Shown: piece after piece, positions 1 through 64,000 of the stretch
Position numbering within the stretch: position 1 is the first letter of the stretch
How the letters are laid out: every line of letters starts with the position of its first letter
NCBI GenBank assembly: GCA_927797885.1
Contig: OV696605.1
Location: forward strand, 1,897,157-1,961,156
Reading direction: 5' to 3'
Origin: Gloeomargaritales cyanobacterium VI4D9
Lineage (GTDB): Bacteria > Cyanobacteriota > Cyanobacteriia > Gloeomargaritales > Gloeomargaritaceae
Length of the DNA stretch: 64,000 bases
The notes under the pieces: generated by a model
What the model saw: only the letters and a program-made list of their open reading frames with translations
What the model was told of the DNA's origin: nothing
Databases searched by the model: none
Made by a program: the position numbers and the translations under genes

Positions 1-93
1 ATATACAAATCTTAATACGGCAGGAGTGGAATTTTGTCCATTGGCTCAATCGGGTCGTCCCACGCCTAAATATGTAAAGTTTTATTGCAGGAT

Positions 94-651
94 TCAACAC
101 TTGTGCTCCAATTCTAAATAACAGCGTGCTTCCATCAGATAGGCAAGATAAAGGGTCTGTAAATAGGCGGCAGTTATCTTCGATTTATAGGGTATTTGTT
201 GATCCACCAAATCAGTATAGATATGTTGCGCTTCCAAAAAACGATTGATCGCCGCCATGGCACTGACCTGCCGATTATCCAACCGTTGCATACTAAAAGC
301 ATTTTGCGCCAAGTTAGCCGCCGTCCGGAAATTGGCATAAAAACCCAAATCAATTTTATAATTAATATTTTTTAACGATGCTTGCATCAACTGCAAGGTT
401 TTTTCTATTTGATTGAGTTTATCAATCACAATCGCAAACCCGACGACTGCCACCCCCACATGGAGTAAGCTCGCCGCTGTCGTCATCCCTAAAAGTGTAT
501 TCGCTGGGGTTGCCCCCGTATCCCGCAACCACATGACCACCTGTTTGGTATCTACATCCCGCACCACCCCGCCAATCCGCTCCAAACTGCCATTGCTCAA
601 ACCAGCCAAGATGTGGGCAGGCGCCTCAACCATTAAATTTAGGGCAACCAT
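94..651 (-). CDS. Hypothetical protein with one hydrophobic segment
   Basis: A 185-residue protein that I do not recognise. The N-terminal third is mixed. Residues about 60-77 form a hydrophobic stretch (ASLLHVGVAVVGFAIVI) long enough for one membrane span. A helical region rich in Gln, Asn and Leu follows (KTLQLMQASLKNINYKID) and the rest is alpha-helical with many Ala and Tyr. There are no catalytic motifs. Base composition is intermediate, and it lies just left of the degraded edge of the nonulosonate cluster, so it may be accessory. The 93 bases downstream hold nothing I can assign. The reading frame is open and uses an ATG start at 651. Confidence 0.5.
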   Translation of the reverse strand: MVALNLMVEAPAHILAGLSNGSLERIGGVVRDVDTKQVVMWLRDTGATPANTLLGMTTAASLLHVGVAVVGFAIVIDKLNQIEKTLQLMQASLKNINYKIDLGFYANFRTAANLAQNAFSMQRLDNRQVSAMAAINRFLEAQHIYTDLVDQQIPYKSKITAAYLQTLYLAYLMEARCYLELEHKC

Positions 652-772
652 AGGCTTGGGAAAATTGGGTGATTAGCGTGCAAAACGATACCTCATTTAT
701 ACCTTAAACAGGAGGACATAGTAATCTCAAATCATTTGCAAGACAAGCTCAGATAAGGGCACTTCTAAAAAT

Positions 773-868
773 GGGTCGCAGGGGCACCGCCCCCATCTTT
801 GGTTCTGGAAAATTCTTGTATGCCTACGGCACGCAAGCTAATGTAAATCAAGTAGGATTGCTATATAT
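773..868. repeat. Dispersed small repeat, copy 1
   Basis: It has the hairpin core GGGGC-ACC-GCCCC, then TTGGTTCTGGAAAATT, a CTACGGCACGCAAGCTAATG section and the end AGGATTGCTATAT. The same pieces recur in the same order, in inverse orientation, at 46619-46760, and shorter versions occur at 15965, 19083, 33501 and 39861. Its right end runs straight into the remnant of a pseC gene. A GGGCACTTCT motif resembling the IS5-family terminal repeat lies just to its left. Confidence 0.8.
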
Positions 869-1034
869 TCTTGTCCACACTCAACCCTATTACCAACGCC
901 TTGGCTTCAGGTGGGGACAGTTCCCAATGGCAGAGGGATACTACAAAGAAGCAATAAGCTTACCCTTGTATTTTGAGCTAACCGAAGCTCAGCAAGATAG
1001 GGTTTTAGAGACCTTAAACAGAGTTCTATCTTAA
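864..1034 (+). pseudogene. C-terminal remnant of a PseC-type aminotransferase
   Basis: About 56 codons match the C-terminus of the intact PseC of this window (9686-10849). YILVHTQPYYQRLGFRWG here compares with YIPVHIQPYYQKLGFKWG there, followed by the same LPLYYEL-like segment and a similar end. The rest of the enzyme, including the PLP lysine, is missing. The homology begins exactly where the dispersed repeat ends, so the repeat marks the break point. An open frame continues upstream through the repeat from an ATG at 771, but that part is not enzyme-like. This suggests an older nonulosonate operon with pseC at its head, or a duplication that later decayed. Confidence 0.8.
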
Positions 1035-1115
1035 AAACTTTCCTCTTAATTCAGCCAAGAACTGGAATCCTGTTGTAGAGTGTTACTATCAACCCTAAGC
1101 TAACCGATTGTTTCC

Positions 1116-1412
1116 ATGACATCATCAGTCGACCAAGAAGTTCTTTTTCTCAACCAAGAAGCCGATGCTTGGTTTCAGCGGAATGCACCCGCTACCCTGC
1201 AACCTGCTAACAGCGATGACCCTATCCTAAAGGCACTGAGACAGGTCAAGTTACCAGAGCAAGGGACATTTCTGGATGTAGGTGGTGCTTGGGGGCGCAT
1301 CGCCGAAGGCTTCAGAAGAGAACACACTGCTTGGGAGTGTTGGGTAGTTGAACCTTCTGGTGCGGCTGTTTCTGATGGTTCCAAAGCATTTCTAGAAATT
1401 AGGTTTCGTTAG
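1116..1412 (+). pseudogene. N-terminal fragment of a class I SAM-dependent methyltransferase
   Basis: The 98-residue frame contains a methyltransferase motif I (GTFLDVGGAWGRIAEGF) at about residue 50 and the following acidic beta-2 strand (CWVVEPSG), as in carbohydrate-cluster methyltransferases. It stops at a TAG, after which the same frame reads GSLAQPNI as though the gene once continued. Everything after motif II is gone, and PseH starts 44 bases later. The product would lack most of the fold, so I treat it as a broken gene. The acceptor substrate cannot be told. Confidence 0.65.
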
Positions 1413-1456
1413 GGTAGCCTTGCTCAACCAAATATACTTATGGGAAAATTAGAGTT

Positions 1457-1984
1457 ATGTACAAAATCGAGACTGAGAGACTAATTTTTACACCTCTTAC
1501 TTTGAATGATGTTAGCAATACCTACTTGGAATGGTTACTTGACCCTGAGGTCAATCGCTATTTAGAAGTTAGGCATTACAAGCATACGATAAAATCTCTT
1601 TACCAATATGTTGAAAACATTAATAGTAATTGTAATAATCACTTCTTCAAGATTATAATGAAGAGTACAGAAGAGCATATTGGAAATATTAAGGTCTCCG
1701 TTGAGGATTACCAAGTAGGTGACATTGGAATCATGATTGGTGCAAAAAATTATTGGGGAAAGGGAATTGGGTCAGAATCAATAAATGCAATTACAAACTG
1801 GGCATTTAATAATTTAAAGTTAAAAAAAATGAAAGCGGGATGCTATGAACAAAATCTTGCTTCGCTGAGAGCTTTCCTTAAGTGTGGATATGTAGTAGAA
1901 GGTTTTTTACAAAGTCATGTAGTCATTGACGGGAAGAGGTGTGGATGTTTTTTGTTGGGTCGAGTCTTTCAGGAAATACTATGA
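1457..1984 (+). CDS. pseH: GNAT N-acetyltransferase, PseH-like
   Basis: A 175-residue GNAT acetyltransferase. It opens with the RimJ/RimL/PseH signature (ETERLIFTPLTLNDV), has the beta-4/acetyl-CoA loop around GAKNYWGKGIGSESI and the closing strand KMKAGCYEQNLASLRAFLKCGY. PseH N-acetylates the 4-amino group of UDP-4-amino-4,6-dideoxy-N-acetyl-altrosamine, the third step of pseudaminic acid synthesis. The assignment rests on family plus neighbours, because sequence alone only says RimJ/PseH-type GNAT. Its stop overlaps the next start by ATGA. It is strikingly AT-rich compared with the backbone. Confidence 0.75.
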   Translation: MYKIETERLIFTPLTLNDVSNTYLEWLLDPEVNRYLEVRHYKHTIKSLYQYVENINSNCNNHFFKIIMKSTEEHIGNIKVSVEDYQVGDIGIMIGAKNYWGKGIGSESINAITNWAFNNLKLKKMKAGCYEQNLASLRAFLKCGYVVEGFLQSHVVIDGKRCGCFLLGRVFQEIL

Positions 1985-2886
1985 AATTAAGTGGAACACT
2001 TCATAAGAAAATGCGTTATCTTGCCCTCGGCACTGCTCAGTTTGGTCTATCATACGGAATTGCCAACCAGCGAGGTGAAGTGCCCGTAGAAGAAGTAAGA
2101 GAAATTCTTGCAACTGCTAGGGAAGCTGGAATAGATACCCTAGATACAGCGATCGCCTATGGAACAAGTGAAGAAAAGCTAGGAGAAATTGGCGTTCATA
2201 ACTGGAAAATCATTACCAAGTTGCCTAAAATACCCCTAGACTACTCACCTCTTAGCCATTGGGTCAAAGCATCTGTTATCAACTCACTGCAACGCTTAAA
2301 ACTTGAGAAACTATATGGCTTACTGCTCCACCATCCTCAAGACTTATTAGAAGACTATGGGGAAGACCTTTACAGTGCCTTACATTCTTTGCGTAGTTGC
2401 GGCTTAGTAGAAAAAATTGGCATCTCTATCTACTCCCCCACAGAACTAGACCAAATATGGAAAACCTATAAATTTGACCTTGTGCAAGCTCCCTTTAATG
2501 GACTAGATCAGCGGCTAGTTACCTCAGGCTGGTTACAGCGACTTAAAGAGGAGGGCGTAGAAGTTCATGGGCGATCGCTCTTTCTACAAGGACTGCTACT
2601 TTTGCCCGAAAAAGAGCTTCCTCAAAAATTTCAGCGGTGGCAGTCTCTATGGACAGCGTGGCATACTTGGCTAAATGAACAGGGCATAAGTCCCCTTGCC
2701 GCTTGCCTCGGTGCCGCTTGGGAGCAGGGTCAGTTTCGTTTTCATCGCATTGTTGTAGGTGTTGACTCCAAAAAGCAACTGCAAGAAATCCTAGCGATCT
2801 TAGAAACTCAACTTCCTAGCTGGCCCCCACACATTACCACTGACGAGTTAGACTTAATCAATCCCACTCACTGGAATCATCTATGA
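1981..2886 (+). CDS. Aldo/keto reductase family protein
   Basis: An aldo/keto reductase of 301 residues from the ATG at 1981, which overlaps the pseH stop (ATGA) and has AGGAAA upstream. The frame is open further upstream and an ATG at 2011 is another option. The N-terminal GTAQFGLSYG motif, the catalytic Asp-Tyr pair in DTAIAYGTSEEKLG and a later LLLHHP segment mark the AKR fold, with NADPH as the usual cofactor. Homologues of this subgroup sit in surface-sugar clusters beside SpsF-type cytidylyltransferases. The substrate is unknown, but a keto-sugar intermediate would fit. It contains two HIP1 octamers (GCGATCGC at 2149 and 2571). Its stop overlaps the next gene by ATGA. Confidence 0.8.
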   Translation: MKLSGTLHKKMRYLALGTAQFGLSYGIANQRGEVPVEEVREILATAREAGIDTLDTAIAYGTSEEKLGEIGVHNWKIITKLPKIPLDYSPLSHWVKASVINSLQRLKLEKLYGLLLHHPQDLLEDYGEDLYSALHSLRSCGLVEKIGISIYSPTELDQIWKTYKFDLVQAPFNGLDQRLVTSGWLQRLKEEGVEVHGRSLFLQGLLLLPEKELPQKFQRWQSLWTAWHTWLNEQGISPLAACLGAAWEQGQFRFHRIVVGVDSKKQLQEILAILETQLPSWPPHITTDELDLINPTHWNHL

Positions 2887-4904
2887 AAACTATTGCCATT
2901 GTCCAAGCTCGGATGCACTCCACTCGTTTACCCAACAAGGTAATGCTTCCAGCCGTTGGAAAACCCCTTCTAGAGCTACTGTTGCATCGCCTTAGCAAGG
3001 CACAACTGTTAGATGAAATTGTAGTAGCCACAGGCGATCGCAAAGAAAACTTAGTCATTATGGACTGCGTTAAAGACCTTGGTTTTGCCTGTGAACAAGG
3101 CAGTGAGGAGGATGTTTTAGACCGTTATTACCAAGTAGCTAAGAAATACAGTGCCGATACAATAGTTAGGATAACCGCTGACTGCCCGCTTATCGACCCA
3201 GCAATCGTTGATCAAGTTATTAAATCATTTAGGGACTCCCCAGTGGATTATTGCGCCACGAGCACTACATTTCCTGATGGTGAAGATGTTGAAGTATTTT
3301 CATTTCAAGCCCTAGAAACTGCATGGAAAAACGGACAAACCAAACCAGAGCGAGAACATGTTTCTCCATATATTAGAAACAGTGATTTATTTAAGCTTAA
3401 ATTCTTAGAGCCACCTATTAATCTTCCCCACTGTCGCTGGACACTGGATGAACCAGAAGACTATCAAGTTATTAAACAAGTCTTTGAATACTTTGCACCT
3501 AGAATAGACTTCTCTTGGCAGGAAATTTGGCAACTGCAACAACAACATCCTGACATTTTTGTCCATAATCAGCACATACCCAGTAATGAAGGAGCTATTT
3601 TGAGCAAAGGTCAAAAACTATGGAAGCGTGCAAAACGGGTAATCCCCGGTGGCAGTATGCTTCTTTCAAAGCGGGCGGAAATGTTCTTACCAGAACGCTG
3701 GCCTGCATACTTTAGCCGAGCCAAAGGCTGTCGAGTTTGGGATTTAGAAGAGCAAGAATATATTGATATGTCCATCATGGGCATTGGGACAAACATCCTA
3801 GGCTATGGTCATCCTGAAGTTGATCAGGCAGTACAGGAAGCCATTACTCATGGAAATATGAGTACCCTCAATGCCCCTGAAGAAGTTTATCTTGCCGAAC
3901 GACTTATCGAATTACATCCTTGGGCAGACATGGCACGCTTTGCCCGAACAGGAGGTGAAGCCTGTGCCATTGCCATTCGGATTGCTCGGGCGGCAAGTGG
4001 CAAAGATAAAGTTGCCTTTTGTGGTTATCACGGCTGGCATGACTGGTACTTAGCCGCTAATTTAGCATCAGAAAATAACTTAAATCAGCATCTATTGAGT
4101 GGTTTACAACCTAAAGGAGTTCCTCAAGCATTGGCAGGCACTGCGCTACCTTTTAGCTACAACAACTTTGCTGAGTTGGAAGAGCTAGTTAACATCCATG
4201 ACATTGGTGTTGTCATGATGGAGGTCATGCGTAGCCAGGAACCTCAGAATAACTTTCTGCAAAGGGTCAGAGACTTATGCACTGAAAAAGGAATTGTTTT
4301 AATTTTTGATGAATGTACCTCAGGCTTTAGGGAAACCTTTGGCGGTCTTCACAAGAAATTTAATGTAAATCCAGACATGGCAATGTTTGGTAAGGCATTA
4401 GGTAATGGCTACGCAATCACTGCTGTTATTGGCAAGCGAGATATTATGGAATATGCGCAGGAAACATTTATTAGCAGTACATTTTGGACAGAGCGAATTG
4501 GTGTAGTGGCTGGATTAAAAACTCTGGAAGTGATGGAGAAGCTAAGGTCATGGGAAATCATTACTGAAATTGGCAACAAAATTCGCAGGGCTTGGCAAGA
4601 ACTAGCAGTCAGTCATAATCTCAACTTACAAATTGCTGGCATTCCTGCCCTAAGTAGCTTCTCATTTAATAGCCCAAACAACCTTGCCTACAAAACACTT
4701 ATTACTCAAGAAATGCTCAAAAAGGGTTTCCTAGCTGGTAATAGTATCTATGTTTGCACCGAACATACAGATTCCCTATTGCAGAGCTACTTTATAGCCT
4801 TGGATGAAGTATTTGAAAAAATCAACCAGTGCGAGCAAGGTCTAGATGTCCATACCCTGCTAGAACAACCAGTTTGCCATGCGGGGTTTCAGCGTCTCAA
4901 TTAA
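2883..4904 (+). CDS. Fusion of SpsF/PseF-like cytidylyltransferase and class III aminotransferase
   Basis: One 673-residue open frame with two enzymes. Residues 1 to about 235 are an SpsF/NeuA-like nucleotidyltransferase: the N-terminal IAIVQARMHSTRLPNKVM is the CTP-binding signature, and DCPLIDP carries the metal-binding Asp. Residues about 240-673 are a PLP-dependent class III aminotransferase related to glutamate-1-semialdehyde aminomutase, with GYHGWHDWY, the cofactor Asp in IFDECTSGFR and the Schiff-base Lys in MFGKALGNGYA. The first domain is the only candidate here for PseF, which makes CMP-pseudaminic acid from CTP. The role of the second is unknown. A real fusion is likely, since the linker is continuous and no internal start is obvious. 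It contains a HIP1 site at 3034. Confidence 0.85.
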   Translation: MKTIAIVQARMHSTRLPNKVMLPAVGKPLLELLLHRLSKAQLLDEIVVATGDRKENLVIMDCVKDLGFACEQGSEEDVLDRYYQVAKKYSADTIVRITADCPLIDPAIVDQVIKSFRDSPVDYCATSTTFPDGEDVEVFSFQALETAWKNGQTKPEREHVSPYIRNSDLFKLKFLEPPINLPHCRWTLDEPEDYQVIKQVFEYFAPRIDFSWQEIWQLQQQHPDIFVHNQHIPSNEGAILSKGQKLWKRAKRVIPGGSMLLSKRAEMFLPERWPAYFSRAKGCRVWDLEEQEYIDMSIMGIGTNILGYGHPEVDQAVQEAITHGNMSTLNAPEEVYLAERLIELHPWADMARFARTGGEACAIAIRIARAASGKDKVAFCGYHGWHDWYLAANLASENNLNQHLLSGLQPKGVPQALAGTALPFSYNNFAELEELVNIHDIGVVMMEVMRSQEPQNNFLQRVRDLCTEKGIVLIFDECTSGFRETFGGLHKKFNVNPDMAMFGKALGNGYAITAVIGKRDIMEYAQETFISSTFWTERIGVVAGLKTLEVMEKLRSWEIITEIGNKIRRAWQELAVSHNLNLQIAGIPALSSFSFNSPNNLAYKTLITQEMLKKGFLAGNSIYVCTEHTDSLLQSYFIALDEVFEKINQCEQGLDVHTLLEQPVCHAGFQRLN

Positions 4905-5363
4905 CTATTCCCAGTCTGTACTGGTATCGCACAAAAAATGCTTATCTAACACCTGTTCAAAAGTATAGGGGCACTTCTCAGGGAAAACTCTCAGAGGCAG
5001 TGAAGTTTCCCGTAAGGCTAAGTCCACTCCACTTTCAAATCCATCTGCCAGAGCATCCTCTTGCATGGAACGGAGACTGGGACTGCGCTTGAGGTGCCGC
5101 TCAATGGCACGGCGTTGCTCTCGGATTGTCAAAAACCAACTGCGACAGCGATGCTCAGGCTGTAGTTCCCATTTGAGTAAATGCCCCAGTAGCACAGTCA
5201 GACGACTTACTAGCTCACGATACTCTTGCCTTCCCAAGCATTCTAACTCCCGTCGCAAATTTTCCCAGTCTAGTTCAGAAAGTGCCCTATTTGCTAGTGC
5301 CTTCACATGCCACTGCGTCCAAGCGTAAAAATCCTTTTCGTAGAGAGAATCTTGTCTAGTCAT
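4905..5363 (-). CDS. DUF29 family protein
   Basis: A 152-residue protein with the DUF29 hallmarks: the opening LYEKDFYAWTQWH, a central LRRELECLGRQEYRELVSRL helix, then HLLKWELQPEHRCRSW. DUF29 proteins are small helical cyanobacterial proteins of unknown function, usually present in many copies. It lies antisense to the nonulosonate operon and exactly fills the gap between the fusion gene and pseG: its stop abuts the fusion gene stop, and its start is 50 bases from that of pseG. It therefore looks like an insertion into the operon, and pseG may need its own promoter. Confidence 0.8.
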   Translation of the reverse strand: MTRQDSLYEKDFYAWTQWHVKALANRALSELDWENLRRELECLGRQEYRELVSRLTVLLGHLLKWELQPEHRCRSWFLTIREQRRAIERHLKRSPSLRSMQEDALADGFESGVDLALRETSLPLRVFPEKCPYTFEQVLDKHFLCDTSTDWE

Positions 5364-5413
5364 GATATAGTTTGTTTAGTGCCATCCTTAGAATAGCTAA
5401 AAAACTTCTAACC

Positions 5414-6469
5414 GTGCTGTTTACTTTTAGGGTTGACTCCGCTCGAATGATTGGCACAGGGCATCTCATGAGGTGCCTGACCTTGGCAAGTGCTCTGCGA
5501 GAGGAAGGTGCAACCTGCATTTTTATTTGTCGTGCCCATTCTACAAGCCTTACTGATCTGGTACGAAGGCAGGGATTTACTCTGTATGAACTTCCCCAAG
5601 GAACTGAACCGTTAACCTCTGATTGCCTCGGTGTTGCAAAACTACAGGATGCCGAAGAAACAAAGAACATTATTCAAAGTTTACCCGAGGTTCCCGATTG
5701 GTTAATTGTTGACCACTACGGTATTGATAAGGAGTGGAAAAGCCAATTAAGACCGTATGTTAAGAAAATTATGGTCATTGATGATTTGGCTAATCGTCCC
5801 CATGATTGTGATGTCCTTTTGGATCAGAACTACACTCACAACTGGAACCGCTATGAGGGTCTAGTTCCAGAACATTGTCGCTTGCTCCTAGGACCAGAAT
5901 ATGCGATCCTACGCCCAGAATTTATTAGTGCCCGTCAAAAACTAGAGCAACAAGGTTGGACTCCATTTGATCCAAGGAAGGTTTTTGTATTTTTTGGTGG
6001 GATGGATCCGCAAAATTACACCAGTAAAGCATTAAGGATCCTGCGCAAGATTGGTGATTTCGCTCCTGAAGTAGTGATTGGCAGTGGTAACATTCACCGA
6101 GAAGAAATTGAGCATGAAATGCAATTTTTCCCCGAGGGTCATCTTCATATACAAACCAATCAAATCGCAGAAATTATGTTACGATGCTCATGGTATCTAG
6201 GCTCAGGAGGCTCGATCACATGGGAGCGAATGTGCTTAGGATTAACAGGGATTGTCATACCAGTTGCAGAGGATCAAAAGAGTAGCTGTAATGCATTAGC
6301 GCAAGAGGGTTTACATACCATTCCCGAATACTTTTGTGAAAGTAGCATTGAGAAATTATACATAAATTATGTATTGAAGCTGTGGGATAAAGAGATAATG
6401 ATTAAATGTTTTAATATTGTTGCCAGTAAACTGCTTGAATTAGGTGGCATTACTAAATATTTAATATGA
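5414..6469 (+). CDS. pseG: UDP-2,4-diacetamido-2,4,6-trideoxy-altropyranose hydrolase PseG
   Basis: PseG removes UDP from UDP-6-deoxy-AltdiNAc, releasing the free sugar that PseI condenses with phosphoenolpyruvate. The N-terminus FRVDSARMIGTGHLMRCLTLA is the family signature, with the catalytic His in GTGH. The second half has the GT-B style nucleotide site (FVFFGGMDPQN and GSGGSITWERMCLGL). I place the start at GTG 5414, giving 351 residues, because homologues begin directly at the first beta strand. The frame stays open upstream to a TTG at 5372. The last codons overlap the next gene by ATGA. Confidence 0.88.
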   Translation: MLFTFRVDSARMIGTGHLMRCLTLASALREEGATCIFICRAHSTSLTDLVRRQGFTLYELPQGTEPLTSDCLGVAKLQDAEETKNIIQSLPEVPDWLIVDHYGIDKEWKSQLRPYVKKIMVIDDLANRPHDCDVLLDQNYTHNWNRYEGLVPEHCRLLLGPEYAILRPEFISARQKLEQQGWTPFDPRKVFVFFGGMDPQNYTSKALRILRKIGDFAPEVVIGSGNIHREEIEHEMQFFPEGHLHIQTNQIAEIMLRCSWYLGSGGSITWERMCLGLTGIVIPVAEDQKSSCNALAQEGLHTIPEYFCESSIEKLYINYVLKLWDKEIMIKCFNIVASKLLELGGITKYLI

Positions 6470-7104
6470 AAATCACGATTCTTTCTCAAGATAAGTCTTG
6501 GATTAACAGATACATAAGTGAATGGGTTACTCAATTATCTGTGAACTATGAAGTTGAGCATTGCCATACACAAGATAAATGTCAAGGCGGGGATATTCTC
6601 TTTATACTCTCCTTTTGGCAGAAAGTAGAACAGAAAATCATAGATAAATACAATATTTCTTTGGTTGTGCACGGAAGTAATTTACCTAAAGGACGAGGTT
6701 GGTCTCCTGTTAGTTGGCAAATACTTGAAGGGATTAATAAAATTCCCATAGTTTTGTTTAAAGCTACTTCTAAGATTGATGCAGGAAAAATTTACTTACG
6801 CGATGAAATTGAGCTAGAAGGTCATGAATTGATTGATGAAATAAGATATAAGCAAGTACAAAAGACTATACAACTTTGTGAAAGGTTTATCACTCTATAT
6901 CCTAATATTCTCGCAGAAGGTTTTGATCAAGTAGGGGAACCTACCTATTACCGGAGAAGGGTTCCTTATGATTCAAAATTAGATATTAGTAAATCAATTG
7001 AATCTCAGTTTAATTTGTTGCGCATAGTTGACAACGAAAATTACCCTGCTTTCTTTGAGTATAGAGGTAAACGTTATGTGATTAAGGTGTACAAAGAAAA
7101 ATAG
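6466..7104 (+). CDS. Formyltransferase-like protein of the nonulosonate cluster (first copy)
   Basis: A 212-residue protein related to N10-formyl-tetrahydrofolate-dependent formyltransferases. The core motif VVHGSNLPKGRGWSP corresponds to the H-x-S-x-LP-x-x-RG loop, and SKIDAGKIYLRDEI carries the conserved catalytic Asp region. The Asn that normally stands two residues before the His is not seen (Val here). The C-terminal part with YYRRRVP and RIVDNENYPAFFEYRGKRYVIK resembles the extra domain of sugar formyltransferases. It probably acts on an amino group of a nonulosonic acid or precursor, next to the PIG-L deacetylase. A second, diverged copy lies at 7864. Confidence 0.72.
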   Translation: MKITILSQDKSWINRYISEWVTQLSVNYEVEHCHTQDKCQGGDILFILSFWQKVEQKIIDKYNISLVVHGSNLPKGRGWSPVSWQILEGINKIPIVLFKATSKIDAGKIYLRDEIELEGHELIDEIRYKQVQKTIQLCERFITLYPNILAEGFDQVGEPTYYRRRVPYDSKLDISKSIESQFNLLRIVDNENYPAFFEYRGKRYVIKVYKEK

Positions 7105-7146
7105 TGCTTCCAGTAATTTTAATTGCAAACCTTTTTGAATAGTAAT

Positions 7147-7860
7147 ATGACAAAGGTTCTGGTTGTTGCCACTCACCCTGATGATGAAGTCCTTGGATGC
7201 GGCGGGACTTTAGCTCTGCATGCCGCTAGAGGGGATAACTGCCACATTCTAATTATGGCTGAAGGGCTCACGAGTCGCAGTCACCAGCGAGATGTAGAAG
7301 CTCACAAAGAACAACTTGCTCAACTCAGGCTAACCGCCCAGCAAGCATGCGCAGTAATTGGAGTAAAGGATGTAAGGTTTGCAGGCTTTCCAGATAATCG
7401 CATGGACAGTGTAGATTTATTGGATGTGGTTAAGGTGGTTGAGTCTGTTATTGAGGAAATTCAGCCAGAGATTATCTATACCCACCATTATGGAGACCTT
7501 AACATTGACCACCAAATTACCCACCAAGCAGTGATGACAGCCACTCGACCCTTGCCGAACAGTTGCATAAAGAAATTACTCTTTTTTGAGGTTCCTTCTG
7601 CAACAGGGTGGAACACACCGACAGCAACTAATGCCTTTATCCCCCAATACTATGTTGACCTTTCACAGAAAGTGAGTGATAATGTGGATGCTCTTGAGCG
7701 GAAGCTGAGAGCATTAACAGTATATGAGTCTGAGATGCGACCTTATCCACACAATCGCTCCTTAGAGGCAGTGCGGTACCTTGCCCAGTGGCGGGGTTCC
7801 TTAGTTGGCTTGCCATGTGCTGAAGCATTTCAAGTAGGTAGAATACTGACTCTGAAGTAA
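7147..7860 (+). CDS. PIG-L family N-deacetylase
   Basis: A LmbE/PIG-L zinc-dependent deacetylase. It has the defining N-terminal motif VVATHPDDEVLGCGGTLA (His-Pro-Asp-Asp metal ligands) and the second ligand region THHYGDLNIDHQITHQA. Enzymes of this family remove acetyl groups from N-acetylated sugars. I start at the ATG 7147, which places the motif about 8 residues in, as in relatives. The frame is open to a TTG at 7123. It lies between two formyltransferase-like genes, which suggests it uncovers an amine that is then formylated. The target sugar is inferred only. Confidence 0.85.
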   Translation: MTKVLVVATHPDDEVLGCGGTLALHAARGDNCHILIMAEGLTSRSHQRDVEAHKEQLAQLRLTAQQACAVIGVKDVRFAGFPDNRMDSVDLLDVVKVVESVIEEIQPEIIYTHHYGDLNIDHQITHQAVMTATRPLPNSCIKKLLFFEVPSATGWNTPTATNAFIPQYYVDLSQKVSDNVDALERKLRALTVYESEMRPYPHNRSLEAVRYLAQWRGSLVGLPCAEAFQVGRILTLK

Positions 7861-7863
7861 ATT

Positions 7864-8580
7864 ATGCAACTAGAAGAAAAATCCATTGTTATTCTAACTA
7901 ACCGGCAAAGAAACTATTTTCTGGTAAACTCCTTGTCAACAAAACTTTCTGTAAAACCTTATTTGATAACTAGTAAACAAGAACTTAATTTAGATAATCT
8001 AGAGCAAATCAAGCCAACTTGGATATTTGTGCCTCATTGGTCGCATATTATCCCTAAGGAAATTCACCAAAAATTTAAAGTAGTTATTTTTCACATGACT
8101 GATTTGCCCTTTGGAAGGGGTGGAAGTCCTTTACAAAACTTAATTATTAGAGGCATTGAAAATACCTTCATAAGCGCTATTGAATGTACCGAGGAACTTG
8201 ACGGAGGGCCAATTTACTTGAAAGAGCCACTAAACCTAAATGGTACAGCTGATGAAATTCTCATACGTGCTAGTTTGATAATTGAAAAAATGATTATTCA
8301 AATTATCACTGAAGAGCCTATTCCTACCCCACAAAGTGGTTCCCCAACCTATTTCAAGAGGCGTAATCCTGATGAAAGTCGCATCGAACTAGAAAAGGTT
8401 AATAATTTATCCAAGCTATATGACTTTATTCGCATGTTAGATGGTGATGGTTACCCTAATGCTTTTTTGGAAATTGGTAACTTCCGAATAACTTTTCACT
8501 CTCCTCACCTCCGCTATGGCTATATTCAAAGTCAGGTGAAAATTGAGTGTATTAATTCTGATTTAGGTGGTTCAACATGA
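7864..8580 (+). CDS. Formyltransferase-like protein of the nonulosonate cluster (second copy)
   Basis: A 238-residue paralogue of the protein at 6466. Shared landmarks are FHMTDLPFGRGGSPLQNLI (formyl-transfer loop with the His and the LP-x-GRG signature), TEELDGGPIYLKEPL (conserved Asp) and YFKRRNPDESRI with the C-terminal FIRMLDGDGYPNAFLEIG. As in the first copy, the Asn before the catalytic His is missing (Ile here). It starts 3 bases after the deacetylase and overlaps pseI by ATGA, so it is translationally coupled. Two copies imply two acceptor positions or a heteromeric enzyme. This is inference. Confidence 0.72.
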   Translation: MQLEEKSIVILTNRQRNYFLVNSLSTKLSVKPYLITSKQELNLDNLEQIKPTWIFVPHWSHIIPKEIHQKFKVVIFHMTDLPFGRGGSPLQNLIIRGIENTFISAIECTEELDGGPIYLKEPLNLNGTADEILIRASLIIEKMIIQIITEEPIPTPQSGSPTYFKRRNPDESRIELEKVNNLSKLYDFIRMLDGDGYPNAFLEIGNFRITFHSPHLRYGYIQSQVKIECINSDLGGST

Positions 8581-9608
8581 AACCAAATTTCAATGAGATG
8601 AAATTCCCTTTCATCATAGCCGAAATGTCTGGCAATCATAACCAATCTCTGGAAAGAGCACTGGCAATTGTTGAGGAAGTCGCTAGATCAGGAGTTAATG
8701 CCCTAAAATTACAAACTTATACTGCTGACACAATGACAATCTCCTCAGAGAAAGCAGATTTTTTTATTCATGATAAATCCAGTCTCTGGAAAAATCAGTC
8801 TCTATATGAATTATACCAAAAAGCGCATACTCCTTGGGAATGGCACAAGCCAATTTTTGACCGAGCAAGAGAATTAGGCTTAGTGGCATTTAGTACACCT
8901 TTTGATCAAACAGCAGTAGACTTTCTAGAAGAACTAGACTGCCCTATTTATAAAATTGCCTCTTTTGAAGTTGTTGACTTACCCCTGATCAGAAAAATTG
9001 CCCAAACTGGTAAACCCATTATCATGTCCACGGGTATGGCAACTGTTGCAGAGATTAATGAGGCAGTACGAACTATTAGAGCTGAAGGCAATGACCAGAT
9101 TACTTTACTTAAATGTACAAGCACTTATCCTGCCTCCCCGGCCGATTCCAACTTGCGAACTATTCCCCATTTAAGGGAATTATTTAACTGTGAAGTGGGG
9201 CTATCGGATCATACCCTAGGTATTGGGGTTGCAGTTGCGGCAGTGGCTTTAGGAGCAACAGTTATTGAAAAGCATTTCACGCTTAGCCGAGCTGAAGGAG
9301 GTGTAGATGCGGCTTTTAGTATGGAACCCCAAGAAATGAAAATGCTGGTAGAGGAAGTCCAGCGAGCTTATCAAGCACTGGGTTGCGTTCAATATGGTTC
9401 TACAGAGGCAGAGAAAAAGTCTCTAGTGTATCGCCGTTCTCTCTATTTTGTGAAGGATATGTCTGCGGGGGATGTCATTACACCAGATTGCATCCGTTCT
9501 ATTCGCCCTGGGTATGGTTTGCCACCGAAGTACTTTGATATCCTAATCGGTAAAAAAGTGAACAGGGATATTGAGCGGGGCACTCCTGTGTCTTGGGATG
9601 TGTTTTGA
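8577..9608 (+). CDS. pseI: Pseudaminic acid synthase PseI
   Basis: A 343-residue NeuB-family synthase that condenses 6-deoxy-AltdiNAc with phosphoenolpyruvate to give pseudaminic acid. The N-terminal barrel begins at FIIAEMSGNHNQSLERA and carries KLQTYTADTMT, KIASFEVVDLPLI, LLKCTSTYPA and GLSDHTLGIGVA with the downstream EKHFTL. Residues about 285-343 form the antifreeze-like SAF domain (RRSLYFVKDMSAGDVIT). The EMSGNH and YTADTMT wording points to PseI rather than NeuB or LegI. It is the last gene of the plus-strand operon, facing pseC head-on 77 bases away. No hairpin terminator is obvious in the gap. Confidence 0.92.
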   Translation: MKPNFNEMKFPFIIAEMSGNHNQSLERALAIVEEVARSGVNALKLQTYTADTMTISSEKADFFIHDKSSLWKNQSLYELYQKAHTPWEWHKPIFDRARELGLVAFSTPFDQTAVDFLEELDCPIYKIASFEVVDLPLIRKIAQTGKPIIMSTGMATVAEINEAVRTIRAEGNDQITLLKCTSTYPASPADSNLRTIPHLRELFNCEVGLSDHTLGIGVAVAAVALGATVIEKHFTLSRAEGGVDAAFSMEPQEMKMLVEEVQRAYQALGCVQYGSTEAEKKSLVYRRSLYFVKDMSAGDVITPDCIRSIRPGYGLPPKYFDILIGKKVNRDIERGTPVSWDVF

Positions 9609-9685
9609 TGAGTTCACTTAACTACTGAGAATCAACGACGCTCTTTTGCCGTTTCCAACCTTCTTATCCCCCTTATTTGGTAACT

Positions 9686-10849
9686 CTAAAAAAGTGAATT
9701 TCTTAGGACATGAATAATCTCGTCTTGTTCTTCCTCCCTCAATTCATAGTACAGGGGTAAGGTTAATGCTTCCCCATAATACTTTTCTGCTTCAGGGAAA
9801 TCGCCCCATTTGAACCCTAATTTTTGATAATAGGGCTGTATATGTACCGGAATGTAGTGAAGATTGACACCGATATTCGCCTCTCTCAATTCAGCAAAAA
9901 CTTGTCGGTGAGATTTCTTAATTTCATTAAGTCTTAGGCGTACCACATAAAGATGCCAACTAGATTTGCTTTGTGGCAATTGTTTTGGTAAGATTAAGGG
10001 TAAATCTCGTAGCAATTCATCATATCGTTGCGCTAATTTTTGCCGCCGTTCTACAAATTCGTGGAGCCTTTGCATTTGACTAATACCTAAAGCCGCTTGT
10101 ATATCCGTCATGCGATAGTTGTAGCCTAATTCTAACTGCTCGTAATACCAAGGAGGTGGATCCTTAATCGTTAATAGTTCAGGATTGCGGGTAATCCCGT
10201 GGGTGCGAAGGCGAATGAGTTTTTCATATAAATCAAAATGGTTAGTTAAGACCATTCCACCTTCACCAGTAGTAATCATTTTGACCGGATGAAAACTGAA
10301 TACAGCCATATCAGAGTAACGACAACTACCAACTGGCTGATTCTGATAGAATCCCCCCAAAGCGTGGGAGGCATCCTCAATGACTTGAAATCCGTACTTT
10401 TGGGCTAATTTAGCAATAGGTTCCATCGGGCAAGATTGACCAGCAAAATGAACAGGAATGACTATTTTAGGTAAACTTCCAGTAGTATTGGCTCGTTCCA
10501 ATTTAGCGGCTAATTTTTCTACATCCAGGTTATAAGTCTGAGGATCAATGTCAACAAAATCCACCTTCGCACCACTGTATAAAGCACAGTTTGCTGAAGC
10601 TACAAATGTGTTTGGGGATGTCCATACCCAGTCATTTGGTTGTAGTCCTGCCGCTAAAGTTGCAATATGTAAACCCGCTGTTGCACTACTGATGGCTACG
10701 GCATAACGGACACCACAATAATCTGCCACCACTTGTTCAAAGCGAGGGATAGTTGGTCCTTGGGTCAACCAATCAGATTTCAATACTTCAATAACCGCCT
10801 CAATATCTAGTTCCGAAATAGATTGACGGGCATAGGGAATCTTATACAT
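9686..10849 (-). CDS. pseC: UDP-4-amino-4,6-dideoxy-N-acetyl-altrosamine transaminase PseC
   Basis: A 387-residue DegT/DnrJ/EryC1 aminotransferase of the PseC type. It begins with the typical IPYARQSISELDIEAVIEVLKSDWLTQGP. The internal-aldimine Lys lies in FSFHPVKMITTGEGG, and the Asp that binds the pyridine nitrogen is in VIEDASHALGG. It transaminates the 4-keto sugar made by PseB using glutamate. It begins 5 bases after the pseB stop, so the pair is co-transcribed. Its C-terminal stretch is duplicated as a relic at 864-1034. Confidence 0.93.
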   Translation of the reverse strand: MYKIPYARQSISELDIEAVIEVLKSDWLTQGPTIPRFEQVVADYCGVRYAVAISSATAGLHIATLAAGLQPNDWVWTSPNTFVASANCALYSGAKVDFVDIDPQTYNLDVEKLAAKLERANTTGSLPKIVIPVHFAGQSCPMEPIAKLAQKYGFQVIEDASHALGGFYQNQPVGSCRYSDMAVFSFHPVKMITTGEGGMVLTNHFDLYEKLIRLRTHGITRNPELLTIKDPPPWYYEQLELGYNYRMTDIQAALGISQMQRLHEFVERRQKLAQRYDELLRDLPLILPKQLPQSKSSWHLYVVRLRLNEIKKSHRQVFAELREANIGVNLHYIPVHIQPYYQKLGFKWGDFPEAEKYYGEALTLPLYYELREEEQDEIIHVLRNSLF

Positions 10850-10854
10850 AGTTT

Positions 10855-11874
10855 TCAGTCATTAACTGCGAAATTAGGGTCAATATGTTTACAGATAAGG
10901 TGTCGTAATTCGGGAATGGTCAAGAAATGCTCATTGTTACCAGAATTATAGCTAAATCCAGGGACAACTAAATCCGCATTAGTTTGACTCACATAGCTGG
11001 TGACATTAGACCGACCGCGGGTAGGGAGTATCGCAAAATATGACCCTAAATTAACAGTCGTGTAAGAATCAGAAGCGGTAATCAGTTCTTCATGAATTTT
11101 TTCACCAGGACGAACACCCACAATCACTTGTTTACAGTCGGGGCAAATGGCTTCTGCCACATCCGTAATCCGATAAGAGGGAATTCGGGGTACAAAAATT
11201 TCTCCCCCTTGGCTGTGTTGAATCGCCCAAAGAACCATGTCCACTGCCTCGCTTAGGGTAATATTAAAACGGGTCATGTGGGGATGGGTAATCGGTAAAA
11301 TTCCTTCTTTTCTTTTTTGCAAGAAAAAGGGGATAACCGATCCACGCGAACCCATAACATTACCATAACGAACGATACTAAAAATTAAGTCTCTGCCAGT
11401 AATATTATTGGCGGCAACAAATAATTTATCGCTACACAATTTAGTTGCACCATAGAGGTTTACGGGAGCCGCCGCCTTATCCGTTGAAAGTGCAATAACC
11501 TGCTGAACTTGAGTATCTAAACAGGCTTGAATTAGATTTTCGGCACCCAGGACATTCGTACGAATAAATTCAATCGGATTATATTCCGCCGCCGGGACTT
11601 GTTTCAGAGCGGCCGCATGAATAACCAAATCTATTTTGTTCAGTGCTCTCCTAATTCTATCTCGATCCCGAATATCCCCCAAAAAATACCGGATGCCAGG
11701 ATATTTTTGCTCAGGATATTTTTGAGACATTTCAAATTGCTTTAACTCATCCCGGCTAAAAATAACCAGACGACGGATGCGGGGATAAAGATTCAAAATG
11801 CGTTTTACAAATGCCTGACCAAAGGAGCCAGTCCCGCCAGTTACTAAAATCCGTGTTTCTTCACTCAAGTTCAT
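10855..11874 (-). CDS. pseB: UDP-N-acetylglucosamine 4,6-dehydratase (inverting) PseB
   Basis: A 339-residue extended short-chain dehydrogenase. The NADP-binding loop TGGTGSFGQAFVKR is at residues about 13-26. The catalytic Asp-Lys pair is in STDKAAAPVN, and the Tyr-x3-Lys is in YGATKL. It performs the first step, converting UDP-GlcNAc to the 4-keto-6-deoxy-L-arabino sugar with C5 inversion. It leads the minus-strand pseB-pseC pair. The 240 bases upstream hold its promoter region and then the end of a decayed IS element. Confidence 0.93.
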   Translation of the reverse strand: MNLSEETRILVTGGTGSFGQAFVKRILNLYPRIRRLVIFSRDELKQFEMSQKYPEQKYPGIRYFLGDIRDRDRIRRALNKIDLVIHAAALKQVPAAEYNPIEFIRTNVLGAENLIQACLDTQVQQVIALSTDKAAAPVNLYGATKLCSDKLFVAANNITGRDLIFSIVRYGNVMGSRGSVIPFFLQKRKEGILPITHPHMTRFNITLSEAVDMVLWAIQHSQGGEIFVPRIPSYRITDVAEAICPDCKQVIVGVRPGEKIHEELITASDSYTTVNLGSYFAILPTRGRSNVTSYVSQTNADLVVPGFSYNSGNNEHFLTIPELRHLICKHIDPNFAVND

Positions 11875-12111
11875 GTAGATAAGGTGATCTCAGTTTTGAA
11901 TGAACGTAAAGCACAATTGTGGCTTCAATATCTACAGCCCAAAGATATTTCAAGTTCATATTATAACCCCCACTGGAGAACAATTAGCCAACCTGCAAGA
12001 CCAAATCACCCAAAAGATCAGGATTTAGCCGACTTACAGGTGTAGCTGGAGATAATCACCACCGGCGCAGAGAAGGTTCCCCCAGAGCCACAGATACAGG
12101 AATTAACTCAG

Positions 12112-13300
12112 GGGCACCTCTATTTATTCAAAACATGAGAACGAAACACAAGAACAGCAGGTCATTGCTCAGTACTTTTTTGTACTAAGATGACTAGGTT
12201 TTATAGATTGCTGTAGAGATGATTGAAAAAAGACTTAGTATGGGGTCAAAACTCACAGATTATCGGCCAGGGACTGCCGCTCCCAAAACGCATAACGGCG
12301 GAAATTGTAAGCGAGATTTTTCAAACCAATTGCCGCTGGTACTCTGGTTTTGCCAATCAGACGCATGAATTGACCCCCAAGACCCATCACCCACTGACCA
12401 AATACGTGTTCCACCTTGGCTCTCACTTGAGATTTGATGCGATTCTCTTCATTTTGCTCTGCGGTTAGGGGCTGATTTCGGTAGCCTTGTTCATGGATTT
12501 GACTGATAAACCCAATCCGTTGTCCATTGCGCTATCTCCCCAGATTTCCGACCCATCAATATCCACAAGTTGACTGAATACTTGTGAATCATGTACCGCT
12601 GCATCCGTCACAACATAATGCCGCACAAAACCATATTTCACATCCACGCTAATATGATTTTTATAGCCAAAATAGCTGATACCATTTTTTTACCCAACGG
12701 GCATCTTTTGCCGTCAAACATGGGGGTTTTCCTCCCATTGCTTAGGAATGTTCCCTTCCTTTAGTTCTTGATTTGCTTGCCAAGTATTCCGTTGGACTGG
12801 CACGGGAATGAGAGTAGCATCCACCATCTGGCCAACTTCGACAATATATCCTTTTTCTCTCAGGTAATTATCAAAGTGAGCAAATACTTCTTTGACCAGA
12901 TCACGCTTGGCGAGATTATCCCGAAATAACCAGATAGTTTTGGCATCAGGGATAGCGTCTTCGATACCCAATCCTAGGCCATGAACGAGATACGGTCATT
13001 CACTTAAAACTCGAGTTCATCAGCACTGATGGCATACATTTGTTGCAGAATCAACAATTTAAACATCACAATCACGTCGGTGGGTTTACGACCTGCATTG
13101 CTCTTTCATTCCTTGTCATATATCCTTTCTAATATTGGGCGGAAATATTCCCAGTTAATATGTTCATTGAGCCACTTCAGCATGGGCTTTTTTTGATTGA
13201 GTTTTTCCCGCCGCGCTTGCTCACCCCCAAATCCTTTTTGACCTATTTTTGATCTCTACGTCGTTCATAATAACTATCTCACAACTCCAGTTGAAACTGT
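12112..13300. mobile_element. Decayed IS5-family insertion sequence
   Basis: A relic of the same element that is intact at 54423-55665. Its left end GGGGCACCTCTATTTATTC equals the inverse of that element's right terminal repeat, and the subterminal GTACTTTTTTGTAC hairpin and TATGGGGTCAAAACTCACAG are shared. The other end, near 13250-13300, has no recognisable terminal repeat, so the element is probably truncated. It separates the nonulosonate cluster from the rubisco operon. Confidence 0.8.
12253..13246 (-). pseudogene. Degenerate IS5-family transposase
   Basis: A transposase broken by several frameshifts and stops. Readable pieces match the intact copy closely: GIEDAIPDAKTIWLFRDNLAK with FAHFDNYLREKGYIV and DATLIPVPVQRNT, then DVKYGFVRHYVVTDAAVHDSQVF and VDIDGSEIWGDSA. 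The start codon position reads ATA instead of ATG, and the catalytic frame is interrupted after the second Asp region (EIWGDSAMDN). It cannot make an active enzyme, but it could have been mobilised by the intact copy 41 kb away while its ends were whole. Confidence 0.85.
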
Positions 13301-13328
13301 TAAAATAAGTGGTTAATTTTTGTAGCAC

Positions 13329-13363
13329 AAAAAAACCATCGAAGTCAACCGACCCCGATGGTT
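13329..13363 (-). terminator. Rho-independent terminator of the rubisco operon
   Basis: A perfect 8-base stem (AACCATCG at 13334-13341 with CGATGGTT at 13356-13363) and a 14-base loop. On the minus strand it is followed by a run of T (AAAAAAA on the plus strand at 13329-13335). It lies 20 bases past the rbcS stop, the expected place for the end of the rbcL-rbcX-rbcS transcript. Confidence 0.85.
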
Positions 13364-13383
13364 GGAATGACGAAATGCTAGGA

Positions 13384-13713
13384 CTATATTTTAGCAGGTT
13401 TATGGACAATGAAACTAATCATCTGACACTGCTTGATGTTGTCGAAGGCCACCACTTTGATGTAGGCATCCGGGTATTCGTAGCGGCAGGCTTGGACTTC
13501 ATTCAGCACCTCCTGGGTGGACGTGGCACTGAACAGGGGCAATTTCCACATGGTCCAGTAGTGCTCTTCCGCCGAGGAGGTTTCATTAAATTCCACCGCC
13601 GGGATGAAGCCCTTGTCAAAGATGTACTGGATTTGCTTGGCGATTTGGGCATCGGTCAAAGGGGGCAGGTAGGAAAGGGTTTCGTACCGCCGTTGCTTGG
13701 GTAAGGTTTTCAT
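13384..13713 (-). CDS. rbcS: Ribulose bisphosphate carboxylase small subunit
   Basis: A 109-residue small subunit of Form I rubisco. It opens with [19 protein letters not shown] and has [22 protein letters not shown] and [12 protein letters not shown], all standard small-subunit segments. I take the ATG at 13713. A longer open frame upstream runs into the rbcX region and is not part of the protein. It assembles with RbcL as L8S8, in carboxysomes in cyanobacteria. It is the last gene of the operon, 25 bases after rbcX, and a hairpin terminator follows. Confidence 0.96.
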
Positions 13714-13738
13714 GGTTGGGTCTCCGTAGGTTAAAGAT

Positions 13739-14116
13739 TTAGGATTCCAATTCCGGCCAGGTGGCCGCTTCGCTGGAGGCAACTTGGGTAATGCGCTCCA
13801 GATGGCGTTTGCGCTGTTGGATGTTGGCCTGCTGAATGTCCGCCCGCACCATTTCCGGTAGGACATCCAGGATATTTTCCGCCAGGTGTTCCCGCACGGT
13901 CATGACCCGCAAGGCCAGTTCCTGCCGTTCCCGCAATAACTCCGTCAGGTATTGCTCCCCATCCTGAATTCTGCTGGTGGCAGAAAACCCATTCAGCCAG
14001 ATGGCCAGGGGGGGGTCGGTCTGGGAAAGTTGCCCCACGATCACCCGCACGGCCTGATAGGTGAGATAACTGCTCAGGACACGGCTGGTTTGGCGGGCAA
14101 TGTGCGAGTAGTCCAT
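13739..14116 (-). CDS. rbcX: Rubisco assembly chaperone RbcX
   Basis: A 125-residue RbcX starting at ATG 14116 ([24 protein letters not shown]). The helical dimer binds the C-terminal tail of newly folded RbcL and hands it on for L8 assembly. Family landmarks are [15 protein letters not shown], the central NPPLA-like segment (here [13 protein letters not shown]), [21 protein letters not shown] and [12 protein letters not shown]. It sits between rbcL and rbcS, the classic arrangement in beta-cyanobacteria. The frame is open further upstream into rbcL, but that part does not resemble RbcX. Confidence 0.95.
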
Positions 14117-14192
14117 GGACAAGGGGGGAAACCGGTAAATTTCATGGTGCCATAAGCGCCACAGAATGTTGCCGGTTTCCTGATAACAGAAC

Positions 14193-15614
14193 CTAAAGGG
14201 TGTCCACCGCCTGGAATTCAAACTTGATTTCCTTCCAGAGTTCGCAGGCCGCAGCCAACTCCGGCGACCATTTGGCGGCTTCCCGGATCACTTGGTTGCC
14301 TTCCCTGGCTAAATCTCGGCCTTCGTTGCGGGCTTGGATGCAGGCTTCCAGGGCAACCCGGTTCGCCGTTGCTCCCGGCGCATTCCCCCAGGGGTGACCC
14401 AGGGTACCACCCCCGAATTGCAGACAGGAGTCGTCCCCGAAGATTTCCACCAGGGCAGGCATATGCCACACATGAATCCCCCCGGAGGCCACGGGCATCA
14501 CCCCCGGCATGGAGGCATAGTCCTGGGTGAAGAAAATCCCCCGGGAACGGTCCTCCTCCACATAGTCCTCCCGCATCAGGTCCACAAAGCCCATGGTGAT
14601 ATTCCGTTCCCCTTCCAGTTTGCCCACCACGGTGCCGGAGTGCAAGTGGTCGCCCCCCGACATCCGCAGGCATTTGGCCAACACCCGGAAGTGAATCCCG
14701 TGGTTCTTCTGCCGGTCAATCACGGCGTGCATCGCCCGGTGGATGTGCAACAACAACCCCTTATCCCGGCAGAATTTCGCCAACGTGGTATTGGCGGTGA
14801 ACCCCCCGGTCAGATAGTCGTGCATGATAATTGGGGTTTTCAAATCCGCCGCAAACTGGGCCCGCTTGAGCATCTCCTCACAGGTGGGGGCGGTCACATT
14901 CATGTAGTGCCCCTTGATTTCCCCGGTTTCCGCCTGCGCCTTGCTAATCGCCTCCTGCACAAACAGGAACCGATCCCGCCAGCGCATAAAGGGCTGGGAA
15001 TTGATGTTTTCGTCGTCTTTAGTGAAGTCCAAACCGCCCCGCAGACATTCGTACACCGCCCGCCCGTAATTTTTCGCCGACAAGCCCAGCTTCGGCTTAA
15101 TCGTACAGCCCAGCAGGGGACGACCGTACTTATTCAACTTATCCCGCTCCACCACAATCCCATGCGGCGGACCTTGGAACGTCTTCAAATAGGCGACCGG
15201 AATGCGTAAATCCTCCAACCGTAGGGCTTTCAGGGCTTTGAACCCAAACACATTCCCCACAATCGAGGTGAGCATATTGGTGACGGAACCCTCTTCAAAC
15301 AAATCCAAGGGGTAGGCCACAAACATAAAGTATTGATTGTCTTCCCCCGGCACCGGTTCGATGTCGTAGCAACGGCCCTTGTACCGCTCCAAATCGGTCA
15401 AATTGTCCGTCCACACTGTCGTCCAAGTACCGGTCGAAGATTCAGCAGCCACGGCGGCTCCGGCTTCCTCCGGCGGCACCCCCGGTTGCGGCGTGACCCG
15501 AAAACAGGCCAACAAATCCGTGTCCTTCGGTGTGTAATCCGGTGTGTAATAGGTGAGGCGATAATCTTTCACCCCGGCCTGAAATCCGGCCTGGGCTTGG
15601 GTTCGTGGGGCCAT
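14193..15614 (-). CDS. rbcL: Ribulose bisphosphate carboxylase large subunit (Form IB)
   Basis: A 473-residue Form IB rubisco large subunit that fixes CO2 onto ribulose bisphosphate. Visible catalytic elements are [15 protein letters not shown] (substrate Lys), [17 protein letters not shown] (carbamylated Lys with Asp and Glu metal ligands), the loop-6 segment around [11 protein letters not shown], and the conserved [16 protein letters not shown]. The start ATG at 15614 is preceded by an AAGGAG ribosome-binding site 11 bases upstream. It leads the rbcL-rbcX-rbcS operon. The GC-rich codon use is that of the backbone. Confidence 0.98.
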
Positions 15615-16158
15615 ATTCCCTAACTCCTTCGCAAACAGTTAATGCCGACCCAATCAGCATGATTCTCCCCATCGGTAACGGGATGAACTGGGACTAGGAC
15701 GGGTTTAATTTCACGCTATCACGAAGGTTGCCCCATACAACTTTGTAAGGTTTTATAGAAACGATAATTAAAAGTTATTTGTTGCTGTTTGTAAAGAAAT
15801 TTATCCAGGCTCCAGGCCGTAAAATCGGGGATTCTGGTGCATACCCTAGGAATTTATTGGTATTGGTGATAAGAGTAATCATGATTTTTAATCATTTTTT
15901 AGAACATTGCTTTGTGTAAGATTAGCTTATGAATTTGTAACATACAACAATCCTACCCCATTAACGGAGCGATTTTCTGGAAAACCAAGTCCGGCGGCCG
16001 TGCCCCTATAACCGTCATGCGAAATTCAAATAGGATCGCTATAGTTGCTTAATTCTGAGATGCTCATGAGCCAATCCTCCCCGTAAATGGCTTTCATAAA
16101 CAAAATTAAGGTGGATGAAGCTCCCGTTTGTCACTAGACGATAAGAAGCATCTATAAA
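15615..16158 (-). promoter_or_regulatory. rbcL upstream region
   Basis: A 544-base gap with no convincing gene. The rbcL-proximal 120 bases are mixed. From about 15720 to 15960 it is very AT-rich and probably holds the rubisco promoter and regulator sites. I note a TAATCAT...AATCAT direct repeat around 15876-15896 and several A/T tracts, but no operator I can name. LysR-type regulators control rbcL in many cyanobacteria, which is family knowledge only. The distal part holds a diverged copy of the dispersed repeat. Confidence 0.5.
15965..16047. repeat. Dispersed small repeat, diverged copy
   Basis: GCGATTTTCTGGAAAACCAAG, then GGCGGCCGTGCCCCTATAACC and AATAGGATCGCTATAG follow the same order as the complete copies (CCCCAGAACCAAGGACGGGGGCGG, CGACCCC, TTTAGGATTGCTATA). 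The hairpin core is weakened. It lies between rbcL and the membrane sensor-nuclease gene. Confidence 0.6.
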
Positions 16159-18021
16159 CTATGCAGAAATTGCCAATCGCAAGGCTTCATCTAAATCATC
16201 TAACCCTACAAATGTTATTTCATACGTTTGCGAAAGCATTTGTCTTTGTTGTTGTTCCAATTTGGGAGCTACCAAAATAAATTGCCTCGGTGATAAGTCC
16301 AATTGTCGGACGTAGTTGGTATATCTTGGAATTCTTGACCTGAATGATTCATAGTCACCAGTTTTACATTCAAAAACAATCATTTGCCTATTAATAAATG
16401 CGATCAAATCGAATTCACCGGACGATTCGCTAACTGTAGAAAATTTCAAGTTGCTTAAGCAAACAATTTTCCGTTGCCTTTGCTGATAAAATTTACGCAC
16501 CTTATCGTAAAGGTAAAATTCAAGCCACCCACCTCTAAGAAGGTCAGAGATCACAGGGAAATTTGGATCGCCATCATTTAGCGTAGCAGAAATTCGATTT
16601 TCCGTTGGTACACGATTCAAAGTGCGAAAAAATCTATATGTTCTGAGTAGGTCTAAAAAATTATTAATACAATTCCTATCATCCGTTGTTGAAAATGAAT
16701 AATCAAAATTACTGCCTTGCCTATTATTCAGCTTTCTTTTTAAAGAATTTTCAATGCCCTTGAGGTTATCAAAATTTCTCGACAACATTCTGGTTATTCT
16801 AGGAAATGGATCTCTTGGGTTAAATACTTGCGAAACATTTGAGGTAAAATCTGGCATGAACCCAGATTGAAAAATTTTAATCAGCATTTCAAAGTCCATA
16901 TTTTGTTCATCACTGGATGGCAAGTTTCTGTTAACTATATCCCTAATTTGCTGGATGAATCTATTTTCTGTATCTTGTTTTGTATTTTGAATCTGTTCCT
17001 GGGTTTCTGTAATAGTTTTAACACTATTTTGCTGTTCCCTTATCATTTGTTCTAACTGTTTAATATAACTGGTTAGCTCGCATTCTCTTTGTCGAGTCTC
17101 ATTGTACATCTTTGTAAGATTTTGGTTATCATGACTTATATCTTTTAAGGCAATTTCTAATCGTTCTTTTTCTTCTGCAATCGCATTCAATTCTCGATAG
17201 GATTCTTCTCTTGAGGCTTCTAGAGAAACCAGCTTTTCTTGGGCACGAAATAGTTCATTTTTGAGAATTAGAATTGATTTTTCCGCCGAGAGCACTTGCC
17301 TGGTGACCTGTTCATTTTCTTTGAGTATCTGTTCGTACTCTCGCTGTTTCAGATTTATCAAAAACTCAATAAATATGAATGTTATCACAAATAAAATAAC
17401 TGTTAGTAGCGAAGTGTTGAAATACAAAGGGAAGGCATCCTGTTCTGCCAAGGGATTTGACACCCACATCTGCAAATCTTCCAGTAAGGATGGAGGGATG
17501 CCCCGAATGTAATAGATGCGACCAATAACTTTCCCAGGTGGTTTTTGTAATGTTCCCGGTTTTTTTACATAGGGGTCTGTATAAGATGCTTGTGCTGTAA
17601 CCGGTGGTGGATCAGTCAAATAATTAAAATGGTGGTCTTGCAGGGAAGTGGGTTCCTCTAGCAATTTACGTTGCCAAGGAAAGCTATCAAGCACAACTTT
17701 AGAGTTTGACTTGGCGAGTATTTTTTTTCCCTCGGCATCAGTGACAACCAAACCGAACAAACTGTAGTTACTATCTAAAGTTTTTTGTAGCTCTAATAAG
17801 TCATTCTGTAATAACAACAGCGATAATTTGGTGGGTAGCGTATGAGCAAGCATATTGAAATCTACTGTTTGCACCTGAAAAATAGTCGTTTCCCAATATA
17901 CTTTATGACCCCTTTCAATTAGCCAAAAACCCCCTCCGATAAAGACTGTAGCAAGTGCTACAATTCGTTCTATACGACTAACCCATGTAGATCGAGTTAA
18001 AAAATTTGACTTGAGATTCAT
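16159..18021 (-). CDS. Membrane sensor protein with C-terminal PD-(D/E)XK nuclease-like domain
   Basis: A 620-residue protein from ATG 18021 (open upstream to 18126). A first membrane span at about residues 19-35 (IVALATVFIGGGFWLIE) is followed by about 165 residues predicted outside the membrane, with a Cache-like strand pattern (YSLFGLVVTDAEGKKILAKS and KVIGRIYYIRGIPPSLLEDL). A second span lies at about 204-222, then a coiled coil (about 225-355) and a soluble region. Residues about 490-620 form a nuclease-like domain: Glu in GGWLEFYLYDKV, Asp in GEFDLIAFINR and the ExK in VFECKTG. This spacing resembles the nuclease half of DUF1887/Card1-Can2 CRISPR effectors. No CARF domain is present. 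It is AT-rich, unlike its neighbours. Function is unknown. Confidence 0.7.
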   Translation of the reverse strand: MNLKSNFLTRSTWVSRIERIVALATVFIGGGFWLIERGHKVYWETTIFQVQTVDFNMLAHTLPTKLSLLLLQNDLLELQKTLDSNYSLFGLVVTDAEGKKILAKSNSKVVLDSFPWQRKLLEEPTSLQDHHFNYLTDPPPVTAQASYTDPYVKKPGTLQKPPGKVIGRIYYIRGIPPSLLEDLQMWVSNPLAEQDAFPLYFNTSLLTVILFVITFIFIEFLINLKQREYEQILKENEQVTRQVLSAEKSILILKNELFRAQEKLVSLEASREESYRELNAIAEEKERLEIALKDISHDNQNLTKMYNETRQRECELTSYIKQLEQMIREQQNSVKTITETQEQIQNTKQDTENRFIQQIRDIVNRNLPSSDEQNMDFEMLIKIFQSGFMPDFTSNVSQVFNPRDPFPRITRMLSRNFDNLKGIENSLKRKLNNRQGSNFDYSFSTTDDRNCINNFLDLLRTYRFFRTLNRVPTENRISATLNDGDPNFPVISDLLRGGWLEFYLYDKVRKFYQQRQRKIVCLSNLKFSTVSESSGEFDLIAFINRQMIVFECKTGDYESFRSRIPRYTNYVRQLDLSPRQFILVAPKLEQQQRQMLSQTYEITFVGLDDLDEALRLAISA

Positions 18022-18221
18022 AACTTCTAGCCATCCTTTATTAATGGGAATTGTACAGTCCAGATATAGATTTGAACCTAAAAATAAAATAATGATTTTA
18101 TGGCTTATTTCAAAAGAGGCAGACATTTACATTCTGAAACATTTAACTCAAGGTAGCCCTCTTGCGTTAAGCCTTAGAGGCATAAGTTAAAGTAAGGGTA
18201 ATCTTCCCACCCGTTGCGGTG

Positions 18222-18944
18222 ATGCGCTCCCTGTTGGCGACCGTATTTCGACCCGCCTGCCCCTTGTGTACCCGGCCAGCCCAGGGCTATTTTTGTGTGG
18301 ATTGTCAACGGCAGATTGAAGCCACCCGTTTGCCCCAACCTTGGCAATTTTGGCAGGAACCCCTACCCTTGGCGGCTTGGGGACGGTATCAGGATGCGCT
18401 CAAACGGGTATTGGGGGCACTGAAATACCACAACCGCCCGGAGCTTGCCCGTCCCCTGGGGCATCATCTGGGGGATTTATGGCTGACGGGGGGGCATGGA
18501 CTGCCGCAACCGCCTGGGGTGGTGCCCATTCCCATTCACCCGGAAAAACGCAAAACCCGGGGGTACAACCAAGCAGAACTATTGGCAGAAGCCTTTTGTC
18601 AGTATGTTGGCTTAAAACTGTACAGCAATTTACTCCTGCGGCAAACCGATACCCAGGCGCAACATTCCCTGTCGGCACGGGAACGGGAGGCTAATTTAGC
18701 CACAGCATTTGCGATCAATCCTCACCATCGCCGCCCCAAAGCACCAGTGTTAATCCTTGATGACATTTATACCACGGGGGCGACGGCTCGCACGGCTCAA
18801 GCCGTATTACAACAGGCGGGACTTAGGGTGGTGGGAATTTTGGTGGTGGCGACGGGGAAAGCGGATATGCCCGGCGAATCGCCGGTGAGCAAATCCAAAA
18901 CTGGAGCAAATGGGCAAATGATGAAGGGCACCTCTCAACATTAA
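18222..18944 (+). CDS. comF: ComF family phosphoribosyltransferase-like protein
   Basis: About 240 residues. The N-terminus holds two Cys pairs (CPLC and CVDC) that form the usual zinc finger. The middle has the ComF segment LKYHNRPELARPLG, then PIPIHPEKRKTRGYNQAELLA, and the PRPP-binding motif LILDDIYTTGATARTA. ComF proteins act with ComFA in DNA uptake, and the homologue GntX has other roles. The start is ATG 18222, with a GTG one codon earlier. The last roughly 25 codons (after VVATGKAD) are unlike the family and run into a GGGCACCTCT motif, so the tail may have been altered by an insertion. Confidence 0.88.
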   Translation: MRSLLATVFRPACPLCTRPAQGYFCVDCQRQIEATRLPQPWQFWQEPLPLAAWGRYQDALKRVLGALKYHNRPELARPLGHHLGDLWLTGGHGLPQPPGVVPIPIHPEKRKTRGYNQAELLAEAFCQYVGLKLYSNLLLRQTDTQAQHSLSAREREANLATAFAINPHHRRPKAPVLILDDIYTTGATARTAQAVLQQAGLRVVGILVVATGKADMPGESPVSKSKTGANGQMMKGTSQH

Positions 18945-19285
18945 AAATTACAGGACATTTCTAAAAATAGATGGCATTGCTACTGGGTGCTATGAAATTC
19001 ACGGTAGCGGTGGCTGGAATCCCTTGGGTGGGCTTTGCCAAATTCAAATTGTAATCATAAACAGATTCAGCAACGTCGAATCGGTCACAGGGACACTGCC
19101 CCCGTCCTTAGTTCTCCAAAATTTCTATTGCCCAACTCGGCGAGGCCGTTGCATCCGCATAAATACTCAGGATTATGCCTATCGTTACTTAATAATTCCT
19201 TCGGAGCTATTAAGCTTTTCCGTAGAGAATTTCTGCATATTCCAGCGGGGTTAGTACACTGGACTAAATACCCCTTAGGCACACC
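18945..19285. other. Non-coding interval with repeat fragments
   Basis: 341 bases without a gene. At its start, overlapping the comF end, is GGGCACCTCTCAAC, matching the terminal repeat of the IS5-family element, and 19083-19124 holds part of the dispersed repeat. The rest is AT-rich and should contain the promoter of the histidine kinase that starts at 19286. Short frames here do not resemble any protein. Confidence 0.5.
19083..19124. repeat. Dispersed small repeat, partial copy
   Basis: GGTCACAGGGACACTGCCCC and the following CGTCCTTAGTTCTCCAAAAT align with the hairpin core and TTGGTTCTGGAAAATT section of the copy at 773, with a few substitutions. The flanking parts of the repeat are not recognisable. 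Confidence 0.6.
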
Positions 19286-20239
19286 ATGGACTCCACTGCT
19301 AGTTTAATAGATTGCCTACCTATTGGGGTGGTTCTGACCGAGGAAGGGGGGCGGATTTTACACTGCAATCAGGTCATGGCCAATTGGTTTTGCCTTGATC
19401 CCCGACAGGTACCGGGCAATGGGATTACGGAATTTTGGCCGGAGTTGGCCTCCTATCTGCGGTGGCAGGAGTTGGGGGGACGGGTGCGATTATCCACCCC
19501 GGAAAGTTGGTTGATGATGCGGGTCTTGGTGCGGAAGTTATCCCAGGAGGGGCGGGGGTGGTTGGTGTGGAGTTTTGTGCCCGAACATAGCCGGGATTTG
19601 GAACAGTCTCAGCAGGAATTTATTGATACGATTAGCCACGAATTGCGTACCCCGCTGACCAGTATTAAGGGGTTTGTCGATACCCTATTGGAGTCCCAAA
19701 ATCGTTTCAGTCGTAGCCAGACCCGCCATTTTTTGCAAATTGTCCAAACCCAGGTGGCGCATCTGTCCGCTTTGGTGGAGGCGGTATTGTCCCTGTCCCG
19801 CTCGTCAGTAGTGCCGGGGCATTTTCGTCCGGTGCAGGTGGGGGATTTGGTGCCGCAGGTGATGCGGGATTTAGCATTACGGCACGACGGGGATCGGGTT
19901 GAGTGGCGTATCCAAGATTTGCCCCCGGTGTGGAGTGACCCGGAATTGTTGGTGCCGATCCTGGTGCAACTGCTGGACTACGCCCTGACCCATACGCCGT
20001 TGGCTACCCGGGTGCAGGTGCGGGGCTGGCCGGGGGGGACGGGGGTGCAAATCGGTGTCCCTGAGTTGGATTTGGGGGAGCTATGGTATCCCCTTGGCCC
20101 CAGCCGACCGGGGATGGGATTGTACATGGCGCAGATGTTGGTGGAGCGGTTGCAGGGGCGGTTACTCTTGGGGCAGGGACTCACTTTGGAGTTGCCCCGG
20201 GTAGCTCGGATGACAACGCAAGTGGCGGGTTTCTCCTGA
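19286..20239 (+). CDS. PAS-containing histidine kinase with degenerate ATPase domain
   Basis: A 317-residue protein. Residues about 5-105 form a PAS-like sensor (SLIDCLPIGVVLTEEGGRIL). The dimerisation/phosphoacceptor helix follows at about 120-185 with the His box FIDTISHELRTPLTSIKGF. The HATPase region (about 200-310) is recognisable but poor. The usual N-box Asn is absent (LVQLLDYALTHT). The D-x-G box is replaced by a short TGVQIGVPELD, and only RPGMGLYMAQMLVERLQG recalls the final glycine box. It may therefore bind ATP weakly or serve as a phosphoacceptor only. No transmembrane segment and no response regulator gene adjoin it. Confidence 0.82.
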   Translation: MDSTASLIDCLPIGVVLTEEGGRILHCNQVMANWFCLDPRQVPGNGITEFWPELASYLRWQELGGRVRLSTPESWLMMRVLVRKLSQEGRGWLVWSFVPEHSRDLEQSQQEFIDTISHELRTPLTSIKGFVDTLLESQNRFSRSQTRHFLQIVQTQVAHLSALVEAVLSLSRSSVVPGHFRPVQVGDLVPQVMRDLALRHDGDRVEWRIQDLPPVWSDPELLVPILVQLLDYALTHTPLATRVQVRGWPGGTGVQIGVPELDLGELWYPLGPSRPGMGLYMAQMLVERLQGRLLLGQGLTLELPRVARMTTQVAGFS

Positions 20240-20247
20240 AAGGTTGT

Positions 20248-21309
20248 TTAACTAGAACCAGCCCGGACGCTTCCTGCCATTGAGCGCAATTGACCACAGG
20301 CCGCCTGGGCAGACAAGCCCCGGGTTTGCCGCACCGTCACGGCAATATGTTGGGATGCCAAAATCCTTTGAAAATTCTGAATCCGCTCCGTTTCAGGGCG
20401 TTGGTAGTCCGCATCGGCGATGGGATTGTAGGGGATCAAATTCACATGAGTTTGCCAACCCCGCAGTAGCTTAGCCAGCTGATGGGCTAACTCCGGGGTG
20501 TCATTGACCCCACGCAACAGGGTATATTCAAAACTCAGCCGCCGCTTTGTCCGTGCCACATAATCCCGGCAGTCTGTCAATAATTGCTCCAAGGGATAAT
20601 GGCGACCACTGGGAATCAACCGCTGGCGCAATGCTTGGGTGGGGGCGTGCAAACTCACCGCCAACGTGGTCTGGAGTTGGGCTTGGGCAAGGCGTGCGAT
20701 TTGCTGGGGCACCCCCACCGTAGAAATGGTCATCGCCCGCTGGGAAATGCCACAGTCCTGATGCAAGCGGTGAATGGCGGTCACCAGGGCATCCAGGTTC
20801 AACAACGGTTCCCCCATCCCCATAAACACCAGATGGGACACCCGGCGTGCCATGTCCGTCTGTACTGTCAACACTTGGTCTAAAATTTCATGCACCGCCA
20901 AATTGCGGGTAAACCCCTGTTTGCCAGTGGCGCAAAAATCACAGGCCATCGGACAACCCACCTGGGACGAAACACACACGGTCAACCGATCCGCACTGGG
21001 AATACCCACGGTTTCAATCAAATGTCCGTCATGCAGTTGTAATAAATACTTGACCGTCCCATCCTGGGCAATTAACCGCTTGGCAATGTGGGAACGTCCC
21101 AGTTCCGGTTGTGCCTGTTCTCGCCAGGATTTGGGAAACACGGTAATGTCCTGAAATTGCCGCACCCCCCGCTGGTAGAGCCATTGGTGCAGTTGTTTCG
21201 CCCGGTAGGCGGGTTGCCCCTGCGCCGTGACCCAGGCGGTGAGTTCAGTCAGGGTTTGCCCCAGCAGGGGACGGCTGTGCATGGCTATGGCGGGAATTGG
21301 GTTTCGCAA
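20248..21309 (-). CDS. rlmN: 23S rRNA (adenine2503-C2) methyltransferase RlmN
   Basis: A 353-residue radical-SAM methyltransferase that modifies A2503 of 23S rRNA and A37 of some tRNAs. The cluster-binding triad is CPMACDFC. The SAM-binding GMGEPLLN, the STVGV strand, VSLHAP and the [11 protein letters not shown] motif are present, and the methyl-carrying Cys lies near the end (QAACGQLRS). The annotated ATG at 21309 gives 9 extra residues, and ATG 21282 is equally plausible. It converges with the kinase gene, leaving only 8 bases. Confidence 0.95.
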
Positions 21310-21335
21310 TTTCTAGGGTAATGGATGCCCTGCGT

Positions 21336-22271
21336 TTAAGTTGGCTCCAACTGCTCTAAGGGTAATTGGAAATACTCCCGTGCGGCCTGACAATCCCGTT
21401 GAATTTGGGCTTTGAGGGCACTCACCCCGCTGAATTTTTGTTCCGGGCGCAAAAAATGCCGCAGAGCTACCCGCAGACGTTGCCCATACAAATCTCCCCG
21501 CCATGCCAGCAAATGTACTTCCGCCGTCAGGGTTTGTCCATCCACCGTCGGGCGGTATCCCAAATTCATCACCCCCGGTTGCGCCCGTAGCTCCCGCTCT
21601 GCCGTCACTTCCACGCAGTACACCCCCTGGCGGGGTAAAAATTTCCGTGCCGGTAACTGTAAATTGGCGGTCGGGAAGCCCAACTGATGCCCCAGGGATT
21701 GCCCCCGCACCACCTCACCGATCAGTTCATAGGGTCGCCCCAACAAACGCTGTACCTGTTCCGGTTGTCCCGCCAGCAATAACTCCCGCACCCGGGAACT
21801 GCTGATCCGCTCCCCATCCAAAGTACATTCCGGGGTAATGGTGACGGTAATGCCCACCTCTTGACCTAATTTTTGCAGTAACTCCGCATTACCCTGCCGT
21901 TCTCGCCCGAAGCAAAAATCAAAGCCTACACTCACGTGCTGGGCTTGCAATTGTTGAACAATAATCCTATGAAAAAATGCCGCCGGGGTCAGATGCGCCA
22001 ACTCCCGGTCAAAGGTAAGTAATACCAATTGCTGTACGCCCCAACTCGCCAGAATTTCCTGCTTTTCCGGCAAGGGAGTCAACAGAGCCCGGGGCTGACC
22101 GCTGAAATATTCCACCGGATGGGGACGAAACGTAACCACCGTTGCCCACCGGTTGGGGTCGTACAGAATGGGGTCAATAACTGCCCGGTGGCCTCGGTGC
22201 AGGCCATCAAAATTCCCCAGGGCAATGGCCGTTGGGGTCAAAACATGAGTCAGGGTTTCGGTTGTCCACAC
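21336..22271 (-). CDS. ribF: Bifunctional riboflavin kinase / FAD synthetase
   Basis: A 311-residue RibF. The N-terminal half is the FMN adenylyltransferase with ALGNFDGLHRGHRAVI and a later ISSSRVREL. The C-terminal half is the riboflavin kinase with GQSLGHQLGFPTANL and AEVHLL. It converts riboflavin to FMN and FAD. The start is a GTG at 22271, since the residues before the first beta strand match the family length. It lies 26 bases upstream of rlmN on the same strand, so the two may be co-transcribed. Confidence 0.95.
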   Translation of the reverse strand: MWTTETLTHVLTPTAIALGNFDGLHRGHRAVIDPILYDPNRWATVVTFRPHPVEYFSGQPRALLTPLPEKQEILASWGVQQLVLLTFDRELAHLTPAAFFHRIIVQQLQAQHVSVGFDFCFGRERQGNAELLQKLGQEVGITVTITPECTLDGERISSSRVRELLLAGQPEQVQRLLGRPYELIGEVVRGQSLGHQLGFPTANLQLPARKFLPRQGVYCVEVTAERELRAQPGVMNLGYRPTVDGQTLTAEVHLLAWRGDLYGQRLRVALRHFLRPEQKFSGVSALKAQIQRDCQAAREYFQLPLEQLEPT

Positions 22272-22335
22272 GCTTCACATTTTGACATATTTCCTGTCCC
22301 ATGCAGGGATGGATTGGGTTTCTAGGAGATCAAAA

Positions 22336-23046
22336 TCAGGAATGTTCCTCCGGTGGCTCAGGGGTTTGCTCTGATTTTTTAACTTGTTTTTGGCGCTTCT
22401 TTTCAGATTGTTGGCGTTTGCGGTCTTCCTCGGAAAAATGCACTGAAGAGGCTAATTTGTCTCGGTATCTTTTAACACTATCAGCAGTGGAGAGCCATGC
22501 CTCTTTTACGCCGGCAACATTAAGGTCATAGGCCATGGTAGAAGCCTTAGAAAATCCGGTTTTTTCAGCTTCACAAACCGCATCTAAATCCGCACTGAGA
22601 TAGACAAACTGCCATTGATTTTTTTCACTTTTTTCGGTAATCATTTCCCGAATTTGGCCACCCCGAAATTGGCGACTTGAATTCTCCATCCCATCGGTGA
22701 CAACCACCATAACCACCTGTTCGGGTTGGGCTTCGGGAGCCAGGAGACTGAGATTGCGTTCTAAATCCTCAATGCCCCGTCCCACCGCATCCCACAGGGG
22801 GGTGCTAGCCCGGGGAACAAAAGTTTTGTTGGTTAAGGGGGGGATTTCCGCAATCGGTTTGAACCAATGGATAACTTCATAGGGGTCTTGGGTGTCAAAC
22901 TGCACAAGGGTCAGGGTGGCGGTGCCGGAGCCTTCTTTTTGCCGATGCACAAAATCGTTAAAGCCGCCAATCGTATCATTGGCAATTGCATTCATGGAGC
23001 CGGAGCGGTCAAGAATTACGGTGATATGGGTGTAATCGGGTTTCAT
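22336..23046 (-). CDS. VWA domain protein with lysine/arginine-rich tail
   Basis: A 236-residue single-domain von Willebrand A protein. The metal-ion-dependent adhesion site is complete: D-x-S-x-S in ILDRSGSM at the N-terminus, a Thr around residues 75-85 (FVPRASTPLWDAV) and the Asp in VVVTDGMEN. The last 35 residues are highly charged (RKRQQSEKKRQKQVKKSEQ), giving a basic then acidic tail. Small stand-alone VWA proteins of this type occur in phage- and stress-related settings. No partner gene such as a MoxR ATPase or TerY-linked kinase is nearby, so its role is unknown. It has no signal peptide and is probably cytoplasmic. Confidence 0.8.
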   Translation of the reverse strand: MKPDYTHITVILDRSGSMNAIANDTIGGFNDFVHRQKEGSGTATLTLVQFDTQDPYEVIHWFKPIAEIPPLTNKTFVPRASTPLWDAVGRGIEDLERNLSLLAPEAQPEQVVMVVVTDGMENSSRQFRGGQIREMITEKSEKNQWQFVYLSADLDAVCEAEKTGFSKASTMAYDLNVAGVKEAWLSTADSVKRYRDKLASSVHFSEEDRKRQQSEKKRQKQVKKSEQTPEPPEEHS

Positions 23047-23264
23047 AGTCCTGTGGTCGTGGGTTATGGAAATACCTTAACACGCCTTGGAATTAGGCAT
23101 TTCCATTGCGGTGCTGGAGCGGTCTTTTGTGAAACATATCGTCACAATTGGTGCAGGAGCAGGTGGCTATTAGTCTGTGGTTTCTCTAAAATATTCGTCC
23201 ACGCCATAGGTTAGGATTGCCAGTGTAATTCATAGACATCCTTTAGTATAAAATTAGCATAAAA

Positions 23265-23987
23265 TTAATACAAATAGGGATTAGCTGGGGGTTTGATGGG
23301 CGTAATTTTATCCGCTTTCAGAATCAACCGCCGTTGCCCTTTCACCTGCCCGGTTGCCATCTGCCCCTGAATTTCTAACCAAGTATCCGCTTTGTAGGTT
23401 TGGGCGGTTCCCTCCCGCACATCTACCGGTAGCCCCACCGGGTAGGCATCAGCGGCACAACAGGTGACCACAAACCGAGCGATAAAAAACCGATTGACCG
23501 GGCTTTCCGGGGGATGCACCACAAACCCTTGCACCTTCGCCTTTTGTCCCTGGTAGGCATCCGGTTCCGGGTAAGTATTAAGTAAACGCACCCAGTCCAC
23601 CAGGGAACGCTCCTCCGGGCGGCTGACCGGGCGAAACTGTTGGGGCAGGGTACGGGTCATGTTCCACAATTCCCCACTCTCCAGAGCAACTTGGCTGGTG
23701 AAGGGTCGGGGGGTGACAATCAAGCCCACCACCGCCGTACTGAGCAGGAGAAATCGCCCCCAGGAGCGGGGTAACAGTTGCCCCCCAGGCGCGAGTGCTT
23801 GGGGCTGTCCCGGTTCTCGCCAGCGTACCCACCCCTGCCAAACCGTCAACCCCACCAACAAAAAACCCGCCCCGACCGTCAACGGGAAATAATTGGGATG
23901 GATCAGGACGGCTAATTGCCCCGTGAGCCAGTACTTGAGGAGCAAAACCCCCCAGGCACCAATCGCCAGCAAATCCAGACCATTCAT
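23265..23987 (-). CDS. TIGR03943/DUF1980 family membrane protein (permease partner)
   Basis: A 240-residue protein with two N-terminal hydrophobic helices (about 5-25 and 33-52), a third at about 85-105, and a soluble C-terminal OB-like part (VRLLNTYPEPDAYQGQKAKVQGFV, then RFFIARFVVTCCAADAYPVG). Family members are encoded next to the YraQ/DUF318 permease, as here, where that gene lies 76 bases upstream on the same strand. The CC pair in VVTCCAADA is typical. The pair is thought to work in metal or small-molecule export, but the substrate is not established. Confidence 0.85.
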   Translation of the reverse strand: MNGLDLLAIGAWGVLLLKYWLTGQLAVLIHPNYFPLTVGAGFLLVGLTVWQGWVRWREPGQPQALAPGGQLLPRSWGRFLLLSTAVVGLIVTPRPFTSQVALESGELWNMTRTLPQQFRPVSRPEERSLVDWVRLLNTYPEPDAYQGQKAKVQGFVVHPPESPVNRFFIARFVVTCCAADAYPVGLPVDVREGTAQTYKADTWLEIQGQMATGQVKGQRRLILKADKITPIKPPANPYLY

Positions 23988-24063
23988 GGGATGTGACGGG
24001 GGATAAATGGGTGTTTGATCAACATAAAATTTCCCAGGTGTTTGCGAGAGAATTTCCTGATTT

Positions 24064-25068
24064 TCATAGATATAAATTCATGGCTAAAGTCAAAACAAAG
24101 GTTAATAACCCTGCCAATAAAAACAGGTACAACACCGCTCTGGGGCGAAACACCGTTAATAACAAACTCACCCCCTTCAAATCCACCATCGGTCCAAACA
24201 CCAAAAACGCCAACAATGCCCCCGCTGTAAAACTCTCCGCAAAGGACAGGGCAAAAAACGCATCCACCGTCGAACAAATGGACACCACCGTGCCCAACAC
24301 CAGCATCGCCACCACCGAGGTAGCCGATCCTTGCCCCAACCCCAAAATCACCTCCCGGGGCGTTAACACCTGAATCGCCGCCGCTACCGCCGTTCCCAGG
24401 ATCAACACCGCCCCCAGTTCCCGCAATTCCGTCAGGGCATTCACCCACACCATCTGCCACCGCCCCCGCCGGGACAGCAACCGGGACGCATTCCAACCCG
24501 TCGTTTCCAAAGGCAGGGCTTTTCCCCCGGACAGGGCAAAAAAATTCCCCGTCGGTACCCCCGCCAGCATCGGTTCCCGCTGAGGTTGATTCATAGGGGG
24601 GGGCATCACCTGCGCCACTGCCGGTTGTAAAAAAGGTCGCAAATCCTTTTGCACTGAAAACACCCACCCCACCACCACCGCCACCAGCAGGGTCAACCCC
24701 ACCCGCCCCCACACCATCAGCGGCTGGTCCCGAAACGCCACCCAGGTGGACCAAATCACAATCGGGTTAATGGTCGGTGCCCCCAGCAAAAACCCCACCG
24801 CCACCGAAGCCGGTATCCCCTGGGTCAACAACCGCCGCGCCACCGGCACATTCCCGCACTCACACACCGGCAGGAGACAGCCCAACACCGCCCCCGCCAC
24901 CGCCCCCCCCAAAGGATGTCGGGGTAAAATTTTCAGCAATTGCTCCGGTTCCACCCACAGCAACAGGATGCTGGAAAACAGCACCCCCAACAACAAAAAG
25001 GGAATCGCCTCCACCAACAAACTAAAAAATAAGGTCAATCCCTGTTGCAGTGCCGCCATAGGACTCAC
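24064..25068 (-). CDS. YraQ/DUF318 family permease
   Basis: A 334-residue integral membrane protein with about eight to ten spans in two repeats. The first half ends in the family motif GCLLPVCECGNVPVARRLL with its two Cys, followed by GAPTINPIVI. The second half has a matching VVSICSTVDAFFALSFA with GPMVDLKGVSLL. Between them is a non-conserved loop (about residues 155-215). The frame can start at GTG 25068 or ATG 25059. It probably forms a transport unit with the protein at 23265. The substrate is unknown. Confidence 0.88.
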   Translation of the reverse strand: MSPMAALQQGLTLFFSLLVEAIPFLLLGVLFSSILLLWVEPEQLLKILPRHPLGGAVAGAVLGCLLPVCECGNVPVARRLLTQGIPASVAVGFLLGAPTINPIVIWSTWVAFRDQPLMVWGRVGLTLLVAVVVGWVFSVQKDLRPFLQPAVAQVMPPPMNQPQREPMLAGVPTGNFFALSGGKALPLETTGWNASRLLSRRGRWQMVWVNALTELRELGAVLILGTAVAAAIQVLTPREVILGLGQGSATSVVAMLVLGTVVSICSTVDAFFALSFAESFTAGALLAFLVFGPMVDLKGVSLLLTVFRPRAVLYLFLLAGLLTFVLTLAMNLYL

Positions 25069-25148
25069 CCGTCAATGGCACGGTACAAAACGGTACCAAT
25101 TGTTTGGATTGTACAGCACCCTCTGGCGCAATAAAAGCCTTAATACTC

Positions 25149-26381
25149 TCAATACAAGGACTTACGCCGGTGATTCGCCACCGATTCGACCAACCCCAGG
25201 GCAATAAAATTTGCCAACATCGCCGAACGCCCATAGCTCAAAAAGGGCAAGGGAATCCCCGTGATCGGCGCCAAACCCACGGTCATACCGATATTGATCA
25301 CCACCTGAAAAATCAACATACTCAACACCCCAATTGCTATCAGGGAACCAAATCCATCCCGGGCACTGCGGGCAATTAAAACCAAACGCAAACAAATGAG
25401 CCAGAAGAGAAATAGCACGATCATTGACCCAATAAAACCCAATTCTTCCCCGATCACTGAAAAAATAAAATCCGTATTCTGTTCCGGGATAAAACTCAAC
25501 TGGGTTTGACTGCCCTGAAACAACCCCTGCCCCCACAACCCCCCCGAACCGATGGCAATGCGGGACTGGATCAAGTGATACCCACCCCCCAAAGGGTCCT
25601 GATTCGGGTCCAGAAATAAAATCAACCGCTCCCGTTGGTAATCCTTGAGCAACCCCCAAAACACCTGCCCCAACTGCCCGGAAACCAAATTCACCACCAG
25701 AGCGGCTAACCCTCCAATTCGGGGCCAGGGCAATGAAAACCAGCCCACCACCGCCATCACCACCACCCACACCCCCCACACGGGCAGGGACAGGGACAAT
25801 AAAATTGCCGACACCAGGGGAGAGAGTAGCAACACGATCCACGCCAGGGGGATATTCGCCCAGTAGAGCATCCCCAGGGTAATCGCCACAAAAATCAACG
25901 CCGTGCCCAAATTCGGTTGCACAAACACCAACACCCAGGGCAAAGCTACCACCAACGCCGCCTGCCCAATCGTCCAGAGTGCCGGTGCCCGGGACTGCTC
26001 CAACACCGCCGCCAAAGTCACCACCACCGCCACCTTCGCCAACTCTGACGGCTGTAAATGGAACCCGCCGATATTGATCCACCGTTCCGCCCCCAGTGCC
26101 GAGGTGCCCACAAACATCACCGCCACCAACAGGGCATTCGCTAATCCATACACCCCCCAATGCCACCGGCGCAACCATTGGTAGGGCAGGCGCGCCAAGA
26201 GCAACGCCACCCCCAGACCTAGCAGGGCAATCAGGGTTTGTTGCCACCAATCCCAGGTATGCTGCGCCAACCCGGCACTGCGAATTGCCGTCACCCCAAT
26301 CGTCGTCAGGGTCAACACCGCCCCCAACAAGGTTAGGTCCATGTCATGCCAGGGTCGCCACCAGGTGGAACGATAACTCAT
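25149..26381 (-). CDS. rodA: Rod-shape-determining protein RodA (SEDS glycosyltransferase)
   Basis: A 410-residue SEDS-family peptidoglycan polymerase with about ten membrane spans. Characteristic pieces are INIGGFHLQPSELAKV, FVQPNLGTAL, FLDPNQDPLGGGYHLIQSRIAIGSGGLWGQGLFQG, FIPEQNTDFIFSVIGEELGF and the closing GLAPITGIPLPFLSYGRSAMLANF. GSGGLWGQG and the TDFIF wording match RodA rather than FtsW. It builds glycan strands of the lateral wall with a class B penicillin-binding protein. A second SEDS gene, ftsW, lies at 41940. Confidence 0.94.
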   Translation of the reverse strand: MSYRSTWWRPWHDMDLTLLGAVLTLTTIGVTAIRSAGLAQHTWDWWQQTLIALLGLGVALLLARLPYQWLRRWHWGVYGLANALLVAVMFVGTSALGAERWINIGGFHLQPSELAKVAVVVTLAAVLEQSRAPALWTIGQAALVVALPWVLVFVQPNLGTALIFVAITLGMLYWANIPLAWIVLLLSPLVSAILLSLSLPVWGVWVVVMAVVGWFSLPWPRIGGLAALVVNLVSGQLGQVFWGLLKDYQRERLILFLDPNQDPLGGGYHLIQSRIAIGSGGLWGQGLFQGSQTQLSFIPEQNTDFIFSVIGEELGFIGSMIVLFLFWLICLRLVLIARSARDGFGSLIAIGVLSMLIFQVVINIGMTVGLAPITGIPLPFLSYGRSAMLANFIALGLVESVANHRRKSLY

Positions 26382-26414
26382 GGTTCGCCAATCGTTAAAA
26401 AATAGTGAAAAAAG

Positions 26415-28667
26415 TTACTCGACCGATTCCCCGCCCATTGTAGCCTGAACCACCCGCACCAGCCGTTCCCCCGCCGCCAAAGCCGTTCCCAGTAGTACCC
26501 ACCGCTGGCGATTGGTGTAACCATACACCGGGGCTGTCCCCGCCACCAACCCCACCCAAGGTGCCGCCCCCGCCAGGGTCACGACCTCCCCCACCGGCAC
26601 GGTCGGTAATGCCTGCCATGTCCCCGCCGCCGTCACCGCTTGCACTGCCCCAGGTGTTACTACTGCCCCGACCAAACATTCCCCAGCCGCCAAGTCCAGC
26701 AAGGGTTTCCCATAGCTCCGGCGAGAGGGTTTCCACCGCCCCAGCCGCCCCTGGTTACTCGCCCACACCAGCATTTGCCCCGGTTGCCATACGCCCGCCG
26801 CCAACACCTCATCCCCCGCCGGGAACCCCCATTCCCCTTGCCACAGGTCATCCACCCCCATCACGCTCCCACAGCCGCCCCGACTCACCAGCCATACTCC
26901 CGCCGTTTGCTCGGTCACCACCAAGGGCAATGCGCCCCCATCCCAAACCAACTCTGCCAACTCCCCCACCTGCCCGCTCCAGGTCTGCACGCCCCCCCGG
27001 CGGTCAAACAGCACCACCTGCGCCCCGGACTGCCATTCCCCCCGCCAGAGAATCGGGTCCCCCAATTCGCCCGCCGCCAAATCCAGGCACAATTGTTCAG
27101 AACGCCGCCGTTCCCCACTGCGCCATTGCCCTGCCACCGTCAATTCCAGCCGGATCGGGGGGATTTTTGGCTCTGGGGTTTCCTGACTGATCCGAGTGCG
27201 TCGAGCATCCCCATACTGCTTTTGTAATTGCTTTAATTGTTTTTTCAATTCCCGCAGGCGTTCCCCCCGATCCTGTTGCAATTGTTCTAAACGGGTACGG
27301 CGCTGGTCTAGGTGTGCCAATTGCTCCGTCACCGCTGTCGCCTCCAACCGGGTTAACCGCCGTAGGGGAGTAGATAAAACCGTTTCCGCCTGGTCTGCCG
27401 TTAGATTTAAGCGGGTCATCAACTCGGTTTTCGCCTGGTCAATGTTGGTACATTCCCTAAGAATGGTAAACACCATATCCAAATGGGTAATCGCCTGGTG
27501 CAACGCCTGTAAACGCTGGATTTGCTGTGCCACCTCCTGCCATTCGTGGGCATAACAGCGTTGTAACGTCAATTCCCGAAAGGCTAAAAATTCCTGCAAG
27601 AGCCGCCGCAGGGAACAGTGCTGGGGTCGCCCGTCAATCAGAGCGAGAAAACTGGCATGGAATTGAATTTGCAAAGGAGTCTGTTCATACAACTGCTGGA
27701 TTATTTCCATAACGTCATGCCCCGGTTTCAAGGTCACCACCACCCGTATCCCGTCCCGGTCGCTCTCGTCCCGCAGGTCGGCAATGCCCCCTAACCTTCC
27801 TTGGTGAATCAACTCCGCCGTGCGGCTCAACCAGTCCGCTTTGACCACCTGGTAGGGCAACTCCGTAATGACAATTGCTTCTTTGGCTCGCTTGCCCGTG
27901 CCTAGGGTTTCCCGATGCCAGACCCCCCGCAGGGTGATTGCCCCCCGCCCCGTGCGATACACCTGGGGAATGGTGTGGGGATGCACCAGTTCGCCGCCGG
28001 TGGGAAAATCCGGTCCCGGCACCAAGCGATACAGCCGTTCATCGCTCAGGTGGGGGTAGTCAATTAAATGAATTAACGCTTCAATCAGTTCCCCGGCGTG
28101 GTGGGGGGGAATTTGGGTCGCCATCCCCACCGCAATGCCGCTACAGCCATTGAGCAACAGCAGGGGCAACTGCGCCGGGAGTACCTGGGGTTCCGGTTCC
28201 GTGCTGTCAAAATTGGGCTGAAAATCCACAATCGCCGGGTGCAAATCCGTAAATAAAATCTGGGTCGCCAGGGGGGACAAGCGGGCTTCCGTATAGCGCA
28301 TCGCCGCCGCCGGGTCGTTGTCAATGGAGCCGAAATTCCCTTGCCCCTCCACCAATGGATACCGGCAGTGAAAATCCTGCGCCAACCGCACCAACGCCGC
28401 ATACACCGATTGATCCCCGTGCGGATGGTATTTCCCCAACACCTCGCCCACCACCCGGGCACTTTTGCGGTGGGGACGTTGCGCCGTCAACCCCATCTGC
28501 CACAGGGCGTAGAGAATCCGCCGTTGTACCGGTTTCAAGCCATCCCGGGCATCCGGCAACGCCCGTCCCACCATCACACTCAGGGCATAGGCTAGGTAGG
28601 ATTGGCGCAATTCCCCCTCCAGGGACGTGGGCACAATCCGGTCACGGGCAGGGCGGGGTTTCACCAT
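26415..28667 (-). CDS. DNA gyrase/topoisomerase IV subunit A-like protein
   Basis: A 750-residue type IIA topoisomerase A subunit from ATG 28667. The N-terminal DNA cleavage domain has [45 protein letters not shown] and the catalytic Tyr in [13 protein letters not shown] coiled-coil region (about 425-500) leads into a beta-pinwheel-like C-terminal domain of degenerate repeats. The GyrA box needed for DNA wrapping (QRRGGKG) is not seen, so this is either a ParC-like subunit or the second cyanobacterial GyrA. No GyrB/ParE partner adjoins it. It is divergent from rplU, with about 100 bases for both promoters. Confidence 0.9.
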
Positions 28668-28770
28668 AGGTTTGAGTGTAATCCTGACTGCCCCTATCTT
28701 GACCTGTAGGCAAACCAAAGGATATAATCAAAACTTGCGTTGTTAAAATTCAACTGATAAAGTTACAAAA

Positions 28771-29148
28771 ATGGAAACCAACTACGCCATTGTGGCGGTC
28801 GGCGGCAAGCAGTTTTGGGTGGAACCGGGGCGGTTTTACGATGTGAATTCCCTGGGGCTAGAAGCGGGGGCGACGGTCACCTGGGATCAGGTGTTGTTGG
28901 TGCATTGCGGCGGGCAGGTGCAGATTGGGCGACCCACAGTGCCATCCGCCCGGGTGGAAGGAACCGTATTGGGGGCACGGCGGGGTCCCAAGATTATCGT
29001 TTACAAAATGCGTCCCAAGAAAAAAACCCGCAAAAAAACCGGGCATCGCCAGGAATTGACCCGGGTGAAGGTGGAAAAGATTATCCTTGGCGACCAGGAA
29101 TTTACCGCCCCTGGGGTTGGGGAAACGGTAGAAGCGGTGGCGGCTTAA
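28771..29148 (+). CDS. rplU: 50S ribosomal protein L21
   Basis: A 125-residue L21 with the standard opening NYAIVAVGGKQFWVEPGRFYDV, the basic centre KIIVYKMRPKKKTRKKTGHRQ and KVEKI. It is somewhat longer at the C-terminus than enteric L21, as in other cyanobacteria. It forms the conserved rplU-rpmA pair with the gene 38 bases downstream. Confidence 0.97.
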   Translation: METNYAIVAVGGKQFWVEPGRFYDVNSLGLEAGATVTWDQVLLVHCGGQVQIGRPTVPSARVEGTVLGARRGPKIIVYKMRPKKKTRKKTGHRQELTRVKVEKIILGDQEFTAPGVGETVEAVAA

Positions 29149-29186
29149 GGGGTTAGAGAGTACAGTGTTAACAGGAGAGGTGAACG

Positions 29187-29456
29187 ATGGCACACAAGAA
29201 AGGGAGTGGTAGTACCCGCAACGGTCGGGATTCCAACGCCCAGCGCCTGGGGGTCAAACGCTACGGCGGGCAGGTGGTGCGGGCGGGTAATATTTTGGTG
29301 CGGCAGCGGGGCACAGCGTTCCACCCGGGGGTGAATGTGGGTCTGGGCAAGGATTACACCCTGTTTGCCCTGGTGGATGGGGTGGTACGGTTCGAGCGCA
29401 AGGGGAAAACCCGGCAGAAAGTCAGCGTTTATCCCGTCAGTGAGTCCGCCGCCTGA
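29187..29456 (+). CDS. rpmA: 50S ribosomal protein L27
   Basis: An 89-residue L27. [20 protein letters not shown], then [11 protein letters not shown] and ILVRQRGT are canonical, and the N-terminal tail reaches the peptidyl-transferase centre. An AGGAGAGG ribosome-binding site lies 8 bases before the ATG. The last 17 bases are also the likely first bases of the next gene. Confidence 0.97.
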
Positions 29457-30648
29457 ATCGGTCTCAGAAGCGATCCGGGGCATTGCCACCAGCTTGGCAC
29501 CCCGGTTGACTGAAATTCGCCGTCACATTCACGCCTTCCCAGAATTGAGCGGTCAGGAGTGGCAAACCTCCGCCTATGTGGCTGGGGTTCTGTCCTCCTG
29601 TGGGTTGTCAGTGCGGGAAGCGGTGGGCAAAACCGGGGTGGTGGGGGATTTGGGCACGGCGGATACGCCCTTTTTGGGGGTGCGGGCGGATTTGGATGCC
29701 CTGCCAATTCAGGAAGCGGCGCCAGTGGAATACCGTTCCCGGATTCCGGGGGTGATGCACGCCTGCGGGCACGATGTCCATACCACCGTGGCTTTGGGGA
29801 CGGCGATGGTGTTGGCGGCTTTACCGGAACCCCTACCGGGGCGGGTGCGGTTTTTGTTCCAACCGGCGGAAGAAACGGCGCAGGGTGCCCGCTGGATGAT
29901 TGAGGATGGGGCGTTGGAGCAGGTGATGGCGGTGCTGGGGGTACACGTTTGGCCCGCCCTGCCGGGGGGCACGATTGGCATTCGCTACGGAGCCTTGACC
30001 GCCGCCGCCGATGAACTCGATTTGACGATCCTGGGGGAATCAGGGCATGGGGCGCGTCCCCACGAGGCGATTGATGCGGTGTGGATTGCCGCCCAGGTGA
30101 TTGCCAATTTACAACAGGCGATCAGCCGCACCCAGAATCCGTTGCGCCCAGTGGTTCTCACCATTGGCAAAATTCAGGGCGGACGGGCACCCAATGTGAT
30201 TGCCGACCAGGTGCGTTTGTGGGGAACGGTGCGGTCGCTCCACCCGGAAACCCGCGCCCAATTGCCCCAGTGGATTGAAGGGATTGTGCAAAACACCTGC
30301 GCCATGTACCGTGCCCGTTACACCTTGCAGTACAAAACCGGTGTGCCAGGGGTACACAATGACTCCCATCTGACCCAGTTGGTGGAGCAGTCGGCTCGAA
30401 CCGCTTGGGGGGCAGAGCAGGTGCAGATTCTCACGGAACCTTCCTTGGGCGCAGAGGATTTTTCCCTGTATTTAGAGCAGGTGCCGGGGACGATGTTCCG
30501 CCTGGGGACGGGGATTCCCGGTCAGCCCTATTACAGTTTGCACCATCCCAAATTCACAGTGGATGAAACAGCGATTCTCACCGGCGTGGTGACGATGGCA
30601 ACAACGGTCTGGAATTTTTGGCAACAAAAAATGGCACAATCATCCTAG
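29440..30648 (+). CDS. M20-family amidohydrolase
   Basis: A 402-residue zinc aminoacylase of the IAA-amino-acid/N-acyl-amino-acid amidohydrolase group. It shows [27 protein letters not shown], the metal site [16 protein letters not shown], and the dimerisation domain ending in [14 protein letters not shown] with the final HHPKF metal ligand. The long open frame begins inside rpmA, and the family start best fits the GTG at 29440, so the genes overlap by 17 bases in different frames. The role is probably hydrolysis of N-acyl amino acids or small amides in the cytoplasm. The exact substrate cannot be read. Confidence 0.9.
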
Positions 30649-30664
30649 TGTTGGCACGCACCCT

Positions 30665-31636
30665 ATGAATTCGGAACGGAAAGCGGTCATTTTGGATTTT
30701 GAACGCCCCCTGGTGGAGATGGAACAGCGGATTCGCCAAATTGAACAAATGGCGCAGGAAAGCGGGGTGGATGTGTCCGACCGGGTGAGTCAGTTGGTGA
30801 ATAATTACCGCCAGTTGCGGCAGGAAATTTTCAGCCGTCTAACGCCGGAACAACGGGTGAAGGTCGCCCGCCATCCCCGCCGCCCCACCACTTTGGATTA
30901 CATTCAGGCGATGACCGACGAATGGCTGGAACTGCACGGCGACCGGGGGGGGAGTGACGACCCGGCGTTGGTAGGGGGATTTGCCCGCCTGGGGGGACAG
31001 CCGGTGCTGATTTTGGGGCATCAAAAGGGGCGGGATACCAAGGAAAATGTCGCCCGCAATTTTGGCATGGCCTCGCCGGGGGGGTACCGGAAAGCCCTAC
31101 GGTTGATGCACCACGCCCACCGCTTTGGACTGCCCATCATTACCCTGATTGATACGCCCGGTGCCTATCCAGGGGTGGAAGCGGAACGGTTGGGGCAGGG
31201 GGAGGCAATTGCGGTGAATTTGCAAGAAATGTTTGCCCTGGCGGTGCCGATTATCTGCGTGGTGATCGGGGAGGGGGGTTCCGGGGGGGCCCTGGGCATT
31301 GGGGTCGGCGACCGGATTTTGATGTTTGAACACGCCATCTATTCGGTGATTTCCCCCGAAGGCTGTGCCGCCATTTTGTGGAAAGACAGCACTCAGGCGG
31401 CAAAAGCGGCGCAGGCGTTGAAACTCACCGCTCCCGATTTGCTGGAATTGGGATTGATTGACCAGATTTTGCCCGAACCGTTGGGAGCCGCCCACGCTGA
31501 CCCGGTGCAGGCGACGGAAACCCTGAAGCGAGCCTTACTGGACAATCTCGCCCGTCTGCGGGAACTGGATGGGGCGACCCTGATGCGCCAGCGTTACGAT
31601 AAATTTCGCCGGATGGGGGTGGTGCTGGATGGCTAA
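30665..31636 (+). CDS. accA: Acetyl-CoA carboxylase carboxyltransferase subunit alpha
   Basis: A 323-residue AccA, which with AccD transfers CO2 from biotin to acetyl-CoA in the first step of fatty acid synthesis. Standard elements are [58 protein letters not shown], the oxyanion-hole stretch [14 protein letters not shown] and [15 protein letters not shown]. It is followed, with an 8-base overlap, by a short-chain reductase, which may tie it to lipid metabolism. Confidence 0.96.
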
Positions 31637-32339
31637 CCGCTGTGCCGTGATTACGGGAGCGTCCCGGGGGATTGGCCGTCTGACCGCCCTGGAACTGGCT
31701 AGGCATGGCTGGGATGTGGGGTTGATTGCCCGCTCCGAGCCGGAATTGACCACCCTGGCTGAGGAAATCCACGCCCTGGGACAACGAGCCTATATATACC
31801 CCCAGGACATGAGTGAGGTGACGCAATTGGTGCCCCTGATGCACCGGATTACCGAGGATTTGGGGGGCTGTGAGGTGCTGGTGAATAATGCCGGGGTCGC
31901 CCACCTCGCCAATTTAGCCGACACCCCCCTGGCGGAATGGCAAAGGATTTTGGCGGTGAACCTGACGGCGGCGTTTCAGTGCATCCAAGGGATTTTGCCC
32001 ACCATGCGCTCTGCCCAAAGGGGCACCATTATCAACGTGGTCTCCATTGCCGGGCAACAGGTATTTCCCCAGTGGGGGGCATACTGCGTGAGTAAATATG
32101 GTTTACTGGCATTGTCCCACACCTTAGCCCAGGAGGAACGGCCCTACGGGATTCGGGTGTGTGCCCTGTGTCCGGGGGCGGTGGACACCCCGATTTGGGA
32201 TGGTTTACCAGTCAATTTCGACCGATCCGGGATGTTGTCGGCGCAGACGGTGGCGCAAACCATTCGGCAGATTATTGACCTGCCTGCGGAAGCCAGCATT
32301 GAAACCCTGACCCTCATGCCCCAGGCGGGGGTTTTGTAG
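31629..32339 (+). CDS. Short-chain dehydrogenase/reductase (FabG-like)
   Basis: A 236-residue classical SDR. The cofactor loop is [16 protein letters not shown], then NNAG in VNNAGVAHL, the Ser in [10 protein letters not shown], and the Tyr-x3-Lys in [11 protein letters not shown], followed by [10 protein letters not shown]. It resembles 3-oxoacyl-ACP reductases and sepiapterin-type reductases in length. Overlap with the accA stop (ATGGCTAA) suggests coupled translation and a role in fatty-acid or related metabolism, but the substrate is inferred from position only. Confidence 0.85.
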
Positions 32340-32458
32340 CTATAGTCATTCCGATTTAGAATGTGACACTTTTTAGGTATTTGCAATCGCTCTATCACCT
32401 TCTAGGAGAGGGTTTGTAGGCAAAGGCGAATGTCGCAAACTTATTTGAAATTACTATA

Positions 32459-33484
32459 CAGTCTTTTCCTTTATTATGGGGTACAGTAGCAACATTTGGT
32501 AAACCAATTTGCAAAAGAAGAAGGATTAATCAATAACAAAGATGCTTGGATAATTGACTGTATATCCTTTACTGGTGAATCATGAAACTGTCGAATAAAA
32601 TTCTTTAGAACTGACCACATCATTTCCATTGGATTAAATTCTGGTGAATACACAGGGAGATACAATAGACGAGCACCGGTCTGGCTAATCATCTGTTGTA
32701 CTTCTATGGCTTTATGACTATTCAAGTTGTCCATAATTACCACCTTCTTCTCATTTAATTTTGGGCATAATTCTGTTTTCACAAATTCTAAAAAATCCTG
32801 TTTCTTCATGGAGCCTTTGATGATTTTATGACAAACAACGCCCTCCACAGATATAGCACCGATTAACGTGTATTTCTGACCCTTGTTTTTCTGGCGATAA
32901 CTATAAACTTTTTTCCCTTGTAAACTCCATGCAACTTTCCTCTCCATGCCCTCCCAGGTTGCTGTTTCATCTACGGCAACTATATCTTCGGCTGGAACGC
33001 TTCCAATCTTATGCCAGTATCCTAAGCGTTCTGCACAACTTCACTCTTGGCTTTTTCACTGCGGAATGTCTTTTTTTTTAGAGTGATTTTATGCTTTTTC
33101 AAGAAAGAATGCAATGTGCTAATACTCACTTCCTAGCCTTTCTCCGATTATCTCAACATATTGCCACAAACACTTATCTGGATACTCTTCAACAATGGCT
33201 AAAATCTCAACTTGATTTTGTTCTAAAATTCCAACTCGTTTTGTCCCTACTTTTTTAGGTGTTAAGTCTTGAGTCTGTTTATACTGTTGTACCAGGCGAT
33301 GTACTGTCCTTTTAGTTACCAATGGCTTCGCCACGCTTCGCTATAAACCGCTTAGCTACTTCCCGGATTGTTCTCCCGCTTGGTATGCAGCTACAATTCT
33401 TTGCCGTAAATCTAAGGAATGTGTAGGCATCTCTTTGTCCTCTCATTTCTATGGTTTGTATCCCATAATAGCATAAAAGACTGT
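32459..33484. mobile_element. IS630-family insertion sequence (inactive)
   Basis: A 1026-base element with near-perfect terminal inverted repeats: CAGTCTTTT plus TATTATGGGGTAC on the left, and the inverse GTATCCCATAATA plus AAAAGACTG on the right. It is flanked by TA on both sides (32457-32458 and 33485-33486), the target duplication of this family. Its single transposase gene is broken. It is inserted just after the accA-SDR pair. Confidence 0.9.
32474..33431 (-). pseudogene. Broken IS630-family transposase
   Basis: The N-terminus reads MPTHSLDLRQRIVAAYQAGE, then meets an in-frame stop. A second helix-turn-helix segment survives (LVTKRTVHRLVQQYKQTQDL), and the C-terminal DDE part is readable over 157 residues: VVIMDNLNSHKA (second Asp) and YSPEFNPMEMMWSVLKNF (catalytic Glu). 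At least two frameshifts or stops separate the pieces. A short palindromic insert, AGCGAAGCGTGGCGAAGCCA, sits at about 33324-33343 inside the N-terminal part. Confidence 0.88.
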
Positions 33485-33500
33485 ATTTAGGCTTAGTACA

Positions 33501-33690
33501 GCTATCCTATTTGACTAACGAACAGCAATTCCCCAGAACCAAGAACCGGGGCGGTGCCCCTGCGACCCCTATTCTATTCTCATTTAGGATTGCTATATTT
33601 GATTAACGAACAGCAATTCCCCAGAACCAAGGACGGGGGCGGTGCCCTGCGACCCCTGTTCCATTCTCGTTTAGGATTGCTGTATATCTA
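33501..33690. repeat. Tandem pair of the dispersed small repeat
   Basis: Two consecutive units of about 90 bases. Each has ACGAACAGCAATTCCCCAGAA, CCAAG-A-C, a GGGGCGGTGCCC core, CTGCGACCCC, TATTCTATTCTC or the like, and TTTAGGATTGCT(A/G)TAT. The second unit has lost one C in the core (GGTGCCCTGCG). They lie between the IS630 relic and the S4-domain gene, ending almost at its stop codon. Confidence 0.9.
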
Positions 33691-34440
33691 GCTAAAGCGG
33701 GTCAAATCCACCCGATAACGGTCTTTTTTGGTGAGGGTAATTTCCCCGACCACGACCCGTCCCTTGCCCCGGATGACAATCGCATCCCCGGTTTTGAGGG
33801 CATGGCTGGGTTGGGTGATGGTTTGCCAATTCACCCGCACTTCCCCCTGTTTGATCCAGTCCACCATCTTGGCACGGGAGAGTCCAAATCCCGCTGAACC
33901 CAGGGCATCCAAGCGCAGGGAGGCTTCCACGGTGGTCAGATTTTTGGTACGGGGTTCGGGCACCCGCAATTCCTCCCAGTCCAAGGGGCTGACGGTCACG
34001 GGCACGGAGCGCACCTGGGTCAAATGGGTGCAGAGAAAGCCTGCCAGTTCCGGCACCACCAGCACCTGCGCCCCCCGTTCCCCCAGTACCAAAATGTCCC
34101 CCACTTTTTCCCGCACCAAACCCGTGCCCAGGATTGCCCCCAAAAAGTCCCGGTGGCTGGCGGGGTCAAACAAAAAATTCCCCGCTATCCCTAACAGGGT
34201 CAGGGGCACATCGGTTGCAGAAAGCGGGATGTCCGTCGGTGCCACCGCCACCCGCACCCGCTCCGCCTGGGGATAGCCCCCCCATGTATAACATTGCACC
34301 CTACTCAAACGGTCACAGTGAGCTTGCACCGCCAGGGCTTCCGGGGGGCTGAGAAAATCACTGACCACCACCTGCCACGTCCGTTCCGCCCGGTCGAGCC
34401 AATCCTCCAGCCGTGAGCGCAGTTCCGGCGTTAACCCCAT
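33688..34440 (-). CDS. Photosystem II S4 domain protein (YlmH-like)
   Basis: A 250-residue RNA-binding protein from ATG 34440. The N-terminal two thirds are the YlmH-type domain (FLSPPEALAVQAHCDRL, GIAGNFLFDPASHRDFLGAILG, then RVSP-like SVPVTVSPLDWEEL). The end is an S4 domain (EASLRLDALGSAGFGLSRAKMVDWIKQGEVRVNW). In cyanobacteria this family is annotated as a PSII S4-domain protein. Bacillus YlmH acts in ribosome-associated quality control, so a similar function is possible. It starts 1 base after the stop of the pentapeptide gene upstream and is probably co-transcribed. Confidence 0.9.
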   Translation of the reverse strand: MGLTPELRSRLEDWLDRAERTWQVVVSDFLSPPEALAVQAHCDRLSRVQCYTWGGYPQAERVRVAVAPTDIPLSATDVPLTLLGIAGNFLFDPASHRDFLGAILGTGLVREKVGDILVLGERGAQVLVVPELAGFLCTHLTQVRSVPVTVSPLDWEELRVPEPRTKNLTTVEASLRLDALGSAGFGLSRAKMVDWIKQGEVRVNWQTITQPSHALKTGDAIVIRGKGRVVVGEITLTKKDRYRVDLTRFS

Positions 34441-34441
34441 C

Positions 34442-35524
34442 TCACTCCACAGGCGCCGTGTAGGTGACGATGCCATTGGGCATGATGGTGCCCTTAAAGA
34501 CCGCATCCCTGAGGTAGGCACCCTCTAGCTTGGCGTGGTTGAGGCTGGCTTCCGAGAGGTCCGCCCGTTCCAGGTTGGTGCGGATCAGTTCGCTCCAGGT
34601 CAAATCCGTGGCAGTGAGATTGGCTTGGCATAAATTGGCATCCGTCAACCCCGCCCCGCTCAGGTTGGCACGGGACAAATCCGCCTGGGATACATCCGCC
34701 TGGGTGAGGTTGGTCTGGGATAAATCCGCCCGACTCAAATCCGTCCGGCTCAAATTCGCCCCGGCAAAATTGGCACCCACCGCCACCACCCGTCCTAGGG
34801 TCGCCTCCGCCAAATTCGCCTGCTGGAGGTCAGCCTGCCGTAAATTCGTGGCACTGCGGGGTTCACTGCCCATGGTCGCCCGGTGGAGATTGGCACGGCG
34901 CAGGTTGGCTTCGCTCAAATTGGCACCCCGGAGTACCGCCTGTTGCAGGTCGGCACCGCTGAGATTACTGCCCCGCAAATTGGCACGGGATAAATCCGCC
35001 CCCCGGAAGCACACCCCGCTTAAATCTAAACCGCTCAAATCTGCGCCACTCAAATCCATCTGGCTAAAATCTCGCTGCCCCTGGCTCAACCTTTGTCGCA
35101 CATCTGCCCCAGTCACCGCCGGGCTGGTGGGCGTTGGGGTCGGCGGCACCGTTTGGGGGCGCAGCGTGCCCATCTGTTCCCGGAACTTTTGTCCCACCTC
35201 GGACTGGCGTTGCAAACTATTTTTCAACCGTGCCAACCGTTCCTGCACCGACTCTCCCCGCATGGTGGGGGTCACGGTCAGGGTTTCCGCCCAGTGGGGG
35301 ATCGCCTCCCCCCGCACCCGACCAAAGACCAAGAGGGAAGTGACCTCCCCTGCCGCCAATTGGGGCAAACCGGAGCGCAAACAGCTTAAAACTTGGGTGG
35401 GGGAAGGAACACTGGCGGCTTCGACCATGATCCGCAGCTGGGCACCATCCAGCACCCCCTGCCCAGTACAATCCACCGGGGCAAGGGTCGTCCGCAACCA
35501 ATTCGCTAAATCGGGAGCAGTCAT
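34442..35524 (-). CDS. Pentapeptide-repeat protein with an N-terminal DNA- or ligand-binding-like domain
   Basis: A 360-residue protein from ATG 35524. Residues about 1-120 are a separate domain (MTAPDLANWLRTTLAPVDC, then ASVPSPTQVLSCLRSGLPQL) seen at the front of other cyanobacterial pentapeptide proteins. After a Pro/Thr linker (PPTPTPTSPA) come about 40 A(D/N)LxX repeats forming a right-handed quadrilateral beta-helix, ending in GTIMPNG. Function is unknown. It belongs to the minus-strand block with two other pentapeptide genes and has 1 base between its stop and the next start. Confidence 0.85.
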   Translation of the reverse strand: MTAPDLANWLRTTLAPVDCTGQGVLDGAQLRIMVEAASVPSPTQVLSCLRSGLPQLAAGEVTSLLVFGRVRGEAIPHWAETLTVTPTMRGESVQERLARLKNSLQRQSEVGQKFREQMGTLRPQTVPPTPTPTSPAVTGADVRQRLSQGQRDFSQMDLSGADLSGLDLSGVCFRGADLSRANLRGSNLSGADLQQAVLRGANLSEANLRRANLHRATMGSEPRSATNLRQADLQQANLAEATLGRVVAVGANFAGANLSRTDLSRADLSQTNLTQADVSQADLSRANLSGAGLTDANLCQANLTATDLTWSELIRTNLERADLSEASLNHAKLEGAYLRDAVFKGTIMPNGIVTYTAPVE

Positions 35525-35672
35525 AACCACAGGTAGCAACTCTAGCATAGGTTCTGTGAGCAGTTCGGTACCCTTTTACCGTAGCCCTAGGGTTGCCCCC
35601 GCTCCAATGAACTAAATCACTAGCACCCAGATCTTTAGATCACTCACCCAAACTTTACCATGATTCTCCGCT

Positions 35673-36389
35673 TCAGCCCACCGCCGCATCCATCACCGCC
35701 CCATTGGGAAGGGTAGCCCCGGTCAAGTCCACATCGGTTAAGACCGCTCTCTGCCAGTCCGCCTCCACCAGATAGGCTGAGCGCAAATTGGCCCCCTGGA
35801 GTACCGCCCCGTTCAAACTCGCCCCTTTCAGGTTGGCTCCCTGGAGATTCGCCAAGCGCAGGATCGCCCGGGACAAATCCGCCTCCCGGAGACTGGCTTG
35901 CGCTAAATTGGCTTCCCGCAGGATCGCCCGACACAAATCCGCCTGCCAAAAATTCGCTTCCCGGGCATCCACCCGATGCAAATAGGCTCCCGACAGATTC
36001 ACACTGGTCAATTCCGCCTGGATCAGCACCGCCCCACTCACATCCGCCCGGCTCAGGTTGGCACCACTCACATCCGCCCGGGACAAATCCGCCCCCGCCA
36101 ACACCGCCCCCAATAATTTCCCCTGAACCAGAGTGGCACCCACCAGGATACAGTCGCTCAGGTCGGCTTCCCGCAAAATCGCCTGTTTCAGCTTGGCTTG
36201 GGTGAGGTTGGCTCCAGCCAGGTACGCCCCCGTCAATTTCGCCCCACTCAGGTCAGCCCCGGTCAGATTGGCTTCGCTTAAATTCACCCCGTTTAGAGCC
36301 GCTTTGTATAAATCCACGCCGGATAAATCCTGACCGATGAATTCCCGCTCGCCGGTGCGATACCGTTCCAATAACTCTTCTGCGTTCAT
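35673..36389 (-). CDS. Pentapeptide-repeat protein
   Basis: A 238-residue protein from ATG 36389. A short leader, MNAEELLERYRTGEREFIGQ, is the usual opening for cyanobacterial pentapeptide proteins. About 40 pentapeptides follow (AALNGVNLSEANLTGADLSG and on), closing with GATLPNG. There is no signal peptide, so it is probably cytoplasmic. Its ATG overlaps the purQ stop (ATGA), which couples its translation to purine synthesis genes. The biochemical role of the fold here is unknown. Some relatives mimic DNA and bind gyrase. Confidence 0.88.
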   Translation of the reverse strand: MNAEELLERYRTGEREFIGQDLSGVDLYKAALNGVNLSEANLTGADLSGAKLTGAYLAGANLTQAKLKQAILREADLSDCILVGATLVQGKLLGAVLAGADLSRADVSGANLSRADVSGAVLIQAELTSVNLSGAYLHRVDAREANFWQADLCRAILREANLAQASLREADLSRAILRLANLQGANLKGASLNGAVLQGANLRSAYLVEADWQRAVLTDVDLTGATLPNGAVMDAAVG

Positions 36390-37078
36390 AGAGACAGGCG
36401 ACAACAGGCATTTTTAGCATACCACGCCAATAGCCCTTGAAATAACCCCAGACCATCCGTACCCCCGAGGTTCGCATCGCTCGCCCGTTCCGGGTGGGGC
36501 ATCATGCCCAACACATTCCCCTGGGGATTGCAAATACCCGCAATGTCCGCCACCGAGCCATTGGGATTGACACCGTGATAACGAAATACTATTTGCCTGC
36601 CCTGTTCTAATTCGTGCAACACCGCCGGTTCAGCATAATAACATCCCTCCCCGTGGGCAATGGGCAGGGTTAAAACTTGATGCACATAATACTGACACGT
36701 CCAGGGTAAATCCCGGCGTTCCACCCGCACCGCCACCTGGTCGCAGATGAAGCGCAAATCCCGATTCCGCATCAAGGTTCCCGGCAGTAGCCCCGCCTCG
36801 GTCAAAATCTGAAAGCCATTGCACACCCCCAGCACCCATTTCCCCGCTTCAGCATGGCGCACCACCGCCCCCATCACCGGCGAAAACCGAGCCAACACCC
36901 CGCATCGCAGGTAATCCCCGTAGCTGAACCCCCCCGGCAAAATCACCAGGTCAGCCTCCCCCAAATCCGTTTCCCCATGCCAAACCAGGCGGGTGGGTTG
37001 CTGGAGTATGTGTTCCGTCACCCATGCCATGTCCCGGTCACAGTTCGAGCCGGGGAACACCACGATGGCGCACTTCAC
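36386..37078 (-). CDS. purQ: Phosphoribosylformylglycinamidine synthase, glutaminase subunit
   Basis: A 230-residue class I glutamine amidotransferase that supplies ammonia to PurL in step four of purine synthesis. The nucleophile Cys is in LGVCNGFQIL. The first motif LPGGFSYGDYLRCG and the His-x-Glu near the end (MMPHPERAS) complete the triad. It overlaps purS by ATGA upstream and a pentapeptide gene by ATGA downstream, so three genes are coupled. purL is not in the window. Confidence 0.95.
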   Translation of the reverse strand: MKCAIVVFPGSNCDRDMAWVTEHILQQPTRLVWHGETDLGEADLVILPGGFSYGDYLRCGVLARFSPVMGAVVRHAEAGKWVLGVCNGFQILTEAGLLPGTLMRNRDLRFICDQVAVRVERRDLPWTCQYYVHQVLTLPIAHGEGCYYAEPAVLHELEQGRQIVFRYHGVNPNGSVADIAGICNPQGNVLGMMPHPERASDANLGGTDGLGLFQGLLAWYAKNACCRLSL

Positions 37079-37356
37079 GCCCCCGCCTCCAGCGTAAAGC
37101 GATAGGTTTCAATCACCGGATTGGTCAGCACTTCCTGGCACATCCGTTCCACCTGGGCGTGCGCTGTGGCGGGGTCTGGTGCGGTTAATGTTAGTTCAAT
37201 GTATTTGCCAATTCGCACCTGTTGCACCCCCTCGTACTGCTGTTGTTGCAACCCCTTGGTAATCGCCGTCCCCGCCGGGTCAAGGACAGAGGGCTTGAGG
37301 GTGATGTAAATTTCCGCCCGATAGACAGGCAAGGGCATCAGTGGTTCTGGGGGCAT
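37075..37356 (-). CDS. purS: Phosphoribosylformylglycinamidine synthase subunit PurS
   Basis: PurS is a small protein that bridges PurQ and PurL in the FGAM synthase complex. It shows YRAEIYITLKPSVLDPAGTA, QVRIGKYIELTL, and the closing LTNPVIETYRFTLE. The start is uncertain. ATG 37356 gives 93 residues, ATG 37338 gives 87, and ATG 37383 is also possible; none has a strong ribosome-binding site. Its stop overlaps the purQ start. Confidence 0.92.
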   Translation of the reverse strand: MPPEPLMPLPVYRAEIYITLKPSVLDPAGTAITKGLQQQQYEGVQQVRIGKYIELTLTAPDPATAHAQVERMCQEVLTNPVIETYRFTLEAGA

Positions 37357-37403
37357 GGTCAATCGAAGCGTGATCCCCCCCATTGTACCGGCTGGGGGAA
37401 AGC

Positions 37404-38048
37404 CTAACTCCCCATTTGCCCGTCCGGCAGGATCATCTGGGATAAATCCGCCCAATCCCAAACCGCCGCCGTCACCTGGGCTTGGTACAAATTGGCACCC
37501 GTTAAATTCGCCCCACTCAAATCCGTCCCCAACAGATGCGCCTGTTGACACCGGCTGTAGCTCAGGTCTGCCCCGCACAAATCCGCCCCCGCCAAGTCCG
37601 CCCCCACCAACTGGGTTTCCCGCAGGTCCGCCCCGATCCCCACCACCTCCCGCCAATTACTGCCATGACAGCGGGCTTGGGTGAAGGTTGCCCCGGTCAC
37701 ATCCGCCCCCTGGAGACAGCTTGCCGCCAAATCCGCCTCCGTCAACCGGGCACCCCCCAACTGCGCCTGGGTCAAATCCGCCCGCACCAGGTCGGCTTGG
37801 TCTAACACCGCCCCCGTGAGGTTCGCATGGCTGAGATTGGCACCGCTCAGATTCGCCCGCCGGAACTTAGCTCCCGCCAAATTCGCCGCCTGGAAATTCA
37901 CCCCCACCAAAATCCCATCGCTGAAATCCACCCCCCGCAAATCCCGCTGGGACAGGTCGGCGAAACTTAAATTCACCCCCCAAAACCGGCGGCGACCCCC
38001 CTCATAGGCGAGCAACACATCCACCACCCCTAGGCTGACTTCCGACAT
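37404..38048 (-). CDS. Pentapeptide-repeat protein
   Basis: A 214-residue protein. A leader of about 25 residues (VDVLLAYEGGRRRFWGVNL) precedes about 35 repeats such as GAKFRRANLSGANLSHANL and ADLAGADLCGADLSYS, then a last strand ending in MILPDGQ. It contains several Cys within repeats. It lies upstream of purS on the same strand and overlaps the end of the metallophosphoesterase gene by 19 bases. Function is unknown. Confidence 0.88.
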   Translation of the reverse strand: MSEVSLGVVDVLLAYEGGRRRFWGVNLSFADLSQRDLRGVDFSDGILVGVNFQAANLAGAKFRRANLSGANLSHANLTGAVLDQADLVRADLTQAQLGGARLTEADLAASCLQGADVTGATFTQARCHGSNWREVVGIGADLRETQLVGADLAGADLCGADLSYSRCQQAHLLGTDLSGANLTGANLYQAQVTAAVWDWADLSQMILPDGQMGS

Positions 38049-39109
38049 AATTCCCGCAGGGGCAAGGGTAACACCGCCTCATTATCCCCCGGCGGACGGT
38101 CGCTACAGGCTTCAAAAAATTCCCGCACCGGCGAGGGCAAATCCGGCAAGCGAAACCGGGCATCCCCCCAGGCAATATCCGCCCAAAAATGCCCCAACCG
38201 GGGTGCCAACGCCTGCGCCTGCGCCAGGGACAAACTCAGGGGCGGGTGGGTGAGCAAATGCACGATGAATTGGGGGGAACGCTCCTCCATCCAGCGGCGG
38301 GCATCCTCAAGCAGATGGGGGGCTTCGGGCAAGGTGGTAATCCGTTCGGTGGTAATCCGCATCTGCCCCTGCCGCCAGGTCAGCAAACGGTAGGCGTGGG
38401 GATAGCTGACCAAAGAACCGGTGGTCACATCAAAAAAACCCTCTTCTTCGGCAATATCCTGGACGTGCAAATGCCCGGTGAATACTACATGAATCCCATG
38501 TTTTTTTAATAAATTTTTCAGTTCGTGCCGATTATCTAAAAGATAACGTTGCCCCAAAATACTCCGGGATTGATTGGGTAAATGTTCGCAGACATTGTGA
38601 TGCACCATGACTAGGATATTTTGCCAGGGCTGGGCATTCAACAGATTTTCTAACCATTCCCATTGGCGGGGGTCAATCTTGCCAATTAGTTCTCCTTGTG
38701 GGGTAAACTGGTTGGAATTTAACCCGATCAAACCCAAACCGGGCAAAATTTCCTGGGCGTAGTACAATTCCTCCGTATCCCGATAGCCGTGCTGACGATA
38801 ATAGGTAGGAAATTCCGCCGCCGGGATCGCCCCTGGGTCGGGGGGGATGTCATGGTTGCCGGGAATCACATAACTGGGAAAGGGCAGTTGCCCCAGGCGT
38901 TTGGACAGCCAGGTATGGTTTTCCGGTTCCCCATGCTGGGTCAAATCCCCCGGAATCAACAGAAAATCCAAGGGTTGCTGGCTAAGGCGGGCAAGGGCGG
39001 CTTCCAGGATGGGAATGCTGTACTCCAGGCGGTGCAGGCGGTGGGCATAGTGCCGGTGGGTCTCCGGGGTGGTAATGTGGGGGTCAGTCAAAACGGCAAA
39101 GCGGTACAT
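38030..39109 (-). CDS. Calcineurin-like metallophosphoesterase
   Basis: A 359-residue phosphoesterase from ATG 39109 (MYRFAVLTDPHITTP). The five metal-binding blocks are D-x-H (LTDPHI), GD (LIPGDLTQHG), GNHD (VIPGNHDIPP), the lone His (MVHHNVCEH) and GHxH (FTGHLHVQD). This is the CpdA/Icc-type arrangement of class III cyclic-nucleotide phosphodiesterases, so cAMP hydrolysis is possible but unproven. The C-terminal 100 residues are cyanobacteria-like and lack motifs. It is the first gene of the minus-strand block that includes the pentapeptide genes and purS-purQ. Confidence 0.9.
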   Translation of the reverse strand: MYRFAVLTDPHITTPETHRHYAHRLHRLEYSIPILEAALARLSQQPLDFLLIPGDLTQHGEPENHTWLSKRLGQLPFPSYVIPGNHDIPPDPGAIPAAEFPTYYRQHGYRDTEELYYAQEILPGLGLIGLNSNQFTPQGELIGKIDPRQWEWLENLLNAQPWQNILVMVHHNVCEHLPNQSRSILGQRYLLDNRHELKNLLKKHGIHVVFTGHLHVQDIAEEEGFFDVTTGSLVSYPHAYRLLTWRQGQMRITTERITTLPEAPHLLEDARRWMEERSPQFIVHLLTHPPLSLSLAQAQALAPRLGHFWADIAWGDARFRLPDLPSPVREFFEACSDRPPGDNEAVLPLPLRELCRKSA

Positions 39110-39154
39110 CGGGGTACTCACGAGAACACCTTTCCCCATTGCTGGCATTGCATC

Positions 39155-39835
39155 TTAGTCCCCTCCATCTATAGCTCTATTATGCAACGCCCACTTACCT
39201 TCCATCTGAAACTGACTCCTGTCTATTTCTGGAAAGAGCCTTTCCATATCCTCCAGGAATTGAATCGCTCGGCTTCTATTGATTGTAACGAATCCATCTT
39301 TCAGAAAGAACTCATGCCACGGATACATCCCTCTAGTCTGAAGAGTTAATCGGAGGTAATCAAGAAATCCTATTGACATTAGATGAAAGGAGTTATCCCT
39401 TGAGACGTAATAATACAGTTCCGGTTCCGCTTGCTCTTTAGAGAACTTTACCGAGACATGGTTTTCTGTTCCTATATGATCCAAGACCCTACACCTATCA
39501 TATAACTTAAATGACTCACCGATCTCATTCTCTGGGTCATAAAGCGAAATAATTGATTGTATTCTTGAGGAGCCGCAGGTGATCCTTGCTTGATCTGAAT
39601 GCCCTAAATACTGCCACCCAAAAGTAATTTTCCTTGATTTTTTATAGAAGTCGGTAAATACTCTCCAAATTCGGAAATTGTTATCTTGCAAAAAATCTGC
39701 TACGTACTCTTCGAGCTCTACGATGTCTGATTCAGGTTGAGGACTCCCAATTTCATAATTGATCTCAAAATCTTGGGAGTTGGCAAGTGTTTCGAGAGCT
39801 CTACTCAGGTCACTGATATACTCAGTAAAGTCCAC
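39155..39835 (-). CDS. Hypothetical protein, possibly SUKH/SMI1-KNR4-like
   Basis: A 226-residue protein I do not firmly recognise. It has an acidic N-terminus, then SDIVELEEYVADFLQDN and RVFTDFYKKSRKITFGWQYLG. This loosely follows the SUKH pattern (an acidic helix, a short loop, and an aromatic strand with FY and GW), and later YDRCRVLDHIG and WHEFFLKDGF. SUKH proteins are often immunity proteins, but no toxin gene adjoins it. It is AT-rich compared with both neighbours and followed by a fragment of the dispersed repeat, which suggests an acquired gene. Confidence 0.45.
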   Translation of the reverse strand: MDFTEYISDLSRALETLANSQDFEINYEIGSPQPESDIVELEEYVADFLQDNNFRIWRVFTDFYKKSRKITFGWQYLGHSDQARITCGSSRIQSIISLYDPENEIGESFKLYDRCRVLDHIGTENHVSVKFSKEQAEPELYYYVSRDNSFHLMSIGFLDYLRLTLQTRGMYPWHEFFLKDGFVTINRSRAIQFLEDMERLFPEIDRSQFQMEGKWALHNRAIDGGD

Positions 39836-39860
39836 CTGTACATCCCACCTTGAACTCTTG

Positions 39861-39896
39861 CTCTATAGCAATCTTAAACCAGAATGGCATGGGGTG
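39861..39896. repeat. Dispersed small repeat, end fragment
   Basis: CTATAGCAATCTTAAACCAG, then AATGGCATGGGGT matches, in inverse orientation, the terminal part (CCCCTGTTCCATTCTC, TTTAGGATTGCTATA) of the complete copies. The hairpin core is missing. The remaining gap up to 40074 is AT-rich and without a gene. Confidence 0.55.
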
Positions 39897-40073
39897 AGTA
39901 TTGATCTATCTTAGGGAAAGCAAATTCTCATAACTCAAAGAAAATTTAGGCATTGCCAATTAAAAAACATTATTAAGAAGACTCCGTCCCCAGAGGATGT
40001 GAAATTAACGACAAACTCTAATTCATATTTCCATTGTGCAACGCCGATTTTTTTAGGATTCCTCCCCTCCACT

Positions 40074-41813
40074 TTAACTTGCCGAGGACAAGGACGGGGG
40101 AGCCAGGGGTAGTAAACAGGCGGGTTCCTCCAGATTCAAGTCCTGGTAGTGGTGGTTGCGGATCGCCGCCAGTTCCATTTGAATTTGCTGGGGCGGTACC
40201 CCCAACTGGGTGAGCAGATGGCTACTCAAGCCCAAACTGGCTTCAAAATCCGGGTGAATCACCTTGGTCGCCCCCAAACGGTAGAGGGTATCAATATGTT
40301 CTCTACGGGGGGCACAGACAATCACCTCCCGGTCAGGAGCCAATTGCAACGCCCGTTTCAGGCACAGCCGGATGCTCGCCAAATCGGGAATGGTGACCAC
40401 CAGGGCTTGGGCTTGGGGCAAATTCGCCCGCTGCAAAATACCCCAGGATGTGGCATCCCCGCACAGGTAGGGCAAACCCCGCCCCCGCACCTGGGCAATC
40501 GCCCCCTCGGACTGCTCCACAATCAGCAGGGAAGCACCGTGCGCCGCCAAAATCTGTGCCACATCCTGACCGATTTGCCCATACCCCGCAATCACAATAT
40601 GCTCCCGAAAGATGGGTGCCACGGGTATTTCTGGGGGGAGCGTCCCTATCTGCCACTGTTCCACAAACCGCACTACCCACGGCAACAGCACCGGGCTGAC
40701 CAACAGGGTAATCGCCGTTGTCCCCACCACCAACAGGTAGAGATGGCGGGAAATTAAGCCCAACCCCTGCGCCGCCGTTGCCAAAATGAAGGAAAATTCC
40801 CCAATCTGGCTCAACCCACAGCCCACGATCAGCGCCATTGTCCAGGGATAGCCAAACAACCGGGTGACCGGCACCGCCACCCCACATTTCCCCACCATGA
40901 CGAGGAGAACCAACCCAGCAATCAACGGCGCATGGGTGAGGATAAATTGGGGGTCAATCAACATCCCAATACTGGCAAAGAACAACGCCCCAAACACATC
41001 CCGCAGGGGTTCCACATAGTCCAAAGTTTGATCCGCATAGTCCACATCGGCAATCATCAACCCCGCCACAAATGCCCCCATTTCACTGGATAAACCCAGC
41101 GCCTGGGTCAACAGGGCAATCCCCACACACAGGCAGACCACCCCCAGCAAAAACAATTCCCGGCTCTCCCGCTGAGCCAAAAACCTTAGTAAGGGCGGCA
41201 CCCCCCACCGTCCCAGCACCAAAGCTCCCAAACTAAACCCCACCAGTTTCAGCAGAGCGAACCCCAGCGCCGACCCCAGCCCCGCCCCGGTCGCCGTGAG
41301 CGCCGGTAAAACGGCTAACATCAGCCCCACCGCCAAATCCTGCACGATCAAAATCCCCAACATTGCCTGCCCCGCCAGGCTCTCGGTTTGCCCGGTTGCC
41401 GCCAGGGATTGGAGCGCCACCGCCGTGGACGATAGGGCTAAAATGCTCCCCAACACCACCCCGGCAATCGGGGTAAGCCAGCCCGTTAGGGACACCGCCG
41501 CCGCCGTCAACCCCACCGTCAAGCCCATTTGCAGTAACCCACCCCCCAGGGCAATCCCCCCCACCCGCCGGAGCTTCCCCAGGGAAAATTCCACCCCCAG
41601 GGAAAACAGCAGGAGCGTCACCCCAAACTGGGCGAGGGTTTCCACCTGCACCACTTCCCGGATGCCCGCCAACCCCGCCGGACCGATGATCACCCCCGCC
41701 AGAATGTAACCCAGTAAAGGCGGTTGTTTGAGTGCCGAAGCCAGCAGACCCCCACCCAGAGCCGTTGCCAGGACGATTAGTAAATCAACAATCAGGCGTA
41801 AATCTTCTTGCAC
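40074..41813 (-). CDS. CPA2-family cation/proton antiporter with RCK (TrkA-N) domain
   Basis: A 579-residue KefB/NapA-type antiporter from GTG 41813. About twelve membrane spans fill residues 5-390, with GVIIGPAGL, LFSLGVEFSLGKLRR, ALSSTAVALQSL and the ion-site loop ILIVQDLAVG. The cytoplasmic regulatory domain follows at about residues 405-520 with the nucleotide-binding IAGYGQIGQDVAQIL and a CGDATSWGIL strand. It exchanges K+ or Na+ for H+, probably gated by NAD(H). The longer open frame upstream reaches past the ftsW start and is not used. It is divergent from ftsW, with 126 bases between them. Confidence 0.92.
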   Translation of the reverse strand: MQEDLRLIVDLLIVLATALGGGLLASALKQPPLLGYILAGVIIGPAGLAGIREVVQVETLAQFGVTLLLFSLGVEFSLGKLRRVGGIALGGGLLQMGLTVGLTAAAVSLTGWLTPIAGVVLGSILALSSTAVALQSLAATGQTESLAGQAMLGILIVQDLAVGLMLAVLPALTATGAGLGSALGFALLKLVGFSLGALVLGRWGVPPLLRFLAQRESRELFLLGVVCLCVGIALLTQALGLSSEMGAFVAGLMIADVDYADQTLDYVEPLRDVFGALFFASIGMLIDPQFILTHAPLIAGLVLLVMVGKCGVAVPVTRLFGYPWTMALIVGCGLSQIGEFSFILATAAQGLGLISRHLYLLVVGTTAITLLVSPVLLPWVVRFVEQWQIGTLPPEIPVAPIFREHIVIAGYGQIGQDVAQILAAHGASLLIVEQSEGAIAQVRGRGLPYLCGDATSWGILQRANLPQAQALVVTIPDLASIRLCLKRALQLAPDREVIVCAPRREHIDTLYRLGATKVIHPDFEASLGLSSHLLTQLGVPPQQIQMELAAIRNHHYQDLNLEEPACLLPLAPPSLSSAS

Positions 41814-41939
41814 AAGCGACCTATTCCAATCCCCTTTCTCAACATAGCGATTTTTCACCGCCGCCGGGACACCCCGGGGCTGAGGCCGCCGGATAAAAGC
41901 GTGTACACTATAAAGCAAGTTCACTGGCATTGAACTGAC

Positions 41940-43100
41940 ATGGTGGATACAGTTCGTAGGTGGCTTTTCCCTTTTGTTGACCCCCAGGTGGCGGACTGGT
42001 CGGGGTCTGCCCGCTGGTTGCAACGATTGACTTTTCTATGGTTGGCGGTGGGGTTGGTGATTTTATTTTCTGCGTCCTTCCCGGTGAGTTTGGCCGACCA
42101 TGGGGATGGGTTGTATTACATCAAACGCCAGGTGGCTTGGGCGGTGTTGGGAGTGTTGGGCTACGGGGTGATCCTGCGGGTGCCGTTGAAATGGTGGTGG
42201 CAGGGGGCGGGGTTGGGATTGCTGGTGTGTGCGGTGCTGATGGGGTTGACCCTTTCCCACGGGACGGAGGTGAATGAGGCGACCCGGTGGTTGGCGCTGG
42301 GACCGTTGTTGATCCAGCCGTCGGAACTGGTGAAGCCGTTTTTGATCCTGCAAAGCAGTCGGTTGTTTGCCAACTGGTTTCATTTATCCTGGCTGACCCG
42401 GGTGTTGTGGTTGGGGGTGTTTGGGCTGGTGGTGGGGATGATTTTGCTCCAGCCGAATCTAAGTATGGCGGGGTTGACGGGGCTGACCCTGTGGGTGCTG
42501 GCTTTGGCGGCGGGTCTGCCCTGGTTTTATTTGGCAACCACGGCTCTGGGGGGAGCGGGGGTGGCGGGGTTGAGCTTGTTGGTGAAGGAATACCAACGGC
42601 GGCGGGTGATTTCGTTTCTTGACCCCTGGGCGGACCCCTTGGGGCATGGGTATCAGTTGGTGCAAAGCCTGTTGGCGGTGGGTTCCGGGGGGATTTGGGG
42701 CACGGGCTTGGGCTTGTCGCAGCAAAAGCTGTTTTTCCTGCCGATCCAGCACACGGATTTTATTTTTGCCGTGTTCGCCGAGGAGTTGGGGTTGGTGGGG
42801 AGTTTGTTGTTTTTGGGGTTTTTGCTGGTCTATGCCAGTTTGGGTCTGCGGGTGGCGATGGGGGCGGAAACCCAACCGGGACTGCGTTTGGTGGCTCTGG
42901 GGGCAACGGTGTTGTTGGTGGGGCAGTCTTTGTTGAATATGGGGGTGGCGACGGGGGTACTGCCAACGACGGGTTTACCCTTGCCGTTTTTTAGCTATGG
43001 GGGCAATTCCCTGCTGGCGAGTTTTTTGCTGGCGGGGCTGTTGGTGCGGGTGGCGCGGGAAACCCAGCGGGGGGCGGTGATTGCTTGGCGGCGGGGCTAG
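41940..43100 (+). CDS. ftsW: Cell division protein FtsW (SEDS glycosyltransferase)
   Basis: A 386-residue SEDS protein with about ten membrane spans that polymerises septal peptidoglycan with FtsI. Signatures are LFSASFPVSLADHGDGLYYIKRQ, GPLLIQPSELVKPF, LLQPNLSMA, FLDPWADPLGHGYQLVQSLLAVGSGGIWGTGLG, LPIQHTDFIFAVFAEELG and TTGLPLPFFSYGGNS. FFSYGGNS and the N-terminal ASF/Y motif mark FtsW rather than RodA. It starts the plus-strand run ftsW, substrate-binding protein, kinase. Confidence 0.94.
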   Translation: MVDTVRRWLFPFVDPQVADWSGSARWLQRLTFLWLAVGLVILFSASFPVSLADHGDGLYYIKRQVAWAVLGVLGYGVILRVPLKWWWQGAGLGLLVCAVLMGLTLSHGTEVNEATRWLALGPLLIQPSELVKPFLILQSSRLFANWFHLSWLTRVLWLGVFGLVVGMILLQPNLSMAGLTGLTLWVLALAAGLPWFYLATTALGGAGVAGLSLLVKEYQRRRVISFLDPWADPLGHGYQLVQSLLAVGSGGIWGTGLGLSQQKLFFLPIQHTDFIFAVFAEELGLVGSLLFLGFLLVYASLGLRVAMGAETQPGLRLVALGATVLLVGQSLLNMGVATGVLPTTGLPLPFFSYGGNSLLASFLLAGLLVRVARETQRGAVIAWRRG

Positions 43101-43141
43101 CCCCTTTATACTGAAAGTTAAAGCCAGGTAGGGAATGGCTA

Positions 43142-44275
43142 GTGCTAATGGTTCCCAAGGTTCGCAAGAAACATCTGCGTCGCCGCACGGTGCTCTCTTT
43201 GGGGTTCCTGGCGGTGGGTCTGGCGGCGGGTTTAGCGCCTCTGCCGGGGGAATCCCGTACCCTGGTGGTGGTGGCGGGGACGGAGTTGCAACAGGCGCTG
43301 GCGGCTTTGAAGTCCGGGTTTGAACAAAGCCAACCGGGGGTGCGGCTGGAACTGCGGTTCCGGGGTTCCCAAGCCCTGGCGAATGACTACCTGGATGACC
43401 GCTATCAGGACGTGACCCCGACGATTTTGATCCCGGCGAGTGGGGAAATTTTGGCACGGTTGGCGCAGGATTGGCGCGCTCGTTACGGGGATGAACCGTT
43501 TTATAGTCCCCCCCAACCCATTGCCAAAACCTTGTTGGTGGGGATTGCCTGGCCGGAGCGGGGTCGGGTGCTGTTTCCCCAGGGGCAGTTTCGCTGGGAG
43601 CAGGTGGTGGCGGCGATGCGGGCGGGGCAGTGGGCGGCATTGGGGGCACCGGCGAATTGGGGGAGTTTTGATTTCCGCATGACCGACCCCTTGCGCTCCA
43701 ACAGCGGGCAGTTGACCCTATTCCTCTGGGCGGGGGCGACTCTCGGAACCGTGGCTACACCGGATAACCTCAACACAGAAGCCATCAATCAGCTCTTCCG
43801 GTTGATCAAACAGTCTGTCTATCAGCCGCCCAATTCCACGGACACCCTACTGGAAGCATTTATTTCCCAGGGGGTGAATGAGGGGGATGTGGCGGTGGTG
43901 TATGAGAGCATTGCCCTGAGTCGTTGGCCCCAGTCCCGGGTCTCCCAGTCCCAGGGGTATCAGATTTACTACCTGAGTCCTACGGTGGAAACCGTATCCA
44001 CGGCGGCAGTCGTCCGGCGCAATGTCTCCCCAGCGTTAGCCCGCACGGCACAACAATTTCTGGACTTTTTGCGGGCACCGGATCAGCAGAAAATCCTGGT
44101 GCAACAGGGGTTTCGACCGGTGATGGACTTGGATTTAACCACGGTGGCGGGGAGTCCCTGGAGCCAGGGGATTCCGGGGGTAGCGGTGTCCCCGCCGGTG
44201 GAGCTTTTACCCACCCCCCCCGCAGGGGTTTTGCAAGAGATTCAAAAACAATGGCAACGGGCAACAGTGGGTTAG
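43142..44275 (+). CDS. Extracellular solute-binding-like protein
   Basis: A 377-residue exported protein. The N-terminus is Arg-rich (RKKHLRRRTVLSLG), followed by a hydrophobic stretch and an Ala-Pro region, a signal or Tat-like leader. The mature part has the type II periplasmic binding pattern: TLVVVAGTELQQALAALKSGFEQ, ELRFRGSQALANDY, ILIPASGEILARLA, MTDPLRSNSGQLTLF and a VYESIAL region. It could bind anions or a polymer precursor. No ABC permease is nearby. Instead, a CHASE2 kinase gene starts 1 base downstream, so the two may form a sensing pair. ATG 43148 is an alternative start. Confidence 0.75.
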   Translation: MLMVPKVRKKHLRRRTVLSLGFLAVGLAAGLAPLPGESRTLVVVAGTELQQALAALKSGFEQSQPGVRLELRFRGSQALANDYLDDRYQDVTPTILIPASGEILARLAQDWRARYGDEPFYSPPQPIAKTLLVGIAWPERGRVLFPQGQFRWEQVVAAMRAGQWAALGAPANWGSFDFRMTDPLRSNSGQLTLFLWAGATLGTVATPDNLNTEAINQLFRLIKQSVYQPPNSTDTLLEAFISQGVNEGDVAVVYESIALSRWPQSRVSQSQGYQIYYLSPTVETVSTAAVVRRNVSPALARTAQQFLDFLRAPDQQKILVQQGFRPVMDLDLTTVAGSPWSQGIPGVAVSPPVELLPTPPAGVLQEIQKQWQRATVG

Positions 44276-44276
44276 G

Positions 44277-46355
44277 GTGGTGAAATCCCAATGGTGGCGG
44301 GCGGGTCTGGTGGTGGCTTTGGTCACCCTGGGGGTGGGGTGGTTGGATGGCTTGGGGGCGTTAACCGACTGGGAATTGTGGGTCTATGACCGATTCCTCC
44401 CCTGGCAACCGGCGGCAACCCTGGAACGCCCCCTCCTGCTGGTGACGATCACCCCGGCGGATTTACAAGGGCGGGAGCGGATCACGGATCGGGAGTTGCG
44501 GGCACTCCTGGAAACATTACTGGCGGCACGGGTGGCAGTCGTAGGGGTGGACGTGATCCGGGATGTGCCAGTGGGGGGGGATGGGGCGGCGCAAAAAAAA
44601 TTGGTGCAGTTGGTGAACCGCCAAGCCAATGCCTCGGAGGGAACAGTGATTTTGACCTGTTTCTTGCCGGACGAAACCCAAACGGGGGTTTTACCACCGC
44701 CGGGATTAACCGAGCAGGCGCAGGTGGTGGGGTTTGCGGATGTGCTACCTGACCCAGACCGGGTGGTGCGGCGCAATTTACTCGCCCAATCCACGGGGGA
44801 TGCCTCCCCCAGCCCCAGTTGCCAGTCCCGCTATTCCCTGGGTTTTTTAACCGCACTGACCTACCTCGCCCAGCAGGGGTACGAACTGACCACCACCCCC
44901 CAGCAGGCATTACGCGTCCATCGTGCCCTGATTGCCCCCCTACCGAGGGATGCGGGACCCTACCGGGATTTGGATACGGCGGGGTATCAGGTCTTTCTGC
45001 GCTACCGACCCCTGCCGACCCTAGCGGAGACGGTGACCCTAACTCAGGTGATGCAGGGCAAGCCGGGGATGCCCCTGCGGAACCGAGTGGTGCTGGTGGG
45101 GTATGCCCAGTCGGCGGCCAAGCCGGTGGTTACCCCTTTGGGCCCCATGCCTTCGGTGGAATTTCACACCCAAGGGGCGGGGCAAATCCTGCGGGTGGCA
45201 CTGGGCGGGGAACGGTGGCTCTGGTGGTGGCCCCGGTGGGGGCAGGGGCTGTGGCTGTGGGTTTGGAGTGGGGTGGGGGCAGTAGTGGGCTGGCGGGCCC
45301 GGCGCCGATGGACCCCGGAACTGGCATGGGCACCAGTAGTTTTACTCCTGAGCGCTTGGGGAGCCAGTGGGCTGGGGGGGTGGGTGCCTTTGGTGGCTCC
45401 CGGTGTGGCGTACCTGGTCACGGGAATGGTGATTTGGTGGTGGTTGCCCCGTCCCCTAGCTGTCCTGCGGTCGCAGCTGACCCGACCCCTGCCCCGAGCC
45501 ACGACCCTCGACCCGAAAGGCCGGTATGGGGTGCAAACTTGCCTGGGTCAAGATGAGTGGGGCTGGCTGTACGAAGCCACGGATCAACACGTGGGGAAGA
45601 CGGTAGTCGTCCGGGTGCTCAAACTTACCCCCTCGCCCCAACGGCGGGAAGAACTGCGGCGTACCTTTGTCGCCCAACTGAAACGCTATGTGGCCTTGGA
45701 TAATTTGCATCTGATCCAAATTTTAGATTTTGGGCTGACCAAACAGGGATTTCCCTTCTATGTGCGGGAGTATTTACCGGGGGTGAGCCTCCGGCAACGC
45801 CTTCGCCAACAGGCACAATTTTCCCCCACTCAGGCGGTGCATCTGGTACGGCAAATCTGTAAAGGGCTAGAACCGGCTCACCAGCAGGGTTGGGTGCATC
45901 AGGACTTGAAACCGGAAAATATTTTTCTCATCCCTACGGGTGCCAGACCGCCCTTTGCCGAACTGGTGAAACTGCTGGATTTTGGCTTGAGCCAATGGAT
46001 TTATCACAGTACGGCGGACACAGTTAGAGCGGCCAACAGCAGTAGCCTCCCCTACACCGCCCCGGAATTATTTGTGGGGACGACCGCCGCACCCAGTGCT
46101 GACATCTATAGTTTGGGCATCTTACTTTACCGGATGGTCAGCGGTCACTACCCCTTCCCACTCACGGAGAGTGCGTCGTTTTTCCAGTGGTCTCAGGCGC
46201 ACTGCCACCAAGCCCCTCTGCCCCTGTCTCCCCCCCATCCCGCCGAACTGGAGCCGATCCTCCGCCGTTGTCTGGACAAAGAGCCGCACCGCCGTTACCC
46301 GGATGCCCAAGCCCTGGACCAAGCCCTTGAGGATTGGCAGAATCAGTGGGTGTAA
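44277..46355 (+). CDS. CHASE2-domain serine/threonine protein kinase (atypical active site)
   Basis: A 692-residue protein from GTG 44277 or 44280. One membrane span (about 9-27) leads to a periplasmic CHASE2 sensor (about 30-290). Three further spans rich in Trp (about 305-390) precede a cytoplasmic Hanks-type kinase (about 415-690). Kinase landmarks are HQDLKPENIFL, LLDFGLSQ and YTAPELF with SADIYSLGILLYRM. Two features are off: the ATP-anchoring Lys of subdomain II is Arg (VVVRVLKL), and the glycine-rich loop is poor (LGQDEWGWLYEA). It may be a weak or non-canonical kinase. Its start lies 1 base after the binding-protein gene. Confidence 0.88.
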   Translation: MVKSQWWRAGLVVALVTLGVGWLDGLGALTDWELWVYDRFLPWQPAATLERPLLLVTITPADLQGRERITDRELRALLETLLAARVAVVGVDVIRDVPVGGDGAAQKKLVQLVNRQANASEGTVILTCFLPDETQTGVLPPPGLTEQAQVVGFADVLPDPDRVVRRNLLAQSTGDASPSPSCQSRYSLGFLTALTYLAQQGYELTTTPQQALRVHRALIAPLPRDAGPYRDLDTAGYQVFLRYRPLPTLAETVTLTQVMQGKPGMPLRNRVVLVGYAQSAAKPVVTPLGPMPSVEFHTQGAGQILRVALGGERWLWWWPRWGQGLWLWVWSGVGAVVGWRARRRWTPELAWAPVVLLLSAWGASGLGGWVPLVAPGVAYLVTGMVIWWWLPRPLAVLRSQLTRPLPRATTLDPKGRYGVQTCLGQDEWGWLYEATDQHVGKTVVVRVLKLTPSPQRREELRRTFVAQLKRYVALDNLHLIQILDFGLTKQGFPFYVREYLPGVSLRQRLRQQAQFSPTQAVHLVRQICKGLEPAHQQGWVHQDLKPENIFLIPTGARPPFAELVKLLDFGLSQWIYHSTADTVRAANSSSLPYTAPELFVGTTAAPSADIYSLGILLYRMVSGHYPFPLTESASFFQWSQAHCHQAPLPLSPPHPAELEPILRRCLDKEPHRRYPDAQALDQALEDWQNQWV

Positions 46356-46361
46356 GAACCT

Positions 46362-46380
46362 TTGCCAGTGGCAACTTTTG
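46362..46380 (+). terminator. Possible terminator after the CHASE2 kinase
   Basis: A short stem TTGCC-AGT-GGCAA followed by CTTTTG, 6 bases after the stop codon. The stem is only 5 bases and the T run is short, so this is a weak call. Confidence 0.35.
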
Positions 46381-46393
46381 GGGGTTCCTGTTA

Positions 46394-46515
46394 TAGACAC
46401 CTCTATCAATTCACGGCTGTTGAGAATAACCCCGGTGTTATTGATAATTGCCAAGGAGAGAACGCAACTTCCGAGCCTGCCGTGCAAGTACAAAAATCAA
46501 CAAATAGAGGTTCCC
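46394..46515. mobile_element. MITE with IS5-family-like ends
   Basis: About 122 bases bounded by inverted copies of the ACCTCTAT motif: GACACCTCTATCAATT on the left and AAATAGAGGTTCCC on the right. These resemble the termini of the IS5-family element at 54423 (GGGCACCTCTATT and AATAGAGGTGCCC). The interior has no open frame and is unrelated to the transposase, so it could only move with help from a full element. Confidence 0.6.
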
Positions 46516-46865
46516 CTTTATCATTCTCATAGCATGCCCTCATTAAAAATTCACGCTTGGTTGATTGGATTGGCATTACTTTACAGGGTTTTTCCCATTC
46601 TGATTGCCTTATTGCCTTACTATAGCCATCCTACTTGATTTGCATTAGCTTGCGTGCCGTAGGCATACAAAAATTTTTCAGAACCATACACCGCAGGTGC
46701 TTCTTTTACGGGGGCGGTGCCCCTGCGACCCTATGTTCCATTCTCATTTAGGATTGCTACAGGAGCGGGATTAGGTCGTTTATTCAACGGCACCAGCACG
46801 GGTTTGCAATATGAGTGCCCCGTCCCTGGCTTGGGGGATTGGATTAGCCTCATGGTCTTCATTCA
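46516..46865. other. Non-coding interval between MITE and the next coding region
   Basis: About 350 bases with no supported gene. The first 100 are AT-rich and featureless, 46619-46760 is a full copy of the dispersed repeat, and the rest leads into a possible small lipoprotein frame. Open frames in this stretch are chance readings through the repeat. Confidence 0.5.
46619..46760. repeat. Dispersed small repeat, longest copy
   Basis: It runs from CTATAGCCATCCTACTTGAT through GCATTAGCTTGCGTGCCGTA, GGCATACAA, CAGAACCATAC, a GGGGGCGGTGCCCCTGCGAC core, TGTTCCATTCTC and TTTAGGATTGCT. It is the inverse complement of the copy at 773, plus an extra 20-base section (ACCGCAGGTGCTTCTTTTAC) before the core. 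The ends CTATAGC and GATTGCTA suggest short terminal inverted repeats. Confidence 0.85.
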
Positions 46866-47030
46866 TTGTTGGGGTTATTCACCCTGCCAACCGCCGCATT
46901 GTTGGTCATTCTCGGGGTGCTCAGCTTGGGTGGTTGCGATAACCGGGGTGTCCCCAGTATATTGCGAGGCTGTTACAGAAACCGGCAAGGACAGAAAAAC
47001 CGTGCTACGATGCCGCCCGTAGGCATTTGA
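46866..47030 (+). CDS. Possible small lipoprotein
   Basis: A 54-codon frame beginning TTG TTG, with a hydrophobic stretch LPTAALLVILGVLSLGGCDN that ends in a lipobox-like Leu-Gly-Gly-Cys, then a short basic tail ending at TGA 47028-47030. This is the pattern of a small lipoprotein, or of the surviving signal peptide of a larger one. The start codon is weak and the tail short, so it may be a relic. It lies just upstream of chlP on the same strand. Confidence 0.3.
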   Translation: MLGLFTLPTAALLVILGVLSLGGCDNRGVPSILRGCYRNRQGQKNRATMPPVGI

Positions 47031-47046
47031 ACTTTGGGATAGGGCA

Positions 47047-48267
47047 GTGACACTTCGAGTAGCGGTGGTGGGCGGGGGTCCAGCGGGGGCTTCAGCGGCG
47101 GAAACTTTGGCAAAAGCGGGGATTGAAACCCACTTATTTGAGCGCAAATTAGACAATTGCAAACCCTGCGGCGGTGCTATTCCCCTGTGCATGGTGGATG
47201 AATTTGACTTGCCCCCGCAGATCATTGACCGACGGGTGCGGCAGATGAAAATGATTTCCCCGTCCAATCGGGAAGTGGATATTAAATTGACTAATGCCCA
47301 TGAATACATTGGGATGTGCCGCCGGGAAATTTTGGATGCTTTTTTACGCAACCGTGCCGCTGATTTGGGGGCAAATTTAATTAATGGCATGGTGCAGGAA
47401 ATTACCCTGCCCAAAACCGCTCAAGATAGCTATCTTTTGCATTACAATGACTTTAGCCATGGGGGCGCAGGAGGCGTTCCGAAAATTTTGGAAGTTGACC
47501 TAATTGTGGGGGCGGATGGGGCAAATTCTAAAGTGGCAAAAGCCATTGATGCCGGGGATTATAACTATGCGATTGCGTTTCAAGAGCGTATCCGTTTACC
47601 CCAGGAACAAATGCGTTATTACGATGACCTGGCGGAAATGTATGTGGGGGATGATGTTTCGACGGATTTTTACGCCTGGGTATTTCCCAAATATGACCAT
47701 GTGGCGGTGGGGACAGGCACGATGAAGGTGCATAAAGCCGACATTCGTAAACTGCAAGCGGGGATTCGCGCCCGGGCGCAGGCACGCCTGCAAGGGGGGG
47801 AAGTGATCAAGGTGGAAGCCCATCCCATTCCCGAACATCCCCGTCCACGCCGGGTGGTGGGTCGGGTCGCCCTGGTGGGGGATGCCGCCGGGTACGTGAC
47901 CAAATCCTCCGGGGAAGGCATTTATTTTGCGGCAAAATCCGGGCGGATGTGTGCGGAAACGATTGTGGAAGCGTCGCAATCGGGGCAAAAAATCCCGACG
48001 GAACGGGACTTGCGCCAATACCTGCGCCGTTGGGACAAACAGTATGGTCTGACCTATGCGGTGCTTGACCTCCTGCAACGGGTGTTTTACCGCTCCAATG
48101 CCGCCCGGGAAGCCTTTGTGGAAATGTGTAGCGACCGGGATGTACAACGGCTGACCTTTGACAGTTATTTGTACAAAACCGTCGTACCGGCTAATCCCCT
48201 GGTGCAAATGAAAATCACCGCCAAAACCATCGGCAGTTTACTCCGGGGCTATGCCCTCGCTCCCTAG
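47047..48267 (+). CDS. chlP: Geranylgeranyl diphosphate reductase ChlP
   Basis: A 406-residue flavoprotein that reduces the geranylgeranyl group to phytyl for chlorophyll and tocopherol. FAD binding is shown by RVAVVGGGPAGASAAETLA, and the family Cys region by NCKPCGGAIPLCM. The second FAD motif is VALVGDAAGYVTKSSGEGIYFA. The start is GTG 47047 (VTLRVAVVGG). Its last 30 bases overlap the end of the converging cobD-like gene, which is unusual. Confidence 0.96.
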   Translation: MTLRVAVVGGGPAGASAAETLAKAGIETHLFERKLDNCKPCGGAIPLCMVDEFDLPPQIIDRRVRQMKMISPSNREVDIKLTNAHEYIGMCRREILDAFLRNRAADLGANLINGMVQEITLPKTAQDSYLLHYNDFSHGGAGGVPKILEVDLIVGADGANSKVAKAIDAGDYNYAIAFQERIRLPQEQMRYYDDLAEMYVGDDVSTDFYAWVFPKYDHVAVGTGTMKVHKADIRKLQAGIRARAQARLQGGEVIKVEAHPIPEHPRPRRVVGRVALVGDAAGYVTKSSGEGIYFAAKSGRMCAETIVEASQSGQKIPTERDLRQYLRRWDKQYGLTYAVLDLLQRVFYRSNAAREAFVEMCSDRDVQRLTFDSYLYKTVVPANPLVQMKITAKTIGSLLRGYALAP

Positions 48268-49293
48268 GGCGTTGAGCAACCGTTGATTCTCCCCTGCTAG
48301 GCGCACCGCCACCCGAAAATACCCCGCCCCTAGTTCGGGATAACTCAGGGTATCTCGGATCAAAATGCGGTGGTTAACCAGCAAACGCCGCTGTAATTCC
48401 GGGGCAGGCAGGGCGGTTTTCACCAGGATAAAATTGGCGGCACTGGGGTAGGGTGCCAAGCCGGGGATCACGGCTAACCCTTGATAAAATGGGGGATAAT
48501 GCACCGTTAACCATTCCCAAGTGCGTTGCTGAAACTCTCGATCCCGAAGTAATTGCCCCCCCAAAGCTGCCACCAAACCATTTACACTCCAGGGGGCATC
48601 CCATTGCCGGTATTGCCGAATTTTCTCAGGATGCGCCAAAACATAGCCCAAACGCAACCCCGCCAAACCATAAAATTTCGTCAACGACCGGAGAATCACC
48701 AGATTGGGAAACTCAGGCAACAGGGAAATTAAACTTTGTTCCCGTTGCGGGGGCAAAAAATCCATAAATGATTCATCAATCACCACCAATTCCCAGGTGT
48801 TTAATAGGGCGTGTAATTGATCTTTGGGGAATAAATAACCTGTGGGATTGTGGGGATTACTGAGTAACAAACCGCCCCCAGATTGCGGTAAGGTGATTTC
48901 CTTTTGTGCCCAAGGTAAACCCCAGGTTTGGATGTGCGCCCCAAAGGCTTTAAGTGCCCGCCAATGATCCCCAAACGCCGGAGTGACCAACGTTACGGTT
49001 CCCGTAGTAGCCAAATCTCGCCCCAACCAAGTGAGTAAATGCGCCGCTCCATTGCCCACCCAAACCCACGCTGGTTCCAGGTGATGAAAAGCCCCAATTT
49101 CCTGACGCAATTGCCGATAGTGCGGGTCAGGATAATGAGTGATTAAATGTAAATTTTGGCGTAGGAAATCCTTGACCCAAGCCGGGGCACCCAAAGGGTT
49201 GATATTTGCCGAAAAATCGAGGATCGCCTCCGGCTCACAACCCGCTACCTGGGCAGCCCAAAGACGATCCCCTCCGTGATGCGGCTGATCCAA
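48238..49293 (-). CDS. Threonine-phosphate decarboxylase-like aminotransferase (CobD family)
   Basis: A 351-residue class I/II PLP enzyme. DFSANINPLGAPAWV is the opening of CobD/CobC proteins, which decarboxylate threonine phosphate for the B12 side chain. The PLP Lys is in LRSLTKFYGLAGLRLGY, and NPHNPTGYL and VIDESFMDF carry the Asn and Asp that hold the cofactor. Histidinol-phosphate aminotransferase is the main alternative. The start appears to be a TTG directly after the HU stop codon, with no clear ribosome-binding site, so translation may depend on HU. Confidence 0.82.
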   Translation of the reverse strand: MDQPHHGGDRLWAAQVAGCEPEAILDFSANINPLGAPAWVKDFLRQNLHLITHYPDPHYRQLRQEIGAFHHLEPAWVWVGNGAAHLLTWLGRDLATTGTVTLVTPAFGDHWRALKAFGAHIQTWGLPWAQKEITLPQSGGGLLLSNPHNPTGYLFPKDQLHALLNTWELVVIDESFMDFLPPQREQSLISLLPEFPNLVILRSLTKFYGLAGLRLGYVLAHPEKIRQYRQWDAPWSVNGLVAALGGQLLRDREFQQRTWEWLTVHYPPFYQGLAVIPGLAPYPSAANFILVKTALPAPELQRRLLVNHRILIRDTLSYPELGAGYFRVAVRLAGENQRLLNALGSEGIAPE

Positions 49294-49569
49294 CTATGCC
49301 GATACCCGGTCTTTGAACTGTTTGCCCGCCGAAAATGCCGGGACTTGGGTGGCGGGAATCTGCATCGGTTCTCCCGTGCGGGGATTGCGACCCTCCCGGG
49401 CTTGCCGTTTGCGGGCTTCAAAGGAACCAAACCCCACCAAAGTCACTTTTTCACCGCTGGAAACTGTCTCAATGATGGTATTAAATACCTCACTGATGAC
49501 GGCATCCACCATCTTTTTCGGCAGGTCGGCATTTTGCGCTACCAAATCCACCAATTCACCCTTGTTCAT
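49294..49569 (-). CDS. hup: HU-type DNA-binding protein
   Basis: A 91-residue HU protein from ATG 49569, with GAGGAGTGTGG upstream as ribosome-binding site. It shows MNKGELVDLVAQNADLPKK, the arm ARKRQAREGRNPRTGEPMQI with the intercalating Pro region, and FSAGKQFKDRV. It bends and compacts DNA as a dimer. The frame is open upstream, but that part does not match HU. Confidence 0.95.
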   Translation of the reverse strand: MNKGELVDLVAQNADLPKKMVDAVISEVFNTIIETVSSGEKVTLVGFGSFEARKRQAREGRNPRTGEPMQIPATQVPAFSAGKQFKDRVSA

Positions 49570-49701
49570 AACACCACACTCCTCACAAATAACAGCTTGC
49601 AAGAGGTTATTCTCTGCAATCGCATCTATTATGGCACAAGTTTTGGTCATAAACCGTAGCCAATGAACAGGAATTGAAAATCAATTTGACCACTTTTTCC
49701 C

Positions 49702-52341
49702 TCAATCTTCCAAACCCTCCTCCACCGGGAAGCGGTTCATCGCCTGTAACGCCATACGGGCACGGGTTTTCAGCCCTTCAGGCAAATGTGGCGCATGGGG
49801 AATCTGGGATAGGACATCCATCGTCCGCCGCAGGAGTCGCACCATATCCCCCCCATCCAGATTGGTGTGCTGACACAGTTCCTGCCAACTCACCCCAGCC
49901 GCCCACCGCTCCACCAGGGGCACCAAGTCCGGCTCCAGCCAAAGGGGAAACCCGATCTGGTACCGCCGTTGCAGTTGGAACAATTTCCGGCGCAGGGGAC
50001 GCAGTTGGCTCAAAGCCACCTCCACCGGGGCGGGGAGGGGGTAATTTGTCCAGCTATCGGAACGGGGGGTTTCCATCACCAGCGCCGCCATCGCCGCCGC
50101 CAAATGGGAAGGAACCAGGGCATCCAACGCCCCACTCGCCAACGCCAACCCCAGCCAGAGTTCGTTATCCCCCCGCAGTGCCGCCACGGTTTGCCCCAAA
50201 TCTGTTGGCGTTAGTTCCGATAAACAATCGCATTCTTTGAGCATATCAATTAAACTTAAAAAGTCCTGCCAATGGCGTTGGGATTTTTGCCGCAATTCCT
50301 GTTCTACATTTTGGATTTGTTGGTTGATTTTATCCAGTTGATATTGCTTTTGTACCAGCGCCCCCGACTTTTGCAAAAAGCGACCGGGATGTTGGGCTAA
50401 TTGGGTTTCCAACCATGCCACCTGTTGCCGCTGGGATTGGACTTCTGGGGCGGTATCCAGGGGGGCAAAATCAGGAATTTGTTGGGCTAAAATTGCGGTT
50501 TTTTCATTCCCCTGGCGATGCTGACCGGGTTTGGGGAGCAAATCCCCCGGCGGGGTGAGGTCATCCACAGCGGTCATACGGGGCAATTCGGCGTGTAAAT
50601 CAATCACATCGTGGGTGGTAACCACATACCAACGGTTGTCCCGTCCCAGGCAAATCAAATAGGGAAATTGCCCGCCCCCTGGCACCCGACTGACCAAAAC
50701 CGCAGGCGTAGGATGGGGGACGTGTTTTCCTTGCATAATTAACAACGTGCCAGTGATGGCGAAATTCACCGCCAAGGACAACTGTTTGGCACGGGTTTCC
50801 CTCGCCTGTTCCTCTAAAATTTTGAGTAACCGCCGGGCTTCCTTGTGCTGTTGCCGCAGTTTTTCATACGCCGCCGCCTGGGTGACATCTACCCCTTGCA
50901 ATTCCTGTGCCAATTGGGCTTTTTGAGCGTTTAATTGCGCCAATTTGTCCTGCAAGGGTTGCAAGGAACGCAGGGATAAAAATTGCCCAAAACTGCTTTG
51001 AATTAGGGCTTTGGTTTCTTCTAAGGTGTGCATTTGTAGGAGATTCAACACCATCCCATAGCTGGGGGTGAATTTACTTTCCAAAGGATCGGGTGCCGCC
51101 AACGCAAACCGCACCGCCTCCTTCGCCCCCTCAAACGGCGTTTGCAAAATAATCACATAGCCCTGGTCATCCATGCCCCGGCGACCCGCTCGCCCCGCCA
51201 TCTGCAAAAATTCCGAGGGAAACAACAGGCGATGCCCCCGGTCCGTGCGTTTGGACAAACTGGCAATCACCGTCGTCCGGGCAGGCATATTGATCCCCGC
51301 CGCCAGGGTCTCCGTCGCAAACACCACCCGGATCAACCCCTGCTGAAACAGCGTCTCAATCAGGGCTTTCCAGGGCGGCAGTACCCCCGCATGGTGGGCG
51401 GCAATTCCCCGGTACAGGGCATCCAGCATCGCCCCCGGTTGGTACAATTCCGGGTTGCGGGCGAGGAACTCATCCACCTGTTGGCGCAGGGTTTCCGACT
51501 CCGCCGGGGTGAGCAAATCCAACTCCCGCACCGTCTGCACCGCCTGGTCACAGCCCCTGCGACTGAAAATGAAATAAATCGCCGGGAGCAAATCCCATTC
51601 CCGCAAGGTTTCCACCACCATACGCATATCCGGAATCCCCTGGCGGTCCCCGGTCGGACGGCGCAGTTTTAAGCGGGGATTGGGACCGGTTTGGGTTTCA
51701 TTTAACAGGGGAAAAATGCCCTTATCATTCCCAAAAAAATACTGCAACGGCACCGGGCGAAAATCGGAATAAATCAACTCCGTTGGTCCATGCACCTGGG
51801 CAATCCAGCGGGTCAAATCCGTACTATTCGCCACCGTCGCCGACAGCGCCACCAACTGCACCGCCTGGGGACAATAAATAATCGTTTCCTCCCACACCGT
51901 CCCCCGCTGGGGGTCATTCATGTAATGGCATTCATCCAAAATCACCGCATTGAGTCCCGCCAGGGAAGTGCCCACCTCCCCAATCGGTGTGCCGTAGAGC
52001 ATATTGCGAAAAATCTCCGTCGTCATCACCACAATCGGGGCATCCCGGTTGATATTCACATCCCCGGTGAGCAGACCCACCATTTCCGCCCCAAATTGTT
52101 GCCGAAAATCCCGGAATTTTTGGTTCGACAAAGCCTTCAACGGCGTGGTATAAAACACCCGCTCCCCCCGGTACAACGCCCGATGGATGGCATATTCCGC
52201 CACCAAAGTTTTCCCCGAACCCGTCGGCGCACAGACCACCACCGAATGCCCCTGCGCCAAAACCGTCATCGCCTGGAGTTGAAACTCATCCAGGGGAAAG
52301 GGGAAAAGCTCCTGGGGGTCGGGGGTCAACACATCACCCAT
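49702..52341 (-). CDS. Ski2/Mtr4-like DExH-box RNA helicase
   Basis: An 879-residue superfamily 2 helicase. Walker A is in APTGSGKTLVAEYA, motif II is DECH (VILDECHYMND), motif III is SATVAN, and motif VI is QMAGRAGRRGMD. After the RecA pair come a winged-helix and ratchet region and a C-terminal DSHCT-like domain (about 700-870: LTPTDLGQTVAALRGDNELW, ending RMALQAMNRFPV). Cyanobacterial and plastid homologues (ISE2 type) take part in RNA maturation and turnover. It is encoded alone on this strand and divergent from hemJ, with 90 bases between them. Confidence 0.92.
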   Translation of the reverse strand: MGDVLTPDPQELFPFPLDEFQLQAMTVLAQGHSVVVCAPTGSGKTLVAEYAIHRALYRGERVFYTTPLKALSNQKFRDFRQQFGAEMVGLLTGDVNINRDAPIVVMTTEIFRNMLYGTPIGEVGTSLAGLNAVILDECHYMNDPQRGTVWEETIIYCPQAVQLVALSATVANSTDLTRWIAQVHGPTELIYSDFRPVPLQYFFGNDKGIFPLLNETQTGPNPRLKLRRPTGDRQGIPDMRMVVETLREWDLLPAIYFIFSRRGCDQAVQTVRELDLLTPAESETLRQQVDEFLARNPELYQPGAMLDALYRGIAAHHAGVLPPWKALIETLFQQGLIRVVFATETLAAGINMPARTTVIASLSKRTDRGHRLLFPSEFLQMAGRAGRRGMDDQGYVIILQTPFEGAKEAVRFALAAPDPLESKFTPSYGMVLNLLQMHTLEETKALIQSSFGQFLSLRSLQPLQDKLAQLNAQKAQLAQELQGVDVTQAAAYEKLRQQHKEARRLLKILEEQARETRAKQLSLAVNFAITGTLLIMQGKHVPHPTPAVLVSRVPGGGQFPYLICLGRDNRWYVVTTHDVIDLHAELPRMTAVDDLTPPGDLLPKPGQHRQGNEKTAILAQQIPDFAPLDTAPEVQSQRQQVAWLETQLAQHPGRFLQKSGALVQKQYQLDKINQQIQNVEQELRQKSQRHWQDFLSLIDMLKECDCLSELTPTDLGQTVAALRGDNELWLGLALASGALDALVPSHLAAAMAALVMETPRSDSWTNYPLPAPVEVALSQLRPLRRKLFQLQRRYQIGFPLWLEPDLVPLVERWAAGVSWQELCQHTNLDGGDMVRLLRRTMDVLSQIPHAPHLPEGLKTRARMALQAMNRFPVEEGLED

Positions 52342-52431
52342 TTCAGTCTCACTCTATTGTGACATTGTGCAACAAAAAATTTCCCCCCCTGACGCTACCA
52401 TATTAAAAGTGCAACCCCTGTCATTCCCACG

Positions 52432-52986
52432 ATGGCTTACTCCTGGTTCAAAGCGTTACATATTATCGGCGTAGTCGTCTGGTTTGCCGGACTGTTTTAT
52501 TTGGTGCGCCTGTTTATCTACCATGTGGAAGCCCAAACCCAACCGGAACCCGCCCGGGGCATCCTCACCGCCCAGTACGGTCTGATGGAAAAACGTTTGT
52601 ATAATATCATCACAACCCCCGGCATGATTTTAACGGTGGCGATGGCAGTGGGGTTATTGGTTTTACAACGGGATTGGTTGCATGATTGGTGGTTGCATTT
52701 GAAATTAACTTTAGTGGTTTTGTTGCTGGGTTATCACTTTTATTGTGGGCGGTTATTGCATCAATTGGCAGAGGGCAAATGTACTTGGACGAGTGGGCAA
52801 TTGCGGGCGTTTAACGAAGCTCCCACCGTGCTGTTGTTTGTGATTGTGTTGCTCGCCGTATTCAAAAATAATTTTCCCTTGGGGGTAACGACCTGGGCGG
52901 TGGTGGCTTTGGTGGTGGCGATGGGAATAGCCATTCAACTCTATGCCCGCAAACGGCGGTTAGACAAGGAAGTGGTCAGTCAATAG
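52432..52986 (+). CDS. hemJ: Protoporphyrinogen IX oxidase HemJ
   Basis: A 184-residue four-helix membrane protein that oxidises protoporphyrinogen IX to protoporphyrin IX, ahead of the heme/chlorophyll branch point. The N-terminal heme-ligand His is in WFKALHIIGVVVWFAGLFYLVRLFIYH, then AQYGLMEKRLYNIITTPGM, a second His in HLKLTLVVLLLGYHFYCG and FNEAPTVLLF. A CARF-domain gene follows 32 bases downstream on the same strand. Confidence 0.95.
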   Translation: MAYSWFKALHIIGVVVWFAGLFYLVRLFIYHVEAQTQPEPARGILTAQYGLMEKRLYNIITTPGMILTVAMAVGLLVLQRDWLHDWWLHLKLTLVVLLLGYHFYCGRLLHQLAEGKCTWTSGQLRAFNEAPTVLLFVIVLLAVFKNNFPLGVTTWAVVALVVAMGIAIQLYARKRRLDKEVVSQ

Positions 52987-53018
52987 TTAGGCAGATTCTT
53001 CAAGCCGGGAGAGAGTTT

Positions 53019-54152
53019 ATGCCTCAGAGAAACACTTTGATATGCACGGTCGGAACAAGTCTGTTTGAGGGTAATTTAAGTCGTTTGTCAGCAAATACAC
53101 CTGATGCGCCATCAAATTGGCGAAATATTCGCAAGGCTTATGATGAACAAAATTGGACAAATTTAGCTAAAGAGATACTTAAAGTATCGCCAACTGAAAG
53201 AGTATGCGGTGCTGAAATCAACACCATAGAAGAAGCCCGAAGAAAAAACTGGCTTGAACTTGAAAATCTAATTTTTCTTGTTTCGGATACCCCTAACGGA
53301 AAAAACACGGGAGAATTTCTAAAGCGCTATTTTGAACAACGTACCGACCTGAATTTACGAAATCTCGAATATCAAATCGTTGATAATCTTCAAGATGAGC
53401 GACCCATAGATTTTAAGGTTCACGGCTTAAGAAATCTTGTTCGCAAAGCTGGCGAGTACATACAACGATTTGGTGGTGTTGAATATGTCGCTATTGACGC
53501 AACTGGCGGATACAAAGCGCAAATAGCAATAGCCGTTGTTATTGGGCAAGCATTAAATATACCTGTTTTTTATAAACACGAGAGATTTTCAGAAATTATA
53601 GATTTTCCCCCGTTGCCAATATCATTTGATTATGACATTCTTGCAGAAAATGCCGATGTCCTAGCAGACTTTGAACGTGGTAAGGCGTTTTCCCATAGGG
53701 AACTTGATAAACTTGATGAAAAACTTCGTGTTTTATTGACGGAGATTGTTGTTGATGGGGAATCTGTTTACGAATTAAGCCCTATAGGACAAATTTACTT
53801 AACAGGCTTTCGTATCCGCAATCCAAAGCCGATAAGACTAATACCAGCGCAAAACAAGAAAAAGCCCTCATTTAGAGATGACCATTACCCAATTGGGTTT
53901 AAGGATTTTGTGGAAAAAGTTTGGCGGGAAAATACATGGATAGTAACAGCAAACTCATTGCCGTACTCTGGACAAAAATCAATTAAGGGCATTGGATTCC
54001 GCGTGCCAGAAGAAAATGGTGAAAAACGGCTTATAGGAACGTTCCAAGATAAAAACAATTTTGGCGCAAGGTTTTGGATTCATATTACTGATGAATCTCC
54101 AATAGCCTTGGCATGGGCGGCAGACACCTTAAACCAGAAATATAAGCAATAA
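53019..54152 (+). CDS. Orphan CARF-domain protein (APE2256/TIGR02619-like) with putative RelE-like C-terminus
   Basis: A 377-residue protein. The N-terminal Rossmann-like CARF domain (1 to about 190) has the ICTVGTSLFEGN loop and the AIDATGGYKAQIAIA loop with the YKHERFSEII strand, both part of the cyclic-oligoadenylate pocket in this superfamily. A winged-helix stretch follows (about 215-265, LDEKLRVLLTEIVVDGES, YELSPIGQIYLTGF). The last roughly 95 residues (FRDDHYPIGFKDFVEKVWRE to the end, with KRLIGTFQDKNNFGARFWIH) have RelE-like strand and charge patterns, as in known CARF-RelE fusions. It would sense a cyclic nucleotide and cleave mRNA or stop translation. No cas gene or CRISPR array is near. 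It is AT-rich. Start ATG 53019 with GGAGAG upstream. Confidence 0.75.
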   Translation: MPQRNTLICTVGTSLFEGNLSRLSANTPDAPSNWRNIRKAYDEQNWTNLAKEILKVSPTERVCGAEINTIEEARRKNWLELENLIFLVSDTPNGKNTGEFLKRYFEQRTDLNLRNLEYQIVDNLQDERPIDFKVHGLRNLVRKAGEYIQRFGGVEYVAIDATGGYKAQIAIAVVIGQALNIPVFYKHERFSEIIDFPPLPISFDYDILAENADVLADFERGKAFSHRELDKLDEKLRVLLTEIVVDGESVYELSPIGQIYLTGFRIRNPKPIRLIPAQNKKKPSFRDDHYPIGFKDFVEKVWRENTWIVTANSLPYSGQKSIKGIGFRVPEENGEKRLIGTFQDKNNFGARFWIHITDESPIALAWAADTLNQKYKQ

Positions 54153-54422
54153 TCAACAACTACACCACCCCAAACGATATAGCAATCAGGCTGGAATTGT
54201 CACCCCAGCTTAGTTTTTAGTAACTTTATCATTCACATATATGGTCTGAAATTGCTATGGGACATTCGGAAATTCTCCCATCAATTGAAAATACTTTTTC
54301 TGGTTCTTAATCGTGTGGGCATTTCATTGAAATAATTTTCTACCCATCTCAATCAACAGGGAAATAAAAATGTCTTGAACTTGTTTTTACCGCTTGACCA
54401 AACACGCAAAAATGTCACTAAT

Positions 54423-55665
54423 GGGCACCTCTATTAATTGATTTTGGGAGGGATTTATGAGATAATTACTACTAACAATGTGGAGAGAAAAAATGGGTCA
54501 AAAAGGATTTTGGGATGAGCAAGAGCGGCGGGAAAAACTCAATCAGAAAAAGCCCATGCTGAAGTGGCTCAATGAAAATATTAACTGGGAAGATTTCCGA
54601 CCAATATTAGAAACGATATATGACAAGGGAAGAAAGAGCAATGCAGGTCGTAAACCCACCGACGTGATTGTGATGTTTAAATTGTTGATTCTCCAACAAA
54701 TGTATGCCATTAGTGACGATGAACTCGAGTTTCAAGTGAATGACCGTGTCTCGTTCATGGAATTCTTAGGATTGGGTATCGAAGACGCTATCCCTGATGC
54801 CAAAACGGTCTGGTTATTTCGGGATAATCTCGCCAAGCATGAGCTGGCCAAAGAACTATTTGCTCACTTTGATAATTACCTGAGAGAGAAAGGATATATT
54901 GTCGCATTTGGCCAGATTGTGGATGCTACTCTTATTCCCGTGCCAGTTCAACGGAATACTCGGCAAGAAAATCAAGAAGTAAAGGAAGGGAAAATTCCTA
55001 AGCAATGGGAGGAAAACCCGCATGTTTTACGGCAAAAGGATAGAACTGCCCGTTGGGTAAAGAAAAATGGTGTCAGCTATTTTGGCTATAAAAATCATAT
55101 CAGCGTGGATGTAAAATATGGTTTTGTGCGTCATTATGTGGTCACGGATGCCTCCGTGCATGACTCCCAAGTATTCAGTCAACTTGTGGATATTGATGGG
55201 TCGGAAATCTGGGGAGATAGTGCTTATCACAGCACGGATTTAGAATGGACGTTAGCCAGGATTGGGTTTACCAGTCAAATCCATGAAAAAGGCTACCGAA
55301 ATCAGCCCCTAACCGCCGAGCAAAAGGAACGGAATCGCATCAAATCTCAAGTGAGAGCCAAGGTGGAACACGTATTTGGTCAGTGGGTAATGTGTCTTGG
55401 GGGTAAGTTCATGCGTCTGATTGGTAAAACCAGAGTAGAAGCGGCAATTGGGTTGAAAAATCTCGCTTATAATTTCCGCCGTTATGCGTTTTGGGAGCGG
55501 CAGTCTCTTGCTGATAATCTGTGAGTTTTGACCCCATACTAAGTCTCTTTTCAATCATATCTACACCCATCTATAAAACCCAGTCATATTAGTACAAAAA
55601 AGTACTGAGCAATGTTATGCTGTTCTTGTATTTTATTACCATTTTTTGAATAAATAGAGGTGCCC
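54423..55665. mobile_element. IS5-family insertion sequence, intact
   Basis: A 1243-base element with terminal inverted repeats GGGCACCTCTATTA at 54423 and AATAGAGGTGCCC ending at 55665. It has one complete transposase gene. Subterminal DNA after the gene holds a GTACTTTTTTGTAC-like hairpin (AGTACAAAAAAGTACT). The flanks read CACTAAT on the left and TAAAGTG on the right, so a short TAA-type duplication is possible but I cannot fix it. On the right it truncates an IS1-type gene. The 270 bases on its left, after the CARF gene, have no gene. Confidence 0.92.
54478..55524 (+). CDS. IS5-family transposase
   Basis: A 348-residue DDE transposase. The N-terminal DUF772-like domain has PMLKWLNENINWEDFRPILE and GRKPTDVIVMFKLLILQQMYAISDDELEFQ. 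The catalytic residues lie in IVDATLIPVP (first Asp), GSEIWGDSAYHSTD (second Asp) and RVKVEHVFG-like QVRAKVEHVFGQWV (Glu). Nothing is broken, so the copy may be active. ATG 54493 (MGQKGFWDEQ) is an alternative start. A decayed copy with the same motifs lies at 12253-13246. Confidence 0.94.
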   Translation: MWREKMGQKGFWDEQERREKLNQKKPMLKWLNENINWEDFRPILETIYDKGRKSNAGRKPTDVIVMFKLLILQQMYAISDDELEFQVNDRVSFMEFLGLGIEDAIPDAKTVWLFRDNLAKHELAKELFAHFDNYLREKGYIVAFGQIVDATLIPVPVQRNTRQENQEVKEGKIPKQWEENPHVLRQKDRTARWVKKNGVSYFGYKNHISVDVKYGFVRHYVVTDASVHDSQVFSQLVDIDGSEIWGDSAYHSTDLEWTLARIGFTSQIHEKGYRNQPLTAEQKERNRIKSQVRAKVEHVFGQWVMCLGGKFMRLIGKTRVEAAIGLKNLAYNFRRYAFWERQSLADNL

Positions 55666-56036
55666 TAAAGTGATTGACTGCTGTCCACAGCCATATTAGG
55701 TTTTTTTTTACCTACAAAAGTTTGTAGTTCATCTAATTCTCCTACCTCAGGAATAGTTTCTATTGTGGGTTGCTTTGGCAATGCTTTAGCTGATTTCTTT
55801 ACCCAATTGATTACGGTATTGTGACAGACATCTGTACATCTTTCAATTTGCCTAAACCCCATACCATTACAATACATTTTCAGACAGAGTTCTTTTACCT
55901 TGGGTTCATAGCCACGCTGGGAGTAGGAATCAATAAACTGACGACCACAATCAGCGCAAATATGGTTTTGTTTTTCACCACGTTTACCATTCTTACGTAT
56001 ATGAGATGAACCGCATTTGGGGCATTGCATAGGCAT
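55665..56036 (-). pseudogene. Truncated IS1-family transposase
   Basis: The N-terminal IS1 zinc ribbon CPKCGSSHIRKNGKRGEKQ with CADCGRQF is complete, followed by the helix-turn-helix GMGFRQIERCTDVCHNTVINWV and the first catalytic Asp in GELDELQTFVGKKK. Just beyond, one frame shift occurs: the next frame reads WLWTAVNHF, the expected IS1 continuation. The gene is then cut by the right end of the IS5-family element. I do not find the missing half on the far side of that element, so the IS1 was truncated rather than simply split. Confidence 0.88.
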
Positions 56037-56093
56037 ATTATTTTAATCTTGGATACCTCATTATAGGCTTTCATCTATAAGTTGTGCAACGCC

Positions 56094-56987
56094 TTAAATA
56101 GAGGTGTCCTTGAGAAATATACCCTGCCCTGTCGGAAAGTGAAGGAATAAGCCCGCTCTGTTTTTGAAAAATGCATCAACAACGTCTCGGGTGTCTTGGA
56201 AATCTGCCCAAGCATAATCATCAAGTAAAATGACACTACCTGATGGCATTTTATCGAAAAAGAACTCTAGAGCAATTCTAGTTGGTATGGAAGAATTCAG
56301 GTCAATATGAAGCCATACTAAATTTTCGGGGCTAGTGCTGGTTTCTAGGGAGTCAGGAATAAAGCCCTGGTTAAAAATTGTGAATCCATCAAAATCTTTG
56401 AGGTTTTGCTTAGTTCTAGTAATGCTTGCATCAGAGTACCAACCAGTTTTAGATAGTTCCGATTCAACCAGATAATCAGACTTCATGGCTTCCCAGGAAT
56501 CATACAAATAGCATTTGAATGAATAATTGTATTTCTGTAATACCTTCATAACAAAAAAAGCTGTCACACCATCACATACACCACATTCAGCGATATTTAT
56601 CTGTTTAACTTTGGTCATTTGAGATGCATAGATAATACTCCAACAAACCAAATAATGTCGCCACATTAATTCATTGAAGAGATGAATCTGACCTGAAATA
56701 TCTTTGTATAGGGTACTCTCTGATTGAATGAAAGATTGATTTTGGATTCTTTCAATGATTTCGTTGTGTATCTGTAAAAAACTTTGAGCAATTGAGTCCT
56801 GCCCTTTGACCCAAGGAGGATTGGTTGTAGTAGTTGTCATTCCCCAACCTTGAAAGGTAAATTTAGGGGGATTCTCAGATATAGTAGTCTTACTCTTTCT
56901 GCCACGAATAATGTTAAGTGCTTCCCAGGCTTCGGGCCAAAGTTTTATGAGTGAATGTTTTACAATCGGCTTTATGTGAGACACCAT
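56094..56987 (-). CDS. TylF/macrocin O-methyltransferase-like protein
   Basis: A 297-residue SAM-dependent methyltransferase of the TylF type. The SAM motif is in INIAECGVCDGVTAFFVMKVL, an acidic strand is in CYLYDSWEAM, and the metal-binding Asp region is in LVWLHIDLNSSIPTRIALEFFFD with ILLDDYAWADFQDT. Such enzymes methylate sugar or small-molecule hydroxyls. The surrounding genes give no pathway. It is AT-rich, and its last codons (Lys-Asp-Thr-Ser-Ile-stop) are written by GGACACCTCTATTTAA, which is an IS5-family-like terminal repeat, so the original end may have been replaced. Confidence 0.85.
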   Translation of the reverse strand: MVSHIKPIVKHSLIKLWPEAWEALNIIRGRKSKTTISENPPKFTFQGWGMTTTTTNPPWVKGQDSIAQSFLQIHNEIIERIQNQSFIQSESTLYKDISGQIHLFNELMWRHYLVCWSIIYASQMTKVKQINIAECGVCDGVTAFFVMKVLQKYNYSFKCYLYDSWEAMKSDYLVESELSKTGWYSDASITRTKQNLKDFDGFTIFNQGFIPDSLETSTSPENLVWLHIDLNSSIPTRIALEFFFDKMPSGSVILLDDYAWADFQDTRDVVDAFFKNRAGLFLHFPTGQGIFLKDTSI

Positions 56988-57057
56988 AAAAATTTCCCTA
57001 GATTGATTCTGAAAGCCACTACTTAAAGTAATATATCACATATAAAAAATTTTTTCC

Positions 57058-58389
57058 ATGACACCCATTCACGTCATTGGCGGCGGTTTAGCTGGTACAG
57101 AAGCCGCTTGGCAGATTGCCCAAATGGGCGTTCCCGTTACTCTGTGGGAAATGCGACCTGCTACCCCTACCCCTGCCCACCATACCGGCGACTTGGCGGA
57201 ACTGGTCTGTAGTAATTCCTTTGGTGCGCGGGCGGTGGATCGGGCAACGGGTTTACTCCAGCAGGAATTGCGGGAGGTGAATTCCCTGGTGATCCGGGTG
57301 GCGGATGCCCAGGCGGTACCCGCTGGGGGAGCGTTGGCGGTGGATCGGGCGCACTTTAGCCAAGAATTGACCCGGATTTTAGCCCAGCATCCCCTGGTTA
57401 CCCTGCGCCGGGAAGAGGTGCGGGAGATTCCCCCCGGTATGGTCATTTTTGCCACCGGCCCCTTGACCAGCCCCGCTTTAGCCGCCCAACTGCAACGCCT
57501 TACGGGGCAGGAATACCTGAGTTTTTTTGATGCGGCCAGCCCCATTGTGCTGGGGGAGTCCATTGACCGGGACAGGGTTTTTCTCGCCAGTCGCTACGAT
57601 AAAGGGGAGGCGGCCTACCTGAACTGTCCTCTGGATCGCCCCGAATACGAGGCGTTTTGGCAGGCGTTAATCAATGCGGAACAAGCTCCCCTGAAGGATT
57701 TTGAAGAATCAGAGAAAAAATTTTTTGAAGCCTGCTTACCGGTGGAAGAACTGGCACGCCGGGGTATGGACACCCTGCGCTTTGGACCGATGAAACCCGT
57801 GGGACTGCGAGACCCCAGGCACCCGGACCGCCGGGCCCATGCGGTGGTGCAACTCCGTCCCGAAGACCGGGCGGGTAATTTATGGAATCTGGTCGGGTTT
57901 CAAACCAACCTGCGTTGGGGGGAACAACAGAGGGTGTTTCGCTTGATTCCCGGTTTGGCACAGGCGGAATTTGTGCGCTATGGGGTAATGCACCGCAATA
58001 CGTTTCTCAATGCCCCCAAAATTCTGCACCCCACCTTGCAGTTGCGGGACTATCCCCACCTGTTTGCCGCCGGTCAACTGACGGGTACGGAGGGGTATAT
58101 TGCGGCAGTGGCGGGGGGCTGGCTGGCGGGCGTGAATGCCGTCCGTTTTGCCCAGGGGTTGCCCTTGCTCACCTTGCCGCCGACCACCATGATGGGAGCC
58201 TTGTTGCACTTTATCAGTACCGCGGAAGCCAAATTTTTCCAGCCGATGCCCGCCAATTTTGGCATTTTGCCCCCCCTACCAACCCCGGTGAAACCGAAGG
58301 CCGCCCGGTATCAAGCCTACAGTCAGCGGGCGTTGGCGGATTTGGCCGCTTGGCAGGCAGAATTGTTCCCCCAGATGGTACCCCATTAA
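57058..58389 (+). CDS. trmFO: Folate-dependent tRNA (uracil-5-)-methyltransferase TrmFO
   Basis: A 443-residue flavoenzyme that makes 5-methyluridine at position 54 of tRNA using methylene-tetrahydrofolate and FADH2. FAD binding is shown by [16 protein letters not shown]. The catalytic Cys lies in [11 protein letters not shown] and the second Cys in [17 protein letters not shown], then [23 protein letters not shown] and [18 protein letters not shown]. The backbone-type GC composition resumes here after the AT-rich stretch. Confidence 0.96.
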
Positions 58390-58444
58390 CCGCTAGGTCA
58401 TGCTTGGGCATAGACTGGAAAATGTTCCCCCTGCGTTTTGGTGT

Positions 58445-59479
58445 ATGTCGATTTTGCCGGTAGCTTGGGCCTACGACCATGTGCGTTTGATTGACCAAAC
58501 CCGCCTGCCCACCGAGTTTGCCTATGTGGAAATCCGTCGGGCGATGGATATGGTGACGGCGATCCAAACCATGATTGTGCGGGGTGCCCCGGCCATTGGG
58601 GTGGCGGCGGCCTTTGGGATGGCCTTGGCGGCTCAGGAGATTAATACAGAGGAGCGGCAGGAATTTTTGGATCACCTGGAAAGCGTCGCTGGTGCCCTGC
58701 GCCAGACCCGCCCGACAGCGATTAACCTGTTTTGGGCAATTGACCAGATGTTGAATACGGCCCGGCAAACCGTTGGCCCGGTGAGCTTTCTCAAGGAAAA
58801 AATGGTGGCTACTGCCCAAGCGTTGGCTGTGGATGAATACCAAACCTGCGTCGCCATTGGGGAAAAGGGCTTAGCCTGTCTGCCCCCGGAACCCCAACGC
58901 CTGACCCTGATGACCTATTGCAACGCCGGAGCTTTAGCCACCGCTGGGTACGGCACGGCATTAGGAGTGGTGCGGTCTGCCCACAGTGCCCACCGCCTGA
59001 TGCAGGTCTATGTCTGCGAAACCCGCCCCCGGTTGCAAGGTGCCCGACTTACCGCCTGGGAATGCGTGCAAGACGGACTTCCCGCCACCTTGATCACCGA
59101 CAACATGGCTGGATATTGTCTGCACAAAGGTCTCATTCACGCTGTGGTGGTGGGGGCAGACCGCATCGCTACCAACGGGGATACGGCTAACAAAATCGGT
59201 ACCTACAGCCTCGCCGTCCTCGCCCACGCCCACGGAATCCCCTTTTATGTGGCCGCCCCCCTATCCAGCATTGACTGGACGATCAGCGATGGCTCCCAAA
59301 TCCCCATCGAAGAACGGAGCATTGACGAAGTGTACAAAATCGGCGACCAATGGCTGACCGCCCCCGGCATCGACATTTTTAACCCCAGCTTCGATGTCAC
59401 CCCCGCCCGCTACATCACCGGCATCATCACCGAACGGGGCATGATCCCCCCCGACCAACTCCACCAACTCCACGCCTAA
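58445..59479 (+). CDS. mtnA: S-methyl-5-thioribose-1-phosphate isomerase MtnA
   Basis: A 344-residue enzyme from ATG 58445 (MSILPVAWAYDHVRLIDQ) that isomerises methylthioribose-1-phosphate to methylthioribulose-1-phosphate in methionine salvage. The eIF2B-like fold carries VRGAPAIGVAAAFG, the catalytic Cys in LMTYCNAGALATAGYGTALG and the Asp in VVVGADRIATNGDTANKIGTY. The open frame extends upstream to 58400, but those residues are not family-like. Other methionine-salvage genes are absent from the window. Confidence 0.94.
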   Translation: MSILPVAWAYDHVRLIDQTRLPTEFAYVEIRRAMDMVTAIQTMIVRGAPAIGVAAAFGMALAAQEINTEERQEFLDHLESVAGALRQTRPTAINLFWAIDQMLNTARQTVGPVSFLKEKMVATAQALAVDEYQTCVAIGEKGLACLPPEPQRLTLMTYCNAGALATAGYGTALGVVRSAHSAHRLMQVYVCETRPRLQGARLTAWECVQDGLPATLITDNMAGYCLHKGLIHAVVVGADRIATNGDTANKIGTYSLAVLAHAHGIPFYVAAPLSSIDWTISDGSQIPIEERSIDEVYKIGDQWLTAPGIDIFNPSFDVTPARYITGIITERGMIPPDQLHQLHA

Positions 59480-59559
59480 ACTCAAAATCGTTATGAGTAT
59501 GATATAGTCATAAATGTTAAGGATTTGTGATCGTAAACCATCGTTTAGGAGTGGGATGT

Positions 59560-60153
59560 ATGGAAGGCTGTTTACAGGTGGGGCAAATGGCACCCGATTT
59601 TGAGGCCACCGCTGTGGTGGACATGGAATTTAAGACCATCAAGCTCTCGGAATATCGGGGCAAGAAGTATGTGGTGCTGTTTTTTTACCCCTTGGATTTC
59701 ACGTTCGTTTGTCCGACGGAAATTACTTCTTTCAGTGACCGTTACGAGGAATTCGCCAAGCTAGACACGGAAATTTTAGGGGTGTCGGTGGACAGTCAAT
59801 TTTCCCATTTGGCCTGGATTCAGACCGACCGGAAAGATGGGGGTTTGGGCGAATTGAAGTATCCGTTGGTGGCGGATTTGAAAAAGACAATCAGTGCCGC
59901 CTACAACGTGCTATCCCCTGAAGGAGTGGCCTTGCGGGGTTTATTTATTATTGACAAAGAGGGAGTCATTCAGCACGCCACGATTAATAATTTGGCCTTT
60001 GGGCGGAGTGTGGATGAAACCCTGCGCACCTTACAGGCAATTCAGTATGTGCAGAGCCACCCGGACGAGGTGTGTCCCGCCAATTGGCAACCGGGTGAAA
60101 AAACCATGAATCCCGACCCGGTGAAAGCCAAAGAATACTTCGCCGCCATCTAA
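59560..60153 (+). CDS. Typical 2-Cys peroxiredoxin
   Basis: A 197-residue peroxiredoxin that reduces H2O2 and organic peroxides using thioredoxin. The peroxidatic Cys is in [10 protein letters not shown], and the resolving Cys is in [13 protein letters not shown]. The [10 protein letters not shown] loop and a C-terminal KEYFAAI tail (YF) suggest the sensitive, overoxidisable type. The start is ATG 59560, with TAGGAG upstream. An earlier in-frame GTG at 59527 is less likely. A TATGATATAGTCATA stretch before it may hold the promoter. Confidence 0.95.
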
Positions 60154-60183
60154 ACATCAGAGTTAACTAACTTGGTAATCACA

Positions 60184-60214
60184 GCCAGTCCTGGTTTCCT
60201 GGGGCTGGTTTTAT
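60184..60214 (+). terminator. Rho-independent terminator after the peroxiredoxin gene
   Basis: The stem CCAGTCC (60185-60191) pairs with GGGCTGG (60202-60208), including one G-U pair, and is followed by TTTTATC. It lies 31 bases past the stop codon. Confidence 0.7.
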
Positions 60215-60235
60215 CATCATTTTCGGGAGATTTTA

Positions 60236-63200
60236 TTAACTGGCGAGTGAGTCATCCGATAGCTGGCGAGATGTAACTACTTCTCCCTCTGTCATACAGG
60301 ATACTGGCAAACTGACCGCAAATTCCGTGCGCTTATTTTCACTGGTTAAACGAATCGTGCCCCCCAGACGTTCCACCAATTTTTTCACCAATGCTAAGCC
60401 CAAACCCGTACCCCCATATTGCCAGGGGTCATGGGTGGGAATGCGGTAAAAATTATCAAACACCCGTTCCTGTTCGGCGGGGGGAATGTCCACCCCCGTA
60501 TTGATCACCCGGAAACAGCAAAAACGTTCTGATTCCCGCCCAATCGAAAGGGTAATGGTTTCCCCCGCAGGCGTGTACTTACAAGCATTGTGTAAAAGTT
60601 CTTGCAAAATTCGCTCTAAAGAGTGCTGATGGGTATATAGTGGGCAAAATTCCGCCGGTAATTGCACAGTAAATCCTTGGTTTTGGGTTTGGGTGCGCTC
60701 CTCAATCGGGGGTAGAATGTTATCTAAAACTTCCCGCACATCCACCTGGGTCAGTTCTAAGGTGTATTCCTCTGCATTTAACCGGGCTAAATCCAATAAG
60801 TCATTGATCAGATTGGTTTCCCGTTCAGTGGAACTTTTAAGTATATCTAAATACCGGGAAATCCCCAGTTCAGTATCCGCTAAAATGCCACTTTTTTGTA
60901 ATTTCAATTCCAGCATTTTTAGCCCCATTTTAATATTGTGCATGGGGGAGCGCAATTCGTGGGAAACGGTGCTAAGAAATTCATCTTTGAGCTTGTTTAA
61001 TTTTTGTAATTCCACTACCTGCGCCTGTGCCGCCTGATACAACTCTGACTGACGCAAGGCAATCGCTAAATGTAAGCCAATATGCTGTAAAAAATCTATT
61101 TCATCCGTTTGCCAAATCCGGGGACCACTGTTTTGATAGGCGGCTAACAACCCCCACAGCTTATTCACCAAAAAGACCGGCATAATCACCAAAGCACGGG
61201 CTTGGAATTTTTCTAATAGGTCAATATGGCAAGGGGAAAAACCCGATTGGTAAATGTCATTGCTCACTAAAATATAATGCTGCTGAAACCGCCCACCCTG
61301 GGTTTCTTCTAAACAATGGTCAGAGAGGGTGGTTAGAGGATCAGTTACCACCGACACCCAACCCTTTGCCACCGATTCCGCCAAAAAATAGCCCGTCCAA
61401 TCCGGGTTAAATTTATAAACCACCACCCGGTCACATCCCAAGTTTTGGCGGGTGGAATCCAGCACCACCTGCAGCATTTGTTCAATACTCACAGCCTGAT
61501 GGATGGTTTCAATAATCAAGCGCAATAAACCCTCTTTCTGAGCTTGCTTTTGCAGAATTACAGTGCGGTCATGGATGCGTTGCTCTAGCTCTTGGTTGAG
61601 GGTTTGGAGTTCTAATTGGGCTGACTTGCGGGGGGTGATGTCCAAAAATACCGAATCCCAAATGGTACTCCCATCTACCTGCCGTTCCGGTTGCCCACAC
61701 ATTTGTAACCACTTGATCTGACCTTGGGGTGTACGAATGCGAAATTCTACTTCGATTAATGACAAATTTTGGGCGGATTCCTGGGTTAGTCGTTTTAATA
61801 AAGGTAAATCTTCAGGGACAACTAAATCCCATAGTTTTGGGATATTTTGGATCGCTTCCTCAGCGGTCACGCCATAGACTTTTTCACAGCCGGCACTTAC
61901 ATAGAGCAAGGCTTCTCGTCCGTCCGCCCAAAGCTGATAACGCCACACGGCAACTGGTAGATTGCCCAAAACATTATCTAAAAGTTTCTGTTTTGCCGCT
62001 AAAGCGAATTCCGTTTCTTTTAGCTGGGTAATATCTACTGCTACCCCCAAAATTTGGCAGGGTATGCCTTGATCATTGCGCCGCCAAACACGCTCCTGGC
62101 TCAAAAACCACCGCCATTCCCCAGATTTGGTACGCATCCGATAGGCAATCTCCCTTCGTCCGTCATCATTACTTTGGATAAGCTCCCTATCTAGTGCTTG
62201 CATCCTTGGTAAATCCTCTGGATGGATTAGCTGAGGAGCCAACTGATTAACCATCGCCTGAATTTCGGCGACCGAGTAGCCAAGCACTAATTCAATTTCA
62301 GGATTAACAAAAACATTCCGTTGTTCCACTAAATCATAGACGTAAATGATTGCTTGAGTGGCTATGAGAATCCGATGGAGAAATTCTGCTTGTTGTGCCA
62401 GTTGTAACTCAGCATTTTTCTTTTCCGTAATATCCAATAAAATCCCATCCCAGTAGGGTTCACCTTCGGTCTGTTGGCGCATTTGGGAGCGTCCTTGTAT
62501 CCATTTCAGCTTGCCCGAAGGGGTAATCACCCGCCATTCACAAAACCAATTGGTTCGGTTCGCAACCGCTGTTTGAATTGAGGATAATAATAAATCTAAA
62601 TCCTCTGGGTGAACGCACCTCATCCATATTTCCCTCGGATTAACCTTGATTTCCTCGACAGTGAGTTCAAATATGTCCTCAGCGCCACTACTTAAATAGC
62701 TAAAGGAATCGGGATGTTCAGGGGTCGCAGGATGGTAACGATAGACCATGCCTGGGATATTTCCCAACAGGGTACTCAATTGATTCTGAGTTTCCCGCAA
62801 TTCCCGTTCCGTTTGTCGTAAAAGCGTAATATCCCGACCAATGGATTGAATGCTTAATAAATGCCCCGTATCATCAAAAATTCCCAAGTTTAACCACTCT
62901 ACTTCCAAAACTTGCCCCTGTTTACCCCGCACGGGATTGATATAAGAAAAAATGGGATTTTTGGGGGTTAATTGGCGAATATGTTGCTCTAAAATTTGCA
63001 AATCTTCAGGGTTCAGCACCACCTGCTCCCATTTCATTCCCACTAACTCGGCTGACTCTGAGGAATAGCCCAGAGCTTCATACAAACATCGGTTGGCAAA
63101 GGTAATCGTTTGATCTGGCAAAGAATAGGCTAAAAAATCGGTTTGATATTCAACGATTTGCCGGTATTTTTCTTCATTTTTAGCCAGCATGAACTGGAGC

Positions 63201-63985
63201 GTTTGCGCTTCGGTAATATCAGTAAATATCGCAATAAAACCAACGGTCATGCCATCGGGATTGTTAAGGGCTACCGCTTTTTCCTGTAGGTAAACGACAG
63301 AACCATCTTGGCGTTTAAGCCGGTATTCTTCTTTATAGTAGGAAGATTTATGAACCGTTGCTTGCCAGGATTGCATGACCCGTTCCCGATCCTCTGGATG
63401 AAGTAATGTTATCCACCCCCTTCCTAATAGCTCATCAGGCGGCATTTGAAACAATTGTTCCGCTAGATATTCATTGACGTAAATAAAATCCCCCACCGGG
63501 TTTCTCAACGCTACACCGATGGGCAAAACATCGAGTAAAAAATGATACGGTTCATCCGTAAGCGTTGCTAAGGGAAATTCAGATTTTGATTTGTGGTTCC
63601 AGCCGGTGGCGGAGATTACCAAACCCAAATGGGCAGTGAATAATTCCCCTTGAGATGTGACGGGTTCCGCCAGTGGTACCAGCCAATGAGCCACCAACCA
63701 ACCCCATTTTTGTTGACTAAATATAACAGGATAAAACCAAGTTTCCCCGCTCGTATCTGAACGTTTTTCTACCTGCCACGTATCCGGTAATTGCCCAGGG
63801 TGAAACGTTTCCCCACTGCTCAGTACCACCTGTTCATTCCGGTAGAGTGCCAGATGCTGTACCCCCCACCCCTGGCGCAGTTGTTCTAGTCCATCTTGCA
63901 GTACATCTGCTACCACATCCCCCGCCTGTATCCGGCGAGTCATTTCCGTCAACAGGGCATAAAATTCCGTACGATCCACAAGCAC
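60236..63985 (-). CDS. Multi-PAS hybrid sensor histidine kinase with cyanobacteriochrome-like GAF domain
   Basis: A kinase of about 1249 residues starting near GTG 63985, 15 bases from the window end. The frame is still open there, so it could be longer. Order: an N-terminal GAF-like domain (1-135), five PAS/PAC units (about 145-260, 270-390, 395-520, 530-650, 655-780), a coiled coil, a GAF domain (about 805-965), the phosphoacceptor helix with FLSTVSHELRSPMHNIKMG, and an ATPase domain with LLHNACKYTP, GVDIPPAEQERVFDNF and GGTGLGLALVKKL. The second GAF has GFSPCHIDLLEKFQARA, the Cys-His bilin-site pattern, followed by LWGLLAAYQNSGPR. It probably senses light or redox. No transmembrane segment or receiver domain is present. 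Confidence 0.88.
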   Translation of the reverse strand: MLVDRTEFYALLTEMTRRIQAGDVVADVLQDGLEQLRQGWGVQHLALYRNEQVVLSSGETFHPGQLPDTWQVEKRSDTSGETWFYPVIFSQQKWGWLVAHWLVPLAEPVTSQGELFTAHLGLVISATGWNHKSKSEFPLATLTDEPYHFLLDVLPIGVALRNPVGDFIYVNEYLAEQLFQMPPDELLGRGWITLLHPEDRERVMQSWQATVHKSSYYKEEYRLKRQDGSVVYLQEKAVALNNPDGMTVGFIAIFTDITEAQTLQFMLAKNEEKYRQIVEYQTDFLAYSLPDQTITFANRCLYEALGYSSESAELVGMKWEQVVLNPEDLQILEQHIRQLTPKNPIFSYINPVRGKQGQVLEVEWLNLGIFDDTGHLLSIQSIGRDITLLRQTERELRETQNQLSTLLGNIPGMVYRYHPATPEHPDSFSYLSSGAEDIFELTVEEIKVNPREIWMRCVHPEDLDLLLSSIQTAVANRTNWFCEWRVITPSGKLKWIQGRSQMRQQTEGEPYWDGILLDITEKKNAELQLAQQAEFLHRILIATQAIIYVYDLVEQRNVFVNPEIELVLGYSVAEIQAMVNQLAPQLIHPEDLPRMQALDRELIQSNDDGRREIAYRMRTKSGEWRWFLSQERVWRRNDQGIPCQILGVAVDITQLKETEFALAAKQKLLDNVLGNLPVAVWRYQLWADGREALLYVSAGCEKVYGVTAEEAIQNIPKLWDLVVPEDLPLLKRLTQESAQNLSLIEVEFRIRTPQGQIKWLQMCGQPERQVDGSTIWDSVFLDITPRKSAQLELQTLNQELEQRIHDRTVILQKQAQKEGLLRLIIETIHQAVSIEQMLQVVLDSTRQNLGCDRVVVYKFNPDWTGYFLAESVAKGWVSVVTDPLTTLSDHCLEETQGGRFQQHYILVSNDIYQSGFSPCHIDLLEKFQARALVIMPVFLVNKLWGLLAAYQNSGPRIWQTDEIDFLQHIGLHLAIALRQSELYQAAQAQVVELQKLNKLKDEFLSTVSHELRSPMHNIKMGLKMLELKLQKSGILADTELGISRYLDILKSSTERETNLINDLLDLARLNAEEYTLELTQVDVREVLDNILPPIEERTQTQNQGFTVQLPAEFCPLYTHQHSLERILQELLHNACKYTPAGETITLSIGRESERFCCFRVINTGVDIPPAEQERVFDNFYRIPTHDPWQYGGTGLGLALVKKLVERLGGTIRLTSENKRTEFAVSLPVSCMTEGEVVTSRQLSDDSLAS

Positions 63986-64000
63986 TTCACCTATTCCAGA

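Follow-up and report, generated by a model that had tools for sequence, protein, structure and literature searches.

The CARF gene and its family

How does a CARF protein encoded far from any CRISPR locus come by its signal, and what would it do in response? The question is raised by an intact 377-codon open reading frame on the forward strand of the window, by which we mean the whole 64-kb stretch of DNA that was analysed. The original prediction had placed this ORF at 53019-54152 and taken its product for an orphan CARF protein, probably CARF-winged helix-RelE; the ORF itself was borne out, with a 377-aa product and a putative ribosome-binding site, GGGAGA. Four features are considered first:

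53019-54152, forward strand: CARF7 protein gene, PADLOC class CARF7--CARF_DUF2103 (PF09651, PDLC01930, TIGR02619)
53028-53615, forward strand: sensor domain of the CARF (Rossmann) kind, spanning residues 4-199 and including S14, E66 and K166 (PF09651, model match, residue conservation)
53631-53822, forward strand: winged-helix linker domain, about residues 205-268 (model aligned to Cami1 until residue 271)
53850-54149, forward strand: C-terminal alpha/beta domain, assigned to the CARF_DUF2103/NsnC type, residues 278-377, with DDH at 287-289 (PDLC01930, profile match, model)

It is nearly certain that the product belongs to the CARF7 family. The Pfam family PF09651 (Cas_APE2256) matched residues 63-199 with an E-value of 6.9e-31 (107.4 bits; cut-off 24.8) and the NCBIfam model TIGR02619 matched at 1.6e-17 (63.7 bits; cut-off 37.45). 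The loops ICTVGTSL and DATGGYK, on which a CARF domain had been proposed, are both CARF motifs of PF09651. Among the PADLOC profiles the best was PDLC01930 (CARF7--CARF_DUF2103), matching residues 4-375 at 4.6e-97, and the next best were CARF_RelE models, at 6e-52 and weaker. A Pfam match to HTH_NWD1 was set aside, as it fell under the cut-off (E 0.036). Since its class is already catalogued in PADLOC, the window protein is one further member of a known, uncharacterised kind; what is unusual is its distance from type III loci, its nearest kin in other phyla and a C-terminal domain in common with NsnC.

The sensor half of the protein

The full-length model, for which the input was the window protein and two relatives, reached a mean pLDDT of only 73. 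Cami1, a cA4-activated CARF-RelE protein, was the best Foldseek match of the whole model, and 241 residues (model residues 5-271) could be aligned to apo Cami1 with a Z of 16.2 and an rmsd of 4.3, in agreement with the winged helix that had been expected after the CARF domain. The Rossmann fold of the CARF domain is reflected in the matches to Cami1, SSO1393 and Sis0811 (Z 14.9-16.2, rmsd 4.0-4.3, 235-241 residues). Moreover, S14, E66 and K166 are invariant across all 28 aligned CARF7 proteins, and the alignment equates them with S12, E70 and K167 of SyCsm6. The roles of these residues in cOA (cyclic oligoadenylate) binding and ring-nuclease activity come from work on SyCsm6, in which the K167A substitution abolished cleavage of cA4 and cA6 (PMC9676260).

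Because of the model matches, the conserved S/E/K residues and the SyCsm6 K167A result, both cOA binding and ring-nuclease activity are to be expected. We predict the former with high confidence, the ligand being most likely cA4, and the latter, from what is known of the family, with fairly high confidence. Family precedent also suggests that the CARF domain dimerises.

The C-terminal domain

A RelE-like C-terminus was part of the original prediction, and here our results point elsewhere. Searched alone against PADLOC, the C-terminus matched a single model, PDLC01930 (CARF_DUF2103), at 9e-4, and in profile comparisons it matched none of the CARF-RelE C-termini, the probabilities against SyCsm6-type and Cami1 C-termini being 0.1-0.3. 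These negatives are weak, because the comparison of one RelE kind with the other (SyCsm6-type against Cami1-type), run as a control, failed likewise at 0.1. The last 111 residues, searched alone, matched no Pfam family and no solved chain. Folded alone, the C-terminus gave a confident model (pLDDT 89.3, pTM 0.82) with the topology helix-strand-(hairpin)-strand-strand-helix; the comparison of such a model with RelE/ParE, as had been proposed, listed no RelE/ParE among the structural matches, and nothing was found at Foldseek E <0.05 or a Z of 5. Its top neighbours, PTB/PH-like and heme-utilisation proteins, were left unused, with Z <=4.5 lying under the noise level stated for the tool. A dsRBD reading of the topology (helix-strand-strand-strand-helix) was dropped, no dsRBD being prominent among the matches. 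Most likely the C-terminus is not RelE; the searches lend RelE no support, which falls short of disproving it.

The relationships that were detected lie within the class. With hhalign, the window clade aligned to a six-member NsnC-like group (L047-L054) over 95 columns (probability 79, E 1.7e-5), and the CARF_DUF2103 class profile also reached short CARF7 proteins lacking a winged helix (probability 66). Pfam searches with 16 C-termini of the class gave no convincing family (best E 0.087), and the name DUF2103 is PADLOC's. Judged by its sequence, the C-terminus belongs to the CARF_DUF2103 class. We infer that it is an output domain with a biochemical activity; that this output is enzymatic is a guess, since the domain is without a solved relative.

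The same domain appears in other settings. The C-terminal part of the PADLOC model NsnC matches the C-terminus of L050, L052 and their kin (CARF_DUF2103) at E ~1e-36, and the NsnC N-terminus was found in separate proteins of ~310 aa with another C-terminus; the CARF_DUF2103/NsnC C-terminus is a modular defence domain, joined to two kinds of N-terminal part. The short CARF7 proteins (~300 aa; L060, L063, L064 and L065) end in an HH..P..W domain, a relative of the C-terminus of CARF_DUF2103 proteins, and the only one of them that was scanned, L064, is CARF only in PADLOC, with no effector domain named.

Type III loci elsewhere in the chromosome

The claim that no CRISPR locus lies nearby held for the entire 64 kb. 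Genome-wide searches for Cas10, RAMP and Cas1 matched only outside the window, 37 proteins (cas and associated) gave no tblastn match in the window, and the window contains neither a CRISPR array nor the repeats of any of the three arrays in the genome. The chromosome, probably cyanobacterial to judge by its relatives, is rich in CRISPR and forms a single contig of 3.16 Mb (99.9% complete); a search of the full genome for cas10 and arrays, which the original prediction had suggested, returned two GGDD Cas10b proteins in III-B loci and three arrays, all outside the window:

about 2.381-2.400 Mb: III-B locus (b), with array, Cas1, DnaJ-domain protein, Cas10b (489 aa), Cmr3, Cmr4, Cmr5 and Cmr6
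about 3.077-3.097 Mb: III-B locus (a), with Csx3-AAA, CARF7-RelE-type protein, WYL, Csx1 (CARF-HEPN), Cas10b (1009 aa), Cmr3, Cmr4, Cmr5, Cas1, Cas2 and array
near 2.33 Mb: third locus, Cas1/Cas4/array

Locus (b) lies about 0.45 Mb and locus (a) 1.13 Mb from the CARF gene. A closely linked type III locus, which in the original prediction would have spoken against an orphan, was not found, the nearest III-B locus being ~0.45 Mb off. The GGDD motif is kept in both Cas10b proteins of the genome, and cyclase activity is predicted for them from sequence. No CARF effector was seen among the genes scanned on both sides of the 489-aa Cas10 of locus (b). At locus (a) the CARF-RelE-type protein (about 3.078 Mb) is a full-length ortholog of SyCsm6/Sll7062 (46.9% identity), so a gene other than that of the window already fills the SyCsm6-type role. 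The CARF gene of the window is therefore unlinked to type III, yet not an orphan as regards a possible signal source, because the same chromosome has two GGDD-bearing Cas10 proteins. With two such III-B loci present, the earlier suggestion of a distant effector that serves a type III system at another place in the chromosome is supported, and the data do not call for its alternative, a different cyclic-nucleotide defence system, which is improbable.

The array of locus (b) (L010:1531-11180), next to the short-Cas10 genes, is very long: its repeat core occurs in 128 exact copies. Within the III-B operon of locus (a), two ORFs (L012:16626-17303 and 17800-18423) match the PADLOC candidate-defence models PDC-S03/PDC-S17 instead of any Cmr model.

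Insertion slot and relatives

The surroundings of the CARF gene comprise the following features:

52432-52986, forward strand: hemJ (UPF0093), upstream host gene (PF03653, 4.1e-46)
54321-54422, no strand: 102-bp segment that bounds the variable slot on the right (91% identity to a sister species)
54423-55665, forward strand: intact IS, with DDE_Tnp_1 transposase at 54478-55524, terminal inverted repeats GGGCACCTCTATT and flanking TAA
55665-56036, reverse strand: IS1-type InsA-like ORF (PF12759, E 1.2e-4, under the Pfam cut-off)

As had been noted originally, hemJ is just upstream, with a 33-bp gap between its stop and the CARF ORF, and an IS element comes after the CARF gene. The CARF gene has a GC content of 39% and a GC3 of 30%, against 56-59% and 65-68% in the flanking Ski2-type helicase, trmFO and mtnA genes and 49% and 60% in hemJ. 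Synteny with two genomes of the same genus breaks at 52991, directly past hemJ, where this AT-rich insertion occupies the slot. In the closest sister species (hemJ 98% identical) a different ORF, of 161 aa and with no Pfam match (L075:10470-11263), stands between hemJ and the 102-bp right edge. It is possible that the slot past hemJ (window 52987-54422; L075:10470-11263) is a cargo hotspot, with different ORFs between shared edges; the IS at 54423-55665 was inserted after the CARF cargo event. A TylF-like methyltransferase ORF (56094-56987, reverse strand, GC 38%) lies in the same AT-rich stretch, with the IS elements on one side and the next host gene on the other. In two sister species no match to the CARF gene was found, though both carry the short-Cas10 locus; since they have the locus without the gene, the gene is not required for it.

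In a tree of the CARF and winged-helix parts, the window protein pairs with the Bacteroidota protein L015 (support 100/99) within a 14-member clade (99/99), apart from Cami1 and SyCsm6. Its nearest kin are L015, from Microscillaceae (Bacteroidota; 66% identity, and 68% across CARF and winged helix), and L016, from Anaerolineales (Chloroflexota; 70-76% in pieces). The other 12 of the 14 members (G-handle genomes and one Nostoc plasmid) adjoin RAMPs, Cas10, Csx3 or WYL genes; for one of them, L047, the type III context consists of RAMP matches on its contig, 1-4 kb upstream. Two of the 12, G213 and G118, have as neighbour a short Cas10b of the type found at locus (b). L015 and L016 both adjoin type IIG restriction-methylation genes, and no cas genes were found on their contigs, which are 3.7 and 5.6 kb long. 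The RAMP profile had no match in the two MAGs, which may be incomplete, and the profile also missed the Cas10-bearing G197; a Cas10 search of the MAG of L015, likewise possibly incomplete, gave no match. The copy in L016 (1101-1790) is broken by an internal deletion and frameshifts and lies between an IS200-type transposase and the type IIG gene.

Samples of about 400 genomes each from Chloroflexota and Bacteroidota returned only the two known loci and one weaker match. Weak Cas10-profile matches in G387 were not counted, as they resemble general GGDEF-level matches. A viral origin of the CARF gene was set aside, no viral or phage relatives having been found, and all plasmid relatives of the window protein are below 60% identity. 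Because of its GC3 of 30% against about 65%, the different ORF in the slot of the sister species and nearest kin in Bacteroidota and Chloroflexota, the CARF gene looks horizontally acquired.

Proposed role and alternatives

On balance we lean towards the view that the window gene encodes a horizontally acquired, displaced type III ancillary protein, which would serve in trans as a cOA sensor/effector with ring-nuclease activity. Under this reading the Cas10 of locus (b), of locus (a) or of both would make cOA in trans, which, most likely as cA4, would bind a dimer of the CARF7 domain. The winged helix would then relay binding to the CARF_DUF2103-type output domain, probably not RelE, while slow cleavage of the ligand by the CARF site (S14/E66/K166) would limit the response. 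The reading is preferred because of the full-length PDLC01930 match, the match to Cami1 and Sis0811 and the conserved S/E/K residues; because of two GGDD Cas10 loci, one of which, (b), has no CARF protein seen in cis; and because clade members adjoin type III genes, two of them with the short-Cas10 type. L015 and L016 count against it, being without cas on short contigs and with no RAMP match in MAGs that may be incomplete, and so do the two sister species with the short-Cas10 locus but no match to the gene. We hold the action in trans with moderate confidence; a toxic or other effector output is putative.

The main rival, clearly less probable though worth serious consideration, is that the protein is mainly a displaced off-switch, which as a CARF7 ring nuclease, or as a cA4 sponge, would bring down the cOA made in trans, its C-terminus being structural or partner-binding and non-toxic. 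Every ring-nuclease residue is kept in the window protein, and locus (a) already has effectors (Csx1 and the CARF-RelE type). The CARF7 relative SyCsm6 breaks down both cA4 and cA6, no RNase activity having been seen for it in vitro (PMC9676260), and orphan Csx15, which sequesters cA4, is a precedent for a cA4-binding protein unlinked to CRISPR (PMC13148439). However, the C-terminal domain of ~95 aa occurs class-wide and in the non-CARF NsnC, which suggests an output or adaptor function, and the genome already has Csx3-AAA.

It is unlikely, though less so than the accounts that follow, that a small mobile clade, made up of the window protein and its two nearest relatives, has become uncoupled from type III loci, its members occurring alone or beside type IIG genes and sensing the cOA of any host Cas10 or another nucleotide signal. 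We regard as improbable a CARF protein detached from the type III system, which would respond to the cyclic nucleotide of another pathway or travel as a passenger on restriction-modification cargo. The type IIG neighbours of L015 and L016 fit this, as do their MAGs without a detected RAMP and, for L015, without a Cas10 match; however, short contigs, possible incompleteness and a RAMP profile blind to G197 take weight from these negatives, and the host genome of the window has two GGDD-bearing Cas10 proteins.

Equally improbable is the proposal from which the work started, a CARF-RelE protein acting as a Cami1-like ribosome-dependent mRNA nuclease. It draws on Cami1 at the head of the Foldseek list for the whole model and on the CARF_RelE matches in PADLOC (6e-52), which are mostly due to the CARF and winged-helix parts that the proteins have in common. 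However, the structural match to Cami1 stops at residue 271, short of the RelE domain, the C-terminus alone matches the DUF2103 model only, its confident model lists no RelE/ParE structure, and the tree sets the protein apart from Cami1 and SyCsm6; the RelE sequence controls were insensitive, so that this falls short of a complete exclusion. Finally, a recently captured passenger gene with no present function would agree with the AT-rich gene, the adjoining IS elements, the variable slot past hemJ and the already broken L016 copy, but is very improbable given the intact ORF, the plausible RBS GGGAGA, the retention of all key residues and 68% identity to the Bacteroidota relative (CARF and winged helix).

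The displaced type III effector that we favour would correct an easy misreading, the protein being neither an orphan nor, probably, a RelE toxin. The genome offers a clean case for signalling in trans, with a far-off CARF protein and two Cas10 proteins, for one of which no effector of the CARF kind was seen in cis. Moreover, CARF7 proteins encoded next to type III loci and the NsnC defence model have in common a C-terminal output domain that is uncharacterised. If that domain is active, the protein would be a new type III effector; if it is inactive, a displaced ring nuclease.

Comparison with known systems

NsnC (PADLOC PDLC03895) resembles the relatives of the window protein in its C-terminal part (about 165-281), which matches their C-termini at ~1e-36, whereas its N-terminus is not CARF; in the literature searched there was no paper on NsnC and no mention of DUF2103. 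The Sulfolobus ring nuclease Sis0811 (PDB 7pq2) has the CARF and winged helix of the window protein (Z 14.9), and its S12 aligns with S14, but it is without the C-terminal domain. With Cami1, the CARF-RelE protein of Allochromatium vinosum (PDB 8phb/8phj), the CARF and winged-helix architecture is common over residues 5-271 (Z 16.2), whereas the C-termini cannot be aligned; the A. vinosum plasmid homolog adjoins cmr1/cas10. SyCsm6 (Sll7062, Synechocystis pSYSA) is, like the window protein, a CARF7 protein with the S/E/K ring-nuclease residues (PMC9676260), but it differs in C-terminus and tree branch, and in this genome a separate gene, with 47% identity, is its ortholog. The closest likeness is to the CARF7--CARF_DUF2103 class (PDLC01930), with which the window protein has the domain order and the C-terminal domain in common in a full-length match; the checked members of that class, L015 and L016 excepted, adjoin type III genes, whereas the window gene lies at least about 0.45 Mb away from them.
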